A DNA stretch of 64,000 nt. It comes from Paludisphaera soli (GTDB lineage Bacteria; Planctomycetota; Planctomycetia; Isosphaerales; Isosphaeraceae). Shown piece after piece: positions 1 to 64,000 of this stretch (its first letter is position 1; each line of letters starts with the position of its first letter). The DNA is taken from NCBI RefSeq assembly GCF_011064595.1, contig NZ_JAALJI010000002.1, positions 62,001-126,000 on the forward strand. Direction: 5' to 3'. Position numbers and translations under genes: made by a program. The notes under the pieces are model-generated. The model searched no databases, was not told the DNA's origin, and was given only the letters and a program-made list of their open reading frames with translations.

Positions 1-637
1 AGACGGTCTGGGTCGCCGCGCCGCCGGTCACGACGCACTTCGGGGCCTCCGTCGCCGCCGAGCCCGCGGCGAACGTCTCCCCCTCCTTCGTCAGGCCGAC
101 CTCCATGGAGCGTGCGAAGGTGCCGCCCCGGGACGCCCGCCGCTCGAAGCCGAGGGTGTAGCGGACGTAATTGCTGTTGGCGCGGAGCGTCAGGCGCTCG
201 GCCGGGCGTCCGGCCGGGACGCCGGTCCGATCCAGCGTCAGGAGCTTGCCCGAGCCGTCGAGCGTCCCCTCGAAAGCGATCGTCCCGCCCCCCGACGCGA
301 CGGGGTCCGCCTTGAGGACGTACTTCTTGCGGGCTTCGTCATACCCGAGCGACGCGGACTTGATCTGCTTGTTCTTCTCAAGCTTGACGGTCATCCCGGC
401 CGGCTTGCCGTCGACGAAGCTCCAGGCCCAGGCGTGGGTCTCGGTCCACCCCCGGACGCGCTGCGTGGGATCGTCGAGCGACACCCCCTGCCCCTTCCAA
501 CTCCCTACGAGATACTCCAGTGGGGCGTAGGCCGGCGGGATCTCCCGGCCCTCGCCCCCGCGCGACGGCGACGCGAGGGCGACCAGGACGGAGAGGCCGG
601 CGAGGACGAGGGGGGGGAGGGGGCGTCGCATCGTCAT
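1..637 (-). CDS. Secreted lipocalin-like conserved protein, C-terminus beyond the window
   Basis: The reading frame opens at ATG 637 (or a second ATG at 631) and runs off the left edge, so only about 212 N-terminal residues are present. A signal peptide is clear: MTMRRPLPPL followed by a hydrophobic run ending near residue 27. The mature part begins with LEYLVGSWKGQG and then ETHAWAWSF. This is the pattern of small beta-barrel proteins of the DUF1579 or nitrobindin-like type, which often appear as secreted proteins of unknown function in planctomycetes. That family assignment is inference from a few motifs. The gene lies 8 bases after the stop of the redoxin/monooxygenase gene on the same strand, so the two are probably co-transcribed. 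The ligand or function is unknown. Confidence 0.7.
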   Translation of the reverse strand, partial: MTMRRPLPPLVLAGLSVLVALASPSRGGEGREIPPAYAPLEYLVGSWKGQGVSLDDPTQRVRGWTETHAWAWSFVDGKPAGMTVKLEKNKQIKSASLGYDEARKKYVLKADPVASGGGTIAFEGTLDGSGKLLTLDRTGVPAGRPAERLTLRANSNYVRYTLGFERRASRGGTFARSMEVGLTKEGETFAAGSAATEAPKCVVTGGAATQTV

Positions 638-645
638 CGGTCTCC

Positions 646-2607
646 TCACGGGGTGGGCTTCGCCTCCGGGGTCTTCGCCCGAGGGCCTCGACCCAGGAGG
701 GCCTGCAGGAGGCCGCCGCCGGGACGCGGCTCTTCGCGGAAGGTGCGGCGGTCGAGCGAGTCGCCGACGGGGACGTCGACGTCAATGTAGCCGATCATCA
801 TCTCCTCGAACGTCTGGTCGCCCCAGCGCACGGCCTTGGTCGGGTCGGGGTTGCTGGGGTTGTCGGCCGAGTTGTCGAAGTGGGCCAGGCAGTCGATCTT
901 GGTCCCCTTCGGCAGGATCGTCGGCTCCTTCAGGGTGTAGTAGCTCTGCCACCCGAAATCATAGGCCGGGACCGAGAGCGCGACCTCGGGCTCGCCCCCC
1001 GGCTTGGTGATCGTGTACGAGAAGTCCTTGCCACGGACGTGCATGTGGGGCATGAAGCTGAGGAGCCGCACCTCCTTCGGCAGGGTCATCGAGGAGGAGA
1101 CCGGCACGGCGGGCTCGCCGGGAGGGATCACGAAGCGAGGGTTGACGATCGGCAGGGTGAACGCCTCGCGGACGACGGGCTCCTTGGCGAACGAGAGGCC
1201 GAGCTTCGAACGATCCTGCCGCACCCGGCCGTTGGGCGTGTAGTGCAGCTCGAAGATCAGGTCGGAGCCGGCGGGGATCTTCTTGGCGGTCCCCGGCGGG
1301 AAGACCGACGGCATGTCCCCCGGCGCGTAGCCGCAGAGGTGCGAGCCGCCCAACCCCAGCCGACGCTCCTTCTTATGGTCGTCGACGTACATGAGGATGT
1401 GGTGGACGACCGACCGGTCGCCCGGCATGGCTTCGCCGCCACGGATCCAGACGTCCTCGGTGAAGTTGGTGGGGACGCGAAAGCGGACGTATTCGAGCAC
1501 GCCCTGGGCCGGCACGGTGTAGGTCTCGGGGATCTCGAAGACGACGTCGGGCTCGCCGATCGACCAACCCTCGGGGAAAGTCTTCGGGGCCGGCACGTCC
1601 TTCGGGTCGCCCAGCGGGGCCCCCTGGTCGATCCAGGCCAGGAGCGTGGCCCGCTCCTTGGCGGAGAGGCTGCGGTCGTTGGAGAACGAGCCGTGGCGGG
1701 GGTCGGCGTGCCAGGGGGGCATGCGGCGGACGTCGACGACTTCGCGGATCATCGCCGAATGCTTGCGGGCGTCGTCGTAGCCGAGGAGCGAGAACGGCGC
1801 CACCTGCTTGGGGCGATGGCAGGACTGGCACTTCTCCTGGATGATGACGGCGGCCGAGGCGTAGGTCACCTGGCCGACCTCTTCCACCTTCCCCTCAATC
1901 GCCTCGCGCGCCGAGCGGATCTCGGCCGACGGGGCCCGGACGCGGGAGACGTTGGCCTTCTGCGCGGCCTTGGGCTCCGCCTTCTGGATCAGGCAGCCGG
2001 CGACCTCCGTGGCCGCGACCTCGATCGGCCCCTTGGCGACGACGGCGTCGAGCGCCTCGCGGAGGTAGTTGCGCTCGGGGGCCGGCTTCCGCGAGCCGAC
2101 GACGTACTGGTCGTCGATCGCTCCCCGATAGCGGATCCGCGCCATGCCGTCGAGCACGAGGACCTCGGGGGTGCGCTCGGCCAGGGCGGAGTCGGCCACG
2201 ACGTTGTCGCGATCCTTCAGGATCGGGAAGTCGACGTGGAACTCGCGGGCGTGGGCCGCGATCGACTCGGCGGAGTCGCCGGCGTTGGAATTGATCCCGA
2301 GGAAGACGATGCCCTTGGGGCCGTATTCCTTGTTCAACTCGACCAGGCGGGGGAGGTAGAGGTCGCCGACCGGGCACTCGGTGCCCAGGAAGACGAGGAC
2401 CGCGCCGGGCTTGCCCGCGAAGCCGTAGAGGCGGTAGTCGCGCTGGGAGAGGAGGTCTGGGAGGGTGAAATCCGCCATCCGTTGGCCGACCAGGCGGTCG
2501 ACGGCCAGGGTCGCGGGGGCCTCGTCGAAGGCGACGGCGGGCGACGCCGCGAGGGCGGCGAAGATCGCGAGGAAGGCCCCCGCCAGAACCCGATCGGAAC
2601 GCAGCAT
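646..2607 (-). CDS. Redoxin - cytochrome c - copper monooxygenase fusion protein, secreted
   Basis: A 653-residue exported protein with a signal peptide (residues 1-26) and three modules. Residues about 40-190 form a thioredoxin-fold redoxin resembling AhpC/TSA, with TECPVG at 76-81 where a resolving-cysteine motif would lie; only one cysteine is present there. Residues 255-335 form a haem c domain with CQSCH at 260-264 and a candidate distal Met in RRMPPWH. Residues 345-630 resemble the peptidylglycine alpha-hydroxylating / ascorbate-dependent type II copper monooxygenase fold. There the likely copper ligands are His402-His403, His455 and the HMH at 521-523. The fusion suggests a periplasmic oxidoreductase in which electrons pass through haem and copper centres; the substrate is not evident. 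It appears to head an operon with the downstream lipocalin-like gene. Confidence 0.85.
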   Translation of the reverse strand: MLRSDRVLAGAFLAIFAALAASPAVAFDEAPATLAVDRLVGQRMADFTLPDLLSQRDYRLYGFAGKPGAVLVFLGTECPVGDLYLPRLVELNKEYGPKGIVFLGINSNAGDSAESIAAHAREFHVDFPILKDRDNVVADSALAERTPEVLVLDGMARIRYRGAIDDQYVVGSRKPAPERNYLREALDAVVAKGPIEVAATEVAGCLIQKAEPKAAQKANVSRVRAPSAEIRSAREAIEGKVEEVGQVTYASAAVIIQEKCQSCHRPKQVAPFSLLGYDDARKHSAMIREVVDVRRMPPWHADPRHGSFSNDRSLSAKERATLLAWIDQGAPLGDPKDVPAPKTFPEGWSIGEPDVVFEIPETYTVPAQGVLEYVRFRVPTNFTEDVWIRGGEAMPGDRSVVHHILMYVDDHKKERRLGLGGSHLCGYAPGDMPSVFPPGTAKKIPAGSDLIFELHYTPNGRVRQDRSKLGLSFAKEPVVREAFTLPIVNPRFVIPPGEPAVPVSSSMTLPKEVRLLSFMPHMHVRGKDFSYTITKPGGEPEVALSVPAYDFGWQSYYTLKEPTILPKGTKIDCLAHFDNSADNPSNPDPTKAVRWGDQTFEEMMIGYIDVDVPVGDSLDRRTFREEPRPGGGLLQALLGRGPRAKTPEAKPTP

Positions 2608-2785
2608 CGATGACTCCCCAGGTACTTCGCGGCGGTCCCCGGCTCGGGACGATCGTAGTGGAGGATAGCCGGAAACGCCCTTGTGCGAAATCGTAATTCC
2701 CTATACATGCTTGAGGTGAACGCCCCCGGGAGGGTCCCGCGGGCGCCGTCGTCGCGATCGAACGAGCCGAATCGAGCCGAGCCGG

Positions 2786-4507
2786 ATGGAACCGGAAAGG
2801 TCCCCCCGACAGACCGACGCCCCTCGTCCCCCGGCAGACGCCGGGCCGCCCCGGCCCCGCCTTCGCCGGCTCGTCGACGAGCCCCGGAGCGAGACGTCCC
2901 GGGTGCTGGGCCCGGTCGGCCGCCTGCTGGCGAGCCGGGCCGTCGGGACTTTCGTCGTCCTGGGCCTGGCCGCCCGCATCGTCCGCTACGCCCAGGGTCT
3001 ACCCTTCTGGTCGGACGAATGTTTCCTGGCGGTGAATTTCATCCGGCGAGGCTACCTCGACCTGATGAAGCCGCTGGAGAACGGCCAGATCTGCCCCCTG
3101 CTCTTCCTCTGGATCGAGCGGACGGCGGCTTCCTGGCTGGGCTTCTCGGAGTGGTCGCTCCGGCTCTTCCCGCTGCTCTGCGGGCTGACTTCCGTGGTCC
3201 TCTTCGAACGCGTCGCCCGGCTTCACCTGCGCGGGACGTCGCTGGCGGCGGCCGTGGGGATCTTCGCCGTGAGCGTCCACCCGATCCGCCACGCGGCCGA
3301 GGCCAAGCCGTACGCGTCGGACCTCCTCGCCGCGCTGGTGCTGCTCGCGCCGGCGGCCGCCTGGCTGGCAGAACGCGACCGCTCGAGATGTCTCTGGGTC
3401 CTGTTGATGGCGCTCCCCCCCGCCCTGGCGGTTTCGAACCCGGCGCTCTTCGCGGCGGGCGGGCTGCTGCTCGCCCTGGCGTGGCCGGTCTGGAAGACGG
3501 GGCGCTGGGCGGACCGGACCGCGTTCGTCTGCTGCGGGGTGATGACCGGGGGCCTCTTCCTGGCGCTGCACGTCGGCTTCGGCTCGATCCAGGGGGCGGC
3601 GGCGATGGACGGCCTCCGCCGCTACTGGGCCGCCGGCTTCCCGCCGCTGGACGCCCCGACGAACCTCCCCGGATGGCTGCTCTCGGCCCTGACGGGGAGC
3701 GTTTTCGCCTATCCCGGAGGGGGTGCCCGAGGGGCGAGCGCGGCGACCTTCCTGACGTGCCTGGCCGGCGCCGCGGCGCTCCGGCGTCGAGGCCGGGCCG
3801 CCGTGGCGGCCGCCCTGGCGGCCCCGATCGGCCTAAACCTGATCGCCGCCGCCCTTCACCGTTATCCGTTCGGCCCCGAGGCGCGGCTGGCCCAGTATGC
3901 GGCCCCGGCGATCTGCCTCCTGGCCGGGGCCGGCTTCGGCTCGATCCTCGACGCCGTCCGCCGGCCGAGGCTTCGAACCGGCCTGACCTACGCCGGCGTC
4001 TCGGCGCTCCTCGCCTGCGCGGCGGCTCCGCAGATCGCGAGTTGGCGCCACCCGTACCGGATGCCCCACGACCGCGAGGCGCGCGAGTTCGCCCGGACCT
4101 TCTGGACCGAGGTCGGCCGGGATGCGGTGGCGGCTTGCGCCCATCTCGACTACAACCTCGATCGGCCGGGCTCCTGGCAAGGGCGGAGGGCCTGGTATCT
4201 CTGCAACCAGGCCGCGCACTCGCCCCAGCGCCGCGAGGCCGGCGGCCCCCGATTCGAAGAGGTGTCCGAAGCCCGTCCGCTCCGCTGCGTCGTCTTCGAC
4301 GAGGACCCCTCGACCCCTCACGTCGCGTCGTGGCTGGCCCGGATGCGCTCGGAATACAACCTGCGCTCGATCAGGCCGGTGCCGACCCGATCGACGTTCG
4401 GCGACGATTCGAGGCCCGTGGTCGAGACCTACTGGATCTATGAGTTCACGCCGCTCCGCCCGCGGATCGGACGACTCGCACCGATGAACGGAGACCTCCC
4501 AGGATGA
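2786..4507 (+). CDS. GT-C type membrane glycosyltransferase-like protein, copy 1
   Basis: A 573-residue integral membrane protein with about ten hydrophobic segments after a charged N-terminal tail of about 45 residues. The first extracytoplasmic loop carries the acidic pair in FWSDECFLAVNF, and KPYASDLLAALVLL follows. Together these match the glycosyltransferase 39 / ArnT-like fold, which transfers sugars from a polyprenyl-phosphate carrier. The C-terminal part from about residue 400 is soluble (REFARTFWTEV onward). The next gene is a clear paralogue with the same architecture and overlaps it by an ATGA. ATG 2786 has no good Shine-Dalgarno sequence, so the start is uncertain. The acceptor (lipid, polysaccharide or protein) cannot be told from the sequence. 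Confidence 0.75.
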   Translation: MEPERSPRQTDAPRPPADAGPPRPRLRRLVDEPRSETSRVLGPVGRLLASRAVGTFVVLGLAARIVRYAQGLPFWSDECFLAVNFIRRGYLDLMKPLENGQICPLLFLWIERTAASWLGFSEWSLRLFPLLCGLTSVVLFERVARLHLRGTSLAAAVGIFAVSVHPIRHAAEAKPYASDLLAALVLLAPAAAWLAERDRSRCLWVLLMALPPALAVSNPALFAAGGLLLALAWPVWKTGRWADRTAFVCCGVMTGGLFLALHVGFGSIQGAAAMDGLRRYWAAGFPPLDAPTNLPGWLLSALTGSVFAYPGGGARGASAATFLTCLAGAAALRRRGRAAVAAALAAPIGLNLIAAALHRYPFGPEARLAQYAAPAICLLAGAGFGSILDAVRRPRLRTGLTYAGVSALLACAAAPQIASWRHPYRMPHDREAREFARTFWTEVGRDAVAACAHLDYNLDRPGSWQGRRAWYLCNQAAHSPQRREAGGPRFEEVSEARPLRCVVFDEDPSTPHVASWLARMRSEYNLRSIRPVPTRSTFGDDSRPVVETYWIYEFTPLRPRIGRLAPMNGDLPG

Positions 4508-6192
4508 GCACGGAAGCTCGACGCCTCCCCTTCGAAGCACCGCTGACCCCCTTTCGCATCGGCGGAGGCGATGGCGCGGAGGCGGACGACCGCTGGTTCG
4601 AGCGCGTGAGTTGGATTCTAGTCGCGCTCGGGGTCCTGGTCCGACTGGTCCGGTATCTGGTCGACTATCCCATCTGGCACGACGAGGCGTTCCTGGCGGC
4701 CAGCCTCTGGGATCGGAGCTTCGCCGACCTCGCGAAGCCGCTGGAATACGGCCAGGTCGCCCCCTGGATGTTCCTGGCGATCGAGCGGCTGTTCGTGCTC
4801 GGGCTGGGCTACTCGGAAATGACGCTACGCCTGTTCCCCACGCTATGCAGCATCGCGAGCGTGGTCGTCTTCCGCCACCTGGCCTCGCGCGTGGTCCGGG
4901 GCTGGGGCCTCGTCCTGGCGACCGGCGTCCTGGCCTGTGCGTTCTACCCGATCCGCCACGGCAACGAGATCAAGCCCTACGGCTCCGACCTGCTGGCCGC
5001 GCTGCTGATCCTCACCTTCGCGGTCGAATACCTCCGAAGGCCGGAATCGAGCCGATGGTGGTGGATCGGCGCGGCGGCGATGCCCGTCCTTCTCGGCGTG
5101 TCGTATCCGGCGGTTTTCGTGGCCGGCGGCGTCTGCGCCGCGACGGCCCCCGCGGCGCTGCTCAGGGGGAACAACCGGGTCCGCGCGGGCTTCCTCGCCT
5201 ACGGGCTGGCGTTGTCGGCGTCGTTCCTGACGATCTACCTGGCGGCGACGGTCTCCCAGCAACGGGCCATGGGGGAGCATTATCGGGTCGGCTACTGGCG
5301 CGAGTCGTTCCCGCCGCTCGATCGACCGGCCTGGATCCCGGTCTGGCTGCTCGACCAGCACGCAGGGAACATGATGGCGTATCCGGTCGGCGAGCGCCGG
5401 GGCGGGAGCGCGGCGACCCTGGTCTGCGCGATCGCCGGGGCGGCGGCCCTGTGGCGGAGCGGGCGGCGGACCCTGGCGGCGGCGCTTGCGGCGCCGTTCG
5501 GCCTGGGGTTGGTCGCCGCCTTCCTCGGGCGATATCCCTACGGCGGCGAGGCGCGAATCATGCAGTACGTCGCCCCCTCGGCCTGCCTGACGGCCGGACT
5601 GGGGATGGCGGTGCTCGCGAGCCGGATCCGGCGGCCGGGGCTGGCCCCTCGGATCCCCCGGCTCCTGCTGACGGCTCTGATCCTCCTGGGAGTCGGCCTG
5701 ATCGCCAAGGACCTGGCCATGCCTTACCGGGTCTTCAAGGACGTCCGGACCCGCGAGTTCGCGCGCTCGTTCTGGACCGAGCAGGCGCGCGGCGCCGACC
5801 TGGCCTGTGCCAAGGCGGACCTGGGGCTGGAGATCGACCCGCATACGTGGGAGGCGGGGATGTCGGCCGTCTACCTGTTCCACCAACGGCTCTACTCGAC
5901 ACGACACCGGGCCAAGCAGCCTTTCCGGCTGGAGCCGGGCCGGCAATCGGAAGACCGCCCCCTTCGGCTGGTGCTCTTCCGCGACTACGAGGCCGACGAG
6001 CCGGCCGTGCAGTCCTGGCTGGCCGAGATGGGGCGGGACTGGACGCTCCGGTCCTCCCGGTCGTTCGTCGTCGACCCGGCCCCGTCGAAAGAGTCGTGGC
6101 TCCGCGACGCCTACGGGGTCTTCGACTTCGTCCCCCGCGGCCCCTCGGCGGCGAGTCGAGATGAAGGACCGGAGGTCGGCCGAAGGTTGTAA
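4504..6192 (+). CDS. GT-C type membrane glycosyltransferase-like protein, copy 2
   Basis: A 562-residue integral membrane paralogue of the preceding gene. It starts at the ATG of an ATGA overlap with that gene's stop, which implies translational coupling. Collinear landmarks are IWHDEAFLAAS (acidic loop motif), LAKPLEYGQVAPW against LMKPLENGQICPL, YSEMTLRLFPTLC against FSEWSLRLFPLLC, and REFARSFWTEQ against REFARTFWTEV. The pair therefore arose by tandem duplication and kept the catalytic-loop acid residues. The likely role is transfer of a sugar from a lipid-linked donor on the outer face of the cytoplasmic membrane. The two may act on different acceptors or as a heterodimer; this is inference. 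Confidence 0.78.
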   Translation: MSTEARRLPFEAPLTPFRIGGGDGAEADDRWFERVSWILVALGVLVRLVRYLVDYPIWHDEAFLAASLWDRSFADLAKPLEYGQVAPWMFLAIERLFVLGLGYSEMTLRLFPTLCSIASVVVFRHLASRVVRGWGLVLATGVLACAFYPIRHGNEIKPYGSDLLAALLILTFAVEYLRRPESSRWWWIGAAAMPVLLGVSYPAVFVAGGVCAATAPAALLRGNNRVRAGFLAYGLALSASFLTIYLAATVSQQRAMGEHYRVGYWRESFPPLDRPAWIPVWLLDQHAGNMMAYPVGERRGGSAATLVCAIAGAAALWRSGRRTLAAALAAPFGLGLVAAFLGRYPYGGEARIMQYVAPSACLTAGLGMAVLASRIRRPGLAPRIPRLLLTALILLGVGLIAKDLAMPYRVFKDVRTREFARSFWTEQARGADLACAKADLGLEIDPHTWEAGMSAVYLFHQRLYSTRHRAKQPFRLEPGRQSEDRPLRLVLFRDYEADEPAVQSWLAEMGRDWTLRSSRSFVVDPAPSKESWLRDAYGVFDFVPRGPSAASRDEGPEVGRRL

Positions 6193-6331
6193 TTGTGAAC
6201 GGAACGGTCTGGCCAACGGGCTGACGCAAAGATAAGCTAGAGGATGAAGTGAGCGTGCGGCCGACTCCGCAAGGGGACGGCCTCGCGACTCGGGGCCGAC
6301 GATATTAAAATTCGACGTGACGGGGTTCGCC

Positions 6332-6649
6332 ATGCGTTTGGCGGCAGTGATCCTGCCCGAGCTGGGGACCGATCCGGACATGCCGATCATCGTCAGCCAC
6401 TGGTACGCCGGGAGGGGTGACGACGTGTGGGAGGGGGACCGGCTGGTCGAGATATCGGCCGGCCCGCTGACCTTCGACGTCGCCGCGCCCGCGACCGGGC
6501 GCCTCGTGGAGATTCGCGGCCGAGAAGACGACCCGGTGACCCCGGGCTCGATCCTCGGCTACGTGGCTCCGAGTGAGGAGCAGGACGGTGGCGACGAGGA
6601 TTCGGGCCGTAACCGGGGGACCGGCGGTCAGGGCGATGTCACGCGCTAG
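6332..6649 (+). CDS. Lipoyl/biotinyl-fold protein lacking the modified lysine
   Basis: A 105-residue protein whose residues about 10-75 follow the single-hybrid (lipoyl/biotinyl) fold: HWYAGRGDDVWEGDRLVEI, then PATGRLVEI and PVTPGSILGYV. At the hairpin tip, where lipoylated domains have D-K-A, this protein has A-G-P-L, so the acceptor lysine is missing. It is therefore unlikely to carry lipoate or biotin. The C-terminal 25 residues are polar, Gly-rich and probably disordered. I prefer ATG 6332 over the upstream GTG at 6317, because the fold begins at MRLAAVILPEL. The neighbouring Nudix gene starts 17 bases downstream. The function is unknown; such domains can act as protein-protein modules. 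Confidence 0.7.
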   Translation: MRLAAVILPELGTDPDMPIIVSHWYAGRGDDVWEGDRLVEISAGPLTFDVAAPATGRLVEIRGREDDPVTPGSILGYVAPSEEQDGGDEDSGRNRGTGGQGDVTR

Positions 6650-6666
6650 TCAGGTCGCCGCCGGTC

Positions 6667-7182
6667 ATGACCACGTTTCACGAACGATCCGCCGGAGTCA
6701 TCCCCTACCATCGCGGTGGGGACGGGACGTATACGTTCCTCGTCCTCCACTCGGCGACGGTGCGGAACCCGCGCGCCAAGTGGGAATTCCCCAAGGGGGG
6801 CGTCGAGGCCGGCGAGACGCCCCGGCAGGCCGCCGGCCGGGAGTTCCAGGAAGAGACCAGCCTCTCGGACTGGAGCTTCCGCGACGGCTTCGAGCGGAGC
6901 CTGTCGTACACGTACATCCGTCGCGGCCGCAAGGTCGTCAAGACGGTGACCTACTACGTCGTCGAGGTCCGCGAGCCGATCCTCCCCACCCCCTCCCTGG
7001 AGCATGTGGAGGACCCCCACGGCCACTGGTTCCACTGGGGGACCTTCGAGGAGATCAACCGCCTCCTCTACCACACCAAGATTCGCCAGGTCTTCGCCGA
7101 AGCCGAGGCGTGGCTCCAGGGCGTCGACCACCCCGCCCCGGCGGCCGAGCCCGAGGCCGAGCCCGCCCCCCCCTCCTCCTGA
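6667..7182 (+). CDS. Nudix hydrolase
   Basis: A 171-residue protein that should cleave nucleoside diphosphates linked to another moiety. The Nudix box spans residues 44-66: G44, E50, R58-E59 and E62-E63, which bind the catalytic Mg2+. The usual glycine near its end is Ser65. The surroundings KWEFPKGGVEAGE and the small size resemble diadenosine-polyphosphate hydrolases and related housecleaning Nudix enzymes, so Ap4A-type activity is a reasonable guess but not shown. The last 25 residues are a Pro/Ala/Glu-rich tail. The start ATG 6667 has no obvious ribosome binding site. The gene sits between a lipoyl-fold gene and the tmk-holB pair on the same strand. Confidence 0.88.
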   Translation: MTTFHERSAGVIPYHRGGDGTYTFLVLHSATVRNPRAKWEFPKGGVEAGETPRQAAGREFQEETSLSDWSFRDGFERSLSYTYIRRGRKVVKTVTYYVVEVREPILPTPSLEHVEDPHGHWFHWGTFEEINRLLYHTKIRQVFAEAEAWLQGVDHPAPAAEPEAEPAPPSS

Positions 7183-7272
7183 ACGGCCAGAGGCCGGCCC
7201 GCGCTGCGAGGGCGGCGGGGGCTCGCGATCCGATCGGCGGGGCGTTAGGATCCTGTCAGGAGGACCCCCGAC

Positions 7273-7965
7273 GTGACGACCCTGGACCCCGGCGACGCCA
7301 CCCCCCCCAGGCCCCATCCCGGCTTCTTCCTCGTGTTCGAAGGCCCGGACGGCGGCGGCAAGTCGACCCAGGCGGCGCGGGTGGGCGACTGGCTCCGTGA
7401 AGAAGGCTTCGACGTCGTCGCCTGCCGCGACCCCGGCGGGACACCCCTCGGCGAGCGTCTCCGCTCCGTGATCCTCGCCGACGAGAGCGTCCACCCCTCC
7501 ATGAGGGCCGAGATGCTCCTCTACATGGCCAGCCGCGCCCAACTGGTCGAGGAGGTGATCCGGCCCTCGCTGCAGGCGGGTCGCGTCGTGGTCTGCGACC
7601 GCTTCCTGCTCTCCAATCTCGTGTACCAGGGGGTGGCGGGGGGCCTGCCCCTGGACGAGATCGCCCGCGTCGGCGGCGTGGCGACCGGCGGGTTGCTCCC
7701 CGACCTGACCCTGATCCTCGACGTCCCCCCGGACGTCGCCCGCCGACGAACCGGCCCGGCCCGCGATCGGATCGAGAAGCGGCCGGCGGAATATCAGAAA
7801 CAGGTCCGCTCCGGGTTCCTCGCGGCCGCCCGTCGGGAGGCCGGCCAAACAGCCTTCTATGGCGGCTCAACCGCCTTGATCGACGGCGGGGACGAGGCCG
7901 ACGCGGTCTTCGCCCGGATCCGGAAGGAGGTGGAGGATGCCCTGGCGCTCGGTCCGAGGTCATGA
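7273..7965 (+). CDS. tmk: Thymidylate kinase
   Basis: A 230-residue enzyme phosphorylating dTMP to dTDP for DNA synthesis. The P-loop GPDGGGKST is at residues 24-32. The DPGGTPLGERLR segment contains the substrate-binding region usually seen as REPGGT. The DRF motif (VVCDRFLLSN) and the Arg-rich lid RRTGPARDR follow. The first 16 residues are an extra Pro-rich lead compared with typical family members. The start is a GTG, chosen because AGGAGG lies at 7258-7263, about nine bases ahead. Its end overlaps the start of holB by 29 bases, a common pairing of tmk and holB in bacteria. Confidence 0.95.
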   Translation: MTTLDPGDATPPRPHPGFFLVFEGPDGGGKSTQAARVGDWLREEGFDVVACRDPGGTPLGERLRSVILADESVHPSMRAEMLLYMASRAQLVEEVIRPSLQAGRVVVCDRFLLSNLVYQGVAGGLPLDEIARVGGVATGGLLPDLTLILDVPPDVARRRTGPARDRIEKRPAEYQKQVRSGFLAAARREAGQTAFYGGSTALIDGGDEADAVFARIRKEVEDALALGPRS

Positions 7966-8974
7966 CCGCGTCGTCGATTCGCTGCGGTCGACGGTCCGGT
8001 CGGGACGCCTGCCGCACGCCCTGCTCTTCGTGGGCCCCGAGGGGGTCGGCAAGAAGACGTTCGCCCTGACTCTGGCCCAGGCGCTGTTGTGCGAGGAGCG
8101 GCCCGAGTCCGACCTCGAACCGTGCGGCACCTGCCCCGGCTGCGTCCAGGTCGAGGCCGGCACCCATCCCGACCTGCTGGTCGTCGGACGTCCCGAGGAC
8201 AAGCAGGAGCTGCCCATCAAGGTCATCCGGGACCTCTGCGACGAGTTCGGCCTCAAGCCGGCGCGGGGTCTTCGCAAGGTCGCCGTCGTCGACGACGTGG
8301 ACGCGATGAACGACGAGGCCGCCAACGCCTTCCTGAAGACCCTGGAGGAGCCCCCCCCGGGCGCGGTCCTGATCCTCATCGGCACGTCTCCCGAGCAGCA
8401 GCTGGAGACGATCGTCTCGCGCTGCCAGGTGGTCCGATTCGAGCCGCTGCCGCCGGAAGAGCTGGCCTCGTTGCTCCTGGAGAAGGGGGTGACGTCGGAG
8501 CCGGCCGAGGCCCTGAAGCTGGCGGCGCTGGCCGACGGCAGCGTCGGCCGCGCGGTGGGACTGGCCGACCCGGAGCTGGGCCGCTATCGCCGCGACCTGA
8601 TCGACGGCCTGTGCAGCGAGCGCGGCTTCGACCCCGGGGAGCAGGTCAAACGGCTCGACGCGTTCGCGAAGCAGGCGGGCAAGGAGTCGTCCGCACAGCG
8701 TCGTCGCGTCCGCCTGATGGTCTGGGAGCTGGCGCGTCTCTTCCGGGGCGTGCTCTGGCAGACCGCCGGCCTGGAGCCCCCCTCGCCCGACCCCGAGGAC
8801 CGTCGCGCGATCGCCAGGCTGGCCGAGCGCCTGGAGCCGGAAGACGTCTTCGTGCTGGCGGACCGCGCGATGGAGGCCGATTTCCACCTCCAGCGCAACC
8901 TCTACATGGCCCTCATCCTGGAGTCGCTCTTCCACGACCTGGCGAAGGTCATCAACCCCAGGGCGCAGTCCTGA
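7937..8974 (+). CDS. holB: DNA polymerase III delta' subunit
   Basis: A 345-residue AAA+ clamp-loader subunit. Seen in the sequence: Walker A as GPEGVGKKTF near residue 33; a Zn-binding cluster around C53 and CGTCPGC; VVDDVDAMNDEAANAFLKTL (Walker B region and helix); the SRC motif in IVSRCQVVRF; and a helical C-terminal third that would form the clamp-loader collar. It should help load the beta sliding clamp at the replication fork. The start ATG lies inside the end of tmk, so translation of the two is probably coupled. An inverted repeat at 8978-8986 and 9003-9011, just after the stop, could end the transcript, though it has no T-tract. Confidence 0.93.
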   Translation: MPWRSVRGHDRVVDSLRSTVRSGRLPHALLFVGPEGVGKKTFALTLAQALLCEERPESDLEPCGTCPGCVQVEAGTHPDLLVVGRPEDKQELPIKVIRDLCDEFGLKPARGLRKVAVVDDVDAMNDEAANAFLKTLEEPPPGAVLILIGTSPEQQLETIVSRCQVVRFEPLPPEELASLLLEKGVTSEPAEALKLAALADGSVGRAVGLADPELGRYRRDLIDGLCSERGFDPGEQVKRLDAFAKQAGKESSAQRRRVRLMVWELARLFRGVLWQTAGLEPPSPDPEDRRAIARLAERLEPEDVFVLADRAMEADFHLQRNLYMALILESLFHDLAKVINPRAQS

Positions 8975-9102
8975 GCCGCGGCGGATTTCCGGGCTCGCCG
9001 CGATCCGCCGCCTCGTCGGCGGCGTACGAAGCATGTAGCGAAGGCGGACCACCCCCTTCCGGTCGCGCCGACCTTTCCGATCCCGATCCGAGGAGACTCG
9101 AC

Positions 9103-10779
9103 ATGGCCGAGCCGCCCCTCCCGACGACCAGCGTCGGGCGTTACCTGGTCGACCGGATCGCCGGCCTGGGGGTCGAGCACGTCTTCGGGATCCCCGGCGA
9201 CTACGTGCTGGGCCTCTACAAGATGCTCGAAGAGAGCCCGATGAAACTGATCGGGACCACGCGGGAGGACAACGCCGGGTTCGCGGCCGACGCCTATGCG
9301 CGGGTTCGAGGCCTGGGCTGCGTCTGCGTGACGTACTGCGTGGGCGGCCTCTCGACCGCCAACAGCATTGCGGGGGCCTACGCGGAGAAGTCGCCGGTGA
9401 TCGTGCTCAGCGGCTCGCCAGGCATGGGCGAACGGGCGCGGAACCCGCTGCTGCATCACAAGGTGAAGACGTTCGAGACCCAGTTCGACGTCTTCCAGCA
9501 CCTCACCGTCGCCTCGGCCGTGCTCGACCGCCCCGAGACGGCCTTCGCCGAGATCGACCGGGTCCTGGACGCAGCCCTCCGGTTCAAGCGGCCGGTCTAC
9601 CTGGAGATCCCGCGCGACCAGCTGCACGTCGTCCCGGGCGCTCTCCACCACCGCCGCTCCACAGCCCATCCCAGCGATCCCGACGCGCTCCGCGAGGCCC
9701 TCGACGAGACCGAGGCGCTGCTGACCTCGGCGCGGCGGCCGATGATCCTGGCCGACGTCGAGATCCACCGCTTCCACCTCCAGGCCGAGCTGATGGAGCT
9801 GGCCGAGGCGACCGGGATGCCGATCGCCACGACGATCCTGGGCAAGAGCGTCGTCGCCGAGACCCACCCGCTGTTCGCGGGCGTCTACGAGGGCGGCATG
9901 GGTCGTCCCGAGGTCACCGAGCTGGTCGAATCGTCCGACTGCCTGCTGATGCTCGGCTGCTTCCTCACCGACATCAACCTCGGGATCTTCACCGCCAAGC
10001 TCGACCCGTCCCGCTGCATCGACGCGACCAGCGAGGATTTGCGAATCCGCCGCCATCACTACCGCGACGTCCGGCTCGACGACTTCATCCGGGGGCTCAT
10101 CGAGCGTCGGCTCCGGGTGCAGCGGGTGACGATCCCGGCCAGGACCAATCCGTTCGCGGAGGTCGAGATCGGCCCCGGAGATTCGCCGGCGACTTCCTCC
10201 GCGGTCTTCGCCCGGCTCAACCGCCTGCTCACCGAGACCACGGGGACGACGGTCGTCGCCGACGTCGGCGATTCGCTGTTCGGGGCGACCGATCTGGAGA
10301 TGGAGCGGCACACCGAGTTCCTCAGCCCGGCCTACTACACGTCGATGGGCTTCGGCTTGCCGGCGGCCCTGGGCGCGAACGTCGCCAACCCCGGTTCGCG
10401 GGTCCTGGTGATCGTGGGGGACGGGGCCTTCCAGATGACCGGCATGGAGCTGTCCACGATCGCCCGCCACGGCTTCAACCCGATCGTCGTCGTGCTCAAC
10501 AACCACGGCTACACCACCGAGCGGTTCATGCTCGAAGGGGCGTTCAACGACGTCTTCAACTGGGCCTACCACCGCATCCCCGACGTGCTGGGGACCGGAC
10601 TGGGGTTCGAGGTGCGGACCGTCGCCGAGCTGGACGACGCCCTGGCCCGGGCGTGGGCGAACACCGCGAGTTTCAGCCTGATCAACATCCACCTCGATCC
10701 GTACGATCACAGCCCCGCGCTGGAGAGGCTGGCCCTCCGGATGGCGACCCTGGTGGACCGTCGGCCCGAGGCCCCCTGA
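9103..10779 (+). CDS. ThDP-dependent 2-oxoacid decarboxylase (pyruvate/indolepyruvate decarboxylase family)
   Basis: A 558-residue enzyme, the normal length for this family. The N-terminal Pyr domain has the catalytic Glu in GTTREDNAGFAADAYA and the paired His in NPLLHHKVK, both characteristic of pyruvate, phenylpyruvate and indolepyruvate decarboxylases rather than acetolactate synthases. The C-terminal PP domain has the GDG-x(n)-NN cofactor motif, GDGAFQMTGMEL ending in VVLNNHGYTTE. The expected reaction is non-oxidative decarboxylation of a 2-oxoacid to an aldehyde and CO2; the substrate cannot be resolved. AGGAG at 9091-9095 fits ATG 9103. It is monocistronic, with a hairpin just downstream facing a convergent gene. 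Confidence 0.9.
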   Translation: MAEPPLPTTSVGRYLVDRIAGLGVEHVFGIPGDYVLGLYKMLEESPMKLIGTTREDNAGFAADAYARVRGLGCVCVTYCVGGLSTANSIAGAYAEKSPVIVLSGSPGMGERARNPLLHHKVKTFETQFDVFQHLTVASAVLDRPETAFAEIDRVLDAALRFKRPVYLEIPRDQLHVVPGALHHRRSTAHPSDPDALREALDETEALLTSARRPMILADVEIHRFHLQAELMELAEATGMPIATTILGKSVVAETHPLFAGVYEGGMGRPEVTELVESSDCLLMLGCFLTDINLGIFTAKLDPSRCIDATSEDLRIRRHHYRDVRLDDFIRGLIERRLRVQRVTIPARTNPFAEVEIGPGDSPATSSAVFARLNRLLTETTGTTVVADVGDSLFGATDLEMERHTEFLSPAYYTSMGFGLPAALGANVANPGSRVLVIVGDGAFQMTGMELSTIARHGFNPIVVVLNNHGYTTERFMLEGAFNDVFNWAYHRIPDVLGTGLGFEVRTVAELDDALARAWANTASFSLINIHLDPYDHSPALERLALRMATLVDRRPEAP

Positions 10780-10810
10780 TTTCTCGGCGGGCCGACCTTC
10801 GAAACGCCGA

Positions 10811-10841
10811 CGGGCCGGCCCCTTCGAGAGGGGCCGGCCCG
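10811..10841. terminator. GC-rich hairpin between convergent genes
   Basis: A perfect 13-bp inverted repeat (10811-10823 with 10829-10841) with a 5-base loop. It lies between the stop of the decarboxylase gene at 10779 and the stop of the convergent FG-GAP gene at 10884. There is no long T-tract on either side, so it probably serves as a bidirectional stop or an RNA 3' end stabiliser. Confidence 0.6.
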
Positions 10842-10883
10842 CGGTGTCTCGACCAATCGGATATCCCCGCGCGGGGGCGAGGG

Positions 10884-13526
10884 TCAGCCGGGGAGGGGGT
10901 TGTTGCGGGCGTTGTACTTCTGGACCTTGTTCTGGACCGGGACGACCCGGCCCTTGTGGACCCACTTGTACGACTCGCCGTTGCTGAACCGGCCGCGGGT
11001 GTAGACGTTGCGGCCGAGCGTCCAGACGCCGTTGGCCCGGTCGAAGTCCTGGGCGCCCGCCGGGGTGCGACCGTTGACCTTCAGCCCCTTGTAGGCCTGG
11101 AGCCGCTGCCGGAAGCCGGCGGGGGGCAGGTACTGCTGGATCGCCACGTTGACCGGGATGGGGGCGTAGTTGAGCTGCGACATCGCGGCCAGGGTCGGCA
11201 CGAAAGAGCTGCCGAGCGGCGAGACATAGGTGGACGGGGTGAAGACGCCCGGAGGGATCGGGGCCGCGACGCCGCCTCCCCCACCGCCGCCCCCGCCGCC
11301 GCCCCCGCCGGTGTTGATCGGGGCGGAGGCGATCCACTGCTGGTTGGGGGCCGCCGCGGTCGGCAGGGTCAGGCCGGTCACCACCAGGGTGGAGGTCCCC
11401 GTCGGCAGGTTGAGCGACGACCGGGGCGAGATCGTGATGATCGCCTGGGTCGCGTTGGCCGGATTCGCCGTGACGGTCGCGTTCGCGAACAGGACGCCGT
11501 TGACCGTGACGGTCGTGGGGTCGATGTCGGTGACCGGGTTGAACGCCACGCCGCTGGGGGTGGTGGCGCTGGTGACGTAGATCTGCATCGCGTCGGGGGT
11601 CGTCCGGTTCACGGCGAACGGCGTGCTGGTCGAGTTGTCGATCTGCACGATGTTCGTGGTGATCACGTTCGACGCGGGCGGGATGCCGACCGAGACCCGA
11701 GCCCCCTCGACGATGAAGCCGGCGCCGGCGAGGTTGCCCGAGTTGATGATGGTGTAGCCGGGGGACCCGATGATGAAGTCGCCCAGCAGGTCCGAGTCCG
11801 CGGTGCGGGTCTGGCCCGAGTTGAACAGGCGGCCCGAGACGGCGGCGCCGAAGAACGGCGCAGAGGTCGCGACGGGGAAGCCCGGGGTCGACGCCGTGAG
11901 GAGCAGGCCGGCGAGGCTGGAGGCGTTCTCGGCCTGGGTCAGCGAGAAGGTGCCGGTGAAGAGCCCGGCGTGGCCCGGCAGGTAGTAGGCCGCCCCGCGA
12001 TTGGAGTTGAAGCCGGGCGAGCCGATCAGGATGGCGCTGGGCTGGCCGCTGTTGACCGGCGCGGCGGAGGAGACCGCGTAGCCGGCCAGGTCGCCGGTGG
12101 TCGTACCCGTCAGGGTCAGCGAGCTGATCGAGTTGGGGATGGTGTCGGCCGTGAAGATCCCGTTGACGACGTTGTTGGCGCCGCCGTAGAGGAGGATCGC
12201 CCGGCCCGTGTTGGTGACGTACCCGGGGCCGCCGATCAGGACGTCGCCGAAGCCGTCGTTGTTGAAGTCGCCGCCGCCGGAGACCGCGAAGCCCAGCTGC
12301 TCGCCGGCCGAGCCGCCGATCACCGCCCCGGCGACCGGGGCGGGGGTCGAGCCGCTCGCCGTGCCCACGCGGGCGAGCGAGATGAAGCGGTAGCTGTTGG
12401 TGACGATCGTCTGGTTGATGAGGTTGCCGCCGTAGACCACATACGCGGCGCCGGCCCCGCCTCCCGCGCCGGCGGCCCCGATGATCAGGTCGGCCAGGCC
12501 GTCGCCGTTGACGTCGCCGCCTTCGCCGCCGACCGCGAAGCCGACCTGGCTGCCGCCGGTCGGGCCCGCGAGGACCAGGCCGGGGACGCTCCCCTGGCCG
12601 ATCGTCGTGACGTCGATGGTCGTCGGCGACGCCGGCAGGTTGTTGCCGGTCATGACGTAGACGGCGCCCGAGGTGGCGACGCCGGCCACCGAGGCCGCCG
12701 GGGCGCCCAGGGCGATGCCGTTCGACCCGTCGTTCAGGAAGTTGCCGATCCCGGCCACGCCGCCGCCCAGCTGCGACCCGAGCGACGAGCTGACGAAGGT
12801 GATGACCGTCACGCCCGCGGCCTGCGCCGAGGCCGGGTCGTCCAGGTCGATCGTCTTGTTCGCCAGCGTGCTCAGGTTGCTCGTGCCGTACACGAGGTAG
12901 GCGCGACCGGTGCCGACGCCGCTGGTGAACGAGCCGGCGACCGTGCCGTTGGGGGCGCCGATCAGGAAGGCGGGCGTCCCGCGGATCGTCCCCGCGAACG
13001 CCACCGACTCGCCGAGCTGCGAGTTCGGCTGCTGGCTGGTGATGAACGTCACGCCGTTGAACGCGTAGGCGTTCGTCGAGCTGCCCGTGATCGGATTGGT
13101 CTGCAGATCGCCGCCCAGCGTGGTGAGGTCGCCGACCCGGCCGTTGGGGGCGTTGTTCAGCCAGTCCGCGGTGACGGGCCCGGAGTTGGTGACGGCCTGC
13201 GAGCCGAACACCAGGTAGGCCGACGGGACGGTGTTCGTCCCCGTGTTGTCGATGGCCGGGGCGCCGATCAGGAAGCTGTCGAACCCCGTGCCGTTGATGT
13301 TGCCGAGGTTGGCGACGCTGTAGCCGGCCCCTTGCAGGGGCGTGCTCGTCCCCACCATCGCCACGCCGACGTTGGCGGCGGCGATGTTGGGCAGGGCCGG
13401 CGGGGCCGTCCCGCCCAGGTCGATGGAGAGCAACACCTTCGCCTCGAGGTCTTCCGCCCGCGGGCGGAACTTCGCAGGCTTGTGCGCCGGGGCGCCGGAC
13501 CGAGGACCGCGATTGCCAAACAGCAT
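10884..13526 (-). CDS. Secreted FG-GAP / integrin-alpha-like beta-propeller protein
   Basis: An 880-residue extracellular protein. The frame is open further upstream, but ATG 13526 is preferred: GGGAG precedes it, and the N-terminus then reads MLFGNRGPRSG followed by RPRAEDLEAKVLLS, the planctomycete extracellular motif. Residues about 60-560 hold at least four FG-GAP-type repeats with calcium-loop-like signatures such as GDVNGDGLADLIIGA and GDFNNDGFGDVLIGG, so a beta-propeller is expected. A beta-sandwich-like domain follows, then a poly-Gly linker of about 13 residues (coded near 11275-11312) and a basic C-terminal region of about 100 residues. The role is probably in adhesion or the cell surface; no enzyme motif is seen. 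Confidence 0.85.
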   Translation of the reverse strand: MLFGNRGPRSGAPAHKPAKFRPRAEDLEAKVLLSIDLGGTAPPALPNIAAANVGVAMVGTSTPLQGAGYSVANLGNINGTGFDSFLIGAPAIDNTGTNTVPSAYLVFGSQAVTNSGPVTADWLNNAPNGRVGDLTTLGGDLQTNPITGSSTNAYAFNGVTFITSQQPNSQLGESVAFAGTIRGTPAFLIGAPNGTVAGSFTSGVGTGRAYLVYGTSNLSTLANKTIDLDDPASAQAAGVTVITFVSSSLGSQLGGGVAGIGNFLNDGSNGIALGAPAASVAGVATSGAVYVMTGNNLPASPTTIDVTTIGQGSVPGLVLAGPTGGSQVGFAVGGEGGDVNGDGLADLIIGAAGAGGGAGAAYVVYGGNLINQTIVTNSYRFISLARVGTASGSTPAPVAGAVIGGSAGEQLGFAVSGGGDFNNDGFGDVLIGGPGYVTNTGRAILLYGGANNVVNGIFTADTIPNSISSLTLTGTTTGDLAGYAVSSAAPVNSGQPSAILIGSPGFNSNRGAAYYLPGHAGLFTGTFSLTQAENASSLAGLLLTASTPGFPVATSAPFFGAAVSGRLFNSGQTRTADSDLLGDFIIGSPGYTIINSGNLAGAGFIVEGARVSVGIPPASNVITTNIVQIDNSTSTPFAVNRTTPDAMQIYVTSATTPSGVAFNPVTDIDPTTVTVNGVLFANATVTANPANATQAIITISPRSSLNLPTGTSTLVVTGLTLPTAAAPNQQWIASAPINTGGGGGGGGGGGGGVAAPIPPGVFTPSTYVSPLGSSFVPTLAAMSQLNYAPIPVNVAIQQYLPPAGFRQRLQAYKGLKVNGRTPAGAQDFDRANGVWTLGRNVYTRGRFSNGESYKWVHKGRVVPVQNKVQKYNARNNPLPG

Positions 13527-13970
13527 CTGGAGACTCCCTTCTCCCAGGCATCCTTCCGCGTCCCGCCACGAGACATCTCGCCACGGCGCCTCGCGGGGGG
13601 CCCCCTCATTGGAACCGGTCGGGCCGGGAGGCACCTGCCTCCGGTCCGGACGGGTACGGCGCGAATCCGCCGCCGAGGGTCCCTTATTACCACTGGGATT
13701 TCGGCCTTGACGCGGCCTTTTCTCCACTCCAAAGCCGATCCACCCCGGTTCGACGACTTCGGGCCGCTCGCGCTTTCAGTTCAACTCGGACAATCGGCAG
13801 GCCCGATACAAACGGCGTGAGAGTCGCCGCGAGTCGTCGATCCGTCGCACCGATCGTCCCCGCCAACCCGGCCGGGCCGTCGCGGACGGGTTCGAGCCCC
13901 GCCGGCGGCCCGGTGGTGCGCCCCCCCCGGGGCGGCGGTCCGAAGGGATGCCAGTCGTCGAGGCAAAAGC
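13527..13970. other. Divergent intergenic region, FG-GAP gene and export operon
   Basis: 444 bases without a convincing gene separate the divergent FG-GAP gene and the TolC-like gene, so promoters for both must lie here. I find no close match to a -35/-10 pair. GAGG at 13962-13965 is the probable ribosome binding site for the TolC-like gene. The right half is GC-rich and has runs of G and C. Confidence 0.5.
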
Positions 13971-16688
13971 ATGGCCGATAACAAGCTCAGGACCCCCAGG
14001 ACGCCCCTCGCGCGGTACGGCGTCTTGCCGACCTTGCTCGCGGCGACGCTGGGCACCCAGCCGGGATGCACGCGCGAATTCTTCCGCGAATGGGCCAACC
14101 AGGACGTCTCTGAGGCGGTCTTCGAGAAGAGTCGCGACCCGCGATGGCGGCTGGACACGTTCTCGGTCGAGCCGCCGGCCCTCTCGCGGTTCGCCGACCC
14201 CTACGACCAGGACTTCCCGCCGGCCCCCCCCGACGACCCGGCCGCCGAGGCGCTCTCGCCCGTCCCCCAGGCGCCGAACAATCGGCTCCTCGTCCCGGCC
14301 GAGGGGAACGGCTACATGGACCTCCTCGAGCGCTGGGACCAGGAACGCGCCACCTATCCAAAGGCGGCCAGGCGGACGGCCCCGGCCTCGCCCGCTCGCG
14401 ACCTGAACGAGCCGGCGACCCCCACCCCGCCGCCCGGCCCCTCCAACGCCCCCTCGCCCTTCCCCGGGCCGGCCGGGGCCGATGGGCCGACGACCCTCAA
14501 GCTCGACCGGCCCCGCGACCGCAAGGCCGCGCCGGTCCTCCTGGCCGACGCCCGGAAGTATCCGAAGGGGACGATCCCCCCGCCCCGGCCCGCCGAGAGC
14601 TTCGAGAAGTCGGCGGTCGACCCCGAGGCCCGTCGGGCCGGATTCCAGGGCCAGGAGCCGGACAGGGACCTCGGGCCGGCGCCCGCGACGCCGCTCGATC
14701 CCAACCCCGAGCGGCGCGACCTCGCCGACCCGGCCCTCCCCAGGCCCGGGGAGATGCAGCCGGAGCGCGGCGACGGGGCGTTCACCGAATCCCAGGCGGC
14801 CGAGCTGGCCGGCATCCTGGTCCCTACGATCCCCGAACTGGACGAGGCGGTCATCGCGGGGCTCCCCAGCGGCTCCAAGTTCTACCGGGTGAACATGCAG
14901 CAGGCGTTCACCCTGGCCCTCATCAACAGCCGGTTCTACCAGACCCAGTTGGAGAACCTCTACTCCTCGGCCCTCGCCGTCACGCTCCAGCGGTTCGCCT
15001 TCCAGCCCCAGTTCTATGCGGGTTCGACGCCTTCGACTTCGCCGCTGGGGGCGGGGTTCCCGGGCCTGAACCCCGGCAACGCCTTCAACTACGCGACGCG
15101 ATACGCCCCGGGCGGCCAGGTCTCGAACCTCCAGCTGAGCGAGATCGCCGGCGTAGGCAAGCTCCTCAACTCGGGCGGCCGGCTGCTGCTGGGCTTCGCC
15201 AACCAGGTCGTCTTCAACCTCGTCGGCACCAACCCGATCCAGCCCTCCGTGCAGTCCTCCCTGCCGCTCAGCTTCGTCCAGCCCCTCTTGCGGGGCGGCG
15301 GCCGGGCCGTGACGCTGGAGGCGCTGACCCTGGCCGAACGCTCGCTGCTCTACCAGGTCCGCTCATTCGCACGATTCCGCCAGGAGTTCATCGTCTCGGT
15401 GCTGATCGGCGGCTCGGTGCAGAACCTGGGGTCGACCTTCGCCCTCGCGGGCTTCTCGTCGGGCGGCAACGTGGACCCGGTCGTGGGCTTCGTCCCGACC
15501 GTGGTCAACGCGGCCCGGATCGAGATCTCCAAGCGGAACGTGGCGACCCTGGAGCAGATCGTGAGCCTCTACGAGCAGCTCATCGACGGCGAGGCGTCGG
15601 GCCTCACGCAGCTCCAGGTCGACCAGGCCCGGAACCAGCTGGTCGGCGGCCGCAGCCAGCTCGCCCAGAACATCCTGAGTTTCCGCAACGGCCTGGACCA
15701 GTTCAAGCTCCAACTCGGCCTCCCCCCGGACACCCCGATGTCCGTGGACCTCAGCCTGTATGAGCCGTTCCTGGACGTTTTCCGTCGGATCGACGACTGG
15801 CAGCGCAACCCCAAGCGCGACCTCGACGAGCTGCCCCAGATCATCCAGAGCGTCCCCGAGCTGGAGGACGTCGTCATCGACGGCCGGTCGGTCCTGGCCC
15901 CCTACCGCCAGATCGAGGGCGAGGCGGACGAGAGCCGGCTCGAGGAGATCCTGCAGGCCGGCGTCCGGACCGCCATGGAATACCGGCTCGACCTCATGAA
16001 CGCCCGAGCCCAGCTCTACGACGCCTGGCGACAAATTCGATTTCGGGCCAACGCCCTCCGCGGTATACTCAACGTCGGCCTGACCAATCAGGTCTTGACC
16101 CCGCCCACGACGACCAACCCGTTTGGCTTCATGTCCCAGGCCACCCAGTTCAGCCTGGTCCTGAACGCCGAGCTCCCCCTGATCCGGCTCTCCGAGCGCA
16201 ACCAGTTCCGCCAGGCCATCATCGACTACCAGCGGCAGCGACGATCCCTGCAGAACCAGGAAGACGCCCTAAAATTCAATCTTCGTCAAGACATCAGGCA
16301 GATGCAAATCGCCTACTTCCAATACGAGATCTCCAAGCAGCAGCTGACCCTGCAGGCTCGGCTGAAGGACCAGGCGTTCGAGCAGATCGTGGCGCCGCCG
16401 CAGGCGACCTCGGGGCAGAACCTGGCCCAGTCGGCCAACGCCGCGGCCCAGACCCAGAACCTGCTCCAGGCCCAGGGCAACCTGATCCAGCAGCAGCTGT
16501 CGATCGTCCAGAACTGGCAGGCCTTCGAGCTCGCCCGACTGACCCTGTACCGCGACATCGGCACCTTGCCCTACGACGAATGGGAGGCGTTCAGTGAACT
16601 TTTCCCTGCAGAATACCGAGGCCCCAGCCTCGGGGCCGGCACCAGCGACCCGCGACCTGCCGCCCCTGCAGCGCCCGAAACGCCGTAA
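13971..16688 (+). CDS. TolC-family outer membrane export protein with long N-terminal extension
   Basis: A 905-residue protein, about twice the usual TolC length. Residues 1-33 look like a signal ending in GTQPGC at position 33, a poor lipobox because Gln is at -3. Residues about 50-290 are Pro/Ala/Asp-rich and probably unstructured. The TolC/OEP fold starts near residue 300 (VNMQQAFTLALINSRFYQTQL) and shows the family's two helical repeats, including the coiled stretch DLMNARAQLYDAWRQIRF and Gln-rich helices to about residue 880. It should form the outer membrane channel of the tripartite exporter encoded by the next three genes. Its 3' end overlaps the HlyD-like gene by 95 bases. GAGG is placed 5 bases ahead of ATG 13971. 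Confidence 0.87.
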   Translation: MADNKLRTPRTPLARYGVLPTLLAATLGTQPGCTREFFREWANQDVSEAVFEKSRDPRWRLDTFSVEPPALSRFADPYDQDFPPAPPDDPAAEALSPVPQAPNNRLLVPAEGNGYMDLLERWDQERATYPKAARRTAPASPARDLNEPATPTPPPGPSNAPSPFPGPAGADGPTTLKLDRPRDRKAAPVLLADARKYPKGTIPPPRPAESFEKSAVDPEARRAGFQGQEPDRDLGPAPATPLDPNPERRDLADPALPRPGEMQPERGDGAFTESQAAELAGILVPTIPELDEAVIAGLPSGSKFYRVNMQQAFTLALINSRFYQTQLENLYSSALAVTLQRFAFQPQFYAGSTPSTSPLGAGFPGLNPGNAFNYATRYAPGGQVSNLQLSEIAGVGKLLNSGGRLLLGFANQVVFNLVGTNPIQPSVQSSLPLSFVQPLLRGGGRAVTLEALTLAERSLLYQVRSFARFRQEFIVSVLIGGSVQNLGSTFALAGFSSGGNVDPVVGFVPTVVNAARIEISKRNVATLEQIVSLYEQLIDGEASGLTQLQVDQARNQLVGGRSQLAQNILSFRNGLDQFKLQLGLPPDTPMSVDLSLYEPFLDVFRRIDDWQRNPKRDLDELPQIIQSVPELEDVVIDGRSVLAPYRQIEGEADESRLEEILQAGVRTAMEYRLDLMNARAQLYDAWRQIRFRANALRGILNVGLTNQVLTPPTTTNPFGFMSQATQFSLVLNAELPLIRLSERNQFRQAIIDYQRQRRSLQNQEDALKFNLRQDIRQMQIAYFQYEISKQQLTLQARLKDQAFEQIVAPPQATSGQNLAQSANAAAQTQNLLQAQGNLIQQQLSIVQNWQAFELARLTLYRDIGTLPYDEWEAFSELFPAEYRGPSLGAGTSDPRPAAPAAPETP

Positions 16689-18465
16689 GGCGTCGCTGGG
16701 CAAGATCTTGGCCCTGGGCCTCGTCTCCCTCCTCGCGGTGGGGGGCGTGGCCCTGGTCAGCGTCCCCGGCATGAGCAAGCCGATCCGCGGATTCTTCGCC
16801 CCGACCAGCCTCGACATCATCCCATTCGAGATCAAGCGCGGCCCGCTGCCGATCACGGTCACCGAGAAGGGCTCGCTGGAGAGCGCCAAGAACGAGGACG
16901 TGTACTGCCAGGTGGAAGGCCAGACCACCATCATCTTCATCCTCCCGGAAGGGACCCGGGTGAAGAAGGGGGAGCTGGTCTGCGAGCTGGACTCGGCGAC
17001 CCTCCGGGAGTCCCTGATCAACCAGAAGATCGCCACCCAGGGGGCCGACGCCGCCTATCAGCAGGCCAAGCTGACCCGCGAGGTCGCCGAGATCGCCGTC
17101 CGGGAGTATGAAGAGGGCATCTACGCCCAGGACAAGGCGACCATCAACGGCGAGATCAAGCTGGCCGAGTCCGACCTCGCCCGCGCCGCCGACCGTGTCG
17201 ACTGGGCCAACCGCATGTTCGACAAGGGCTACGTCTCCCGCGCCCAGAAGGTCTCCGAGGAGCTGAACAATCAGAAGGCCAAGTTCGCCCTGGAGCAGGC
17301 CCAGAGCAAGCTCTCGGTGCTGGAGAACTTCACCAAGGCCAAGACCATCAAGGAGTTGAAGAGCGACGTCGAGAAGGCGCTCTCGGACGAGCTGGCCAAG
17401 AAGCAGACCTTCGAGCTGGAGCGCGAGAAGGAGGCCAAGTTCGAGAAGCAGATCGTCAACTGCAAGCTCTTCGCCCCCGGCGAGGGGCTGGTGGTCTACG
17501 CCAACGACCCCGGCCGCAACTTCGGCAGCAACACCCCGCAGGTCGAGGAAGGCGCCACGGTCCGCGAGCGTCAGAAGATCTTCAGCCTGCCGGACATCGC
17601 CAACATGCAGGTGAACGCCAAGATCCACGAGTCGCAGATCGACAAGATCCTGCCCAAGATGAAGGCCCGGATCCGGGTCGACGCCTTCGCCGACATGGAG
17701 CTGGACGGCAGCGTCGTCGACGTCGCCCCCCTGCCCGACCCGTCGAGCTTCTTCAGCTCGGACATCAAGGTCTACACCTCGCACATCCGGATCGAGAACC
17801 CCCTGCCCGGCCTCCGCCCCGGCATGAACGCCGAAGTCGTCATCCTCGTCGACCGCAAGGAGGACGTGCTGACCGTGCCGGTCCAGGCGATCCTCGAATT
17901 CAAGGGCAAGGACCACCTCGCCGTCCGCACCCCGAACGGCTACGACCGCAAGGAAGTCGCCCTGGGCGCGACCAACGACAAGTACGTCGAGATCGTCGAG
18001 GGCGTCTCCGAGGGCCAGGTCATCGCCCTCAACCCGATCGCCCTGCTGAGCGACGAGGAGAAGCGGGAGCTGTTCGCCGTCGGCCGCGCCGCCTCCAAGA
18101 AAGACTTCGCCAAGGGCGACGGCGAGGCCGCGGGACCGGGCGGGCCGGGAGTCCCCGGCGGGCCCGCCGTCCCCGGCGCCGCGCCCGACGCCGCCAAGGC
18201 CAAGGGCAAGGGCGGCCGTCGCGGCGGCGCGGGCGGCGGCATGGGTGCGTTCATGGCCAAGATGCAGAACGTCCCCGCCGAGGACCGGGCCAAGCTCAAG
18301 TCCGCCTCGGAGGAGGAGCGGGCCGAGATCCTCAAGAAGGCCGGATTCACCGACGCCGAGCTCGACCAGATGCGACAGATGCGGGCGGGCGGAGGTGGCG
18401 GCGGGCCGGGCGGGCCCGGCGGCGGCGGGCCGGGCGGCGGCGGCGGCCCCGGGGGAGGCAACTGA
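16594..18465 (+). CDS. HlyD/MacA-type periplasmic adaptor (membrane fusion) protein
   Basis: A 623-residue protein joining the inner membrane ABC transporter to the outer membrane channel. The start is GTG 16594, chosen because GGGAGG lies at 16582-16587. This puts its first 95 bases inside the TolC-like gene. A single transmembrane segment is at about residues 36-55 (LALGLVSLLAVGGVALVSV). A barrel-sandwich half (CQVEGQTTIIFILPEGTRV) is followed by a coiled-coil hairpin of about 170 residues (residues 135-300), then the second half with VVYANDP and beta-barrel domains ending near residue 490. The last 110 residues are Gly/Pro-rich with an interposed helical stretch resembling small repeat helices. 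It is followed by the ABC ATPase gene after two bases. Confidence 0.9.
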   Translation: MNFSLQNTEAPASGPAPATRDLPPLQRPKRRKASLGKILALGLVSLLAVGGVALVSVPGMSKPIRGFFAPTSLDIIPFEIKRGPLPITVTEKGSLESAKNEDVYCQVEGQTTIIFILPEGTRVKKGELVCELDSATLRESLINQKIATQGADAAYQQAKLTREVAEIAVREYEEGIYAQDKATINGEIKLAESDLARAADRVDWANRMFDKGYVSRAQKVSEELNNQKAKFALEQAQSKLSVLENFTKAKTIKELKSDVEKALSDELAKKQTFELEREKEAKFEKQIVNCKLFAPGEGLVVYANDPGRNFGSNTPQVEEGATVRERQKIFSLPDIANMQVNAKIHESQIDKILPKMKARIRVDAFADMELDGSVVDVAPLPDPSSFFSSDIKVYTSHIRIENPLPGLRPGMNAEVVILVDRKEDVLTVPVQAILEFKGKDHLAVRTPNGYDRKEVALGATNDKYVEIVEGVSEGQVIALNPIALLSDEEKRELFAVGRAASKKDFAKGDGEAAGPGGPGVPGGPAVPGAAPDAAKAKGKGGRRGGAGGGMGAFMAKMQNVPAEDRAKLKSASEEERAEILKKAGFTDAELDQMRQMRAGGGGGGPGGPGGGGPGGGGGPGGGN

Positions 18466-18467
18466 TC

Positions 18468-19298
18468 GTGGACTTCCAAGTCGATTCCGCGAATCGGGCC
18501 GACAAGCCGCTGGTCTCCATCGTCGACGTCCGCAAGACCTACGTGATGGGCCACGCCCCCTCCGGCGGCGGGATCTTCCGCCGCAAGGGGGCCAGCAACA
18601 CCGTCACCGTGCACGCCCTCCAGGGCGTGTCGGTCGACTTCTACCCGGGCGAGTACGTCGCCATCATGGGCGCGTCGGGCTCCGGCAAGAGCACCATGCT
18701 CAACCTGCTCGGCTGCCTCGACCGCCCCACCAGCGGCCAGTACATGCTGGGCGACCGCGACGTCTCTCGGCTGGACGACGACGAGCTGTCCGAGGTCCGC
18801 AGCCGCTACCTCGGCTTCATCTTCCAGTCCTACAACCTCATCCAGCAGTACACGGTACTGGAGAACATCCAGCTACCCCTCACCTATCAGGGGGGGGGCG
18901 AGCTGAGCCCGGAGGCCGTCGAGCGCTCGGTCGAGCTGGCCACCATGGTCGGCCTCGGCGAGCGCCTGGACCACCGCCCGACGCAGCTCTCCGGCGGCCA
19001 GCAGCAGCGCGTGGCCATCGCACGCTCGCTGATCAACGATCCCTACATCATCCTCGCGGACGAGGCCACCGGCAATCTAGACACCAAGACCAGCCATGAG
19101 ATCATGGAAATGCTCCAGCGTCTCAACGACGCGGGCAAGACCATCATCATGGTGACCCACGAAGACGACATCGCCGAGCACGCCAAGCGGATCATCCGCA
19201 TGCGCGACGGCCTGATCATCGAGGACGGCCCCAGCCCGCGGATGATCGCCGCCGGTCAGGCCGCCCAGGGCTCGCTCGCCGCCTCCGTCGAGGCCTGA
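18468..19298 (+). CDS. ABC transporter ATP-binding protein, MacB/LolD type
   Basis: A 276-residue ATPase. Motifs: Walker A GASGSGKST near residue 68; Q-loop in GFIFQSYNLIQQYTVLENI; signature LSGGQQQRVAIARSL; Walker B IILADEAT; and the H-loop in MVTHEDD. The signature and the YNLIQQ stretch place it in the MacB/LolD/FtsE export group rather than among importers. GTG 18468 is the start, only two bases after the adaptor's stop and preceded by GGGGGAGG. A run of nine G at 18890-18898 codes part of a Gly-Gly-Gly turn and could be prone to slippage. It powers the permease encoded 53 bases downstream. Confidence 0.95.
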   Translation: MDFQVDSANRADKPLVSIVDVRKTYVMGHAPSGGGIFRRKGASNTVTVHALQGVSVDFYPGEYVAIMGASGSGKSTMLNLLGCLDRPTSGQYMLGDRDVSRLDDDELSEVRSRYLGFIFQSYNLIQQYTVLENIQLPLTYQGGGELSPEAVERSVELATMVGLGERLDHRPTQLSGGQQQRVAIARSLINDPYIILADEATGNLDTKTSHEIMEMLQRLNDAGKTIIMVTHEDDIAEHAKRIIRMRDGLIIEDGPSPRMIAAGQAAQGSLAASVEA

Positions 19299-19351
19299 CC
19301 AACGTCCGTCCCGCTGCCCGCCCGAACCCCGACGGTCAAGGAATCCATCCC

Positions 19352-20629
19352 ATGCGACGCATCTGGCGCGGCCTCAAACTCGGCATGAAGAGCCTGCTGC
19401 TGCACAAGCTGCGGTCGGGCCTGACCGTCCTCGGCATCGTCTTCGGCGTGGCCGCCGTCATCTCGATGCTCGCGATCGCCGAGGGCTCCAGCCGCGACGC
19501 CCAGGAGCGGATCCGCGCCCTCGGCGCCACCAACATCATCGTCCGCTCGGTCAAGCCCAGCGACGAGGCCCAGGCCACCGGCGGGCGGCCCTCGCGCATC
19601 CTCAACTACGGCATCAAGTACGACGACTTCGATCGGATCATGGCGACCGTGCCGACGATCCGCAAGGCCCTGCCCATCCGCGAGATCCGCAAGCAGGTCC
19701 GCCGCCTCCAGTACTACCTCGACGGCCGCGTCGTGGGCACCACCCAGGACTACGCCGAGTTCAACATGCTCCAGATCGAGCGGGGCCGGTTCCTGACCGC
19801 CGCCGACAACGAGAAGTACCAGAATTACGCCGTGCTCGCCTCGACCACCGCCAAGACCCTCTTCCCCTACGAAGATCCCATCGGCGAGTCGGTCAAGCTG
19901 GGGTCCGACTACTACACCGTCGTCGGCGTCACCAAGGAACGCGAAAGCTCGGCGGGCGTGGGCGGCAGCCTCGCGGCCCAGGACTTCAACAAGGACGTCT
20001 ACATCCCGCTGAACACCTGCCGGGTGCGATTCGGCGAGAAGATCATCAACAACCGGTCGGGGTCGATGGAGGCCGAGGAGACCCAGCTCTCCCAGGTCAC
20101 GCTCCAGGTCGGCGCCATCGACCAAGTCCAGCCAACCGTGCCGATCATCAAGGCGGCCTACGAGCGGTTCCATCCCAAGAAGGACGTCGAGATGACGGTC
20201 CCCTACGACCTGCTGCTGGAGGCCCAGCGAGCGGCCCGCCAGTTCAGCATCATCCTGGGGACGATCGCGGCGATCTCGCTGCTGGTCGGCGGCATCGGCA
20301 TCATGAACATCATGCTGGCCACCGTCACCGAGCGGACCCGGGAGATCGGCATCCGCCGGGCCCTCGGCGCGAAGCGGAAGGACATCACCCAGCAGTTCCT
20401 GATCGAGACCGTCGTGCTCTCCGGGGTCGGCGGCCTGCTGGGCGTGTCGATGGGCATCGCCATCCCGCGGCTCATCGTCTACTTCATCCCCGACCAGAAG
20501 GCGTTCGTCACCGGCATGTCGGTGCTGCTGGCGTTCGGGATCTCGGTCGCCGTCGGCATCCTCTTCGGTCTCTATCCGGCCCGACGGGCCGCCATGATGG
20601 ATCCGATCGAGGCCCTCCGCCACGAATGA
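19352..20629 (+). CDS. ABC transporter permease, MacB/FtsX type
   Basis: A 425-residue membrane protein with the MacB plan. It has a first membrane helix at about residues 20-45 (LTVLGIVFGVAAVISML), a periplasmic domain of about 240 residues, and three helices in the C-terminal FtsX domain (IILGTIAAISLLVGGIGIMN, then VVLSGVGGLLGVSMGI and VLLAFGISVAVGILFGLYPA). The conserved REIGIRRALGAKR coupling loop is present. AAGGA precedes ATG 19352 by nine bases. With the upstream ATPase, adaptor and TolC-like channel it forms a complete MacAB-TolC-like exporter. The substrate (lipoprotein, peptide, siderophore or drug) is not evident. The operon ends at a strong terminator. Confidence 0.95.
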   Translation: MRRIWRGLKLGMKSLLLHKLRSGLTVLGIVFGVAAVISMLAIAEGSSRDAQERIRALGATNIIVRSVKPSDEAQATGGRPSRILNYGIKYDDFDRIMATVPTIRKALPIREIRKQVRRLQYYLDGRVVGTTQDYAEFNMLQIERGRFLTAADNEKYQNYAVLASTTAKTLFPYEDPIGESVKLGSDYYTVVGVTKERESSAGVGGSLAAQDFNKDVYIPLNTCRVRFGEKIINNRSGSMEAEETQLSQVTLQVGAIDQVQPTVPIIKAAYERFHPKKDVEMTVPYDLLLEAQRAARQFSIILGTIAAISLLVGGIGIMNIMLATVTERTREIGIRRALGAKRKDITQQFLIETVVLSGVGGLLGVSMGIAIPRLIVYFIPDQKAFVTGMSVLLAFGISVAVGILFGLYPARRAAMMDPIEALRHE

Positions 20630-20998
20630 TCCTCCCGGAGCCCGGGCCCTCGGCGGGACGCTTCGCGACCCTCCCCACCCCCCCGGGTTCCCACGGGTTG
20701 GGCTTGCATACCCGTACAGGGATTACTAGGCTTGATGGCAGATGGACGTCACCGGATGCGGCTTACGCATCCGGCCGTCTCATTTTTTTTGCCTTGGGTT
20801 CAGCCTCGGCGTAACCCGGAGACCTGAGCCTCGACCTCGTCGCCCGCCGACCCGTCCCGCCAGGGCCAGAGCGACGTGCAACCTGAATCGGCCGGAGGCG
20901 ACCGACGCCTCGGCGACGCGCGCGAGCCTCCACGACGAGGCGCCCCCCGGCGCGAACCGTGCATCCCGCACCAGTGTTGAGAATGGGAGCAGTTCGGC
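20630..20998. other. Intergenic region with terminator and greA leader
   Basis: 369 bases between the export operon and greA. It contains the terminator at 20745-20790, and the greA promoter should lie to its right. No convincing -35/-10 pair is visible there. GGGAG at 20985-20989 is the greA ribosome binding site. Confidence 0.5.
20745..20790 (+). terminator. Rho-independent terminator of the export operon
   Basis: A 9-bp GC-rich stem (20752-20760 with 20766-20774, loop GCTTA) extends outward by a further 4-bp helix (20745-20748 with 20776-20779) and is followed by eight T at 20783-20790. This is the clearest intrinsic terminator in the window. It lies 115 bases after the permease stop. The rest of 20630-20998 holds no gene. 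Confidence 0.88.
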
Positions 20999-21478
20999 AT
21001 GTCCACCGACCGAATTCCGATGTCGAAAGAAGGCTACGAGAAGCTCAAGGCCCAGCTCGACCAGATGAAACATGAGGACATGTCCCGGATCGCCGAGCAG
21101 ATCGCCCAGGCCCGCGGTTACGGGGACCTTTCCGAGAACGCCGAGTTCGACGCCGCCGTCGAAGCTCAGGGAATGCTCCAGGCCCGGATCAACGACCTCC
21201 AGGACAAGCTGAGCCGGGCCTACCTCGTCGACCGGACGAACATGCCCAAGGACCGCGTGGTCTTCGGCTCCAAGGTGCGCGTCCTGGACGTCGACCTGGC
21301 CGAGGAGGAGGACTTCATCCTCGTCGGCCCCGGCGAGGAGGACTACGAGAACAATCGCATCCTCCTGACCAGCCCCATCGGCCAGGGCCTCGTCGGCAAG
21401 AAGGTCGGCGACGAGGTCGAGGTCCCCATCCCCAAGGGGACCCTCAAGCTCAAGATCGTCGAGATCGGCTGCGAGTGA
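20999..21478 (+). CDS. greA: Transcription elongation factor GreA
   Basis: A 159-residue protein of standard GreA length. The N-terminal coiled coil carries the acidic tip (YGDLSENAEFDAA) that reaches into the RNA polymerase secondary channel and stimulates cleavage of backtracked RNA. The C-terminal FKBP-like domain includes SPIGQGLVGKKVGDEVEV and ends in LKIVEIGCE. ATG 20999 is supported by GGGAG nine bases upstream. It is monocistronic, isolated by terminators on both sides. A role in rescuing stalled RNA polymerase follows from the family. Confidence 0.96.
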   Translation: MSTDRIPMSKEGYEKLKAQLDQMKHEDMSRIAEQIAQARGYGDLSENAEFDAAVEAQGMLQARINDLQDKLSRAYLVDRTNMPKDRVVFGSKVRVLDVDLAEEEDFILVGPGEEDYENNRILLTSPIGQGLVGKKVGDEVEVPIPKGTLKLKIVEIGCE

Positions 21479-21486
21479 CCCGCACC

Positions 21487-21514
21487 CCGCGCCGGCCCCC
21501 CTCCCCCGGCGCGG
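21487..21514. terminator. Hairpin between convergent greA and pseudouridine synthase genes
   Basis: A perfect 9-bp GC stem (21487-21495 with 21506-21514) with a 10-base C-rich loop, placed between the two convergent stop codons at 21478 and 21530. There is no T-tract. It is probably a bidirectional terminator. Confidence 0.5.
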
Positions 21515-21529
21515 ACTCCCCCGGTCGCC

Positions 21530-22264
21530 TCAGACCGAACCCGGCGCGGGATCGACGCCAAGCTCCCGCCAGGACGCCGGTAGAGGCGCGACCAGGATCA
21601 ACGGCGCCGACGTCGTCGGGTGCCGTACCTGCAAGGACCGCGCATGCAGCGCGATCCCCGGCGAGAACGCCTTGCGCGAGCCGTAGATCGCATCGCCGAG
21701 GATCGATAGGCCCCGGGTCGCCGATTGGACGCGGAGTTGATGCGTCCGGCCGGTCTCGGGCCAGAATCGAAGCCGAAGCATCCCTTCGGGAAGCCGGGCG
21801 TCGGGCTCGACGAAGACCCGGGTCCGCGACTCGCGGGCACGCGGCGTCCCCTCCGCGACCGATCGGACGACGCCTTCCTGGTCGGGAGCGGTGAGCCAGT
21901 CGATCCAGGTGTCGCCGATCGGCGGCAGCGGCGAAGGTCCGGGGTTCTCGACGGCGGCGTCGGCCGCCTCGACGACCGCCCAGTACTCCTTCACGGCCTG
22001 CCGCTTCTCGAATTGCATCGCCAGCCGACGCGCCGCCTTGGCGGTCTTCGCCCAGAGGAGCATGCCCGACACCGGCCGATCGAGGCGGTGGACGATCCCG
22101 ACGTAGACGGACTCCGGCGCGGCGGGATTCAGATGCCGGCGCAGGTCCTGTTCGAGCGTGGTCTCGCCGGGGGGCGCCCAGGTCCCCTGGGTGAGCTGGC
22201 CGGCCGGCTTGAGGACCGCCAGGCAGTGCTCGTCCTCGAACATGACCTGAAGCCCGAGGCTCAT
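21530..22264 (-). CDS. RluA-family pseudouridine synthase
   Basis: A 244-residue enzyme converting uridine to pseudouridine in rRNA or tRNA. The catalytic motif is HRLDRPVSGMLLWAKT, with the nucleophilic Asp in RLDR. The conserved RTHQLRVQSA and a Gly/Asp/Tyr-containing GDAIYGS segment follow. There is no S4 domain, as in the shorter RluA/TruC-type members, so the target site cannot be assigned. ATG 22264 forms an ATGA overlap with the stop of the upstream lipoprotein gene, so the two are coupled. The longer open frame further upstream is out of phase with that gene and is not used. Confidence 0.9.
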   Translation of the reverse strand: MSLGLQVMFEDEHCLAVLKPAGQLTQGTWAPPGETTLEQDLRRHLNPAAPESVYVGIVHRLDRPVSGMLLWAKTAKAARRLAMQFEKRQAVKEYWAVVEAADAAVENPGPSPLPPIGDTWIDWLTAPDQEGVVRSVAEGTPRARESRTRVFVEPDARLPEGMLRLRFWPETGRTHQLRVQSATRGLSILGDAIYGSRKAFSPGIALHARSLQVRHPTTSAPLILVAPLPASWRELGVDPAPGSV

Positions 22265-22731
22265 TGCGGCCCCGATGCGGGGCTCACCTTCAGGTCGCGG
22301 GTGAGCGACTTGGCCGTGGACTCGCCGGTGTCGAGAAGTTCGTCGGCGATCACCCCCGGGCTCGGGCCCGCGGTCGGGTCGAGTCCCGACGTCCCCGGCG
22401 GGCCGTAGCCGTTGTCGGTCGGCCGCGCGACCTTCTCGCCCGCTGTGGGTGTGCCGTAGATCGGGGGCTTCGGCTTGAGCCCGCCGAACTGGTCGTCGGT
22501 CGACCCGCCCGGCCCGACGTTGAACGTGCCCGGAGAGCCGTTCGCGAGCGCGGGATGCGGCTCGGAGCTGAACCCGACGGCCGGCGGCTGGTCCCCCGTC
22601 CTGGCGTAGGGCCGGCCCGGCGGGACCTCGCTCTTCGTGCTCCGGCAGCCGGCAGACGCGACCAGGGCGACAGCGAGCGTCATGACGCCTGCGATGAGGC
22701 GATAAGGGCGGGGAACGCAGGGTCGATCCAT
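22261..22731 (-). CDS. Predicted lipoprotein, unknown function
   Basis: A 156-residue protein starting at ATG 22731, with GGAGG eight bases upstream. A hydrophobic signal LIAGVMTLAVALV leads to the lipobox ASAGC, so Cys26 should be lipidated. The mature part is Pro/Gly-rich and low in predicted structure, with segments such as KPKPPIYGTPTAGEKV. It is not recognised as a known family. It is translationally coupled to the pseudouridine synthase gene by an ATGA overlap, which is unusual because one product is exported and the other acts on RNA in the cytoplasm. Confidence 0.75.
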   Translation of the reverse strand: MDRPCVPRPYRLIAGVMTLAVALVASAGCRSTKSEVPPGRPYARTGDQPPAVGFSSEPHPALANGSPGTFNVGPGGSTDDQFGGLKPKPPIYGTPTAGEKVARPTDNGYGPPGTSGLDPTAGPSPGVIADELLDTGESTAKSLTRDLKVSPASGPQ

Positions 22732-22853
22732 CGACGAGACCTCCAACCATCCGCGAAAACGCAAACCGGACGCGACGGGCGCGAGCACCCGTGCGTCCGG
22801 ATGATACCGATCCGGGGGGACCGGTCAAGGAGAGTCGCGGTGTCGCGGAGGGG

Positions 22854-23474
22854 TCACTTCCCCTTGGCGGCCTCGTAGCGACGGCCCACCTCGTCCCAGT
22901 TGACGACGTTCCAGAAGGCCGTGATGTAGTCGGGGCGCCGGTTCTGATACTTCAGGTAGTAGGCGTGCTCCCAGACGTCCAGGCCGAGGACCGGCGTGGC
23001 GCCGTCGGAGATCGGGCTGTCCTGATTGGCGGTGGAGGTCACGGCGAGCTTGCCGTCCTTGCCGACCGTCAGCCAGGCCCACCCCGAGCCGAACCGGGTG
23101 GTGGCGGCCTTGTTGAAGGCCTCCTTGAACGTCGTGAAACCGCCAAGCTCCGAGGCGATCGCCTCGGCGAGCGCGCCCTTGGGCTCGCCGCCGCCGCCGG
23201 GGCCGATGATCTGCCAGAAGAACGCGTGGTTGGCGTGCCCGCCGCCGTTGTTCCGCACGGCCGTCCGGATGGCCTCCGGGATCGCGTTGAGGTCGGCGAT
23301 CAGGGCCTCGATCGGCTTGCCCTGGAGGTCCGGGTGATCCTTCAGCGCCGCGTTGAGGTTGTTGACGTACGCGGCGTGGTGCTTGTCGTGGTGGATCTCC
23401 ATCGTCTTGGCGTCGATGTGGGGCTCCAACGCGCCGAAGTCGTACGGCAGCGGGGGCACGGTGTATTCAGCCAT
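22854..23474 (-). CDS. sodA: Superoxide dismutase, Mn type
   Basis: A 206-residue enzyme that dismutates superoxide to oxygen and hydrogen peroxide. Metal ligands by alignment are His28 (in EIHHDKHH), His83 (in HANHAFFW), Asp166 and His170 (in DVWEHAYY). Gln151 in ANQDSP is the second-sphere residue typical of the manganese form; iron enzymes carry it elsewhere. No signal peptide is present, so it is cytoplasmic. ATG 23474 has AGGAG about nine bases upstream. A candidate promoter lies at 23596-23624. Fe/Mn cambialism cannot be excluded from sequence alone. Confidence 0.95.
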
Positions 23475-23595
23475 TCCAGTCGCTCCTGATTCCCTGTGTC
23501 TGTTCGGCGCGCGGACGAGGAGGTCGCCGCCGGCTGTCCCAGCCCGCGGCGACCCCCCGAGGGTCCGGGCGCGTCGCCCGTGTTCGGATCCGCAC

Positions 23596-23624
23596 AAGCT
23601 ACCACAGCCGGGGCTTGCGCTCAA
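23596..23624 (-). promoter_or_regulatory. Candidate sodA promoter
   Basis: On the minus strand TTGAGC (23624-23619) and TAGCTT (23601-23596) are separated by 17 bases, and the predicted leader to ATG 23474 is about 115 bases. The -10 is weak (three of six consensus positions), so this is only a candidate. It lies just past the stop of the upstream matrixin gene. Confidence 0.35.
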
Positions 23625-23660
23625 ATTCCGGAGACGCAAGTCGCGTACCGGGGCGGGGCG

Positions 23661-25370
23661 TCACACTGCGGCCGGCTTCAGCGCCGAAGCCCACACGGGA
23701 GCCTCGTACGCATAGAGGGTCGCCAGCCTGGGGAGGGGGGCCTGCCGGGCGGGCGGCCTGCGGAAGACCGGCCTCCGCGCGGGGGCCGCCTGGGCGAGGG
23801 AGAGCGTATAATCGGCGACGCTCGACGTGCCGACGGCCTGAAGCCGCACGACCAGCGCGGCGTTGCGGCCGGCGGAGACGCTGACCGAGTCCGTCCCCTG
23901 GGCGACGACCCGGCCTCGATTGTTCAGAACCTGGATGGTCGCGCCTCCGGCCGAGACCTGCACGACCCCCTGGGCACCCGCCTGGAACGAGAAGAAGTCC
24001 ACGTCGCCGGCCGCAAGCGTCAGGCCGGGGAGGCTCGCCTGCGAGATCCTTCCGATCCGCGTGGCCGTGCCGATGGAGTTGTTCAGCTCGAAGCGGTCCG
24101 GAGCAATGACCACGGTGGTCGGATAGATCGGCCCGGAGGGCGGGATCACGGTGTTGGGCGGGGGCGTCGCAGGGCTCGGCGGGGGCGTCGGGGTGACGGT
24201 CGGCGGCGTGATGGTCCTGGGAGCCTGGGAGAGCGCGACCGTCAAGTTGTAGGTTCCGACCGCGAAGACGTCGTTGGTCGCCCCCATCACGGCGGCGTAG
24301 TAGCGACGTCCCGGCACGATCGAGCCCACCGAGGCCGTCACGTCGGCGCTCCACTTGCCGGGGTCGGACGCCTGGGCGAGCGGAGACCCGGCGGCGTCGT
24401 AGATCGTGACCTTGGGGCTCAGCATGCTGGAGTTCGACGCCGAGGCCGTCACCTGCCAGGAGCCGCTCGCGTAGTCCGGCGCGACGAAGCTGAACCATTG
24501 CACGTCGCCGACGGAGTCGAGCGACGCCGCCGAGGCCGTGGAGAACTGGGCGGTGGACAGGACGGAGGTCAGGTCGATGGGCCTCTGGGCGGTCTCGCCG
24601 TAGCCCTGGGCCTGGTAGATGTCGGGCTGTCGGGCGCCGTAGATCGCCTGGATGCCGGCGATGTCGCCGGCGTCGAGGGTGGTGACGGCGCCGCCGTAGA
24701 CGGGCCGCATCACCACTCTGCCGCTCGTGGGGTGATCGAGGCCCAAGGAGTGGCCGGTCTCGTGGAGCACGACGCTGAACAGGTCGAAGTCCGACCCGAT
24801 CGCGTACTTCATGTTGAGGTTGACCTCGACGTCGCCGCCGGCCGTCGAGCCCTGCGGGGGCGGGAAGTAGGTCTGGGCCAGCGTCTGCTGATTGCCGGCG
24901 ATCGCGGTCCCGCCGATTCGGATGTCGCCGAACCGCGCGTCGCCCTGGGAGGCGCCCAGGGCGTTGACGCGGTAAGGGCCGTCGGCGATCGGGACGATGT
25001 TGATGTTCGCGACCGACTGCCAGGTCGCCAGGGCGCGGGCGACCTCACGCTGCCAGACGCCCTGGCCGAACTTGGCGTCGAACGTGGCGTTCAGCGCATT
25101 CGTGCCGCTGATCCAGGAGACGCCGTCGGGCGCGATGCTGTAGGTGATCCGCGAGGGGTTCGCCCAGCGGAACCCGTTCTTGATCAGGTAATCCGAGCCC
25201 GCGCTCGCCATCAGAGTGCGATCCTCGAGCGCCTCCAGGAGGGTCGGGCGTCGCCGCCGCAGGGACCGAGGCCCCCCTCCTCTCCGCATCAGAATGCCGA
25301 GGCGTCGTCCGACTTCCTTGCACCCCATCCAGGAACGCTCTCCGAGCGATCCGTTGGGTAGCCCAAGCAT
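23661..25370 (-). CDS. Secreted matrixin-like zinc metalloprotease
   Basis: A 569-residue extracellular protein. The N-terminal basic region contains LLEALEDRTLMA (residues 44-55), the planctomycete extracellular signature. The catalytic domain (about 60-240) has the metzincin zinc site HETGHSLGLDH, with His203, His207 and His213 and the catalytic Glu204, and a Met-turn at Met221 (VVMRPVYGG). Residues about 260-380 and 420-530 are two beta-sandwich regions like bacterial pre-peptidase C-terminal domains, separated by a Pro/Thr linker. The C-terminal 40 residues are basic and Pro-rich. The start could be 25370, 25328 or 25289; 25370 has a weak GGAG. The substrate is unknown. Confidence 0.87.
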   Translation of the reverse strand: MLGLPNGSLGERSWMGCKEVGRRLGILMRRGGGPRSLRRRRPTLLEALEDRTLMASAGSDYLIKNGFRWANPSRITYSIAPDGVSWISGTNALNATFDAKFGQGVWQREVARALATWQSVANINIVPIADGPYRVNALGASQGDARFGDIRIGGTAIAGNQQTLAQTYFPPPQGSTAGGDVEVNLNMKYAIGSDFDLFSVVLHETGHSLGLDHPTSGRVVMRPVYGGAVTTLDAGDIAGIQAIYGARQPDIYQAQGYGETAQRPIDLTSVLSTAQFSTASAASLDSVGDVQWFSFVAPDYASGSWQVTASASNSSMLSPKVTIYDAAGSPLAQASDPGKWSADVTASVGSIVPGRRYYAAVMGATNDVFAVGTYNLTVALSQAPRTITPPTVTPTPPPSPATPPPNTVIPPSGPIYPTTVVIAPDRFELNNSIGTATRIGRISQASLPGLTLAAGDVDFFSFQAGAQGVVQVSAGGATIQVLNNRGRVVAQGTDSVSVSAGRNAALVVRLQAVGTSSVADYTLSLAQAAPARRPVFRRPPARQAPLPRLATLYAYEAPVWASALKPAAV

Positions 25371-26040
25371 GGTGCACTCCGCTGATCGTTGGGCGCGGCG
25401 GGGGCCGGCTCGGCGCGAGGAGCGAACCTCCCGGTCGTTCGGGATCCGGCTCGTCGATCACCTGGATCGCGGCCGTTCCTTCGCGAGTCTCGGGCGGTCG
25501 TCCCCGACCTGATGGGCCCTTCGCTTGCTCCCCCGTCTGCCGCCTTCGTCCATCCCTCCGTGGTCCAAACCCCTCTTCCTTGGCGAAGTCGGCCGCCTTC
25601 TCGGGCGCCTTGCCGCCGCGTTCTCGCGGCGCTCCCCCCGGGGGATCCCCTGATCGTCGAGGAGAGTCGACGAGCGTCGAGTCTGCCAGCTGTGACGGCG
25701 AACCTCGATGTAAGGCTTGCCGCGAACGTGCTGGATGTCGCAGAGACTCCTCCGATACCTGAAACCTAGGTTGCGATTCCAGGGATTTCCTCAAGATTCG
25801 AGAAGTCCCGGCCGGTACAGGCGGGACGACCGGTTCCGTCGGTATGAATTTCGTCGGATTCAGCGGTTGGAGCAGTCGGAACGAATCGTTGAGATCTTCG
25901 GACCATTGATCCAAGCATCCGCACGCCTTCCACTTCCGAAACGACGCGGCGACCTCGACGGCTTGTGGCGGAAGATCGCGACCGATACGCTCGTTGAGAC
26001 CGCGAAAAACACCCCCACCCGCCCCTGCCGAGGATTCCGC
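25371..26040. other. Divergent intergenic region, matrixin and alpha/beta hydrolase
   Basis: 670 bases with no convincing gene. The open frame on the plus strand is continuous from 25717 into the hydrolase gene, but its 108 extra codons are Arg-rich with no family character, so I treat it as non-coding. The stretch is less GC-rich than its flanks, particularly 25680-26000. Promoters for both divergent genes must lie here, but I see no close consensus match. Confidence 0.5.
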
Positions 26041-28098
26041 ATGCAAACGGCGAACGACCCGGCCGACCCCGCCGCGTCCTTTGGGATTTTCGTCCGGCGA
26101 GCCGTCCCCTCCGCCCGCCGCCCGACCGCCCCTCCCGCCACGCCGGAGGGCTGGGAAAAGCGGCTCCAGGGCGTCGCCGCCGGGCTGCGGACCTCCTTCG
26201 GCCTGGCCCTGATCGAGCCCTGCGACCTGGCCCCCGAGATCCTCGGGGTGGTCGAGCGCGACGATTACATCATCGAACGGCTGACCTTCCAGAGCCGGCC
26301 CGACGTGCGGGTGACGGCGAACCTCTATCGCCCCCGGAACTCGGACGCCCCGGCCCCGGCCGTCCTGAGCGTGCACGGCCACTGGGCCTGGGCGCGGATC
26401 GATCCCACCGTGCAGGCCCGCTGCATCGCGCTCGCCCGGCTCGGCTACGTCTGCCTCTGCGTCGACGCCTTCGGCGCGGGGGAGCGGGCGATCGTCCCCG
26501 GGCCCGGGACCTATCACGGCGGGCCGACCGGGGCTTCGCTCTGGGCGGCCGGCGTGCCGCTGATCGGGCTGCAGGTCCACGACAATCGCCGGGCCGTCGA
26601 CTACCTCGCCTCGCGTCCCGAGGTCGACCCGACCCGTCTGGCGATCACGGGGGCTTCCGGGGGGGGCAACCAGACGCTCTACGCCGGCGCGACCGACGAC
26701 CGGCTCAAAGCTGTCGTGCCGGTCTGCGGGGTCGGCGCCCTGGAAGCCTACCTGGACACCGCTTGCTGCGTCTGCGAGGTCAATCCGGGGGGGCTGACCT
26801 ACGCCACGACGGGAGACCTGCTGGCGATGATCGCCCCCGGGGCCTTGCTGGTCGTCAGCGCCAGCCGAGACGCCCCTCAGTTCGGCGCTGAGGCGGCCGC
26901 CAGGAGCCTGGAGCACGCGCGCCCGCGGTTCGAGCAGCTCGGGGCCGGCGATCGCATCCGCCAGGCGACCGTCGATTCCGGACACGATTACAACCGGCCG
27001 ATGCGCGAGGCCCTCTACGGCTGGCTCGACCGCTGGCTCCGCGATCGCGGCGACGGCGGGCCGATCGCCGAGCCGGAGGTCCAGCCCGAGGACCCCGCCC
27101 GGCTCCGGTGCTATCCGGACGCCGGATCCCGCCCGGCGTCGATCGTCACGATCCCGGAATTCTTCCGCCGCGAGGCCCTCGCGAGGATCGCTGCGCTGCC
27201 CGCCGCCCCCGACCACCGTCAGGCCTGGGAGGCGGAGGCGGTCTCGCTCAAGGCCGGACTGGCGAAGGACGTGCTCGGCGGATTGCCCCAGACCGACCCG
27301 CCGCCCCTCCGCGTCGGCTTCGATGCGGGGCGAGGATGCTGGACGCTCGTAATGGAGCCCGAACCGGGCCTGGCCCTCTCCGGATTCCTGAGGACGCCCG
27401 ATTCGGGTGCCCGGCGCGGGCTGGTGATCCTGTCTGGAGAAGAGGCGATCGACGCAGAGGTGGCCGCCGCCTGGGGGATGCCATGGCACCGCGCCGGTTA
27501 CGCCACCTGCGCGGTGGAGCTTCGGGCGCTGGGGCGGCTGAAGCCCGACACGCCGACGATCGCCGAGGCCGTCGACCACAATGAGGCCGAGTGGGGCGTC
27601 TGGATCGGCCGTCCCCTGCTCGGCCAGTGGGTTTTCGACCTGATGCAGTGGGTGGAGGCCCTCGGGAAACTCCTCGGCACCCCTCCCTCGCCCTTTGCCG
27701 ACCTCCCCCGCGACCTGCCGATGCTCCTGCACGGCCGGGGGGCGGCGGGGACGGCGTCGATCCTCGCGTCGGCGTACGCCCCCCGCGTTGCGGAGGTCGT
27801 CGCCGAGTCCACCCCGGCGCGGCTCGTGGCACCGGAACCCGTTGCCTGGAGCCGCGTCCGGATGGGTCTCCTCGCGCCCAATTTGTTGAGGTACGGCGAC
27901 ATCGGTCGACTCGCGAGCCTGACGGCCCCACGTCGCCTGGTGATCCTGGCGGGCGTCGGGACGGATGGGACGGCCGTTCCCGTGGCCGACCTGGAGTCGG
28001 CTTTCTCGCATTGCCGGGCGATTTACCGGCTCCATGACGCCGAAACGTCGCTCGTCCTGGCGTCCTCCCGCGCCGAGTCGGGGCTCCCCGAGGCCTGA
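26041..28098 (+). CDS. Alpha/beta hydrolase, acetyl-xylan-esterase-like, duplicated fold
   Basis: A 685-residue protein without a signal peptide. The first half (about 70-340) is a complete alpha/beta hydrolase: HGHWAW oxyanion region at about 112, nucleophile Ser206 in GASGGGNQ, acid Asp277 in SASRDAPQ and base His315 in DSGHDYN. This resembles the acetyl xylan esterase / dienelactone hydrolase groups common in planctomycetes. The second half (about 400-670) repeats the hydrolase outline, but its nucleophile elbow reads HGRGAAGT, without serine, so it is probably inactive. ATG 26041 is chosen because family similarity starts soon after. The substrate is probably an ester of a plant-type polysaccharide or a related acyl ester; this is inference. 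Confidence 0.82.
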   Translation: MQTANDPADPAASFGIFVRRAVPSARRPTAPPATPEGWEKRLQGVAAGLRTSFGLALIEPCDLAPEILGVVERDDYIIERLTFQSRPDVRVTANLYRPRNSDAPAPAVLSVHGHWAWARIDPTVQARCIALARLGYVCLCVDAFGAGERAIVPGPGTYHGGPTGASLWAAGVPLIGLQVHDNRRAVDYLASRPEVDPTRLAITGASGGGNQTLYAGATDDRLKAVVPVCGVGALEAYLDTACCVCEVNPGGLTYATTGDLLAMIAPGALLVVSASRDAPQFGAEAAARSLEHARPRFEQLGAGDRIRQATVDSGHDYNRPMREALYGWLDRWLRDRGDGGPIAEPEVQPEDPARLRCYPDAGSRPASIVTIPEFFRREALARIAALPAAPDHRQAWEAEAVSLKAGLAKDVLGGLPQTDPPPLRVGFDAGRGCWTLVMEPEPGLALSGFLRTPDSGARRGLVILSGEEAIDAEVAAAWGMPWHRAGYATCAVELRALGRLKPDTPTIAEAVDHNEAEWGVWIGRPLLGQWVFDLMQWVEALGKLLGTPPSPFADLPRDLPMLLHGRGAAGTASILASAYAPRVAEVVAESTPARLVAPEPVAWSRVRMGLLAPNLLRYGDIGRLASLTAPRRLVILAGVGTDGTAVPVADLESAFSHCRAIYRLHDAETSLVLASSRAESGLPEA

Positions 28099-28189
28099 TC
28101 GTCGGGGAACCAGGCGAACGCGGGTATGGACAGGGCCGGAGGCCGGGGTTTTGACGCTCTTCTAGAGGAGAATCGCATCCCTAGATGCG

Positions 28190-28217
28190 TTGACCCCGGT
28201 CCGGGACTTCCGATAAT
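28190..28217 (+). promoter_or_regulatory. Promoter for the HlyD-like gene, with adjacent palindrome
   Basis: TTGACC (28190-28195) and GATAAT (28212-28217) are separated by 16 bases; each matches the sigma-70 consensus at five of six positions, making this the best promoter seen in the window. The leader to ATG 28359 would be about 135 bases. An inverted repeat, CGCATC (28174-28179) and GATGCG (28184-28189), abuts the -35 element and could be an operator. Confidence 0.6.
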
Positions 28218-28358
28218 CCAATGAACCGAGACATTCGGCGCCGCGTAACGGTCCAGAGGATCCCTCGCCCTCTCGAACCCGATCGCGACGCTTGACGCGG
28301 ATTCGGCCGGACTCCCGGCCGCGATCGGCTCGGTCGCGCCTTTCCCCTCGGACGACAC

Positions 28359-30314
28359 ATGCAAGCTCAACCGAACGCGGTCCCTCGGATCGAACTGGAA
28401 CGCCCGAGCCGACGCGGGTCGATCGGGAAGCGGCTGACGGCCCTCGTCGTCGTGCTGGCGGCGGTGGGGGGCGCGTCGTGGGCCTGGGAGCAAGGGTATC
28501 GCCCCTCCTGGCTCGATCGTCGCGAGGCCGTTTCGTACAAGCTCGCCGAGGTCGACCGCGGCGACATCGTGCAGTACGTCGTGGAGTTCGGCACGCTCGA
28601 AAGCGCGACGGACGCGGTCGTCCGGTGCCAGGTCGAGGCCCTCATCGGCCTGGTGGGCGGGTCGAACTCGAGCGGCTCGGGGAACCGGTCCGGGGGCTCC
28701 AGCAGTGGGGCGGCTTCGCAGGCATCCGCCGCGCCGGCCCCCGCACCGACGAAGAGCGCCGCGGGGACGGCCAAGGCCGGGACCGCGACCGCCAAGGGTG
28801 GTGCGGGGTCGACCGCCAAGGGGGGGGCGGGGTCGGGGTCCGCATCGGGATCCTCGGGAACGGCGACGGCCGCCTCGGGTACGTCCGCGAAGCCCTCCAT
28901 CAGGAGCTTCACCTACACCGTCGCTCCCTATTCCCCCCTGAAGCGGACGACGAAGGCGACGACCGCCTCGAATTCCCGGGGCGGCGGGGGCAGCGGTGGA
29001 AGCGGCGGTGGAGGCGGCAGCGGTCGAGGCGGCGGGGGAGGCGGCATGGAAGAGAAGCCGGGCTCCACCCGCATCATCTCGATCCTGCCCGAGGGGACGG
29101 CCGTGAGGCAGGGCGATGTGGTGTGCGAGCTGGATTCGGCGGCCTTCCGCGACGAGCTCAAGGCCCAGCAGATCCGCTGGCTCCAGGCCAAGTCGTTCGT
29201 CGAGCAGGCGACCTCGCTGCTCGCCGTCAACGAGATCACGCTTCGCGAGTATCGCGATGGCATCCTCCCTCAGGACCTCCAGCTCATCCGCCAGTATGTC
29301 CAGACTTGCGAGATCGACCACGATCGGGCCGCGAAGAACGTCGAATGGTCGCGGGGCGTCACCCAGAAGGGGCTGCGCACCAGCTCCCAGCTACGCGCGG
29401 ACGAACTGGCGCTCCAGCAGGCGGAATTCGTCCTGAGCGAGGCTCAGGGCATGCTCCTGCGGTTGGAGAAGTTCACCGGTCCCAAGATCCTCAAGTCGCT
29501 CGAAGCGAAGCTGGCCTCGATCCTGACCGACAAGCTCGCCCAGGACGCGAGCTTCGCCCTGGAGGCGGAGCGGCTCGCACGCCTGGAGAAGAACGTCGCC
29601 GCCTGCATCCTCCGCGCACCTCGCGACGGCGTGGTCGTCTACGTGAATGAAACCAACGGCTGGGGGCGGGTGGAGTCGGTGATCCAGGAAGGGACGACCG
29701 TCCGGCAGGATCAGCCGATCTTTCAGCTCCCCGACCCCAAGCGGATGCGGGTCAAGGCCCGCATCAACGAGACCAAGGTCTCGTACCTCCGCAACGGCCA
29801 GGCCTGTTCGATCCGCCTGGACGCCTTCCCCGACCGGCTTCTGCGCGGGCGGGTCACCGACGTGACCGCCATCTCCTCGCCGGTGAACGGGCCCTTCTCC
29901 GACGTCCGCGTCTACTTCGCCCTGATCGCGATCGACGACGCTTTCGCCGACCTCCGCCCCGGCCTCAGCGCCGAGGTTACGTTCCTGTACGATCGCCGGT
30001 CGCAGGTCGACCGCATGCCGCTCGCGGCCGTTCGCGACATCGGCGACGACTCCTACGTGGCGATCCTCGACCGGACCCCGGCTCCCGAAGCCAAGACGCC
30101 CTACCGCTGGCAGAAGGTCGAACTCGGCCTCAGCGACTCGGACTTCGTCGAGGTCCTCTCCGGGGTCCAGCCCGGCGACCGGGTCATCCTCGACCCGTTC
30201 ACGCTGGAGGCGCCGACGATCGCGCCGACGCCCCCCGCGGCCTCGCAGGTCGCGGCCGTCGCCCCCGACCCTCAAGAGGCGGTCGGAGCCGTCCCCGCTC
30301 GGCCCGGATCCTAA
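28359..30314 (+). CDS. HlyD-like adaptor protein with large low-complexity insertion
   Basis: A 651-residue membrane fusion protein with one N-terminal transmembrane segment (about residues 26-44). It is a paralogue of the adaptor at 16594-18465: CQVEALIGL here aligns with CQVEGQTTI there, and ISILPEGTAVRQGDVVCEL with IFILPEGTRVKKGELVCEL. Between these two strands of the barrel-sandwich domain this copy has about 138 extra residues (about 98-236), almost entirely Gly, Ser, Ala, Thr and Lys. The coiled-coil hairpin (about 260-400) and the C-terminal beta-barrel domains are intact. No transporter ATPase or channel gene adjoins it, so its partners are encoded elsewhere. The 3' end overlaps the convergent epimerase gene by four bases. 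Confidence 0.85.
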   Translation: MQAQPNAVPRIELERPSRRGSIGKRLTALVVVLAAVGGASWAWEQGYRPSWLDRREAVSYKLAEVDRGDIVQYVVEFGTLESATDAVVRCQVEALIGLVGGSNSSGSGNRSGGSSSGAASQASAAPAPAPTKSAAGTAKAGTATAKGGAGSTAKGGAGSGSASGSSGTATAASGTSAKPSIRSFTYTVAPYSPLKRTTKATTASNSRGGGGSGGSGGGGGSGRGGGGGGMEEKPGSTRIISILPEGTAVRQGDVVCELDSAAFRDELKAQQIRWLQAKSFVEQATSLLAVNEITLREYRDGILPQDLQLIRQYVQTCEIDHDRAAKNVEWSRGVTQKGLRTSSQLRADELALQQAEFVLSEAQGMLLRLEKFTGPKILKSLEAKLASILTDKLAQDASFALEAERLARLEKNVAACILRAPRDGVVVYVNETNGWGRVESVIQEGTTVRQDQPIFQLPDPKRMRVKARINETKVSYLRNGQACSIRLDAFPDRLLRGRVTDVTAISSPVNGPFSDVRVYFALIAIDDAFADLRPGLSAEVTFLYDRRSQVDRMPLAAVRDIGDDSYVAILDRTPAPEAKTPYRWQKVELGLSDSDFVEVLSGVQPGDRVILDPFTLEAPTIAPTPPAASQVAAVAPDPQEAVGAVPARPGS

Positions 30315-31231
30315 TTGGCCGTGTTCGCGGCGGCGAGTAGTTGGGCGATCGTTTCCTCAAGCCGGGCCTCTCGGCCGAAGGTCATCCCCAGCGAGCGGAT
30401 CCGGTCGGTCGCGATCTGGTGCTTGGGATGCGTCTCCGCACCGCCGATGGGGCCGTCCGACCCGGCGAGTCGACGGGCGATGTGCGCGACTTCGTAGTCG
30501 GAGACGTAGCGATCGCAGCAGTTGTACATCCGGCCCGACACCGCCTGGGCGTCTGCGTTCAGCAGGATCTCGACGCCCCGGGCGACGTCGGTCGCGTGGA
30601 CCTCCTTGCCGCCCCCCCGGCATTCGACCGGCTCGCCGGCGGCCACCTTTCGCACCAGGTCGAACCACTTGCTCGCCTTCGGCGGACGGGCCAGGCCGTA
30701 GACGCCGCAGGGCCGTATGGCGCAGATGGGCATCCGCGAGCCCAGGCCGTAGCTCGACACGAAAGCCTCGATCGCCGCCTTGTGGGCCCCGTAGTGGCTG
30801 GCGCTCCAGGTCGGGTGGGCCTCGTCGAGCGGCCGATCGTCCAGGATCAGGTCGTGCACGGCGCAGGTGGAGATGAAGACGAACCGTTTCAGCTCCCGGC
30901 GGCGAGCCTCCTCGATCAGCCGCAGCGTCCCCATAACGTTCCGCTCGAAGAACTCCAGGAGGTTCCCCTCGCCCCCCCGAAAGCGTCCGCCGGGGTGGTC
31001 GATCGCGGCGTGGACGACGGCGTCGGCCCCGTCCAGCAGGTCGCGGCCGGCGCGTTCGTCGCCGAGGCTCCCCTCGACCCAGTCGATGCCGCCCTCGGGG
31101 ATCGAATCGGCGAGGCCCGAGACGTCGCTGCTCGGGCGTCGCCAGCAGACGAGCCGGTGTCCCGCCTGGGCCAGATGTGAGACGATGTAGCGGCCGACGA
31201 ATCCCGTCGCCCCGGTCACGGCGATTCTCAT
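30311..31231 (-). CDS. NAD(P)-dependent epimerase/dehydratase, extended SDR family
   Basis: A 306-residue Rossmann enzyme. The cofactor motif is GATGFVGRYI at residues 7-16, the active-site Tyr-Lys pair is in SHYGAHKAA, and the catalytic Ser/Thr is in FISTCAVHD. These place it among extended short-chain dehydrogenases acting on nucleotide sugars or on small ketones and aldehydes. The substrate is not resolvable. ATG 31231 begins directly at MRIAVTGATG. The gene ends four bases inside the 3' end of the convergent HlyD-like gene, so no terminator separates them. The divergent SGNH hydrolase gene starts 101 bases away. Confidence 0.88.
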   Translation of the reverse strand: MRIAVTGATGFVGRYIVSHLAQAGHRLVCWRRPSSDVSGLADSIPEGGIDWVEGSLGDERAGRDLLDGADAVVHAAIDHPGGRFRGGEGNLLEFFERNVMGTLRLIEEARRRELKRFVFISTCAVHDLILDDRPLDEAHPTWSASHYGAHKAAIEAFVSSYGLGSRMPICAIRPCGVYGLARPPKASKWFDLVRKVAAGEPVECRGGGKEVHATDVARGVEILLNADAQAVSGRMYNCCDRYVSDYEVAHIARRLAGSDGPIGGAETHPKHQIATDRIRSLGMTFGREARLEETIAQLLAAANTAN

Positions 31232-31331
31232 CGATCCTGTCTCCTTAGACAGTCAGTCGCGCCCCACGCGCCGAGCGGCCCCCGGATCCCGCGAGGCGGA
31301 AGCCGGAGGGCGACTCGGCGGAGCTCCCCGA

Positions 31332-32663
31332 ATGAATCAGGCCCCCGCCCCATCAAGCCCCGGTCGTGCCGACGCCCGCGCCCGATGGTTCAAGCGTTTC
31401 ATCATACTCGCCACGCTCGCGACGGTCGCCGGAATCGTCGCCGCGTTCCCCGTCGGGCGATTCTACGCGATCCAGGGGGCCGTCGCGGCCCGCACCGCCA
31501 CGATCCGATGGGTGACCGGCCTGGAGCCGGATCGCACGGAGATCGAGGCCGATTGGGCCCGTCGCAGGCAGCGAGCGGTCGATTCGACGACGGCGACCTT
31601 GACGAAGTTCTTCAACGGCACGGACGAGCCGATGCGCGATTTGTTCCGGGTCGCCGGCATGGATCCGGAGCACGGCCTGGTCCGCTTCGGACGCGCCGAC
31701 CAGTCGTTCCTTCTCTCCTCGCAGGTCTTCGAGCCCGACGACCGCGGCCGATCCTACCGGCTCCGACCGAACACCCGGTCGGTCTGGCTGCGCCAGGTCA
31801 CGCTCCACGACGGCCCCTTCGGGCTGTTCCAGATCCTGGACACGCCGGAGCATCGCGAGGCCGCGTCGAAGGCCGGCGCGATCGTCGACGAGTCCTCGGC
31901 CACGACGACCAACTCCTGGGGCCTGCGAGGGCCGGAACCGGACCCCTCGGCCGCGCTCCGGGGCGTCGTCCTGGGGGACTCCTTCATGCAGGGCATGTTC
32001 AACGGCGACGAGCAGACACCGCCGTTCTACCTGGCGAACCGCCTGACGGATCTTTACGAAGGGTCCGTCTCGCTCGCCAACACGGGGCACATCGCCTACT
32101 CGCCCGAGCAGTATTACTACACGCTTCTGGAGTACGGCGAGCGGATGACCCCGCAATTCGTCGTCGTCAGCGTCTGCCCGAACGACTTCGGCGAGGGCTT
32201 CGACATCCTCCAGGGCCGGCCCGACTGGATGGACGAGGCGGCCTACTGGATCGACCGCATCCACGGCTGGTGCCGATCGCGGGGGGCGATCTGCCTGCTG
32301 GTCCCGGTCCCCACCTTCCCCCAGGTGGAGAGCCGGCGCAAGGACGGATTCTACCCGGGCCTGGTGAGCAACATCTTCCCCGGCCCGCCAGCCTACTTCT
32401 GCGACCCGCTGGAGGCGTTCCTGGACGAGCACCTCAGGCTGAGGCGCGAGGCGAGCGAGGGGAACTCGACGCTCTCGCGGAGCCCGCTCTACAACCGCCA
32501 CATCGACGACGACCATTTCTCGCCGGTCGGAGCCGACTTGTGGGCCGAGGTCGTCGCGAGGCGGCTGGTGCTGCTGCTGGAGACGGTCGGGAGGGGCTCG
32601 AACCCCTCCCTCCCGAAGGCGAAGCTCACTTCCCGGCCATCTTCGAGCGGGCCCCGTCGATGA
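31332..32663 (+). CDS. Membrane-anchored SGNH/GDSL-type hydrolase
   Basis: A 443-residue protein with an N-terminal signal anchor (about residues 22-40) and the rest outside the membrane. The SGNH blocks are GDSFMQG (Ser217 nucleophile), CPND (Asn284) and IDDDHFSPVG (Asp392 and His395). The preceding TNSWGLRGPE is typical of AlgJ/AlgX-like and related planctomycete SGNH proteins that add or remove O-acetyl groups on polysaccharides; acetyl transfer or ester hydrolysis is therefore likely. GGAG lies eight bases before ATG 31332. The last 27 residues are coded across a hairpin and the end of the convergent amidase gene and look unlike the rest of the protein. Confidence 0.82.
   Translation: MNQAPAPSSPGRADARARWFKRFIILATLATVAGIVAAFPVGRFYAIQGAVAARTATIRWVTGLEPDRTEIEADWARRRQRAVDSTTATLTKFFNGTDEPMRDLFRVAGMDPEHGLVRFGRADQSFLLSSQVFEPDDRGRSYRLRPNTRSVWLRQVTLHDGPFGLFQILDTPEHREAASKAGAIVDESSATTTNSWGLRGPEPDPSAALRGVVLGDSFMQGMFNGDEQTPPFYLANRLTDLYEGSVSLANTGHIAYSPEQYYYTLLEYGERMTPQFVVVSVCPNDFGEGFDILQGRPDWMDEAAYWIDRIHGWCRSRGAICLLVPVPTFPQVESRRKDGFYPGLVSNIFPGPPAYFCDPLEAFLDEHLRLRREASEGNSTLSRSPLYNRHIDDDHFSPVGADLWAEVVARRLVLLLETVGRGSNPSLPKAKLTSRPSSSGPRR
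32589..32610. terminator. Hairpin inside the 3' end of the SGNH gene
   Basis: An 8-bp stem (32589-32596 with 32603-32610, loop CTCGAA) lies at the border of the convergent SGNH and amidase genes. It is inside the SGNH reading frame and 16 bases past the amidase stop, so it may be a bidirectional terminator. There is no T-tract. Confidence 0.4.
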
Positions 32664-33648
32664 GCAGGTCCCACTGGAAGGCCGGGCCGGGGTCGGTCTT
32701 GTTGGTCTGGACGTGGTAGTGGCCGAGCAGCCCCTGGTAGGCGTCGAACTCGGCGGGCGAGAGGGTGTCGAGCCGCAAGGCGCCCGAGTCGTCGCGCGGG
32801 TAGTCGGCCTTGATCTTGGGGAAGACGGTGCAGAGCGTGGCCGTCAGCTTGGTCAGGGCGTCGTACTGGGCCTGGGTCAGGTCGTACTGCTCCAGCTCCT
32901 GGCCTCGGATCTTCCCCTTCACCAGCTCGTTCCGGGCGGGGGCCAGCAGGGCGTCGGGGTTGTGGATGCCGTTGGCCTCCGGGGCGCCCGGGAGCTTGAT
33001 CTTCACGCGACCCTCGGCGTCCTTCTCGTACCAGCGGTCGAGCGACGCGGTCCGGCCGGGGGAGTAGGCGCCCATGTTGGCGATCTCGATGCCGATCGAG
33101 CGGCCGTTGGCCTTCGTGGCGTGCCAGGCGGCCTCCTTGAGGTCGAGCGTCTGGTAGATCGTGCCGTCGACGTCGAGCATGAAGTGGACGCTCAGGCCCC
33201 GCTCGTCGTGCAGGACGCGGAAGCAGCGCTGGCTGGTCCCGCAGACGTCGTAGTGGATCACGAACTGGTCGACCACGCGCTGGAGCAGCGGCAGGTCCCA
33301 GCCCCCGGCCTGGACGCGGGCCAGTTCGGGCTCGGACAGCCCGTTCTTGCGGAGGCCGAAGCGGGTCGGCGGGAGGTCCGGCTTCTTGTCCGCGGGGCTG
33401 AAGTGCGGGGCCACGCGGTAGGCGTCGTATCCCTCGGGGTCGGTCCAGAGGACGACGGGGGTGGTGGTGTGGAAGAGCTGGCCGCAGACGACGATCTCGT
33501 CGCCCCGGCGTTCGAGCCGATCGCCCGGCTTGGGTTCGTCTGCCTTCGCCGAACCCGGAAGGGCGAGCAGGCACGAGGCGGCGAGGCCGAGGAGCCCCAG
33601 GGCGGTGCGAGGACGTCGGGGCGAGGGGCGATGCGGGGACGAGGGCAA
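32626..33648 (-). CDS. Secreted N-acetylmuramoyl-L-alanine amidase, AmpD-like
   Basis: A 340-residue protein that should cut the lactyl amide bond between MurNAc and L-Ala in peptidoglycan. No ATG lies near the signal peptide. The start is TTG 33648, with AGGAG seven bases upstream, giving MPSSPHRPSP and the hydrophobic ALGLLGLAASCLLALPGSA. Zinc ligands by analogy with AmpD are His131 (FVIHYDVC), the first His of GHYHV, and the Asp of TDPGPAF near the C-terminus. The SIGIEIANMG strand is present too. Export suggests action on the sacculus rather than on recycled cytoplasmic fragments. It is divergent from a beta-lactamase-like gene across 136 bases. Confidence 0.88.
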   Translation of the reverse strand: MPSSPHRPSPRRPRTALGLLGLAASCLLALPGSAKADEPKPGDRLERRGDEIVVCGQLFHTTTPVVLWTDPEGYDAYRVAPHFSPADKKPDLPPTRFGLRKNGLSEPELARVQAGGWDLPLLQRVVDQFVIHYDVCGTSQRCFRVLHDERGLSVHFMLDVDGTIYQTLDLKEAAWHATKANGRSIGIEIANMGAYSPGRTASLDRWYEKDAEGRVKIKLPGAPEANGIHNPDALLAPARNELVKGKIRGQELEQYDLTQAQYDALTKLTATLCTVFPKIKADYPRDDSGALRLDTLSPAEFDAYQGLLGHYHVQTNKTDPGPAFQWDLLIDGARSKMAGK

Positions 33649-33784
33649 AGGCGATCTCCTTCCACAGGCGCGGGCTTGAGGCGGGTCGGGACGTGGAGAG
33701 GGTGGGGCTGGACTCGCGGAGCGAGGCTGAGCACAATGGATTTTGAGCCGGCCGGAACGACGACACAAGCGGAAACCCCCACTC

Positions 33785-34804
33785 ATGACCGAATCGAAGA
33801 TTCTGGATATGTCTCCTCGACTCCGCCGACCGGCCGCGCGCCTCCGGCTCGCCGCGGCCGCGCTCGCGACGCTCGCCCTCGCCTCGGTGGCGCTCGCCGA
33901 CGAGCGGCCCGGCTCGCCGCCGGCCGACCTCGCGGGCCGCATCGAGGCCCTGGCCAAGGCCCACAAGGGCAAGGCGGCGGTGGCCTTCAAGAACCTCCAG
34001 ACCGGCGAAAGCTACGCCCTGGACGCCGACGCGCCGATGCCCACGGCCAGCCTCGTCAAGTTCCCGGTCATGATCGAGGCCTACCGCCAGGCCGCCGAGG
34101 GGAAGGTCGACCTGGATTCCCCGGTCATGCTCACGAAGAAGGACAAGGTCCCCGGCTCCGGCGTCCTGACCTCGCACTTCTCCGAAGGCGCCCGGTTCCC
34201 CCTCCTCGACGCGGTCCACCTGATGATCACCTACTCCGACAACACGGCGACCAACCTCGTCCTCGACGCGATCGGCATCGGGTCGACCGCCGCGACGATG
34301 GAGGCCCTGGGCTGCCCCAACACCAAGATCCACTCCAAGGTCTACCGCCGCGACACCTCGGTCTTCCCCGAACGCAGCAAGGTCTACGGCCTGGGCAGCA
34401 CCACGGCCGCCGAGATGATCCGGCTGTTCGAGGCCCTGCACGCCCGGAAGCTCGTCGACGAGAAGGCCAGCGAGGCCATGTGGAAGCACCTGCTGACGTG
34501 CGACGACAGGGCCAAGTTCCCCCGCTTCCTGCCCCCCGGGACCAAGGTCGCGTTCAAGACCGGCAGCGTCGACGCGAGCCGGACCTGCGCAGGGGTGATC
34601 GAGACCAAGGGGGGCCCGGTCGCCCTCTGCGTGCTCACCGACGAGAACGAGGACAAGAGCTGGTCCGACGACAACGCCGGCAACCTGCTCTGCGCCAAGA
34701 TCGCGCGCGAGGTCTACGACCACTTCACGGCCCAGGCCGAGGCCCCCAAGCCCGAGCCGACGGCCGCCAGGCCCGAGGAGGCCGCCGCGCCGGCGTCGAA
34801 GTAA
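33785..34804 (+). CDS. Class-A-beta-lactamase-like secreted serine hydrolase
   Basis: A 339-residue protein with a signal peptide (start at ATG 33785, or ATG 33809 directly before MSPRLRRPAARL). It has the active-site SxxK as SLVK (Ser89, Lys92), SDN at 151-153 (YSDNTATN) and KTG at 258-260 (FKTGSVDASR). The omega-loop ExxLN motif, which supplies the deacylating Glu of true class A enzymes, is not visible; the corresponding stretch reads DTSVFPERSKVYGLG. It may therefore be a slow penicillin binder or a peptidoglycan peptidase rather than an efficient beta-lactamase. The C-terminal 25 residues are an Ala/Pro/Glu tail. A hairpin follows the stop. Confidence 0.85.
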   Translation: MTESKILDMSPRLRRPAARLRLAAAALATLALASVALADERPGSPPADLAGRIEALAKAHKGKAAVAFKNLQTGESYALDADAPMPTASLVKFPVMIEAYRQAAEGKVDLDSPVMLTKKDKVPGSGVLTSHFSEGARFPLLDAVHLMITYSDNTATNLVLDAIGIGSTAATMEALGCPNTKIHSKVYRRDTSVFPERSKVYGLGSTTAAEMIRLFEALHARKLVDEKASEAMWKHLLTCDDRAKFPRFLPPGTKVAFKTGSVDASRTCAGVIETKGGPVALCVLTDENEDKSWSDDNAGNLLCAKIAREVYDHFTAQAEAPKPEPTAARPEEAAAPASK

Positions 34805-34826
34805 ACGGGTCGCGTCCGCAACATCC

Positions 34827-34859
34827 GGAGCCGGCCGCCCCGATGGGGGGGCCGGCTTC
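34827..34859 (+). terminator. GC-rich hairpin after the beta-lactamase-like gene
   Basis: An 8-bp stem (34829-34836 with 34850-34857) encloses a further 4-bp C/G stem (34838-34841 with 34845-34848) with loop GAT. It starts 25 bases after the stop codon and 20 bases before the next gene. The tail has only two T, so termination may be partial. Confidence 0.45.
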
Positions 34860-34877
34860 CCGACGGAGGCCGTCATC

Positions 34878-35372
34878 ATGGGTTTCCTCAGCGCGTTGCG
34901 TGGGTTCCTCGCCGACAAGTCCCGCCTCGACGCCTCCGAGGAGTCGCGGGAGAAATTCCGGAACGCCTGGGGCCTCGACCCCGAGCCGGAGCCCGACGAG
35001 GAGGCCGGTGCGTCGGCCCCCGGGCCCGACGCCGACGCCGCCTCGGAGTTCGACAAGACTCAGTGGCGGCGCAAGCTCCACCACATCTTCGAGAAGTATC
35101 CCGCGTCGAGCGACGAGTGGCCCCTCCTCATGCGCGAGGCGCGGGCGCTCCGGCTGGACGACGCGTGGGTCGCCCAGGGGATGAAGGAGGAGTTCACCAT
35201 GATGATCCGGGGCCTGATCGCCGACCGGAGGCTGACCGAGGAGGAGCAGGCCCGGCTCGAAGCCGTCCGCAAGCTGATGGGCCTCACGGAGGAGAGGGCC
35301 GCCGCCCTCGTCCGCTCGGTCGTGGCCGAGGCGGAACGTTTCTTCGGCGGCGACGTCGTCGTCGACCACTGA
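34878..35372 (+). CDS. Conserved-looking cytoplasmic protein of unknown function
   Basis: A 164-residue protein, not recognised. GGAGG eight bases ahead of ATG 34878 supports the start. The N-terminus is helical (MGFLSALRGFLADKSRLD), followed by an acidic Pro/Glu/Ala linker (about 34-58). A predicted all-helical domain (about 60-155) contains QWRRKLHHIFEKYPAS and LTEEEQARLEAVRKLMGL, the latter faintly reminiscent of TerB-like helical folds. There is no signal peptide. It follows the beta-lactamase-like gene on the same strand with a hairpin between, so joint transcription is uncertain. Confidence 0.7.
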   Translation: MGFLSALRGFLADKSRLDASEESREKFRNAWGLDPEPEPDEEAGASAPGPDADAASEFDKTQWRRKLHHIFEKYPASSDEWPLLMREARALRLDDAWVAQGMKEEFTMMIRGLIADRRLTEEEQARLEAVRKLMGLTEERAAALVRSVVAEAERFFGGDVVVDH

Positions 35373-35398
35373 GCTCCGCGAGCGGGGTCGGGGTCGGA

Positions 35399-35785
35399 TC
35401 AGCGGAGCTTTTCCGGCAGAGCCTGCGGCTTCCCCTCGCGGTCGACGCAGGCGAGCGTGGTGCGGCCCTCGGCGAGCAGGACGCCGTCGCGCATGAGCTT
35501 GTACTCGTGCACGATCTTGACGTGCGTCACCCGGGCGACCGAGGTCTTCAGGGTCAGCAGGTCGTCGTACCGGGCGGGCTGGCGGAATTTGCATTCCAGG
35601 TCGACGATGACCAGGAAGAACCCGGCGTCCTCGATCTCCCGATAGCTCTCGCCGCGGGCCCGCAGCAGCTCCGTCCGGCCGGCCTCGAAATAGACCGCGT
35701 AGTTCGCGTGGTGCAGGAGCCCCATCCGGTCGGTCTCCGCGTACCGCACCCGGATCTGCGTGTCCCAGCTGTCGACCTGACTCAT
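35399..35785 (-). CDS. Acyl-CoA thioesterase, 4-hydroxybenzoyl-CoA thioesterase (YbgC/FadM) type
   Basis: A 128-residue single hotdog-fold enzyme hydrolysing acyl-CoA thioesters. The signature is RYAETDRMGLLHHANYAVYF, with the catalytic Asp/Glu region ETDRMG and the substrate-site HHANY. EAGRTELLR continues the central helix. ATG 35785 (MSQVDSWDTQIRV) is preferred to longer frames at 35838 and 35938, because this family begins just before the first strand. The physiological substrate is unknown; YbgC homologues act with the Tol-Pal system, but no tol genes are seen here. The next gene downstream in its strand direction is convergent. Confidence 0.88.
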   Translation of the reverse strand: MSQVDSWDTQIRVRYAETDRMGLLHHANYAVYFEAGRTELLRARGESYREIEDAGFFLVIVDLECKFRQPARYDDLLTLKTSVARVTHVKIVHEYKLMRDGVLLAEGRTTLACVDREGKPQALPEKLR

Positions 35786-35835
35786 CGCCTCGTCCCTTCG
35801 GGATTCCCGGACCTCGCCGCCGCCGCCGTCCGCCG

Positions 35836-36576
35836 TCATCGCCGGATCGCCCCGGATTCGGATCCGGGAACGGCCGCCGCTTTCGACTCCCCCCCCGGCG
35901 GCGAGACGACGATCAGCGGGTAGGGGTCGTAGGGCCACGCCTCGCGACTCGGGTTCCCGGGCTTGTAGCCCGAATCGGCCCAGCGGCGGAACGTCTCGGG
36001 TCGATGTTGCAAACCTTCGGCCGCCAGCCAGGCCTCGTACTGGTCGAGGGCCTCCGACATGATCCGGCCGTCGCCGAAAGGGACGTAAAGATACTTCAAC
36101 GCCAGTTGTTCGCGAGCGTCTCCGAGCGTCGAGCCCTCGCGGAGAAGCTCGGCGAAGGCGGAGACCAGGCCGGTGCGCTCCGACCCCCAGGCGCAGTGGA
36201 TCACGACGGGGTAGCTCATCTCGTCGAGCGCCTTGACGAGGGTGCGGAGCTGGACGCGGGACATCCAGACGCAGGAGGAGAGCGAGACGTCGACCTGGGT
36301 GGCCCCGGCGGCGAGCGTCGCGGAGCGCTCGTCGCGATACCAGGCCTTGGCCGGATTGGGGCCCCGGAGGTTCAGGACGGTCCGGATGCCTCGGTCACGA
36401 AGGGTCCTCGCCAGATGGCCCGCCGACATCTGCGCCGAGCGATAGATCCGCCCCGGCTGCACGATCCCGAAGTTGTCGTTGGCCTGATTCCACCCGATCC
36501 AGGCCGTCGGGATCAGGAGCAGCAAGGCGACCGTCGCCAGGGTCCGCCGGACGATCCGTCTTCGCGTGCTTGCCAC
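35836..36576 (-). CDS. Membrane-anchored tyrosine/dual-specificity phosphatase, copy 2
   Basis: A 246-residue protein with a transmembrane anchor at about residues 12-29 (TLATVALLLLIPTAWIGW) and an external phosphatase domain. The PTP loop is HCAWGSERTG, with nucleophile Cys128 and phosphate-binding Arg134. The start is GTG 36576, supported by GGGAGG six bases upstream. This places its first 182 bases inside the frame of the preceding phosphatase gene. NFGIVQPGRIYRSAQM matches the layout KRVQVIHPGRLVRGAW of the neighbour, so the two are paralogues. Its substrates, presumably phosphotyrosine proteins or phospholipids outside the cytoplasm, are unknown. Confidence 0.82.
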   Translation of the reverse strand: MASTRRRIVRRTLATVALLLLIPTAWIGWNQANDNFGIVQPGRIYRSAQMSAGHLARTLRDRGIRTVLNLRGPNPAKAWYRDERSATLAAGATQVDVSLSSCVWMSRVQLRTLVKALDEMSYPVVIHCAWGSERTGLVSAFAELLREGSTLGDAREQLALKYLYVPFGDGRIMSEALDQYEAWLAAEGLQHRPETFRRWADSGYKPGNPSREAWPYDPYPLIVVSPPGGESKAAAVPGSESGAIRR

Positions 36577-37180
36577 TCCCGACCTCCCAGTAGCCGACGC
36601 CGGGTTCGGGCGACAGCGTCGCCTGGACCCGGGCGAATTCTTCAATCAGGAACTGATCGTTGCGATCCACGAGGGCGTCGGGGCGGGCCCAGGAATAGCT
36701 GGACACCGTATCCCAGGCCTGCTTCGCCGTGTACCCCTCGTGCCGGATCAGGTACGCCGCGTGAGCGAGGCTGGTGCGGTGATGGCCGGCCACGCAATGG
36801 AAGAAGACCGGCTGCCGCGCGGGGTCGGCCAGCAAGTCGGCCGCGATCACCATCTGCTCGATGGTCGCGCGAGACCCGCGCATCGGGATGATGACCCAGT
36901 CGAGGCCCCGTTCCCGGACCACTCCGCTCTGATTGACGAACTTCCCGTCCGTCGAGTTGATCGCCGTGAGGGTCACGATGGTCTTGATCCCCTCGCGCGA
37001 GACGAGCCGGCGAAGGGGGGCCGGCTGCTGCCAGGCTCCGCGTACCAGGCGGCCGGGATGGATCACCTGGACGCGCTTCTCGAACAGCTCGTCGCGAAGC
37101 AGGATCAGCCCGGCCGCCAGGCCCGCGATCAGCAGGCCGACCGAGGCGAGCAACCAGGGACGATGAAGGCGACGGATCAC
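36395..37180 (-). CDS. Membrane-anchored tyrosine/dual-specificity phosphatase, copy 1
   Basis: A 261-residue protein starting at GTG 37180 with AAGGAG five bases upstream. A transmembrane segment (LLASVGLLIAGLAAGLILL) precedes the phosphatase domain, whose PTP loop is HCVAGHHRTS (Cys129, Arg135). The domain appears to end around PEPGVGYWEVG. The last 60 or so residues (from GSGKHAKTDRPADPG on) are read out of phase through the start of the next phosphatase gene and are Asp/Gly/Arg-rich like a shadow frame. The tail may be a real extension, or the natural stop may have been lost. The two genes are surely co-transcribed. Confidence 0.8.
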   Translation of the reverse strand: MIRRLHRPWLLASVGLLIAGLAAGLILLRDELFEKRVQVIHPGRLVRGAWQQPAPLRRLVSREGIKTIVTLTAINSTDGKFVNQSGVVRERGLDWVIIPMRGSRATIEQMVIAADLLADPARQPVFFHCVAGHHRTSLAHAAYLIRHEGYTAKQAWDTVSSYSWARPDALVDRNDQFLIEEFARVQATLSPEPGVGYWEVGSGKHAKTDRPADPGDGRLAAPDPDGLDRVESGQRQLRDRAAGADLSLGADVGGPSGEDPS

Positions 37181-37484
37181 GCAGGCTCCTTCCCGGCGGG
37201 GGCGCACGGCTCGGGCGGGACGAGGGCGACCAACTCACCGCTTCCCGGCCCGAATCGAGTCGGATTGTAGCCGCGACGTCTTACGGGGCAAGAGCAACCC
37301 GGCGAGCGACGGGCTCTCGGAGGGACGAAGACGCAGGCCGATCGACGCGTCACCCCGACCCGGCGGTCGGCGCGGCGTGATCCCGGCCCATGGTGGCGAT
37401 GGCAAGTTTGCGGAGGAGGTTCGGACGGCAAGGCGGGGGGGGTCGGCCTTCGAAATGGAAGGCTTGGGGCGGCTCAGTCGGCGA

Positions 37485-37976
37485 TTACTCGCCGGAGGCC
37501 TGGGAGCGGGAGCGACGCCGGGCCGTGGGCTCCGCGTCCATCGCCGCGAGGTATCGAGAGGTCTCGCTCTGGGCCGGCGGCGGGATGATCGGCAGGAGCC
37601 GGAACGACTCCTCGACGATTCGCGCGATGCCGTCCGCGAGGGGCGACCCCAGCAGCAGCCGGAACTTCTCCATCAACTCTTCGCCCCGTTCGGTCGCCGG
37701 AGAGCGATCGCCGATCAGACTCCCGAGCGAGGGACCGGCCACGGCCGCTTCCTCGACATCGCTCTCGCCGAGCAGCGGGGTGGAATCCAGCAGGACTTCC
37801 AGCGGCACTCCCAGGGCCCGGGAGATCCGGCGAAGCGTGCCGGCCTGGGGCTTCGAGGTGTTGCCTCGCTCGATCTGATAGAGGGCGGTCCGGGAGATCT
37901 TCGCGCGGTTGGCGAGCTCGTCGGGCCCCCACCCCTTGGCATATCGCAAGTCGCGAATCCGTTTCGCAAGGTTCAT
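37485..37976 (-). CDS. XRE-family helix-turn-helix transcriptional regulator
   Basis: A 163-residue DNA-binding protein. Residues 2-58 are a classic lambda-repressor-like HTH: LAKRIRDLRYAKGW, DELANRAKISRTALYQIERG and LRRISRALGVPLEVLLD. The remaining 100 residues are an acidic linker and a helical segment ELMEKFRLLLGSPLADGI, possibly for oligomerisation, with no ligand domain recognised. ATG 37976 is chosen because the HTH begins there; the frame is open to ATG 38015. A promoter with a TGATCA palindrome in its spacer lies upstream, so autoregulation is likely. Its other targets may include the adjacent phosphatase genes; this is inference. Confidence 0.85.
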   Translation of the reverse strand: MNLAKRIRDLRYAKGWGPDELANRAKISRTALYQIERGNTSKPQAGTLRRISRALGVPLEVLLDSTPLLGESDVEEAAVAGPSLGSLIGDRSPATERGEELMEKFRLLLGSPLADGIARIVEESFRLLPIIPPPAQSETSRYLAAMDAEPTARRRSRSQASGE

Positions 37977-38075
37977 GGAAATACTCGTTTCTGACAGCAG
38001 GTCGGACGGCATCAATTCGAGATGATCCAGAGGCGTGCGACCGGAATCGACCGCGAAGATCCTCGACTAAGGAGA

Positions 38076-38103
38076 ATGATACGTGATCAGCAAACAAAAT
38101 CAA
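38076..38103 (-). promoter_or_regulatory. Promoter of the XRE regulator gene
   Basis: On the minus strand TTGATT (38103-38098) and TATCAT (38081-38076) are separated by 16 bases and match the sigma-70 consensus at four and five of six positions. Transcription would start near 38069 and give a leader of about 93 bases to ATG 37976. The palindrome TGATCA at 38084-38089 lies in the spacer next to the -10 element. Confidence 0.55.
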
Positions 38104-38328
38104 TTGCGAAATGAGCATGTCGGCCTAGATAAGAATTTCCAGTTCTGATCACGCGTCTCCTGGCGATTCTACCGCCCTCGCACACGGGGATCGTCAGTTC
38201 CGAAATCCTGCAACCTTCTGATCATGCACGCCCCCCCCGGCGACGATCGTCGATCGGCGGCATCGACGGTCCCGACTTTCGCAACCGTCCGAAAATCGAG
38301 AGCAAGGCCTTGCGCCTCAAGGTGATCA
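38084..38328. repeat. Cluster of four TGATCA palindromes, candidate operators
   Basis: TGATCA occurs at 38084-38089, 38146-38151, 38219-38224 and 38323-38328. Flanks are shared: the second and third read TTCTGATCA followed by C or T and then GC, and the reverse complement of the first reads TGCTGATCACG. Centre-to-centre distances are 62, 73 and 104 bases, close to 6, 7 and 10 helical turns. They probably bind the XRE regulator encoded next to them. Confidence 0.5.
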
Positions 38329-38853
38329 CACGGACTAACCGATTCGGTCAGGCTCGATTCGATGAATTCCTTCGCCGGATCAGAATGCGTCCCGACAGGC
38401 TTCCGCGAATCGCTTGATCGGGGGATGTCACGACAGTTCGGCAGGATCAACAAGCTTTCAGGATCATCAACCGAAAAGATCTGTTTGCATAAGCTCGACT
38501 CGCGAACCGATCGGCATAAATCATATCGAAATCCAACGACGTCTTGACGCGGATGTCGTCTGCTTGCCTGAAGCGGCCTGGAGAGAAGGGCCTGCCCACC
38601 GGCGTCCGAGAAATCCGCATCTTTGGCAGTAAGATTCTGGCCCGACTCTCGTCTACTCGACGGAGAGGGGCCGAGGCTGGGCACCACGATCGAGGCCGAC
38701 CCTTGGGTGTCCGGAACGGCGATCGATCGCCAGGCTTCTTGCAAACCGGATGCCATCGCCGCAATTCGGGCGATGGCCGGGCCGTCCCGATGAAACCGGC
38801 CGGCGTCGTCCAACGTGGGGCGGACGACTCATCCCAGTGAGATCGAGGCCGAG

Positions 38854-39468
38854 ATGACCTCAAGCAATCGGATGATGGCGACTTTCCCGTGGACCCGCGA
38901 GACGATGGAGGCGGCGGGGCAAAGCCCTGCTCCCAGCTATCGCGTCGGCGAGATCCTCCTGGACGGCCGGACCTCGTGGCCCGAGGGGGCTCAGTACGGT
39001 TACGGGCCCGAAGGGCACTCCTTGACCATTTTCGCCCCGATCGAGGAGCGGCCGTTGGTCGACGAGGTGCGGCGGGGAGACGCCCACTTCGCCCTGACGA
39101 CGCTGGGACCGGTCCTCTACCTGGCCTTCCGATTCGGGAACTCCGGCGGCTGGGACGACGTCCCTTACGCCTGGCATCTGCAGCATCCGACGGCCCGGGC
39201 CGTCCCGCCTCCCGATCTCTCGCCGGAGAGCCGGGCGCTGCTCTGGATCTCGCTGGTCGGCACGAAAGACGGCGTCGTCCACGCCCAGCGCGGGGTGACC
39301 CTGAGCCCCGGATTCACCCAATCCCTGCACCGGGCCATCCGCCGCCAGGCCGCCGCCCCCTTCGACCCGCTCGAGTGTGCGTTGGCGATCGCCGAGGCGA
39401 CCGCCGGGCGGCCGAGCGCCGCTCAGCGGCTGTTGCAGGCATCGGCCTGGACGAAAGGGAACGCCTGA
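38854..39468 (+). CDS. Protein of unknown function
   Basis: A 204-residue cytoplasmic protein that I do not recognise. It starts at ATG 38854 after a weak GAGG (38845-38848), with ATG 38872 as an alternative. The first half appears to be a beta-rich domain (LTIFAPIEERPLVDEVRRGD, ALTTLGPVLYLAFRFG), with conserved-looking aromatic residues in GGWDDVPYAWHLQHP. The second half has LLWISLVGTKDGVVHAQRG and a helical C-terminus (CALAIAEATAGRPSAAQRL). Its codon use looks like that of the neighbouring genes, in contrast to the upstream low-GC stretch. It stands alone; the convergent GT4 gene ends 31 bases downstream. Confidence 0.65.
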   Translation: MTSSNRMMATFPWTRETMEAAGQSPAPSYRVGEILLDGRTSWPEGAQYGYGPEGHSLTIFAPIEERPLVDEVRRGDAHFALTTLGPVLYLAFRFGNSGGWDDVPYAWHLQHPTARAVPPPDLSPESRALLWISLVGTKDGVVHAQRGVTLSPGFTQSLHRAIRRQAAAPFDPLECALAIAEATAGRPSAAQRLLQASAWTKGNA

Positions 39469-39499
39469 GCGTCCCCGGTCTCCTACCCGGCGGCGGTGC

Positions 39500-40666
39500 T
39501 CAGGCGAATCCGAGGACCTTCGACCACAGTTCCTCGTAGCGGGCGACCATCCGGCGAGTCGAGAACTCGGCCTCGACCCGCAGCCGCCCGGCCTTGCCTT
39601 GCGACCTCTCGATTTCGCGGTCCGTCAGCGCCTCGAAGATCGCCGCGGCCAGGCCGGGGGGATCGCCCGCCGGGACGATCCGGCCCGTTCGACCGGGGAT
39701 GACGAGTTCCTCGACGCCCTCGACGGCCGTCGAGATCACCGGCAGCCCGGCGGCCATCGCCTCCAGGACGACGTTCGGCATCCCCTCCCAGTGGGCCGCG
39801 TGGACGAGCAAGTCGGCCGATCGCAGAAGCGACGGCACGTCGTCGCGGCGGCCCAGCACCACGACCCGGCCCGCGAGCCCCGACCGCTCGGCGACCTGGG
39901 CGTCGAGCCAGCCCCGCATCGGGCCGTCGCCGACGATCGCCAGCCGCCAGGGGGCCGGCCCGTCGCCGACCCGCTCGACGGCCTCCAGCAGGTCGGGCAG
40001 CCCTTTCTGGACGTCGAGCCGGCCCACCGTCAGCGCCAGGACGACGTCTTCCGGCACTCCCAGGCTCTTTCGAGGCGTCGGCTCGGCCTCGTCGAACCGC
40101 GACGGGTCGACGCCGTTGGGGATGACCGTGAGCCGATCCGGGTCGAGCCCCCCCCGCTCCACGCTGAACCGCCGGACCCCCTCGGACACGCAGACCGAGC
40201 CGCACGCCAGGCGGTTGGTCATGCGGTCGAGCGTCAAGTGCCAGCCCTTCTGATGCTCGGCGACGCGGAGCCCGCCGAGCATCCAGGGCGAACCGGCGAG
40301 CGGCCCCGCCAGCCGCGACAGGACGTTGGCGTGGAAGAGGAAGCTCTGCACCAGCGCGGGCCGATGCCGCCTCAACGCCTTCGCCAGCCGGAGGACCGCC
40401 AGATCGGGCCTTCGTCGGCTCAGGCCCAGGCTCTCGCAGGGGACGCCGGCCGACCGGATGGTCGCCGCCAGCGCGCCTTCCCCGCTCAGGTTCAGGACCA
40501 GCGGGGACCACCGCCGTCGATCGAGGCCGACGGCAAGGCTGGTGAGGGCGCGTTCGGCCCCGCCGACGTCCAGGTCGGTGATCGTCAGGGCGATCGGGAC
40601 GGGGGCGTCGGGCCGGGGCCTGGGACTTCGTCGCGCGATCTCCAGGCGTCGCTTCAGGCTCTGCAC
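39500..40666 (-). CDS. GT4-family glycosyltransferase
   Basis: A 388-residue GT-B-fold enzyme. The N-terminal acceptor domain has the typical DLDVGGAERALTSLAVGL. The C-terminal donor domain has VGRLDVQKGLPDLLEAV and the EX7E motif in WEGMPNVVLEAMAAGLPV, so it should be a retaining transferase using a nucleotide sugar. No signal peptide is present. I place the start at GTG 40666 (MQSLKRRLEIARR), because the divergent queA gene begins about 100 bases away; the ribosome binding site is weak. The frame continues open far upstream but is only the shadow of other genes there. The product (lipid, capsule or exopolysaccharide) is unknown. Confidence 0.88.
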   Translation of the reverse strand: MQSLKRRLEIARRSPRPRPDAPVPIALTITDLDVGGAERALTSLAVGLDRRRWSPLVLNLSGEGALAATIRSAGVPCESLGLSRRRPDLAVLRLAKALRRHRPALVQSFLFHANVLSRLAGPLAGSPWMLGGLRVAEHQKGWHLTLDRMTNRLACGSVCVSEGVRRFSVERGGLDPDRLTVIPNGVDPSRFDEAEPTPRKSLGVPEDVVLALTVGRLDVQKGLPDLLEAVERVGDGPAPWRLAIVGDGPMRGWLDAQVAERSGLAGRVVVLGRRDDVPSLLRSADLLVHAAHWEGMPNVVLEAMAAGLPVISTAVEGVEELVIPGRTGRIVPAGDPPGLAAAIFEALTDREIERSQGKAGRLRVEAEFSTRRMVARYEELWSKVLGFA

Positions 40667-40762
40667 GGTATACTCGTCGACTGGATGGCCGGAGCGGCGA
40701 CGTCGGCGACCGCCACCGCCGATCTTACCCCGGAACCGCGACGAGAGAGAGCCCTGGCCGCC

Positions 40763-41809
40763 GTGTTGACCTCGGAATACGACTTCGACCTCCCCGACGA
40801 GCTGATCGCGCAGCACCCCGTCGAGCCGCGCCACGCCTCCCGCCTCATGGTGGTCGACCGCCGATCCGGGACGATCGCGCACCAACAGTTCGACGAGCTC
40901 CCCGACCTGCTCGACCCCGCCGACGTCCTCGTCCGGAACGACTCGCGCGTGGTCCCCGCCCGCTTGATCGGACGCCGCGAATCCACCGGGGGCAAGTGGG
41001 AGGGGCTGTTCCTCCGCGATCACGAGGACGGCCGCTGGGAGATCCTGGCCCGCACCCGGGGCCGGCCGGACCCGGGCGAGGTCGTGGTCGTCGGCGACGC
41101 CCCGGGGCTCCGGTTGATCCTGGAAGGCCGCGGGCCGGGAGGGTCCTGGATTGTGCGGCCGGCGGGCGAGGATCCCGCGGCGACGACGCTCGGCCTGCTC
41201 GAACGCCACGGCCGGACGCCCCTGCCCCCCTACATCCGCCGAGGCGCGGCGGCCGCCGACGACCTGCTGCGCTACCAGACCGTCTACGCGCGTCGGCCCG
41301 GCTCCGTCGCCGCCCCCACGGCGGGCCTGCACTTCACCCAGGACGTGTTCGCGAGGCTCGCAACCCGGGGGATCGCCACGGCCGACGTGACGCTGCACGT
41401 CGGCGTCGGCACGTTCCGGCCGATCGAGGCCCCGACGATCGACGCCCACGTCATGCACGCCGAATGGGCCGAGGTCCCCGCCGAGACCGCCGAGCTGCTC
41501 AACGCCCGGCGCGACCGGGGCGGCCGGATCGTGGCCGTGGGGACGACCTCGACCCGGACGTTGGAGACGGCGGCGGCCTCGGGTCGGGTGGAGGCCTACC
41601 AGGGGCGGACGGACCTGTTCATCCGCCCCGGCCACGCCTTCCGCGCGGTCGGGGCCCTGGTGACGAACTTCCACCTGCCGAGGAGCAGCCTGCTGGTGCT
41701 GGTCTCCGCCCTGGGAGGGCTCGAACTGGTCCGGGAGGCCTACGCCGAGGCCGTCCGCGAACGCTACCGATTCTACAGCTACGGCGACGCCATGCTGGTC
41801 CTCGCGTGA
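40763..41809 (+). CDS. queA: S-adenosylmethionine:tRNA ribosyltransferase-isomerase
   Basis: A 348-residue enzyme of queuosine biosynthesis that transfers and isomerises the ribosyl group of SAM onto 7-aminomethyl-7-deazaguanine in tRNA, giving epoxyqueuosine. The start GTG 40763 gives LTSEYDFDLPDELIAQHPVE, the standard QueA N-terminus; an in-frame ATG at 40685 would add 26 atypical residues. Further signatures are NDSRVVPARLIGRR, APTAGLHFT, HVGVGTFRPI, VGTTSTRTLE and LVTNFHLPRSSLLVLVSA. It is alone in its operon; the sigma factor gene is convergent, 24 bases past its stop. Confidence 0.95.
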   Translation: MLTSEYDFDLPDELIAQHPVEPRHASRLMVVDRRSGTIAHQQFDELPDLLDPADVLVRNDSRVVPARLIGRRESTGGKWEGLFLRDHEDGRWEILARTRGRPDPGEVVVVGDAPGLRLILEGRGPGGSWIVRPAGEDPAATTLGLLERHGRTPLPPYIRRGAAAADDLLRYQTVYARRPGSVAAPTAGLHFTQDVFARLATRGIATADVTLHVGVGTFRPIEAPTIDAHVMHAEWAEVPAETAELLNARRDRGGRIVAVGTTSTRTLETAAASGRVEAYQGRTDLFIRPGHAFRAVGALVTNFHLPRSSLLVLVSALGGLELVREAYAEAVRERYRFYSYGDAMLVLA

Positions 41810-41832
41810 GCGTCGGGGAGGGCGCGCCGCGG

Positions 41833-42690
41833 TCAGCGGCGGACCAGCTCGCTGGCGTCCTCCAGGTCGTGGATCAGCTTGCGGATGGCCTGGCCCTCGA
41901 GTTGCCGGACTCGCTCGCGCGTCAGGCCGAGGCGCTCGCCGACCTCGCGCAGGGTCATCGGCTCGTAGGGCTCCAGGCCGAACCGCATGCGGACCACGGC
42001 CGCCTCTCGGTCGTCGAGCGCGTCGAGGCGGTCGAAGACCCGCTCCAGGTCGTCGGTCTCGATCATCACGTCCTCGACCCCCTTGCCGCGATCGTCGGTC
42101 AGGATGTCGTCGAGGATCTGCTTGTCGTCCTCGGAGTTCTCCATCTGGTGGGTCAAGCTGTTGACCCGGATGGCCTTGGCGACGATGCCGATCTTCTTCT
42201 TCGAGAGCTTCAGGGCCTTGCCGACCTCGTCGATCGTGGGCTGGCGGCCGAGACGCTCGGCCAGGATGTTGGACGCCCGCTTCCACTTCGCCAGCAGGCT
42301 GACCATGTAGGCGGGCAGGCGGATCGGCTTGCCGTTGTTCATCACGGCGCGGCGGATGGACTGCTTGATCCAGTAGCTGGCATAAGTGCTGAAGCGGGTC
42401 TCCATCAGGCCGTCGAAGCCCTCGACCGCCCGCATCAGGCCGAGGTTCCCTTCCTCGATGAGGTCCTCGATGTTGAGGCCCTTGCCCAGGTATCCCCGGG
42501 CGATGTTCACCACGAGGCGGAGGTTCGCCTTCACCATATGCTCGCGGGCGTAGGGATCGCCCGCCGCGACCTTCTCGGCCAGCTCGCGCTCCTCCTCGGC
42601 GGAGAGGAGGGGCGTCTCGTTGATCTCCATGAGGTAGATCTGGAGCGGCGACCCGCCCGGCTCGCGGCGATTCGAGTTCTTGGAAACCAT
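41833..42690 (-). CDS. Sigma-70 family RNA polymerase sigma factor, group 1/2 type without region 1.1
   Basis: A 285-residue sigma factor. Region 1.2 (SPLQIYLMEINETPLLS) is followed by region 2 (ANLRLVVNIARGYLGKGLNIE, GNLGLMRAVEGFD and the -10 recognition segment RFSTYASYWIKQSIRRAV), region 3 (LAERLGRQPTIDEVGKAL), and region 4 with the -35 recognition helix LGLTRERVRQLEGQAIRKL. It lacks the long acidic region 1.1 of the housekeeping factor, so it is probably an RpoD-like or RpoS-like alternative factor. ATG 42690 has AGGAG nine bases ahead. A candidate promoter lies at 42816-42843. Confidence 0.93.
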   Translation of the reverse strand: MVSKNSNRREPGGSPLQIYLMEINETPLLSAEEERELAEKVAAGDPYAREHMVKANLRLVVNIARGYLGKGLNIEDLIEEGNLGLMRAVEGFDGLMETRFSTYASYWIKQSIRRAVMNNGKPIRLPAYMVSLLAKWKRASNILAERLGRQPTIDEVGKALKLSKKKIGIVAKAIRVNSLTHQMENSEDDKQILDDILTDDRGKGVEDVMIETDDLERVFDRLDALDDREAAVVRMRFGLEPYEPMTLREVGERLGLTRERVRQLEGQAIRKLIHDLEDASELVRR

Positions 42691-42815
42691 CTGAGGATGC
42701 TCCTGGTGTGCCCGCGACGACGGGGCGGCGACCCCGCCCCTGCCGGGCGAGTTCCGGGCGCGCCCGGCCCTGATCGACGACCCCGCGAATCGTCCCCGAC
42801 GGGGCCGTCCGAGAT

Positions 42816-42843
42816 AACCTAAGACGTCTCGGATCGCAGTCAA
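42816..42843 (-). promoter_or_regulatory. Candidate promoter of the sigma factor gene
   Basis: On the minus strand TTGACT (42843-42838) and TAGGTT (42821-42816) are spaced by 16 bases; the -35 matches five of six consensus positions and the -10 only three. The leader to ATG 42690 would be about 119 bases. Confidence 0.4.
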
Positions 42844-43100
42844 CAAACCGGTCGCATGGGGGGATGGAATGGGTCCGCGCGGCCGACGAAGGGGGAGCGA
42901 CGGAGCGTGTCGCGCGGGGGGCGGGGGCGGTCCGCGATGGGCCGGCTCGGCGAATTCGGCTCATCGTGGGGCGCGGGCCTTGCCGATGATCGTTTCGTCG
43001 CCGGGCCGAGCAACGGCCGGCCCCATCCCGCCGGGAAGGCTTCCGGCCGGGCGGGGGAGGAACGGATTTCTCGGGGCGGACTTTGGAGAAGGGATTCGTC

Positions 43101-43472
43101 ATGTTCAGGCTTCGTGACGCGGTGGCGGCCGTCGCGCTGGTTTCGTCCGGGATCGGCTGCGCGACGTTCTGCGACGAATGCGACGACTTCCCGGTCCCGG
43201 GCCGATACGCGGCGATCCCCGGGTCGTACACCGGCCCGCCGCTGGGCGGCGACTCCCACCACGGCCAGTTCGGGACGACCTCGCTCCCCTCGCCGACGGC
43301 CACGCGGGAATCCAACACGACTCCCGCCCCCCCCTCCGGGGACGACACGGCGGGCGAAGCGTCGGAGAACAGCCCGTCCGAGGGCGTCAGCCCGCCTCCC
43401 CCCCCGTCGCAGTCCGGCGCGGCCCCGTTCGCGCCCACGTCCGGGGACGCCCCCCTGCCCCAGCTCCCCTGA
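43101..43472 (+). CDS. Small predicted lipoprotein, Pro/Ser/Thr-rich
   Basis: A 123-residue protein starting at ATG 43101, with GAGAAGGGA seven to fifteen bases upstream. The signal segment AVAAVALVSSGIGC ends in a lipobox-like SGIGC. Two further cysteines follow quickly (CATFCDEC). The mature part is Pro/Ser/Thr-rich with PPPPPSQSG and looks disordered. The family is not known. A second mini-lipoprotein gene starts 19 bases downstream, so the two form an operon. Both could be envelope components. Confidence 0.7.
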   Translation: MFRLRDAVAAVALVSSGIGCATFCDECDDFPVPGRYAAIPGSYTGPPLGGDSHHGQFGTTSLPSPTATRESNTTPAPPSGDDTAGEASENSPSEGVSPPPPPSQSGAAPFAPTSGDAPLPQLP

Positions 43473-43491
43473 CCCAGGAAGGAACCGACCC

Positions 43492-43662
43492 ATGGCCAGG
43501 AAGGCCGCCCTCGGGCTCGCATGCCTCTTGCTCGCGTCCGGGCTGACCGGATGCACCTGGACGGAGACCAAGCGGGACTACCCGCCGTCCATCGACCGGC
43601 CCCCGCTCGCCTCCGGCCACGATCACGGCCACGCCCACGGCCATGAGCACGACCTCGACTGA
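43492..43662 (+). CDS. Mini-lipoprotein with histidine-rich C-terminus
   Basis: A 56-residue product too short for most annotation. AGGAAGGAA lies just ahead of ATG 43492. The signal LGLACLLLASGLTGC ends in a near-perfect lipobox (LTGC), so the mature lipoprotein has only about 36 residues. Its C-terminus reads GHDHGHAHGHEHDLD, seven His in fifteen residues, which should bind Zn, Ni or Co. It may buffer metal at the cell envelope; this is inference. It is co-transcribed with the preceding lipoprotein gene. Confidence 0.7.
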   Translation: MARKAALGLACLLLASGLTGCTWTETKRDYPPSIDRPPLASGHDHGHAHGHEHDLD

Positions 43663-43745
43663 TCGCCGGCCGCGCGGTTTTCGACCGAGCCCCGGTTGAC
43701 GCCGGGTGCGGCCCTGATCGAAAATCGAGGCCCGCGGGCGCGAAG

Positions 43746-43781
43746 CGCCGCGACGCCGCCTCCCCCCGGGGAGTCGCGGCG
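43746..43781 (+). terminator. Hairpin between the lipoprotein genes and the PII gene
   Basis: A 9-bp stem (43746-43754 with 43773-43781) encloses a smaller C/G helix. It lies 84 bases after the mini-lipoprotein stop and 45 bases before the PII start. It could be a terminator or a leader hairpin for the PII gene; there is no T-tract. Confidence 0.35.
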
Positions 43782-43825
43782 TCGAGCCTGCGCGCCGACC
43801 TCCTCAACCGCGAGCCGGGACCTCC

Positions 43826-44173
43826 ATGAAGCTCATCATCGCGATCATCCAGCCCACGAAGCTCGAAGCCGTGAAGGAGGCCCTCTCCAAGGTCGAGGTC
43901 TTCCGGCTGACCATCATGGACGTCCAGGGCTTCGGCCGGCAGAAGGGCTACACCGAGGTCTATCGCGGCCACGAGGTCACGGTGAACCTGCTCCGCAAGA
44001 TCGAGCTCCAGATCGCCGTCAACGAGGACTTCGTCGAGCCCACCGTCAGCGCCATCCTCGAAGCCGGCCGCAGCGGCCCCGACGGCAAGATCGGCGACGG
44101 CAAGATCTTCATCCTCCCGCTCGACGACTGCATCCGCATCCGCACCGGCGAGCGCGGGCCGGAGGCCATCTAG
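43826..44173 (+). CDS. PII nitrogen regulatory protein, GlnB/GlnK type
   Basis: A 115-residue trimeric signal protein that binds ATP/ADP and 2-oxoglutarate and reports nitrogen status. The N-terminal MKLIIAIIQPTKLEAVKEAL and the T-loop FGRQKGYTEVYRGHEVTV are diagnostic, as are the B-loop GRSGPDGKIGDGKIF and the C-loop region RTGERG. At position 51, where the uridylylated Tyr of proteobacterial PII lies, there is Val; position 49, phosphorylated Ser in cyanobacteria, is His. Tyr46 remains. Control by covalent modification at the classic sites is therefore unlikely. No amtB or glnA gene adjoins it. ATG 43826 is the only sensible start. Confidence 0.95.
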   Translation: MKLIIAIIQPTKLEAVKEALSKVEVFRLTIMDVQGFGRQKGYTEVYRGHEVTVNLLRKIELQIAVNEDFVEPTVSAILEAGRSGPDGKIGDGKIFILPLDDCIRIRTGERGPEAI

Positions 44174-44261
44174 CCCCCCTCGCCAACGCCGATCGGTCGT
44201 CCGCCCCCCCGGCTCGGCCTCGCCCCGACGCCGCCCCCGCATCCCCTGGTGACGAGACCCC

Positions 44262-44963
44262 ATGATTTCCGCAGTGATCTTCGATTTCAACGGCGTCCTC
44301 GTGGACGATGAGTCGGTCCATTTCGACCTGTTCCGCGAGGTCCTGGAGCAGGAAGGGGTGGTCATCACCTACCAGGACTACCACGACCGCTACCTCGGCT
44401 ACGACGACGCCGGCTGCTTCGAGCACGTCCTGGAAGACGCCGGCCAGTCGTACGACGACGCCCGGATCGCCGACATGATCGCCCGCAAGGGGAAGCGGTA
44501 CTTCGAGGTCGCCGAGCAGGGGCTGAAGTTCTTCCCCGACGCCGCCGGGACGATCGCACGCCTGGCCGACCGCTACCCCGTGGCGATCAACTCGGGCGCG
44601 CTCCGGGCCGAGATCCTCTTCTCCCTGGAGCGCCTGAACGTGCGCGACCGGGTGGCGTTCATCGTCTCCGCCGAGGAAGCCGAGCGCTGCAAGCCCGACC
44701 CGGCCGGCTACGTCCAGGCCCTCGACGGCCTTCGCGCGATGTTCCCGGGCCTGGAGCTGGAGGCGGCCGACTGCCTGGTGATCGAGGACAGCCTGGCCGG
44801 GATCCAGTCCGCCAAGGGGGCCGGCATGAAGGCCGTGGGCATCACCCAGACCTACCCGGCCGACGAGTTGACCCGCTCCGGGGCCGACGCCGTGATCGAC
44901 GGCCTGTCGACCCTGACCCCCGCCTGGATCGACGAAACCTTCGCCGACGTCCCCGCCAAGTGA
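44262..44963 (+). CDS. HAD-superfamily hydrolase, beta-phosphoglucomutase-like
   Basis: A 233-residue protein with a helical cap after motif I. Motif I reads FDFNGVLVDD: nucleophile Asp8 is present, but the general acid/base at +2, normally Asp, is Asn10. Motif II is INSG, motif III has the Lys of RCKPDPAGY, and motif IV is VIEDSLAGI. The HAD-IA subgroup (phosphoglucomutases, phosphoglycolate phosphatases and similar) fits the cap size. The Asn substitution recurs in some HAD members and may slow aspartyl-phosphate turnover. It lies 88 bases after the PII gene and 19 bases before a receiver-like gene. Confidence 0.85.
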   Translation: MISAVIFDFNGVLVDDESVHFDLFREVLEQEGVVITYQDYHDRYLGYDDAGCFEHVLEDAGQSYDDARIADMIARKGKRYFEVAEQGLKFFPDAAGTIARLADRYPVAINSGALRAEILFSLERLNVRDRVAFIVSAEEAERCKPDPAGYVQALDGLRAMFPGLELEAADCLVIEDSLAGIQSAKGAGMKAVGITQTYPADELTRSGADAVIDGLSTLTPAWIDETFADVPAK

Positions 44964-44982
44964 CCCCTCCCCGAGAGACGTC

Positions 44983-45387
44983 ATGAGCACCGACCCGACC
45001 CCGCCCGCGACGCCCCCCGAGGCCGTCGCAGGAGTCCTCCTCAGCCGCGACCTGATGTTCACGGTCAAGATCACCGGGACCGCCCGCGAGCTGGGCTGCA
45101 AGGTGCAGGTCGCCGGCAACGTCGAGCTGGCCTCCACCCTGATCGCCGAGCACCGCCCCCGGGCGGTCTTCGTGGACCTCGCCGCCGGACCTCTCGTCTC
45201 GCCCGAGACCCTGACCCGGCTCCAGGCCGAGGCCGGTCCCGAGACCCCCTTCATCGCCTTCGGCTCCCACGTCGACGTCGACGCCCTCGCCGCCGCCCGA
45301 GAGGCCGGCTGCCGCGAGGTCATGCCCCGGAGCAAGTTCACCGCGCAGCTCCCCGACCTCATCCGCCGCTACCTCCTCGAAGCCTGA
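44983..45387 (+). CDS. Receiver-like (CheY-fold) stand-alone protein, atypical
   Basis: A 134-residue protein whose residues 15-134 follow the alternating beta/alpha pattern of a receiver domain, with a candidate phospho-Asp65 in AVFVDLAAG and PFIAFGSHVDVDALAAARE as the beta4-alpha4 region. The acidic pair near the N-terminus and the conserved Lys-Pro after beta5 are missing (MPRSKF instead). It is therefore probably a pseudo-receiver working by protein binding. GAGAG precedes ATG 44983. It is likely co-transcribed with the HAD gene 19 bases upstream. Confidence 0.7.
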   Translation: MSTDPTPPATPPEAVAGVLLSRDLMFTVKITGTARELGCKVQVAGNVELASTLIAEHRPRAVFVDLAAGPLVSPETLTRLQAEAGPETPFIAFGSHVDVDALAAAREAGCREVMPRSKFTAQLPDLIRRYLLEA

Positions 45388-45414
45388 AGCCAGGCCATCC
45401 GGGACTGGCTTCGA

Positions 45415-45509
45415 TTGGGTTCGTTCGTCGGCCGAAAATCGGACCCATTTCCTCCCTAAAACCAGAATCGGGAAAGCTTTACAAACCGTCCGAAAATTGG
45501 GTTCGTTCG
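45415..45509. repeat. Short duplicated intergenic unit
   Basis: TTGGGTTCGTTCG occurs at 45415-45427 and 45497-45509 in the same orientation, and CCGAAAAT at 45432-45439 and 45490-45497. A related AACCGTCCGAAAAT occurs at 45485-45497 (13 of 14 bases) and near 38283-38296. The stretch is lower in GC than its flanks and non-coding. It may belong to a dispersed genomic repeat family. Confidence 0.4.
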
Positions 45510-45555
45510 GCGCGTTTCGTGTGTGTTTCCGACGCCGGATCCCTGGAAGGCAAAA

Positions 45556-45587
45556 CGCACCGGCGACCTCGGAGGGTCGCCGGTGCG
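45556..45587 (-). terminator. Terminator of the HEAT-repeat gene
   Basis: A perfect 13-bp stem (45556-45568 with 45575-45587) with a 6-base loop. Read on the minus strand, the stem is followed by TTTT (45555-45552). It lies 67 bases after the stop of the HEAT-repeat gene at 45654 and fits an intrinsic terminator for it. Confidence 0.65.
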
Positions 45588-45653
45588 TCGAAGAAGCCAT
45601 CTTATACTGTGCATCCGTTCGCCGAGTTCGAGACGGATGTGGCCGAGAAGCCA

Positions 45654-46457
45654 CTACCGGGGCCATTCGGCCCGGGGCGGGAAGGCTTCGCGGCCCAGCG
45701 GCACCGGCGGGGGCTCGGCCGGGTTCGGATTGTAGCGGTCGATCGGGACCTCCGGCGGCGACAGCGGCAGGGCGTCCTCGGGGTGCGACCGAGGCAGGCC
45801 CACCGGGGGCCGCGCGGGGATCGGGGACTCGGGAACGGGCAGGAACGGTGAGGGGGCCGGCGGGACCGGGACGGGGACCACGGTCGACGTCGGCGCGAGC
45901 GGTTCCAGAAGGCTCCCCGGCGCGTCGGGCACCAGTTCGGGGAAGGTCGGCTCGATCGGCGTCCCCAACTCCCGATGGATCGTGGGCAGGAACTCCACGT
46001 CGCCGTCCATCTCGGGCCCGCACACGTCGCAGGGCTCGACGCACCCCTTGCCGACCGACTTGAGCGCCTTCTTGGCCGCGAGCCGGGCGATCAAGCTGGA
46101 ATCCCCCTTCGCGGCGCAGGACAGGGCCTCGTGGGCGACCGGCAGGCAGGGCTTCATCTTGCCGAGCGACTCGGCCGCCTCCTGGCGGACCAGGCACTGG
46201 CGGTCACGCCGCACGGCCTCCGACAACGCCTCGACGGCGTCGGGGTGCTGCTTCCAGTCGTAACTCCGGAGCGCGCGAGCCGCCTTACGCCGGGCGATCC
46301 AGTGCGGGGCGGTCCGCAGTTTCACGACCTGCTCCTCGACCGCCGCGAAGTCCGCGCCGCAGTCCGAGCACTCGACCTGTCGGCTGGCATGGCCCGCATG
46401 GATCGTCCCCACCGAGGCCGCCAGCACCACGTAAAGACTCACCGTCGCCGCCATCAT
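45654..46457 (-). CDS. Exported HEAT-repeat protein with proline-rich tail
   Basis: A 267-residue protein with a short hydrophobic N-terminus (MMAATVSLYVVLAASVGTIH) that looks like a signal peptide. Residues about 40-140 form HEAT/PBS-lyase-like helical repeats (ARRKAARALRSYDWKQHPDA, VRQEAAESLGKM, ARLAAKKALKSV), which typically bind proteins. Cys pairs flank the repeats (CSDC at about 30 and CVEPCDVC at about 140) and could form disulphides or bind metal. The last 110 residues are Pro-rich, with PVPVPPAPSPF and PPEVPIDRYNPNPAEPPP, like an envelope-spanning linker. The function is unknown. A strong terminator follows. Confidence 0.75.
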   Translation of the reverse strand: MMAATVSLYVVLAASVGTIHAGHASRQVECSDCGADFAAVEEQVVKLRTAPHWIARRKAARALRSYDWKQHPDAVEALSEAVRRDRQCLVRQEAAESLGKMKPCLPVAHEALSCAAKGDSSLIARLAAKKALKSVGKGCVEPCDVCGPEMDGDVEFLPTIHRELGTPIEPTFPELVPDAPGSLLEPLAPTSTVVPVPVPPAPSPFLPVPESPIPARPPVGLPRSHPEDALPLSPPEVPIDRYNPNPAEPPPVPLGREAFPPRAEWPR

Positions 46458-46705
46458 CGGATAAGCTCACTCGAAGACAGGGGGATCCTGGCGAATACGC
46501 CACCTGGATCAACCTTAGCGGAGCAAATCACTCAATCAACCCATTTTACCTAAAGCTCCACAAACTTGAGTCCGAGTTGGGACGGCTGAGGTGACCGACG
46601 ACGATTGCGGCAGTCGCGCGGATATTGAGCCTGGCAACGATGCTGGCGACGAACTCGTGTCCGGGTCGACCACGTTCCAGCGAAATGATCAGGGCCGGCG
46701 AGGGG

Positions 46706-47314
46706 TCAGCTTCGCCGGGCCAGCCACACCGTCGCCCCGCCGCATTCCTGGTCTTCGATCGCGTGTTCGACGACTTCAAAGCCATGGGAGGCGAGCAGTT
46801 CGCGGTATTCGTCCGGATCGAGGCTGGCGTGGTGGAGCGGCTCGCCTTCGAACGAGCCGATCGCCGTCCCGTGCGCCGGCCCGGTCGTGAACAGCAACGG
46901 CGCCCCCGGCCCGGCATGGGCCGCGAAGACTTCGAACATCGCCCGCTGGTCGTCCCAGGAGAGGTGGAAGAAGCTGTTCCAGGCGAGGACGCCGTCGAAC
47001 CGTCGCCCCAGGTCTAGCCCCCGCATGTCCTGGACGATCCACTCGTGTTCGGGGAACCGCGTGCGGCCGAGGTCGACGAGCGGCAGCGAGGCATCGACGC
47101 CCGTGACTCGGCATCCCCGTTCGATCAGGTATCGCGCGATCGGCTCGCCGCCGCCGCAGCCGAGGTCGAGCACGGCCGCCCCCGGCAGTCGGTCGAGGAA
47201 GCGGTCAAGCCACGGACGCTCGACAAGCCCCCGGCCCCGATCTCGGTCGAAGGCCGCCGCATGGCGCCGGTAGATCGAGACCACGCGGTCGGCGGGATCC
47301 AGGTCTTCGGTCAC
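46706..47314 (-). CDS. SAM-dependent methyltransferase, class I
   Basis: A 202-residue Rossmann methyltransferase. The SAM motif I is VLDLGCGGGEPIARYLIERG, followed by the acidic VTGVDASLPLV, FPEHEWIVQDMR and FDGVLAWNSFFHL (motif II to post-motif). It starts at GTG 47314, with GGAGGAG seven bases upstream. A nearby ATG is out of frame, and the long upstream extension of the frame has no family similarity. The substrate is unknown; small methyltransferases of this type act on diverse metabolites. It is not clearly in an operon; the HEAT-repeat gene lies 248 bases downstream. Confidence 0.85.
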   Translation of the reverse strand: MTEDLDPADRVVSIYRRHAAAFDRDRGRGLVERPWLDRFLDRLPGAAVLDLGCGGGEPIARYLIERGCRVTGVDASLPLVDLGRTRFPEHEWIVQDMRGLDLGRRFDGVLAWNSFFHLSWDDQRAMFEVFAAHAGPGAPLLFTTGPAHGTAIGSFEGEPLHHASLDPDEYRELLASHGFEVVEHAIEDQECGGATVWLARRS

Positions 47315-47521
47315 TGCATGACTCCTCCGAGATGGGAAGGGACTCCCTCGCCCAACTCCACCGATACGAGATGGAAGAGCGGCGGGTGGCACCGGTTCGG
47401 AGAACCCGTGGACCGGCCCGGGACCTCGGCCAAGGCTCGGGAGCGGCCGGACGCCGATCCACGGGTGCGGGGAGCCCTTGGCACCCAGGCGAGGCGTGTC
47501 GACGCGAAGGCTTCGAAAGGA

Positions 47522-47556
47522 CGCGGGACGCCCCTTCCGAGTCGGGGCGTCCCGCG
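47522..47556 (-). terminator. Terminator after hflC
   Basis: A perfect 13-bp stem (47522-47534 with 47544-47556) with a 9-base loop, placed 23 bases after the hflC stop. On the minus strand it is followed by TCCTTTCG, a weak T-rich tail. Confidence 0.6.
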
Positions 47557-47579
47557 GCATGGATGGCGAGCCGAGTCCG

Positions 47580-48725
47580 TCAGGGCTTGGCCGGGGCCTC
47601 GGCGGCGGTGACGGAGGGGGAGTCGGCCTTGGGGGTCTTGGCCGGTTCGAGGGCCTTGATCATCTTCAGCAGCTCGCCGTCGGTGGTGAGGATGAGTCGG
47701 GTGTTCCCCGTGAAGGCCGTCTTGTAGGCTTCGAGGGTGCGGCTGAAGTTGTAGAAGTCGCCGGACTCGCGGATGGCCTTGGCGTAGTCGTCGATGACCT
47801 CGGCGTCGACCTTGCCGCGGATTACGTTGGCCTCCTGCTTGCCCTGGCCTTCGATCTTCTGGACCTCGGCCTCGGTCTTGTTGATGATCTCCTTCTTGCG
47901 CTGCTCGCCCTCGGCGATCGCCTTGGCGGCGATGGCTTCCATCAGGGAGATGGCGCGGTCGAAGGCGGCCTCGCGAACCTGGGGGACGAATTCGAGGCGG
48001 GAGATGCCGACGTCGACCAGCTCGATGCCGCGCCCCTGGGATTCTCCCTCGGAGCCGCCGTCGGCCGCGAGGGCGCGGCGGGCGGTCTCCTTGATCTGCT
48101 CCATGATCTTGAGCCGGCCGAGGGCGACGGGCTCGCGCGCCTCGGGGGGGACGAGGAATCCGGGGACTTCCAGGTCGTCGGCGTCGGCGGGCGCGGGCTT
48201 GCCGGCGGCCTCGGCCTTCTCCTTCGCGTCGCGGGACGCGGCGGCGACGACTTCGGGGGGGAGGCCCAGGGTGTAGGTCATCTTGCGGTCGGTGCTGCGG
48301 ATCAGCTCGGCGAGGTTGTGGGTGGTGATCGTGTCCCGCGCCGTGCTGCGGACGAAGGCCTGGACGCGGGACTCGCCGTTCTCCAGGGTTCGGAGGGTCC
48401 GGACGAACTGCGCGGGGTCGGTGATCCGCCAGACGGCCCAGAGGGTGACCTCGATCTTCTTGCCGTCGGACGTGGGGACGTCGACGAGCTTGGCCTGACG
48501 GTCGCCGTGCCAGATCTGGAGGGTCTTCGGCAGGCGGAGGACCTCCTGGACGAGCGGGAGCTTGAAGTAGAGGCCGGGCTTGGTCCGGCTGGCGACCGGC
48601 TCGCCGAACTGGAGCAGGACGGCCAGCTCGCGCTCGGTGACGACGTAGCAGACGCTGCGGGCGGCCAGGGCGACGAAGATCAGGGCGATCCCGAGGGTGA
48701 GGGCGAGGCGTTGGCGGGGCGTCAT
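47580..48725 (-). CDS. hflC: HflC, SPFH/prohibitin-family membrane protease modulator
   Basis: A 381-residue membrane protein with one N-terminal transmembrane helix (LALTLGIALIFVALAA) and the SPFH domain (ELAVLLQFGEPVASRTKPGL). It is followed by a long helical region with EQRKKEIINKTEAEVQKIEG and IRGKVDAEVIDDYAKAI, characteristic of HflC. With HflK it forms the large cage that regulates the FtsH protease. An acidic insertion of about 45 residues (about 195-240, AASRDAKEKAEAAGKPAPAD) interrupts the SPFH domain, longer than usual. ATG 48725 overlaps the hflK stop as ATGA. Confidence 0.92.
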   Translation of the reverse strand: MTPRQRLALTLGIALIFVALAARSVCYVVTERELAVLLQFGEPVASRTKPGLYFKLPLVQEVLRLPKTLQIWHGDRQAKLVDVPTSDGKKIEVTLWAVWRITDPAQFVRTLRTLENGESRVQAFVRSTARDTITTHNLAELIRSTDRKMTYTLGLPPEVVAAASRDAKEKAEAAGKPAPADADDLEVPGFLVPPEAREPVALGRLKIMEQIKETARRALAADGGSEGESQGRGIELVDVGISRLEFVPQVREAAFDRAISLMEAIAAKAIAEGEQRKKEIINKTEAEVQKIEGQGKQEANVIRGKVDAEVIDDYAKAIRESGDFYNFSRTLEAYKTAFTGNTRLILTTDGELLKMIKALEPAKTPKADSPSVTAAEAPAKP

Positions 48726-49777
48726 TTGGCGACCTCCCCCTTCTCGTTGAGGTTCAGGATCGGCAGGGCGCGGTTGAGGTCGGCGTCGATGATGGTCTTG
48801 TCCTTGACCGACTCGAACAGGCCCTGCATCGCCTCGATGTAGAGCCGCTGGCGGGTGACGTCCGGGGCGCGCTCGTAGGCGTGGAAGCGGGCGAGGAGGG
48901 CCTCGATCTCGCCCTGGGCCTCGGCCTTGGTGCGGGAGGCGTAGCCTTCGGCCTCGCGGATGAGCTTGTCGCTGTTGGCGCGGGCCTCGGGGATGAGCTT
49001 GTTGCGGGTCGATTCGGCCTCGTTCTCCGCCTTCTGCTTGAGCTGGATCGAGGCGTTGACGCGGTCGAACGAGGGCTTCACGCGGTCGGGCGGGATCACC
49101 CGCTGCATCTGGAGGGCGGTCACGGTGATGCCGCAGTCGTATGCGTCGAGGATCCGCTGCGAGTCCTCGCGGGCCTGCAGGGCGATGTCGCCGCGCTTGG
49201 GGCCGATCATCTCGTCGAACGAGTAGTCGCCGACGAGGCGGTTCATGACGGTCCGGGCGACGTAGGTGAGCAGCTCCTGGGCGGACTGGTCGTCCTCGCC
49301 GCCGGGGAACCGGAAGAGGTAGCTCGAAGGCTCGGTGACGCGCCACTGCACGGTCCACTCGACGGAGGCCGTGTTGAGGTCGCCGGTGAGCATCAGGGTC
49401 TCGTCGTCGTCGGGGTCGGCCTGGGCCTGGCGGGCCCGCAGGCCGTTGGCGTCGAGGCGGTTCGGGCCGGACTGGCCGACGGGGCTGAACGGGAGCGAGA
49501 GGCCGTGCTCCTCGACGCTGACCTTCATCACCTGGTCGGCGATCGGCAGCTTGAAGTGCAGGCCCGGCATGGTGGTCGCCTTGTAGGCGCCGAACCGGAG
49601 GACCACGGCCTGCTCGTGGGGCTCGACGGTGTAGCTGAAGTCCGAGATCAGGAAGACGGCGATCAGGGCCCCGAGCACCCAGGGGATGAACGGGACGTAT
49701 CGCCGCCAGGCGTCGCTGGGGGGGCCGCCGCGGCGAGGACGCCCGCGCATCCCGTCTTCGAAGGAGAACGTTTCCAT
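48722..49777 (-). CDS. hflK: HflK, SPFH/prohibitin-family membrane protease modulator
   Basis: A 351-residue partner of HflC. The N-terminal Arg/Gly/Pro-rich cytoplasmic tail (MRGRPRRGGPP) precedes one transmembrane helix (FIPWVLGALIAVFLIS). The SPFH domain begins with TVEPHEQAVVLRFGAY and includes SVEWTVQWRVTEPSSYLF. The coiled region NEAESTRNKLIPEARANSD is typical of HflK. An insertion around ARQAQADPDDDET (about 114-126) is acidic. ATG 49777 is the first codon of the frame. The upstream MFS gene ends 189 bases away on the same strand; there is no visible terminator between them. Confidence 0.92.
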   Translation of the reverse strand: METFSFEDGMRGRPRRGGPPSDAWRRYVPFIPWVLGALIAVFLISDFSYTVEPHEQAVVLRFGAYKATTMPGLHFKLPIADQVMKVSVEEHGLSLPFSPVGQSGPNRLDANGLRARQAQADPDDDETLMLTGDLNTASVEWTVQWRVTEPSSYLFRFPGGEDDQSAQELLTYVARTVMNRLVGDYSFDEMIGPKRGDIALQAREDSQRILDAYDCGITVTALQMQRVIPPDRVKPSFDRVNASIQLKQKAENEAESTRNKLIPEARANSDKLIREAEGYASRTKAEAQGEIEALLARFHAYERAPDVTRQRLYIEAMQGLFESVKDKTIIDADLNRALPILNLNEKGEVAK

Positions 49778-49965
49778 GGGGAGGGCTTACCTTCCGGGGT
49801 TGGGGCGGCCCCGGGCGTCGCGCCCGAGTCGGGCCCGCCCGTTCGTCGGTCGTGTATTCGCCGGCGGGGCCGCCTTCTTGGCGAGGACCCGGCGCGGCTC
49901 GGCGACGGGGCTCCCGCATCCATTGTCGGGCGGGCGGGCGCCCCCGGCAAGGCGCGCGTCGCGGA

Positions 49966-51372
49966 TCACTCCGGCAGCGGCTGGCCCTTGGTCTCGGGGG
50001 CGAAGGGCAGGACCATCAGCCCCAGCAGGAACACGGCGCACATCGTGATGCCGGCGTAACGCATCGGCTCGGGGTAGTCGGCGTAGACCGACTTCGTCAG
50101 GAACCCCAGGGCCAGCGGGCCCGACGCCGCCACGAACCGGCCGACGTTGTAGCAGAACGAGATCCCCGTGCTGCGCAGGCGGGTCGGGAACAGCTCGGGG
50201 AAGTAGATCGCGTAGCCGCCGAACAGCGAGAGCTGGCAGAAGCCCATGATCGGGCCGAAGACGAAGATGTGCCAGAACTCGTCGAGGAGCCAGAAATACG
50301 TCGCGGTCGACAGCCCGGCCAGGACGAACGCGATCGCGAACGCCGGCCGGCGGCCGATCCGCTGGGTGAGCTTGGCGAACCCCTGGATGCCGAAGAAGGC
50401 GCCGGCGTTGAACATGACCAGGGCCATGCTCGCCCAGAACGTCAGCTTGCCGCCGATCTCCTTGGGCGTCAGGCCGCTGTCCGCGTAATGCTTGCGGAGG
50501 ACCGTCCGGGTCAGGTCGGCGTTGAAGACGCCGATGCCCCAGAGGCCGACGACGCCCGAGAACGCCAGGATCATGCCGACGATCGTGTTCCGCCGCCACC
50601 GAGGGTCTGTGAACAGCTCGGAGATCGAGCCCAGCTTGCGAGCCGACTCGGGGCCGCCGGCGGTCTCCTCGGCCTCCTCCTCGCGGACGGCGGCCTTCCA
50701 GCGCTCGGGCTCCTTGAGCTTGAGGAAGATGGGGATGGCCAGCAGGGCCGGGAGCAGGCCGACGAGGAACATGGTCCGCCAGGCGCTCTCGACGATCTCG
50801 GCCTCCTGCATCCTGCCGAGGCCGATCCCGATCAGGCCGGCCATCATGTTCCCCACGGCGGAGAGGGCCTGGAGCCAGCCCAGGGCGTGCGGCCGGGTGC
50901 GGTCGGACATGACCTCGGCCACAAGGGCCACACCGACGGCGAACTGGCCGCCGACCCCCAGGCCGGTCAGGAAGCGATAGGCGGCGAAGTCCCAGACCCC
51001 CACGGAAAGCGCGCTCAGGCCGGTGAAGGCCGAGTACGAGAGGATCGTGAGCATCATGGTCTTCGCCCGGCCGATCTTGTCGCCGAGGATGCCGAAGAAG
51101 ATGCCGCCCGTGGCCCAGCCGATCATGAAGATGCTGGTGGTGAGCCCGGAGTAGTAGTCGACCTGGCCGGCGGAGGCCGGGTCGCCCGGCGTGGCCCCGA
51201 TCAGCTCGGTCACGGCGGGGTTCCGCGCCAGGTTGAAGAGCTGCTGATCCATCGTGTCGAACAGCCAGCCGAGCGTTGCGACGAGGAAGACGAACCACTG
51301 GTAGCGGTCGAGGTCGCGCCACCAGGGGGCGCCGGCCGGGGCTTCCGCGGCGGGGACGTCGGGCACGTGCAT
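49966..51372 (-). CDS. Major facilitator superfamily transporter
   Basis: A 468-residue permease with twelve predicted transmembrane helices. The loop 2-3 signature reads GILGDKIGRAKTM, and helix 4 has FLTGLGVGGQFAVGVALVAE, a pattern of the sugar/metabolite:H+ symporter group. A charged central loop (LKEPERWKAAVREEEAEE) joins the two six-helix halves. The second half contains KLTQRIGRRPAFAIAF and FPELFPTRLRSTG. ATG 51372 has GAGGAAG seven bases upstream. The first cytoplasmic residues are Pro/Ala-rich. The substrate is unknown; carboxylates, sugars or aromatic acids are all possible. Confidence 0.9.
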   Translation of the reverse strand: MHVPDVPAAEAPAGAPWWRDLDRYQWFVFLVATLGWLFDTMDQQLFNLARNPAVTELIGATPGDPASAGQVDYYSGLTTSIFMIGWATGGIFFGILGDKIGRAKTMMLTILSYSAFTGLSALSVGVWDFAAYRFLTGLGVGGQFAVGVALVAEVMSDRTRPHALGWLQALSAVGNMMAGLIGIGLGRMQEAEIVESAWRTMFLVGLLPALLAIPIFLKLKEPERWKAAVREEEAEETAGGPESARKLGSISELFTDPRWRRNTIVGMILAFSGVVGLWGIGVFNADLTRTVLRKHYADSGLTPKEIGGKLTFWASMALVMFNAGAFFGIQGFAKLTQRIGRRPAFAIAFVLAGLSTATYFWLLDEFWHIFVFGPIMGFCQLSLFGGYAIYFPELFPTRLRSTGISFCYNVGRFVAASGPLALGFLTKSVYADYPEPMRYAGITMCAVFLLGLMVLPFAPETKGQPLPE

Positions 51373-51598
51373 GAATCTTCCTCGATGGATCGGAGGGGGC
51401 GGATCGGGGCCGCTCGCCGCGTCTCGGCGAGGCGGGGGAGGTCTGGCGGGCCGTCGGCGCGCGGGGACTCGCCGCCGGGTCGCGGACGCCGTCCCCCGAT
51501 CAAACCACGGACGGGACGCTGGGGCAACCGGGAGACGCCGGACGCGGCGGGGAAAAGGCCCCTCGCCGGACGCCTCGCCGGCCGCTAAGATCGTCGGC

Positions 51599-53098
51599 AT
51601 GAAACGGAAGATCGGACCGGCGCTGGCGGCCTCCGCGTTCCTCGTCGCGGGATTGATCGCGGTCGTTTACTCGGGGAAGGTCCCGCTGGGCGTGCCCGGC
51701 GAGTGGGAATGGCTGCGCGTGAAGGCCGCGCCGCCGGTGCTGGGGATGCTGCTGGCCGCCGCGGGGGTCGCGGCCTACGCGGGCTACGCGGCGCTCGGCT
51801 ATCGCGCGCTGGGCGTCCCCTCGCGGATCGGCCTGCGCGAGACGAGCTGGGTGGCCGGGCTGGTCGCCTCGGCCGTGGCCCTCCAGGTCCTGATCCCCAT
51901 GGGTGCGGCCGACGAATACGACCTGACCAAATGGGCTTACGTCCACTACTTCCACGCGTCGACCGGCTACTACCAGGTCGCCAAGGAGCAGGCGGCGGCC
52001 GACCCCTGGAAGTTCCTGGCCGACTATCCGCGCTGGATCGAGGGCCAGGACGCGCTGCACATCGGCACCCACCCGCCGGGCCTGATCGCCATGCACTGCG
52101 CGTTGATCTCGACGATGGAGCGTCGGCGCGCGGCGGCCGACTTCCTCAACGCCGCGATGCCCCCCTCGGTGACCGTGGCCTTCCGCCAGCTCGAGGCGAT
52201 CGACCGCAAGCCCCTGCCGAGGGCCGACCGGGCGGCGATCTATCTGGCGAGCCTGATCACCCTGCTGGCCTGCGCCGGGACCGTCGCCCCGCTCTACCTG
52301 TTGGCGCGGGAGTCGCTGCCGCCGCAGCTCGCCTGGGCCTCGGCGGCGCTCTGGCCGCTGGCCCCGGCGGCGAACCTGTTCCAGCCCGGGGCCGACGCGG
52401 CGTACCCCCTGCTCTCGGCGACGGCGATGGCGACGGCCGCCTGGGCGTCCCGACTGCGAGGGACGACGGGGCTCGGGACCTGGGCGTCGGCGGGGCTGGC
52501 GATCGCCTCGGGCGCGACGATGGCGTTCGGCATGATGTTCACGCTGGCCTTCCTGCCCGTCGGCCTGATCGTCGCGCTCGTCGTCCTGGCGACGCGCTCG
52601 ATCTCGGCGGCGAGGCGGATCGAGGTCGTCGCCTGGATCGGCGTCGGCTTCGTCGCGGTGGTCGCGTCCGGCTGGCTGGCGACCGGGGCCGACCCGCTCG
52701 CCGTCTGGCGATGGAACCTGCGGCACCACGCGCGGTTCTACCTGGAATATCCGCGGTCGTACTTCGCGTGGCTGGTGGCGAACCCGATCGAGCTGGCCGT
52801 GGCCGCCGGGCTGCCGGCGGTCGTCTGGTGCGCGATCGGCGCGGCCGCCGACCGCCGCTACGTCCCCCGCGCGGCCTGGTGCACGCTCGGCGTGCTCGTC
52901 GCTGTGAACCTGACGGGCCGCAACATGGGCGAGGTCGCGCGGCTCTGGATGCTCTTCCTGCCGCCTCTGTTCACGGCCCTCGGCGTCGGCCTGACCCGAC
53001 TCGGCGGCGGGCCCCGCGCGCTGTTCGCCACGGTGATCCTGGCGGGTATCCAGACGCTGGGGCTCCAGGCCCTGATCCAGGTCGTCTATCCGATCTGA
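51599..53098 (+). CDS. Polytopic membrane protein, GT-C glycosyltransferase-like
   Basis: A 499-residue membrane protein with about ten hydrophobic helices. The first large external loop has the acidic cluster AADEYDLTKWAYVHYFH and, later, IGTHPPGLIAMH. A His-Pro-Pro-Gly motif after an acidic loop is typical of GT-C enzymes that use polyprenyl-phosphate sugars, so the fold is likely shared with the two genes at 2786-6192 although sequence similarity is low. ATG 51599 directly precedes KRKIGPALAASAFLVAGLI. No ribosome binding site is obvious. It stands alone between divergent MFS and convergent sctQ-like genes. Confidence 0.7.
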   Translation: MKRKIGPALAASAFLVAGLIAVVYSGKVPLGVPGEWEWLRVKAAPPVLGMLLAAAGVAAYAGYAALGYRALGVPSRIGLRETSWVAGLVASAVALQVLIPMGAADEYDLTKWAYVHYFHASTGYYQVAKEQAAADPWKFLADYPRWIEGQDALHIGTHPPGLIAMHCALISTMERRRAAADFLNAAMPPSVTVAFRQLEAIDRKPLPRADRAAIYLASLITLLACAGTVAPLYLLARESLPPQLAWASAALWPLAPAANLFQPGADAAYPLLSATAMATAAWASRLRGTTGLGTWASAGLAIASGATMAFGMMFTLAFLPVGLIVALVVLATRSISAARRIEVVAWIGVGFVAVVASGWLATGADPLAVWRWNLRHHARFYLEYPRSYFAWLVANPIELAVAAGLPAVVWCAIGAAADRRYVPRAAWCTLGVLVAVNLTGRNMGEVARLWMLFLPPLFTALGVGLTRLGGGPRALFATVILAGIQTLGLQALIQVVYPI

Positions 53099-53127
53099 TC
53101 TGACCTGACCCGGGCGGGTCGATCCGA

Positions 53128-53397
53128 TCAGAGGAAGACGCTGGTCACCCGGACGCCCAGCTCGGCGTCGATGAGGACGAGGTCGCCGCGGGCGACGAGG
53201 CGGCCGTTCGAGGTGATCTCGACCGGCTCGCGGCTGTGGCGGTTGAGTTCCAGCACGTCGCCCGGCTTGAGGTCGGCGAGCCGGCTGACCGGCAGGCTCA
53301 CGCGGCCGAGTTCGACCGTCAGGGTCACGGGGACGTCGAGTGGGTCGGCGACCGGGCTCGGGCCGGGGCTCGACGATCGGGGGGAATCGGGGCTCAT
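53128..53397 (-). CDS. Internal-start product: C-terminal SPOA domain of SctQ-like protein
   Basis: An in-frame ATG at 53397 is preceded by AGGGAG eight bases upstream and would give an 89-residue product: a short Ser/Pro lead (MSPDSPRSSS) and the whole SPOA2 domain. YscQ of Yersinia and SpaO of Salmonella make such a short C-terminal form by internal initiation, and it pairs with the full-length protein. This is a prediction from the placement of the start and ribosome binding site. Confidence 0.55.
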   Translation of the reverse strand: MSPDSPRSSSPGPSPVADPLDVPVTLTVELGRVSLPVSRLADLKPGDVLELNRHSREPVEITSNGRLVARGDLVLIDAELGVRVTSVFL

Positions 53398-54324
53398 GGC
53401 GGCGTCTCCCTGGCGGCTCGGTCGTTGCTGGAGGAGGGGGCCCGCGACGCGGACCCGTCGGCCCGACGAGCCGGGCGCGGGCTCGACGAGGATGCGATAC
53501 TCCGGCCCCGCGCCCGCCGCCCGGCAGGACAGGTCGAGCGCCCCGGCGAGGTCGTCGGGGGTCCCCCCCAGGCGCGAACCGGACAGCGGCAGCACGGCGC
53601 CGACGCGCAGCTTCCGCAGGCCCAGCGGCATGGGCGAGGCGCCGACGACCGCCCGCCAGTCGGAGCCGAAGTCGACGGCCGCCGGCGGGAACGGCGGCCG
53701 GGAGTCCGGGGGCGGCGGCGAGTCGGCCCAGTACGAGGCCAGCGAGGCCGGGAGCCAGAGCCGGATCGCGCCGGCCACGCCTCCGACGCGGACCGCCCAG
53801 CGGATCGTGACGACCTCGCCCAGCCCCTCGACGTCGAACGGGCTCGGGCCCACGCGGTCGATGGAGAGGTCGGGGGCGTCGGCCTCGGCCGCGCCGCCGA
53901 ATCGGAAGGGGCTCGCCCCGGCGGCGGCGATCTCCTCCACGGCGCGGGCGACGAGATACGTCCAGACGCCCCACTCGACGGGCGTGGTCTGGAGCCGGCC
54001 GTCGGCGAAAGGGCGGTCGAAGCCCAGGAGCCGGTCGACGACGGCGTGGACGATCGGCACCTCGACGCCGATCGCCAGCCGGGTGCGGAGCCGGGGCCAT
54101 CGGAGCTGCGCCACGAGCCCCGGCCTGCCGAGCGCCGAAGCTCGCGCCTCGACCTCCGGGCGATCGAAGGCGACGTCGTCCAGCCCGCCGGACGCCCCGA
54201 GCCAGGCGAAGGCCGCGCGGGCCGCCTCGCCCTCGCGCCAGGCCTGCGCGCGTCGCTCCAGGTCCAGGGTCCGGGCGGAAAGCCGGGGGAGGCCGTCCCA
54301 GACGTCGGAGGGGTCCACGCTCAT
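53128..54324 (-). CDS. sctQ: SctQ/FliN-like type III secretion C-ring protein
   Basis: A 398-residue protein. The C-terminal 70 residues are a SPOA (FliN/SctQ) domain: DVPVTLTVELGRVSLPVSRL, LKPGDVLELNRHSREPVEI, and GRLVARGDLVLIDAELGVRV. A second, weaker SPOA-like segment, LRKLRVGAVLPLSGSRLGG, lies at about 235-290. The N-terminal 230 residues are FliM/SctQ-N-like in layout but divergent. The order (N-domain, SPOA1, Pro/Ser linker, SPOA2) is that of SctQ rather than FliN. ATG 54324 forms an ATGA overlap with the upstream gene. No other secretion or flagellar gene is visible. In T3SS, SctQ forms the cytoplasmic sorting pods that recruit substrates and the ATPase. Confidence 0.82.
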   Translation of the reverse strand: MSVDPSDVWDGLPRLSARTLDLERRAQAWREGEAARAAFAWLGASGGLDDVAFDRPEVEARASALGRPGLVAQLRWPRLRTRLAIGVEVPIVHAVVDRLLGFDRPFADGRLQTTPVEWGVWTYLVARAVEEIAAAGASPFRFGGAAEADAPDLSIDRVGPSPFDVEGLGEVVTIRWAVRVGGVAGAIRLWLPASLASYWADSPPPPDSRPPFPPAAVDFGSDWRAVVGASPMPLGLRKLRVGAVLPLSGSRLGGTPDDLAGALDLSCRAAGAGPEYRILVEPAPGSSGRRVRVAGPLLQQRPSRQGDAAMSPDSPRSSSPGPSPVADPLDVPVTLTVELGRVSLPVSRLADLKPGDVLELNRHSREPVEITSNGRLVARGDLVLIDAELGVRVTSVFL

Positions 54325-55145
54325 CGCCCCCCCCCGCCCACCGCCGGGTGGGGCGCGGCGATCCGACCCCGGCGGAAAAGCTCGTTCCAGGCGGCTTTGA
54401 GGATCAGGGCCTCGACCCGGGCGAGGGTCGGGGCCTCGCGAGCCGACCTCGGCGCGACGGCCCGGGCCCGCCGGACGGCCGGGTACGGCAGGCGTTGAAG
54501 CGCCCATCGCATGTCGAACGGCTCGCACTCGGGCAGGAGCCGGAGGGCTGTGAACAGGCCCAGCAGCGCGGAGCCCCGGCGTCCGGAGAGCCCGGAGGAC
54601 TCGACCGCCTCCACGTCCCGGAGCGCCCAGGCTCGCACCGCGTCCGAGGGCGTACCCAGGGCCTCACGCACCCAGGACGGCCCGCCGCCCTCGCGCGCGA
54701 GTGCCTGCTTGGCCCGTCCCACGGCCGACCAGAGCCGGAAGGCTTCGAGCGGCGACGCGCCGGCCAGGGCGGCGACGACCGGCGGGTGGTCGTCGCGTGG
54801 GGAGCCCCCCACGAGGCGTTCGGCCCAGAGCGAGAGCACCCAGGCCAGGACCTCGGGATGGGGAGGACGGTCCGGGGCGGCGAATCCCCCGGCGGCCCGC
54901 AAGGCCCGGCCCACGCCCGGCGGGCCGTGCGTCGCGACGGCCGCCCGGACGGCCGGCGACTCGTCCTGGATCGCCCGGGCCAGCCAGGAGGGGTGGATCC
55001 ATTCGGGGTCGGCCTTCGCCTCCTCGCGGTGCCGACGCGCGAGGCGGCCGAGGGCCCCGGCGTCGCGGTCGGGGCCGAAGGCCCGCGCGCAGGCCGCCGC
55101 GAGGTCGGCCGCGTCGCTCGTCGCGTCTCCGGATCCGACGGCCAT
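54321..55145 (-). CDS. Unknown helical protein coupled to the SctQ-like gene
   Basis: A 274-residue cytoplasmic protein with no recognised family. It starts at ATG 55145 with GAGG seven bases ahead; ATG 55166 would overlap the preceding gene. It is almost entirely helical, Ala/Arg/Leu-rich, with HEAT-like stretches (LARAIQDESPAVRAAVATHG, VLAWVLSLWAERLVG, ALEREG-like helices near 160) and Trp residues spaced through helices. Its stop overlaps the sctQ start as ATGA, so the two are made together. In T3SS clusters the gene before sctQ often encodes SctL, SctK or an accessory of the sorting platform; one of these roles is an inference from position only. Confidence 0.65.
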   Translation of the reverse strand: MAVGSGDATSDAADLAAACARAFGPDRDAGALGRLARRHREEAKADPEWIHPSWLARAIQDESPAVRAAVATHGPPGVGRALRAAGGFAAPDRPPHPEVLAWVLSLWAERLVGGSPRDDHPPVVAALAGASPLEAFRLWSAVGRAKQALAREGGGPSWVREALGTPSDAVRAWALRDVEAVESSGLSGRRGSALLGLFTALRLLPECEPFDMRWALQRLPYPAVRRARAVAPRSAREAPTLARVEALILKAAWNELFRRGRIAAPHPAVGGGGR

Positions 55146-55153
55146 CGACGCCC

Positions 55154-55912
55154 TCACGCCCAGCACTTCATGAGGGTTAATCGCCGGCCGCCGCGGTCCA
55201 CGGAGACCTCGTCGAAGGTGGAGAGGCCGGCGGCGAACGGGTCGTCGGCGGCCTCCGAGAGCCCTTCGAACCAGTCGATCCGGTCGCGGAATTCGAGGGT
55301 GAGGCGGTCGGGCGCCAGCTCGAAGTGGAGCGAGGCCGCCCCCCCCTCGGGGTGCTCGCGCCCACGGCGGGCGATCCGCTCCTCGGCCAGGTCGACGAGG
55401 GCGTTGATCCGGCCGGCGGCCTGCTCGTCGAGCGGGGTTCGGCCGAGGACCAGGCTGCGGAGCCTGGCCAGGTCGCGGAGCGGCGAATCGTCGGCGGGCT
55501 CGTCGAACCGGATCGCGCCCTTGACCCGCTCGCGTGAGGCCTGCTCGCGGAGGGCCTCGGCTCGCTCCAGAGCCTCGAAGATCCGCTCGGGGGCGTAGGG
55601 CTTGGAGATGAACTCGTCGGCCCCGGCGCGGAAGCTGTCGATCCGGTTGCGCTGGGCGACCCGGGCGGAGACGATGACGAGCGGCACCAGGCAGGTCGCC
55701 TTGGCGGACTTCACGGCGCGGCAGACCTCGTAGCCGTCGACGTCCGGGAGCATCAGGTCGAGGAAGAGGACGTCGGGGACCTGGCGTCCGAGCTGTTCCA
55801 TCGCCTCGCCGCCGGTGAAGGCCGGGGTCGAACGGTAGCCGCGAAGCTTGATCAGCATCCCCAAGAGCTTGTTGGCTTCCGGTTCGTCTTCGACGATGAG
55901 CGCTGTGGGCAT
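55154..55912 (-). CDS. Response regulator with degenerate GHKL/RsbW-like output domain
   Basis: A 252-residue protein. Residues 1-120 are a receiver: ALIVEDEPEANKLLG, phospho-Asp52 in FLDLMLPDVDG, the Ser of IVSARV and the Lys of ISKPYAPE. Residues about 165-252 resemble a GHKL (anti-sigma kinase, RsbW-type) ATPase: SLHFELAPDRLTLEFRDR, then GLSTFDEVSVDRGGRRLTL. However, the N-box Asn and the glycines of G1 are missing, so it should not hydrolyse ATP. It may bind a partner protein when phosphorylated. ATG 55912 starts at MPTALIVEDE. It is eight bases from the next gene and so co-transcribed with the unknown protein and sctQ. Confidence 0.85.
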   Translation of the reverse strand: MPTALIVEDEPEANKLLGMLIKLRGYRSTPAFTGGEAMEQLGRQVPDVLFLDLMLPDVDGYEVCRAVKSAKATCLVPLVIVSARVAQRNRIDSFRAGADEFISKPYAPERIFEALERAEALREQASRERVKGAIRFDEPADDSPLRDLARLRSLVLGRTPLDEQAAGRINALVDLAEERIARRGREHPEGGAASLHFELAPDRLTLEFRDRIDWFEGLSEAADDPFAAGLSTFDEVSVDRGGRRLTLMKCWA

Positions 55913-55977
55913 CGGGTTCTCGCGAAACGATGGGCCGGGCCGGGAGAGGTCCGAGGTCGGGGGGGGCGTCCGGGGCC

Positions 55978-57216
55978 TCAAGGGGGCGGCGGCTCGCCGT
56001 CGCGGCCGACGGCGACGGGGGCCACGGCGGGGCCGACGACCGCGGACTCGGCGCGGCGAGGCAGGCGGACGGTCATGCGGGTGCCGCCCCCGTCCAGCCG
56101 TTCGGGCGCGACCGATCCGCCGTGCATCTCGACGAACTGCTTGGCGATGCTCAGGCCGAGCCCCAGGCCCCGCTTCTGGAAGCCGAACTCGCCGGACGAG
56201 TGGCAGCTGGGGTCGAGCTGGGTGAAGAAGGGCTCGAACAGGTGTCGGAACGCCTCGGGGTCGATGCCGACGCCGCGGTCCTCCACCTCGACGACGGTCT
56301 CGTCCGGGCCGTCGAGCCGGGCGGTCAGCGCGACGTCGCCGCGGTCGGGGGTGAACTTGATGGCGTTCGTCATGAGGTTGACGAGGGCCGCGGCCACCTT
56401 GTCCGCGTCGATCTCGAACGGGCCCAGGTCGGGCGCGACCTCCAGCCGCAGGTGGAGGCCCCGGGCGTGGAGGAACGGGCGGACCTGATCGACGACGCCC
56501 TGGATCAGGGTCCCCAGGTCGACGGGGCGTCGTTCCAGGGTGCGGCGGAAGTCCTCGGCCCGGAGCAGCGTCAGCATGTTGGTGACCAGCCGGGCGAGCT
56601 GGCGGCCGCTGGCGGTGATCTGGCGGAGGATCTCGGATTCCTCGTCCGGGCGGGCGCCGGGCGAGAGCCGGAGCAGCTCGGCCAGCCCCAGGACGAGGGT
56701 GATCGGGGTGTTGAACTCGTGGCTGGCGACCTCGATGAAGGCCGTCTTGAGGCGGTCGGCGCGGGCCAGGTCCTCGTTGGCCTCGACGAGCCGCGCGTTG
56801 GCCTCCTGCAGCTCGGAGATCAGGGCCTTGCGCTCGGCCAGGAGGTCGTACTTCTCGGCGGCCTGGGCGATGACCCCCTCGAGCTCGACGGCGTCCCAGG
56901 GCTTGAGGATGTAGCGGAAGATGTGGCCTTCGTTGACCGCGTTGATCACGGCCTGGATGTCGGCGTAGCCGGTGAAGAGCATCCGGATGGCGTCGGGCTG
57001 CATCCGCCGGGCCTCGGCCAGCAGGGCGTCGCCGGACATGCCGGGCATCCGCTGGTCGGAGAGGAGGAGGTGGACCTCGTTCTCCTTCAGCAGCTCGAGC
57101 GCGGCGCGGGCGTTGGGGGCGGTGAGCACGCGATAGGCGCGGTGGAACTGGTGCCGCAGGCTTTCCAGCACGTCCACCTCGTCGTCGACGATCAAGAGGG
57201 TATGCCGCCGCTTCAT
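55978..57216 (-). CDS. Receiver-histidine kinase hybrid
   Basis: A 412-residue soluble protein: an N-terminal receiver (phospho-Asp54 in LLSDQRMPGM, with MLFTGYADIQAVI), a coiled-coil (about 120-155), a HisKA dimerisation helix with phospho-His166 in ASHEFNTPIT, and a HATPase with N-box LVNLMTNAIKFTP, G1 VEDRGVGIDPEA and G2 GLGLGLSIAKQFVEMHGG. There is no transmembrane segment, so the input is presumably phosphorylation of the receiver or a bound partner. ATG 57216 has GGAG eight bases upstream. It lies 65 bases upstream of the RsbW-like response regulator gene, its likely target. Confidence 0.92.
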   Translation of the reverse strand: MKRRHTLLIVDDEVDVLESLRHQFHRAYRVLTAPNARAALELLKENEVHLLLSDQRMPGMSGDALLAEARRMQPDAIRMLFTGYADIQAVINAVNEGHIFRYILKPWDAVELEGVIAQAAEKYDLLAERKALISELQEANARLVEANEDLARADRLKTAFIEVASHEFNTPITLVLGLAELLRLSPGARPDEESEILRQITASGRQLARLVTNMLTLLRAEDFRRTLERRPVDLGTLIQGVVDQVRPFLHARGLHLRLEVAPDLGPFEIDADKVAAALVNLMTNAIKFTPDRGDVALTARLDGPDETVVEVEDRGVGIDPEAFRHLFEPFFTQLDPSCHSSGEFGFQKRGLGLGLSIAKQFVEMHGGSVAPERLDGGGTRMTVRLPRRAESAVVGPAVAPVAVGRDGEPPPP

Positions 57217-57379
57217 CCGCTTCGCTCCGCCCGCGGTCGGAGGGTGGGGATCTGGCCCGTCCCGTCTCGACTTCACCCCGAGGCTCCCCGAACGGTCGCG
57301 CCGGGACCTCCCTGGTCCATCATACAGGTTCGCCGTCCGAATGCAGTCCCCGATATCCGTCCCGGCCGGGAAAGTGGGG

Positions 57380-57895
57380 TCAGGCCCCGAGGGGTCCGGC
57401 GGCGGGGACGTCGCGGTCCTTCAGCCGGTCCACCAGCGATTCCAGGCAGGAGACCCGCCCCTTGAGGCCGTCGATCTCGTTCAGGAGCAGGTCGCGCTCG
57501 CGGGCCGATTGCTCCAGGCGGTCGTACTCGGCGGCGGCCTGGCGGACGGCCTCCAGCAACTCCTCCGGCTGCCAGGGCTTGCGGATGAACTGGAAGACGT
57601 GGCCCTGGTTGATCGCCGCGATCACCGACTCCAGGTCGGCGAAGCCGGTGAAGAGCATCCGGACCGCTTGCGGATAGCGGGCCTTGAGCCGCGTGAGCAG
57701 CTCAACCCCGGTGATCTGGGGCATCCGCTGGTCCGACATCACGATGTGGACCTCCTCCTCCTGCATCAGCCGGTAGCCCTCGTCGGCGCTGTGCGCCTTG
57801 AGCACGCGGAACTCGCGACGCAGCAGGTCGTGCACGGAGTCGCACACGTTGGGCTCGTCGTCGACGATCAGGAGACAGTGCTTGCTCTTGGACAT
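57380..57895 (-). CDS. Response regulator, receiver plus coiled coil
   Basis: A 171-residue protein: a receiver (residues 5-120) with phospho-Asp55 in VMSDQRMPQIT, MLFTGFADLESVIAAINQG and the Lys of IRKPWQPEEL, then a short helical tail (LLNEIDGLKGRVSCLESLVD) that could dimerise. There is no DNA-binding or enzymatic output domain. The receiver is a close paralogue of that in the hybrid kinase at 55978-57216 (SDQRMP, MLFTG and KPW blocks shared). ATG 57895 begins at MSKSKHCLLIVDDE. The PAS sensor kinase gene ends 93 bases upstream and is its probable donor. Confidence 0.9.
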   Translation of the reverse strand: MSKSKHCLLIVDDEPNVCDSVHDLLRREFRVLKAHSADEGYRLMQEEEVHIVMSDQRMPQITGVELLTRLKARYPQAVRMLFTGFADLESVIAAINQGHVFQFIRKPWQPEELLEAVRQAAAEYDRLEQSARERDLLLNEIDGLKGRVSCLESLVDRLKDRDVPAAGPLGA

Positions 57896-57988
57896 GGCCC
57901 GTCCCTCGCCTCCCGGATGGATCCCGATCCCCCACCCAGTCTACCATCTCGGGGCCGGTCGGAAAGCCCTCGGGCCGGGCGGGCGTGC

Positions 57989-60091
<2,103 letters not shown>

Positions 60092-60331
60092 TGAGGAGCC
60101 CCGCGCGATTGGGGAGGGGACGACGTCGGCGCTACATCCACCGGCTCACCGTGAATACTATATCGAAGCCGACCCGATTCTACGATCGAGCGGCGGCCCC
60201 CGCCCGGCAATACCGCCCGGGGCGGGGAATGACAGAAGGGGCGGGACCTGCTATCCTGACGTCCGCGAGGTCGCGCCCCCGGGTCGGGCCCTCCTCCACG
60301 TCCCGCCCCCCGCCGCGAGCCGCCGAGAGCC

Positions 60332-60697
60332 ATGCCCGTCTTCACGCATCACGTGTTCATCTGCGGCAACGTCCGCGAGCCCGGGCACAAGCGGGGATGC
60401 TGCGACCCCGAGGGCCGGCAGGCGCTCAAGGACGCCTTCAAGGTCGCGCTAAAGAAGGCGGGCCTCGGGCCGCTCGCGCGGGCCAACCACGCCGGCTGCC
60501 TCGATCAGTGCGAGCACGGGCCGGTCGTCGTCGTCTATCCGCTCGGCGTCTGGTACGGGAACGTGACGGCCGCCGACGTCCCCCGCATCGTGGAGAAGAC
60601 GATCCTCGGCGGGGAGATCCTGGGCGACCTCCAGATCGCCGACGAGTGCCTCAACAATCCCAGGTGTCCACATCGAGCCGGGCCGACCGGGGGGTGA
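60332..60697 (+). CDS. Thioredoxin-like [2Fe-2S] ferredoxin
   Basis: A 121-residue protein resembling Shethna-type and NuoE-like thioredoxin-fold ferredoxins. The four likely cluster cysteines are Cys11 (HVFICGN), Cys23 or Cys24 (KRGCCDPEG), and the two of GCLDQCEHGP. VVVVYPLGVWYGNVTAAD and the C-terminal helices complete the fold. A further cysteine pair near the end (CLNNPRC) is unexplained. It should act as a cytoplasmic electron carrier; the partner is not known. ATG 60332 is the first codon of the frame. Its stop lies four bases before panC, so the two are co-transcribed. Confidence 0.88.
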   Translation: MPVFTHHVFICGNVREPGHKRGCCDPEGRQALKDAFKVALKKAGLGPLARANHAGCLDQCEHGPVVVVYPLGVWYGNVTAADVPRIVEKTILGGEILGDLQIADECLNNPRCPHRAGPTGG

Positions 60698-60701
60698 TCC
60701 G

Positions 60702-61559
60702 ATGCAGGTGGCGACCACGATCCCGTCGGCGCGCCAGGCGGTCGAGCAGGCCCGCGCCGAGGGCCGTCGGATCGGCCTGGTGCCGACGATGGGGGCCCTG
60801 CACGCCGGGCACCTCGCCCTGGTGGAGGAGTGCCGGCGGCTGGCCGACTACGCGGCCGTCTCGATCTTCGTGAACCCGGCCCAGTTCGGCCCCGGCGAGG
60901 ATTACGACCGCTACCCCCGGGTGCTGGAGGACGACCTCCGGATGTGCGAGGCCGCCGGCGTCGACCTGGTCTTCAAGCCCTCGGCCGACGAGATGTACCC
61001 CCGGGGCGTCCCGGACGCCACGTTCGTCGAGGTCCCGGGGCTGTCGCACGTCTTCGAAGGCGTGATCCGGCCGACCCACTTCCGCGGCGTGGCGACCGTC
61101 GTGCTGGGCCTCTTCGAGATCGTCCGGCCGGACGTGGCGGTCTTCGGCCAGAAGGATTATCAGCAGCAAGCCCTGCTCCGCCGGATGGTGGAGGACCTGC
61201 ACGTCCCGGTCGAGATCGTCGTCCACCCGATCGTCCGCGAGCCCGACGGCCTGGCGATGAGCAGCCGCAACATCTACCTGGACCCCGACCAGCGCCGGGG
61301 CTCGCTGGCCCTGCGGCGGGCCCTGGAGGCCGCCGTCGCGGCCGTCGCCGCCGGGGAGTCGGACGCGGACCGGGTTCGACAGATCCTGCGTTCCCCGATA
61401 GAATCCGAGGGGGCGGCGGTCCTCGATTACGCCGAGGTCGTCGACGCCCTTTCCCTGGAAAAGCTCGGACGGATCGAGCCGGGGCGGACCGCCGTCGCCC
61501 TGGTGGCGGCCCGGTTCGGCAAGACCCGGCTGATCGACAACGCCCGGCTGACGGAGTGA
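60702..61559 (+). CDS. panC: Pantothenate synthetase
   Basis: A 285-residue enzyme joining pantoate and beta-alanine with ATP to form pantothenate, the precursor of coenzyme A. The nucleotide-binding HIGH-like motif is in PTMGALHAGHLAL, and the pantoate/ATP contacts in FVNPAQFGPGEDYDRYPR and FGQKDYQQQ. The KMSKS-like loop is MSSRN. The start ATG 60702 has GGGGGG a few bases upstream. It is followed after 11 bases by panD, whose product supplies beta-alanine, so the two consecutive steps of vitamin B5 synthesis are coded together. Confidence 0.97.
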   Translation: MQVATTIPSARQAVEQARAEGRRIGLVPTMGALHAGHLALVEECRRLADYAAVSIFVNPAQFGPGEDYDRYPRVLEDDLRMCEAAGVDLVFKPSADEMYPRGVPDATFVEVPGLSHVFEGVIRPTHFRGVATVVLGLFEIVRPDVAVFGQKDYQQQALLRRMVEDLHVPVEIVVHPIVREPDGLAMSSRNIYLDPDQRRGSLALRRALEAAVAAVAAGESDADRVRQILRSPIESEGAAVLDYAEVVDALSLEKLGRIEPGRTAVALVAARFGKTRLIDNARLTE

Positions 61560-61570
61560 GGCGACCACGC

Positions 61571-61999
61571 ATGCAGCTCAAGGTGCTCAGGAGCAAGCTC
61601 CACCTCGCCACGGTCACGCGGAGCGACCTGTACTACCACGGCAGCCTGACGATCGACCCCGATCTGATGGACGCCGTGGGCCTGCTGCCGTACGAGGCGA
61701 TCCTCGTCAGCAACGTCGCCACCGGCGACCGCGCGGAGACTTACGTCCTCCCCGGGACCCGGGGCTCGGGCTCGATCGAGCTGAACGGCGCGATGGCCCG
61801 GCTCGGCGCCGTCGGCGACCGGGTGATCGTCATGGCCTTCGCGCAGATCGAGGCCGCCGAGGCCGACGCCCACCAACCCCGCGTGGTCGCCCTCGACTCC
61901 AAGAACCGGGTCGTCGAGCGGATCGACTATCCGCCGCTCGGCGAGGCCGCCGAGGCCCCCTTCCCCAACGGCCGTCCCGCCTGGGCCGAGACGATCTGA
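61571..61999 (+). CDS. panD: Aspartate 1-decarboxylase
   Basis: A 142-residue pyruvoyl enzyme that decarboxylates L-aspartate to beta-alanine. The self-cleavage site Gly24-Ser25 lies in YYHGSLTID; Ser25 becomes the pyruvoyl group. Further PanD features are Lys9 (RSKLHLATVT), Tyr58-region ETYVLPG and NGAMARLGAVGDRVIVMAF. GAGG nine bases upstream supports ATG 61571. The C-terminal 20 residues are slightly longer than in E. coli. It acts directly before panC in the pathway and is cotranscribed with it. Confidence 0.96.
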   Translation: MQLKVLRSKLHLATVTRSDLYYHGSLTIDPDLMDAVGLLPYEAILVSNVATGDRAETYVLPGTRGSGSIELNGAMARLGAVGDRVIVMAFAQIEAAEADAHQPRVVALDSKNRVVERIDYPPLGEAAEAPFPNGRPAWAETI

Positions 62000-62039
62000 C
62001 CAGACCGACAGACCGAGGCGCAGGAGGACGCGAGAGGCC

Positions 62040-62906
62040 ATGCGACAGGTCCTGTTCGAGATCCCGATCTTCGGCGGAATCAAGGTCTTCGGCTACGGCG
62101 CGATGCTGGTGCTGGCCTTCGCCTCCTCCACCTGGCTGGCCGTCCGCCGCGCGCGTCGCGAGAGGCTCGATCCCGAACTCGTCATGGACATGGCGTTCTG
62201 GCTGTTCGCCGGGGGCCTGATCGGGGCCCGCCTGTTCTACTGCATCCAGTATTGGGGCCGGGGGATCGACGACATCCTCGACGTCTTCCAGTTCTGGAAG
62301 GGGGGGATCGTCTACTACGGCGGCATCTTCGGAGGCGTCGCGGCGTTCTTCCTCTACCGCCGGCTCAACCCGTTCCCGGTGCGGCCGTACCTCGACGCCC
62401 TCGCCCCGTCGATCGCCGTGGGGACGCTGTTCGGTCGGCTCGGCTGCTTCCTCAACGGCTGCTGCTTCGGCGACGTCTGCCACTCGCCGTTGGGCGTCCA
62501 GTTCCCCAAGGGCTCCCCCCCGTGGGAGACCGAGGTCCGCCTGGGCCTGATCCCGCCGGACGCGCTCCACTCGCTCTCGCTCCACCCCACCCAGCTCTAC
62601 TCGGCGCTCGACGCCCTCGTCCTGCTCATCCTGCTCTGCGCCTACTACCCGATCCGGCGCCGCGACGGCGAGGTCATGGGGATCCTCATGATCACCTACC
62701 CGATCACGCGCTCCCTGATCGAGTACCTGCGCAACGACGAGGGGATCTTCTTCCTGGGCCTGACGATCTCGCAGACGATCAGCGTCGGCCTGCTCCTCGG
62801 AGCCGCCGCCTACTGGTTCTGGCTCTCGCGCCACCCGAAGACGCGGTACTACGACATGGCCCCGGCGATGGAAGCGGCCCCGGCGCTGGCGTCGGCCGCG
62901 TCCTGA
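62040..62906 (+). CDS. lgt: Phosphatidylglycerol:prolipoprotein diacylglyceryl transferase
   Basis: A 288-residue polytopic membrane enzyme that attaches diacylglycerol to the lipobox cysteine of lipoprotein precursors. The Lgt signature appears in FLNGCCFGDVC and the preceding GTLFGRLGCF, with GGIVYYGGIFGGV and HPTQLYSAL also present; the Arg of LIGARLFYC and of ITRSLIEYLR match the conserved phosphate-binding arginines. Seven or so transmembrane helices are predicted. The C-terminal 25 residues are a soluble Ala/Met-rich tail. It follows panD by 40 bases and should serve the many lipoproteins predicted in this window. Confidence 0.95.
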   Translation: MRQVLFEIPIFGGIKVFGYGAMLVLAFASSTWLAVRRARRERLDPELVMDMAFWLFAGGLIGARLFYCIQYWGRGIDDILDVFQFWKGGIVYYGGIFGGVAAFFLYRRLNPFPVRPYLDALAPSIAVGTLFGRLGCFLNGCCFGDVCHSPLGVQFPKGSPPWETEVRLGLIPPDALHSLSLHPTQLYSALDALVLLILLCAYYPIRRRDGEVMGILMITYPITRSLIEYLRNDEGIFFLGLTISQTISVGLLLGAAAYWFWLSRHPKTRYYDMAPAMEAAPALASAAS

Positions 62907-62913
62907 TGCTCGG

Positions 62914-64000
62914 CTAGCTCCCAAGCGGCGCGAGGACGACGGCTCGCAGGTCGAACAGGGCCCCGCGCAGGGGCTCCTCGGGGCCGACGTCGATCGTGTG
63001 GACCCCGGGGCGGAGTCGCACCTCGCCGACCGGAAAGGTCCGGTAGACGGACCAGCCGCCGGTGTCCCGGGCCTCGCCGAGGAATCGCCGGCCGTCGACT
63101 CGGACCTCGTATCGATTCTCCGCCTCGCCGTTGCGGTTGGCGTACTCCAAGAGCAGCCGGAAGTCGGCCTCCTCCTCGACGAGAAACGTCCATGAGGCGC
63201 GATCCTCGCCGCCGTGCCAGAATCCGAGGTTCCCGAAGGAGTCCTCGAACTTCAGCGTGTCCCCCGCGACCGAGGCGGCGGCCGCGCCCAGGCGGAGCGA
63301 GCCGTCCTCCTGGTAGACCGGCTTGAGGATCTCCGCCGAGCCCCCGTCCTGGCCCGTCGCGAAGTTCGACGACGGCCGCCCGTCGGTCCCGAGCGGGGCC
63401 CCGACGGGCCGCGACGCGACCCAGGCGCCCGCCGCGACCGCGAGGCCGGAGGCGACCAGGGCGGCCGCCCTCCCGCCGGGCCGCCGGCCCCGGAGCGAGC
63501 CTCCGACCGGCCGAACGGCGAGGAATCGACCCAGGTCGTCGGCCAGGTCGGCGGCCGTGGGATAGCGGCCGGACGGGGCCTCGCGCAGGCACTTCAGGGC
63601 GATCGCGGCCAGGTCGCGCGGCACGGCCGGGCGGATGGCCCGGGGGGACTTCGGCCCGGCCTCGCGGGCCGTCCCGGCGTCCGTCCCCTCGGCATGGGGC
63701 GGTCGGCCCGCGAGCATCTCGTAGAGGATCACGCCCAGGCTGTACACGTCGGTCTGGGGCCCGACGGGGCCCTCCCCCCCGGCCTGCTCCGGGGCCATGT
63801 AGCGGGGGGTGCCCCGGAAGCCCCCCTCGGCCCCCCAGTAGCCGTCGGTCTCGACCCACTTGGCCATGCCGAAGTCGGCGACCTTGGGGACGCCGTCGCG
63901 GGCGATCAGGATGTTGCCGGGCTTGAGGTCGCAGTGGACGATCCCCTGGCGATGCGCGTGGTCGACCGCCTCGGCCGCGACGCGGATCATCTCGGCCGCG
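62914..64000 (-). CDS. Serine/threonine protein kinase with C-terminal sensor-like domain, N-terminus beyond the window
   Basis: A kinase whose N-terminal lobe lies outside the window; 361 codons are visible. The catalytic loop is HCDLKPGN, with Cys replacing the Arg of the usual HRD, so it is a non-RD kinase. The Mg-binding DFG (VADFGMAKW) and APE (YMAPEQAGG) are intact. A transmembrane segment (ALVASGLAVAAGAWVA) follows the kinase domain. The external part of about 140 residues looks like a beta-sandwich carbohydrate-binding or CBM35-like module (FRLLLEYANRNGEAENRYEV, WSVYRTFPVGEVRLRPGVHT). It would be a receptor kinase that senses an envelope ligand; this is inference. Confidence 0.88.
   Translation of the reverse strand, partial: AAEMIRVAAEAVDHAHRQGIVHCDLKPGNILIARDGVPKVADFGMAKWVETDGYWGAEGGFRGTPRYMAPEQAGGEGPVGPQTDVYSLGVILYEMLAGRPPHAEGTDAGTAREAGPKSPRAIRPAVPRDLAAIALKCLREAPSGRYPTAADLADDLGRFLAVRPVGGSLRGRRPGGRAAALVASGLAVAAGAWVASRPVGAPLGTDGRPSSNFATGQDGGSAEILKPVYQEDGSLRLGAAAASVAGDTLKFEDSFGNLGFWHGGEDRASWTFLVEEEADFRLLLEYANRNGEAENRYEVRVDGRRFLGEARDTGGWSVYRTFPVGEVRLRPGVHTIDVGPEEPLRGALFDLRAVVLAPLGS

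Follow-up and report, generated by a model that had tools for sequence, protein, structure and literature searches.

A predicted FliM-FliN fusion with a conserved internal start signal in Isosphaeraceae that encode a flagellar-type export gate

Introduction

The closest described counterparts of the gene considered here are the SctQ proteins of injectisomes and the C-ring proteins of the flagellum. SctQ proteins (YscQ, SpaO, Spa33, SsaQ and HrcQ) carry two SPOA domains, SPOA1 and SPOA2, in one chain, and have an internal start before SPOA2 that yields a FliN-like product. For YscQ and SpaO, the C-terminal form is made by internal initiation and assembles with the full-length protein; for Spa33, a 1:2 ratio of full-length to short form is reported. 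A two-product C-ring gene has thus already been described for injectisomes. In the flagellar C-ring, three folded domains, FliM middle, FliM SPOA and FliN SPOA, are divided between FliM and FliN; FliM has an N-terminal CheY-binding peptide, and CheY acts on FliM. FliY joins a CheC-like fold to a FliN-type SPOA domain and has one SPOA. Alternative translation of T. maritima fliY is hinted at in the accessible part of the account by McDowell et al. (PMC4832279).

Flagellar-type export genes also occur without a flagellum. According to the accessible parts of the respective accounts, non-flagellated Lysobacter enzymogenes OH11 keeps a working flagellar-type export system (PMC7277350), and Chlamydia pneumoniae keeps FliI, FlhA and FliF (PMC2830194); both keep FliI, and those parts make no mention of a fused C-ring gene with an internal start. 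In the accessible text of Ivanova et al., genes for flagellar assembly have a 'poor representation' in four Isosphaeraceae, consistent with the absence of motile swarmers from all described members (PMC5352709). In the literature searched, which covers few subscription journals and includes the accessible parts of PMC9380563 and PMC12248157, neither the gene nor the fused design is described for Isosphaeraceae.

Here, we analyse a locus of Paludisphaera soli (genome 99.97% complete) that lies in a 64,000-nt stretch of contig NZ_JAALJI010000002.1, hereafter the window. An initial annotation had read one gene of the window as an orphan SctQ-like C-ring protein with an internal start. Our analysis confirms the underlying observation and adds weight to the interpretation of two products; the gene is not an orphan.

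Results

Architecture of the fused protein

The C-ring gene extends on the minus strand from an ATG at 54324 to a stop at 53128 and encodes 398 residues. SPOA2 (residues 330–396; 53137–53337, minus strand) is matched in Pfam by PF01052 with an E-value of 1.3e-22 and a score of 79.9 bits (cut-off 23.8), and this is the one PF01052 match over cut-off in the genome. SPOA1 (about residues 219–300; 53425–53670, minus strand) is not detected by Pfam; it is covered by the NCBIfam SctQ model TIGR02551, which ranks first for the protein and matches residues 145–395 with an E-value of 8.5e-26, and by an AlphaFold model superposed on 4yxc/4yxb. Profile searches with the SPOA and SctQ families, together with the model, bear out the claim that SPOA1 and SPOA2 lie in one protein. 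Assignment to SctQ itself is doubtful: TIGR02551 gives 91.6 bits where 100.8 are needed to pass its cut-off, and the NCBIfam FliN model, which ranks second (E 6.1e-20), is likewise under its cut-off. Both models are matched at E ≤ 1 by all 30 aligned homologs.

The AlphaFold model of the C-ring protein, built from 20 sequences (mean pLDDT 78.8, pTM 0.62), resembles known structures in two parts. Specifically, residues 15–206 (53707–54282, minus strand) are predicted to form a FliM middle (CheC-like) domain that superposes on the FliM middle domain 4gc8_A (Z 15.8, rmsd 3.0, 175 aligned, 10% identity), and residues 219–398 superpose on the FliM(SPOA)::FliN fusion 4yxc_B (Z 15.0, rmsd 2.4, 140 aligned, 27% identity). 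On this two-part match, the protein would in effect be FliM joined to FliN, with a variable linker between SPOA1 and SPOA2. The FliM family PF02154 is under cut-off in the window protein (12.9 bits versus 27) and is found at E ≤ 1 in 20 of the 30 homologs, with a best value of 0.0001. Among solved structures, the sequence profile of the protein finds Thermotoga FliN 1o6a best (E 2.3e-19) and YscQ-C 3uep more weakly (E 3.5e-9); a match to rhizobial SctQ, with a probability of 96.9, is confined to the SPOA2 half.

The protein thus contains the same three folded domains as flagellar FliM and FliN, in the same order, but in one fused gene, and the genome has no further SPOA gene that passes the cut-off. 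It shares with FliY the joining of a CheC-like fold to a FliN-type SPOA, and differs from it in having two SPOA domains. Twenty-seven columns are invariant across 30 homologs, and none of the 36 family matches is interrupted by a stop. The named relatives belong to the Isosphaeraceae and include Singulisphaera acidiphila DSM 18658 and Aquisphaera insulae. With six candidates scored per genome, the C-ring alignment was matched in 206 of 297 genomes of the class; among the matches listed, those outside the family start at model position 230 or later, i.e. at the SPOA end. A separate SPOA domain, 48% identical to SPOA2, was seen at 8001–8201 of locus L090 on a contig labelled as a Euryarchaeota metagenome-assembled genome, and may come from a misbinned bacterial contig.

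An in-frame start ahead of SPOA2

The initial annotation had placed an internal start in the linker, and every element of it is as claimed: an ATG at 53397, a Shine-Dalgarno sequence AGGGAG at 53411–53406 on the minus strand, a spacing of 8, and a predicted FliN-like product of 89 residues (53128–53397, minus strand). The survey of this start in the family comprised 34 of the 36 homologs, namely those with a complete 3′ end; in the two excluded, from genomes G025 and G044, the match is in the first halves only. Of the 34, 32 retain an in-frame start codon (ATG, GTG or TTG) within the linker, one candidate having been picked by eye per homolog where the linker offered several. The start codons, counted among 29 homologs, are 21 ATG, 5 GTG and 3 TTG, with predicted products of 77–111 residues. 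Two homologs (L029 and L165) lack a convincing internal start, and in six others (L008, L014, L031, L166, L167 and L168) the Shine-Dalgarno energy is weaker than −5.

The combination of start codon and strong Shine-Dalgarno sequence exceeds the expectation from codon usage. In particular, a start with a Shine-Dalgarno energy of −5 or below is present in a 33-codon linker window in 25 of 30 homologs, versus a mean of 5.5 and a maximum of 11 in 300 codon shuffles; counting ATG alone, the corresponding values are 18 observed versus a mean of 3.4 and a maximum of 8. In-frame ATG codons are about three times denser in the linker (23 of 990 codons) than elsewhere in the gene (76 of 10749). Control windows slid upstream score between 6 and 20, the highest, 20 of 30, being reached at −80 codons, probably where conserved Gly/Val codons mimic the signal; the Shine-Dalgarno count alone is therefore not specific to the linker.

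A stronger argument than the Shine-Dalgarno count is the positional interchange of start codons. In nine homologs (L012, L013 and L021–L027), aligned by similar flanks, one column is divided equally among ATG, GTG and TTG, with three homologs each, so that the residue changes among M, V and L. In the C-ring homolog genes, Val is encoded by GTG in 24% of cases and Leu by TTG in 8%. No P value is attached to this column because it was picked after the data were seen.

In all five other genomes of the same genus (L004–L008), the ATG and a purine-rich site are kept, with energies of −6.5, −7.4, −6.6, −6.4 and −4.3, the last and weakest being that of L008. The points on which the initial annotation had staked its reading, SPOA similarity and an initiation signal in close relatives, are thus both present, and the retention of the start codon in nearly all homologs strengthens, at the level of sequence, the case for a two-product design.

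Gene neighbourhood

The start of the C-ring gene overlaps by ATGA a partner gene directly upstream (54321–55166, minus strand; 281 residues). The two genes are adjacent in 29 of the 33 family genomes that have both, and the four non-adjacent cases all belong to one genus and have the genes on separate contigs. A predicted model of the partner (mean pLDDT 84.0, pTM 0.77) is all helix. By VIA its best match is PscK, the SctK of P. aeruginosa (6uie_B; Z 8.8, rmsd 4.5, 163 aligned, 14% identity; for helical folds a Z below about 13 can arise by chance), followed by FliG (Z 5.2). Foldseek places FliG first, at E 0.11, and PscK 18th, with no better E-value.

At the sequence level there is little to identify the partner as SctK or FliG: by hhalign, comparison with SctK (seven NolU-type proteins) gave a probability of 0.2, and comparison with the genome's own FliG gave no significant match. 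The partner protein of the window has weak HEAT matches alone in Pfam (E 0.11 and 0.29), no NCBIfam match, and one chance-level match to PDB sequences (E 0.8); FliG_C is matched in 1 of 18 partner family members (E 0.0039). We treat a SctK/FliG-fold adaptor as a lead given by the predicted structure. The initial statement that the window has no other secretion or flagellar gene would then have overlooked this predicted SctK/FliG-like partner. Of the other export genes, a tblastn search of the window with the 12 proteins of the export-cluster stretch described below found none better than E 0.004, this being FliO at 22827–23060; the overlapping open reading frame, 22791–23489, has no Pfam match. 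In the same search, the FliA query matched a sigma-70 gene of the window (E 4e-14).

Upstream of the partner, the same minus-strand gene run continues with genes for a response regulator, RR2 (receiver plus a weak HATPase_c_2-like C-terminus; 55154–55981), a receiver-histidine kinase hybrid (55978–57276) and a single-receiver response regulator, RR1 (57380–57895), and is headed by a PAS-rich histidine kinase (57989–60091). The full set of kinase, RR1, hybrid, RR2, partner and C-ring genes is found at 8 of 23 named Isosphaeraceae loci (L071, L072, L077–L081 and L087), and the set lacking just the kinase at three more (L067, L073 and L074). At the other 12 loci the regulator set was not found beside the C-ring gene, in some of these owing to a nearby contig end; in seven (L070, L075, L082, L083, L084, L088 and L089), kilobases of sequence lie upstream and do not include the set.

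Export genes in the genome and in the family

On another contig (C132) of the same genome lies a cluster of flagellar-type export genes. It contains FlhA (PF00771, E 8.9e-232), the sole FHIPEP match in the genome, and beside it FliF (PF01514, E 2.8e-17), FliG (FliG_C, E 3.3e-20), FliO, FliP, FliQ, FliR, FlhB, FlhF and a FliA/WhiG sigma factor. The gate genes FlhA, FlhB, FliP, FliQ and FliR are all present. FlhF and the sigma factor are over their NCBIfam cut-offs; the five gate proteins are below theirs, with FlhA, FliP and FlhB over those of Pfam, and FliF barely touches the NCBIfam fliF model (E 0.013). Flagellar models score higher than injectisome models for FlhA (755 versus 499 for SctV), FliP (190 versus 161 for SctR, with 177 for the broad EscR/YscR/HrcR model), FliQ (74 versus 42) and FliR (134 versus 99 for SctT), and the two tie for FlhB. 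The reading of the C-ring gene as an orphan at the genome level is rejected by this cluster; in addition, the partner with its SctK/FliG-like predicted fold is directly upstream. A search of the whole genome, as the initial annotation had proposed, thus recovered FliG and export genes, of flagellar type, and no SctN over cut-off. The gene order of the cluster is the same in two (G037 and G040) of four other genomes viewed; the stretch around FlhA consists of FlhA, FlhF and FliA only in G012 and of FlhA and FlhF only in G033, where the contig is 12 kb long.

The inventory of the family comprised 45 Isosphaeraceae genomes, 26 of which ('good') have a completeness of 90% or more and a contamination of 5% or less. 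FlhA is present in 42 of the 45 and FliP in 39, and both in all 26 good genomes. The C-ring protein, with its own sequence as query, is found in 36 (21 of the good genomes), and the partner gene in 34 (20 of the good genomes). Exactly one SPOA gene is present in 34 of the 45 genomes, and none has two at E ≤ 1e-4; thus, no separate FliM and FliN pair is seen. Flagellin and the MotB plug are found in none of the 45 genomes, and rod/hook proteins in one, G006 (85% complete, 5% contaminated), which is not the window's genome. All of these families were detected in the positive controls E. coli, B. subtilis, Caulobacter and Thermotoga. The match in G006 (L036, L158), the sole rod/hook-type PF06429 match, is on a 6.2-kb contig, C92, in a genome without an FlhA match, and is possibly foreign.

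The FliI/SctN model TIGR01026 is over cut-off in 0 of the 45 genomes, and in 4 of 14 control genomes. Matches below the cut-off, at E ≤ 1e-60, occur in 42 of the 45, with two apiece in nine genomes. Inspection covered the one in the window's genome, which has PF00006, a P-loop GGAGLGKT, taken to be of the F1-beta type, and no significant T3SS_ATPase_C match (E 0.078); on these grounds it was rejected as FliI.

In five of the 26 good genomes (G003, G004, G005, G012 and G034), FlhA and FliP are present and there is no SPOA gene, so the gate may not need the C-ring protein. The view of the cluster in G012 at first suggested that the C-ring gene had been lost together with the gate; this was rejected, since FliP is located elsewhere in G012 and is present in all good genomes. 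Both G004 and G012, which lack a SPOA gene, encode FliP at a distance from FlhA, and their full-length FlhA proteins score lowest.

Discussion

The family is one of immobile bacteria that retain a flagellar-type export gate, with no filament or motor genes seen. Its C-ring gene has in common with SctQ the presence of SPOA1 and SPOA2 in one chain and, as a conserved signal, an internal start before SPOA2. The double-SPOA design of the SctQ-like reading therefore stands, and the assignment to SctQ becomes doubtful: the window protein is under the curated score, has a FliM middle-type domain in its model, has counterparts with TTG internal starts in three homologs, and comes from a genome with mostly flagellar-type export genes together with FliG, FliO and FlhF and no SctN over cut-off. 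The setting differs from that of the flagellar C-ring in lacking flagellin, MotB and, except in one genome, rod/hook genes. Lysobacter enzymogenes OH11 and Chlamydia pneumoniae resemble the family in having export genes without a flagellum, but keep FliI. We do not class the protein as SctQ; in our reading it plays a SctQ-like part in a flagellar-type export system that has been stripped down.

We consider it probable that the gene encodes a natural FliM-FliN fusion, probably translated twice, which serves as the C-ring or sorting-platform unit of a stripped flagellar-type export gate. From the architecture, the conserved internal start signal, the gene neighbourhood and the gene inventory, all of which can be read from sequence, we infer that both products are made, that they assemble, that they are linked to the gate, and that regulators feed into it. 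Specifically, the gene would probably be translated at full length and again, from the internal start, as a FliN-like SPOA2 protein, and the two products would probably assemble into the C-ring or sorting-platform unit in the manner of Spa33 and YscQ. The SctK/FliG-fold partner would tie this unit to a FliF/FliG base, and the unit would belong to the gate (FliFGOPQR, FlhBA, FlhF and the FliA-type sigma factor) encoded elsewhere in the genome. The gate would export substrates without FliI, driven by proton motive force. With no filament, no stator, no recognisable FliI, and rod/hook genes in one genome only, it would presumably function in secretion or signalling. Its activity may be controlled by the histidine kinase and response regulators encoded next to the C-ring gene, possibly through action of the receivers on the ring, comparable to that of CheY on FliM.

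A true SctQ, belonging to a non-flagellar type III secretion system of the injectisome lineage whose other genes are scattered, would fit the first rank of TIGR02551 and its match to all 30 homologs scanned, the choice of PscK as best VIA structural match of the partner, and the rhizobial SctQ match of the SPOA2 half. We regard this as unlikely in view of the sub-cut-off score, the preference of FlhA, FliP and FliR for flagellar models (FlhB tying) with FliO, FliG and FlhF alongside, the absence of FliI/SctN over cut-off from 45 genomes, and the position of SPOA2 nearer to FliN structures than to YscQ-C. In addition, the accessible part of Abby and Rocha's account lists NF-T3SS for no groups other than Chlamydiae, Proteobacteria and Verrucomicrobia (PMC3459982). 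A decaying flagellar remnant without present function is very improbable: all family matches are free of internal stops, FlhA and FliP are in every good genome, 27 columns are invariant, and the start signal is conserved while the linker is not. Such a remnant would agree with the failure to find filament, stator, over-cut-off FliI and (except in one genome) rod/hook genes, with the five good genomes that have no SPOA gene, and with the few flagellar genes and lack of described motile swarmers in the accessible text on four Isosphaeraceae (PMC5352709).

The full-length protein could also be real and the internal start unused, a by-product of GC-rich codons. The control window at −80 codons, which also reaches 20 of 30, points that way, as do the two homologs without a convincing start and the six with a weaker Shine-Dalgarno sequence. 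Nevertheless, the observed count is more than twice the maximum of the shuffles, ATG is enriched in the linker, and ATG, GTG and TTG interchange at one aligned column, and we hold disuse of the start to be distinctly improbable.

If the probable reading, a twice-translated FliM-FliN fusion, holds, the occurrence of a two-product design in a family with flagellar-type export genes suggests that the design arose twice or is older than SctQ. The family would offer a natural system for studying the role of a C-ring in the absence of anything to turn and of a recognisable FliI-type ATPase for docking, and would help to gauge how strongly type III export relies on the ATPase and on the sorting platform. 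Tentatively, and with considerable doubt as to the proposal as a whole, the Isosphaeraceae might have a new type III gate that is ATPase-free and signal-gated, in which a two-product C-ring acts with a SctK/FliG-like adaptor, a PAS kinase and receivers take the place of chemotaxis, and the fusion is independent of SctQ.

Other features of the neighbourhood are recorded here as observations in their own right. The C-terminal half of RR2 matches HATPase_c_2 at E 0.035 and could be anti-sigma-like; the export cluster includes a FliA/WhiG sigma gene. A 305-residue protein without a Pfam match (60651–61568) is kept upstream of the operon in several relatives. On the other side, a divergent gene without a Pfam match (51371–53098) and an MFS/sugar transporter gene (49966–51600) are retained in many relatives, again downstream of the C-ring gene.
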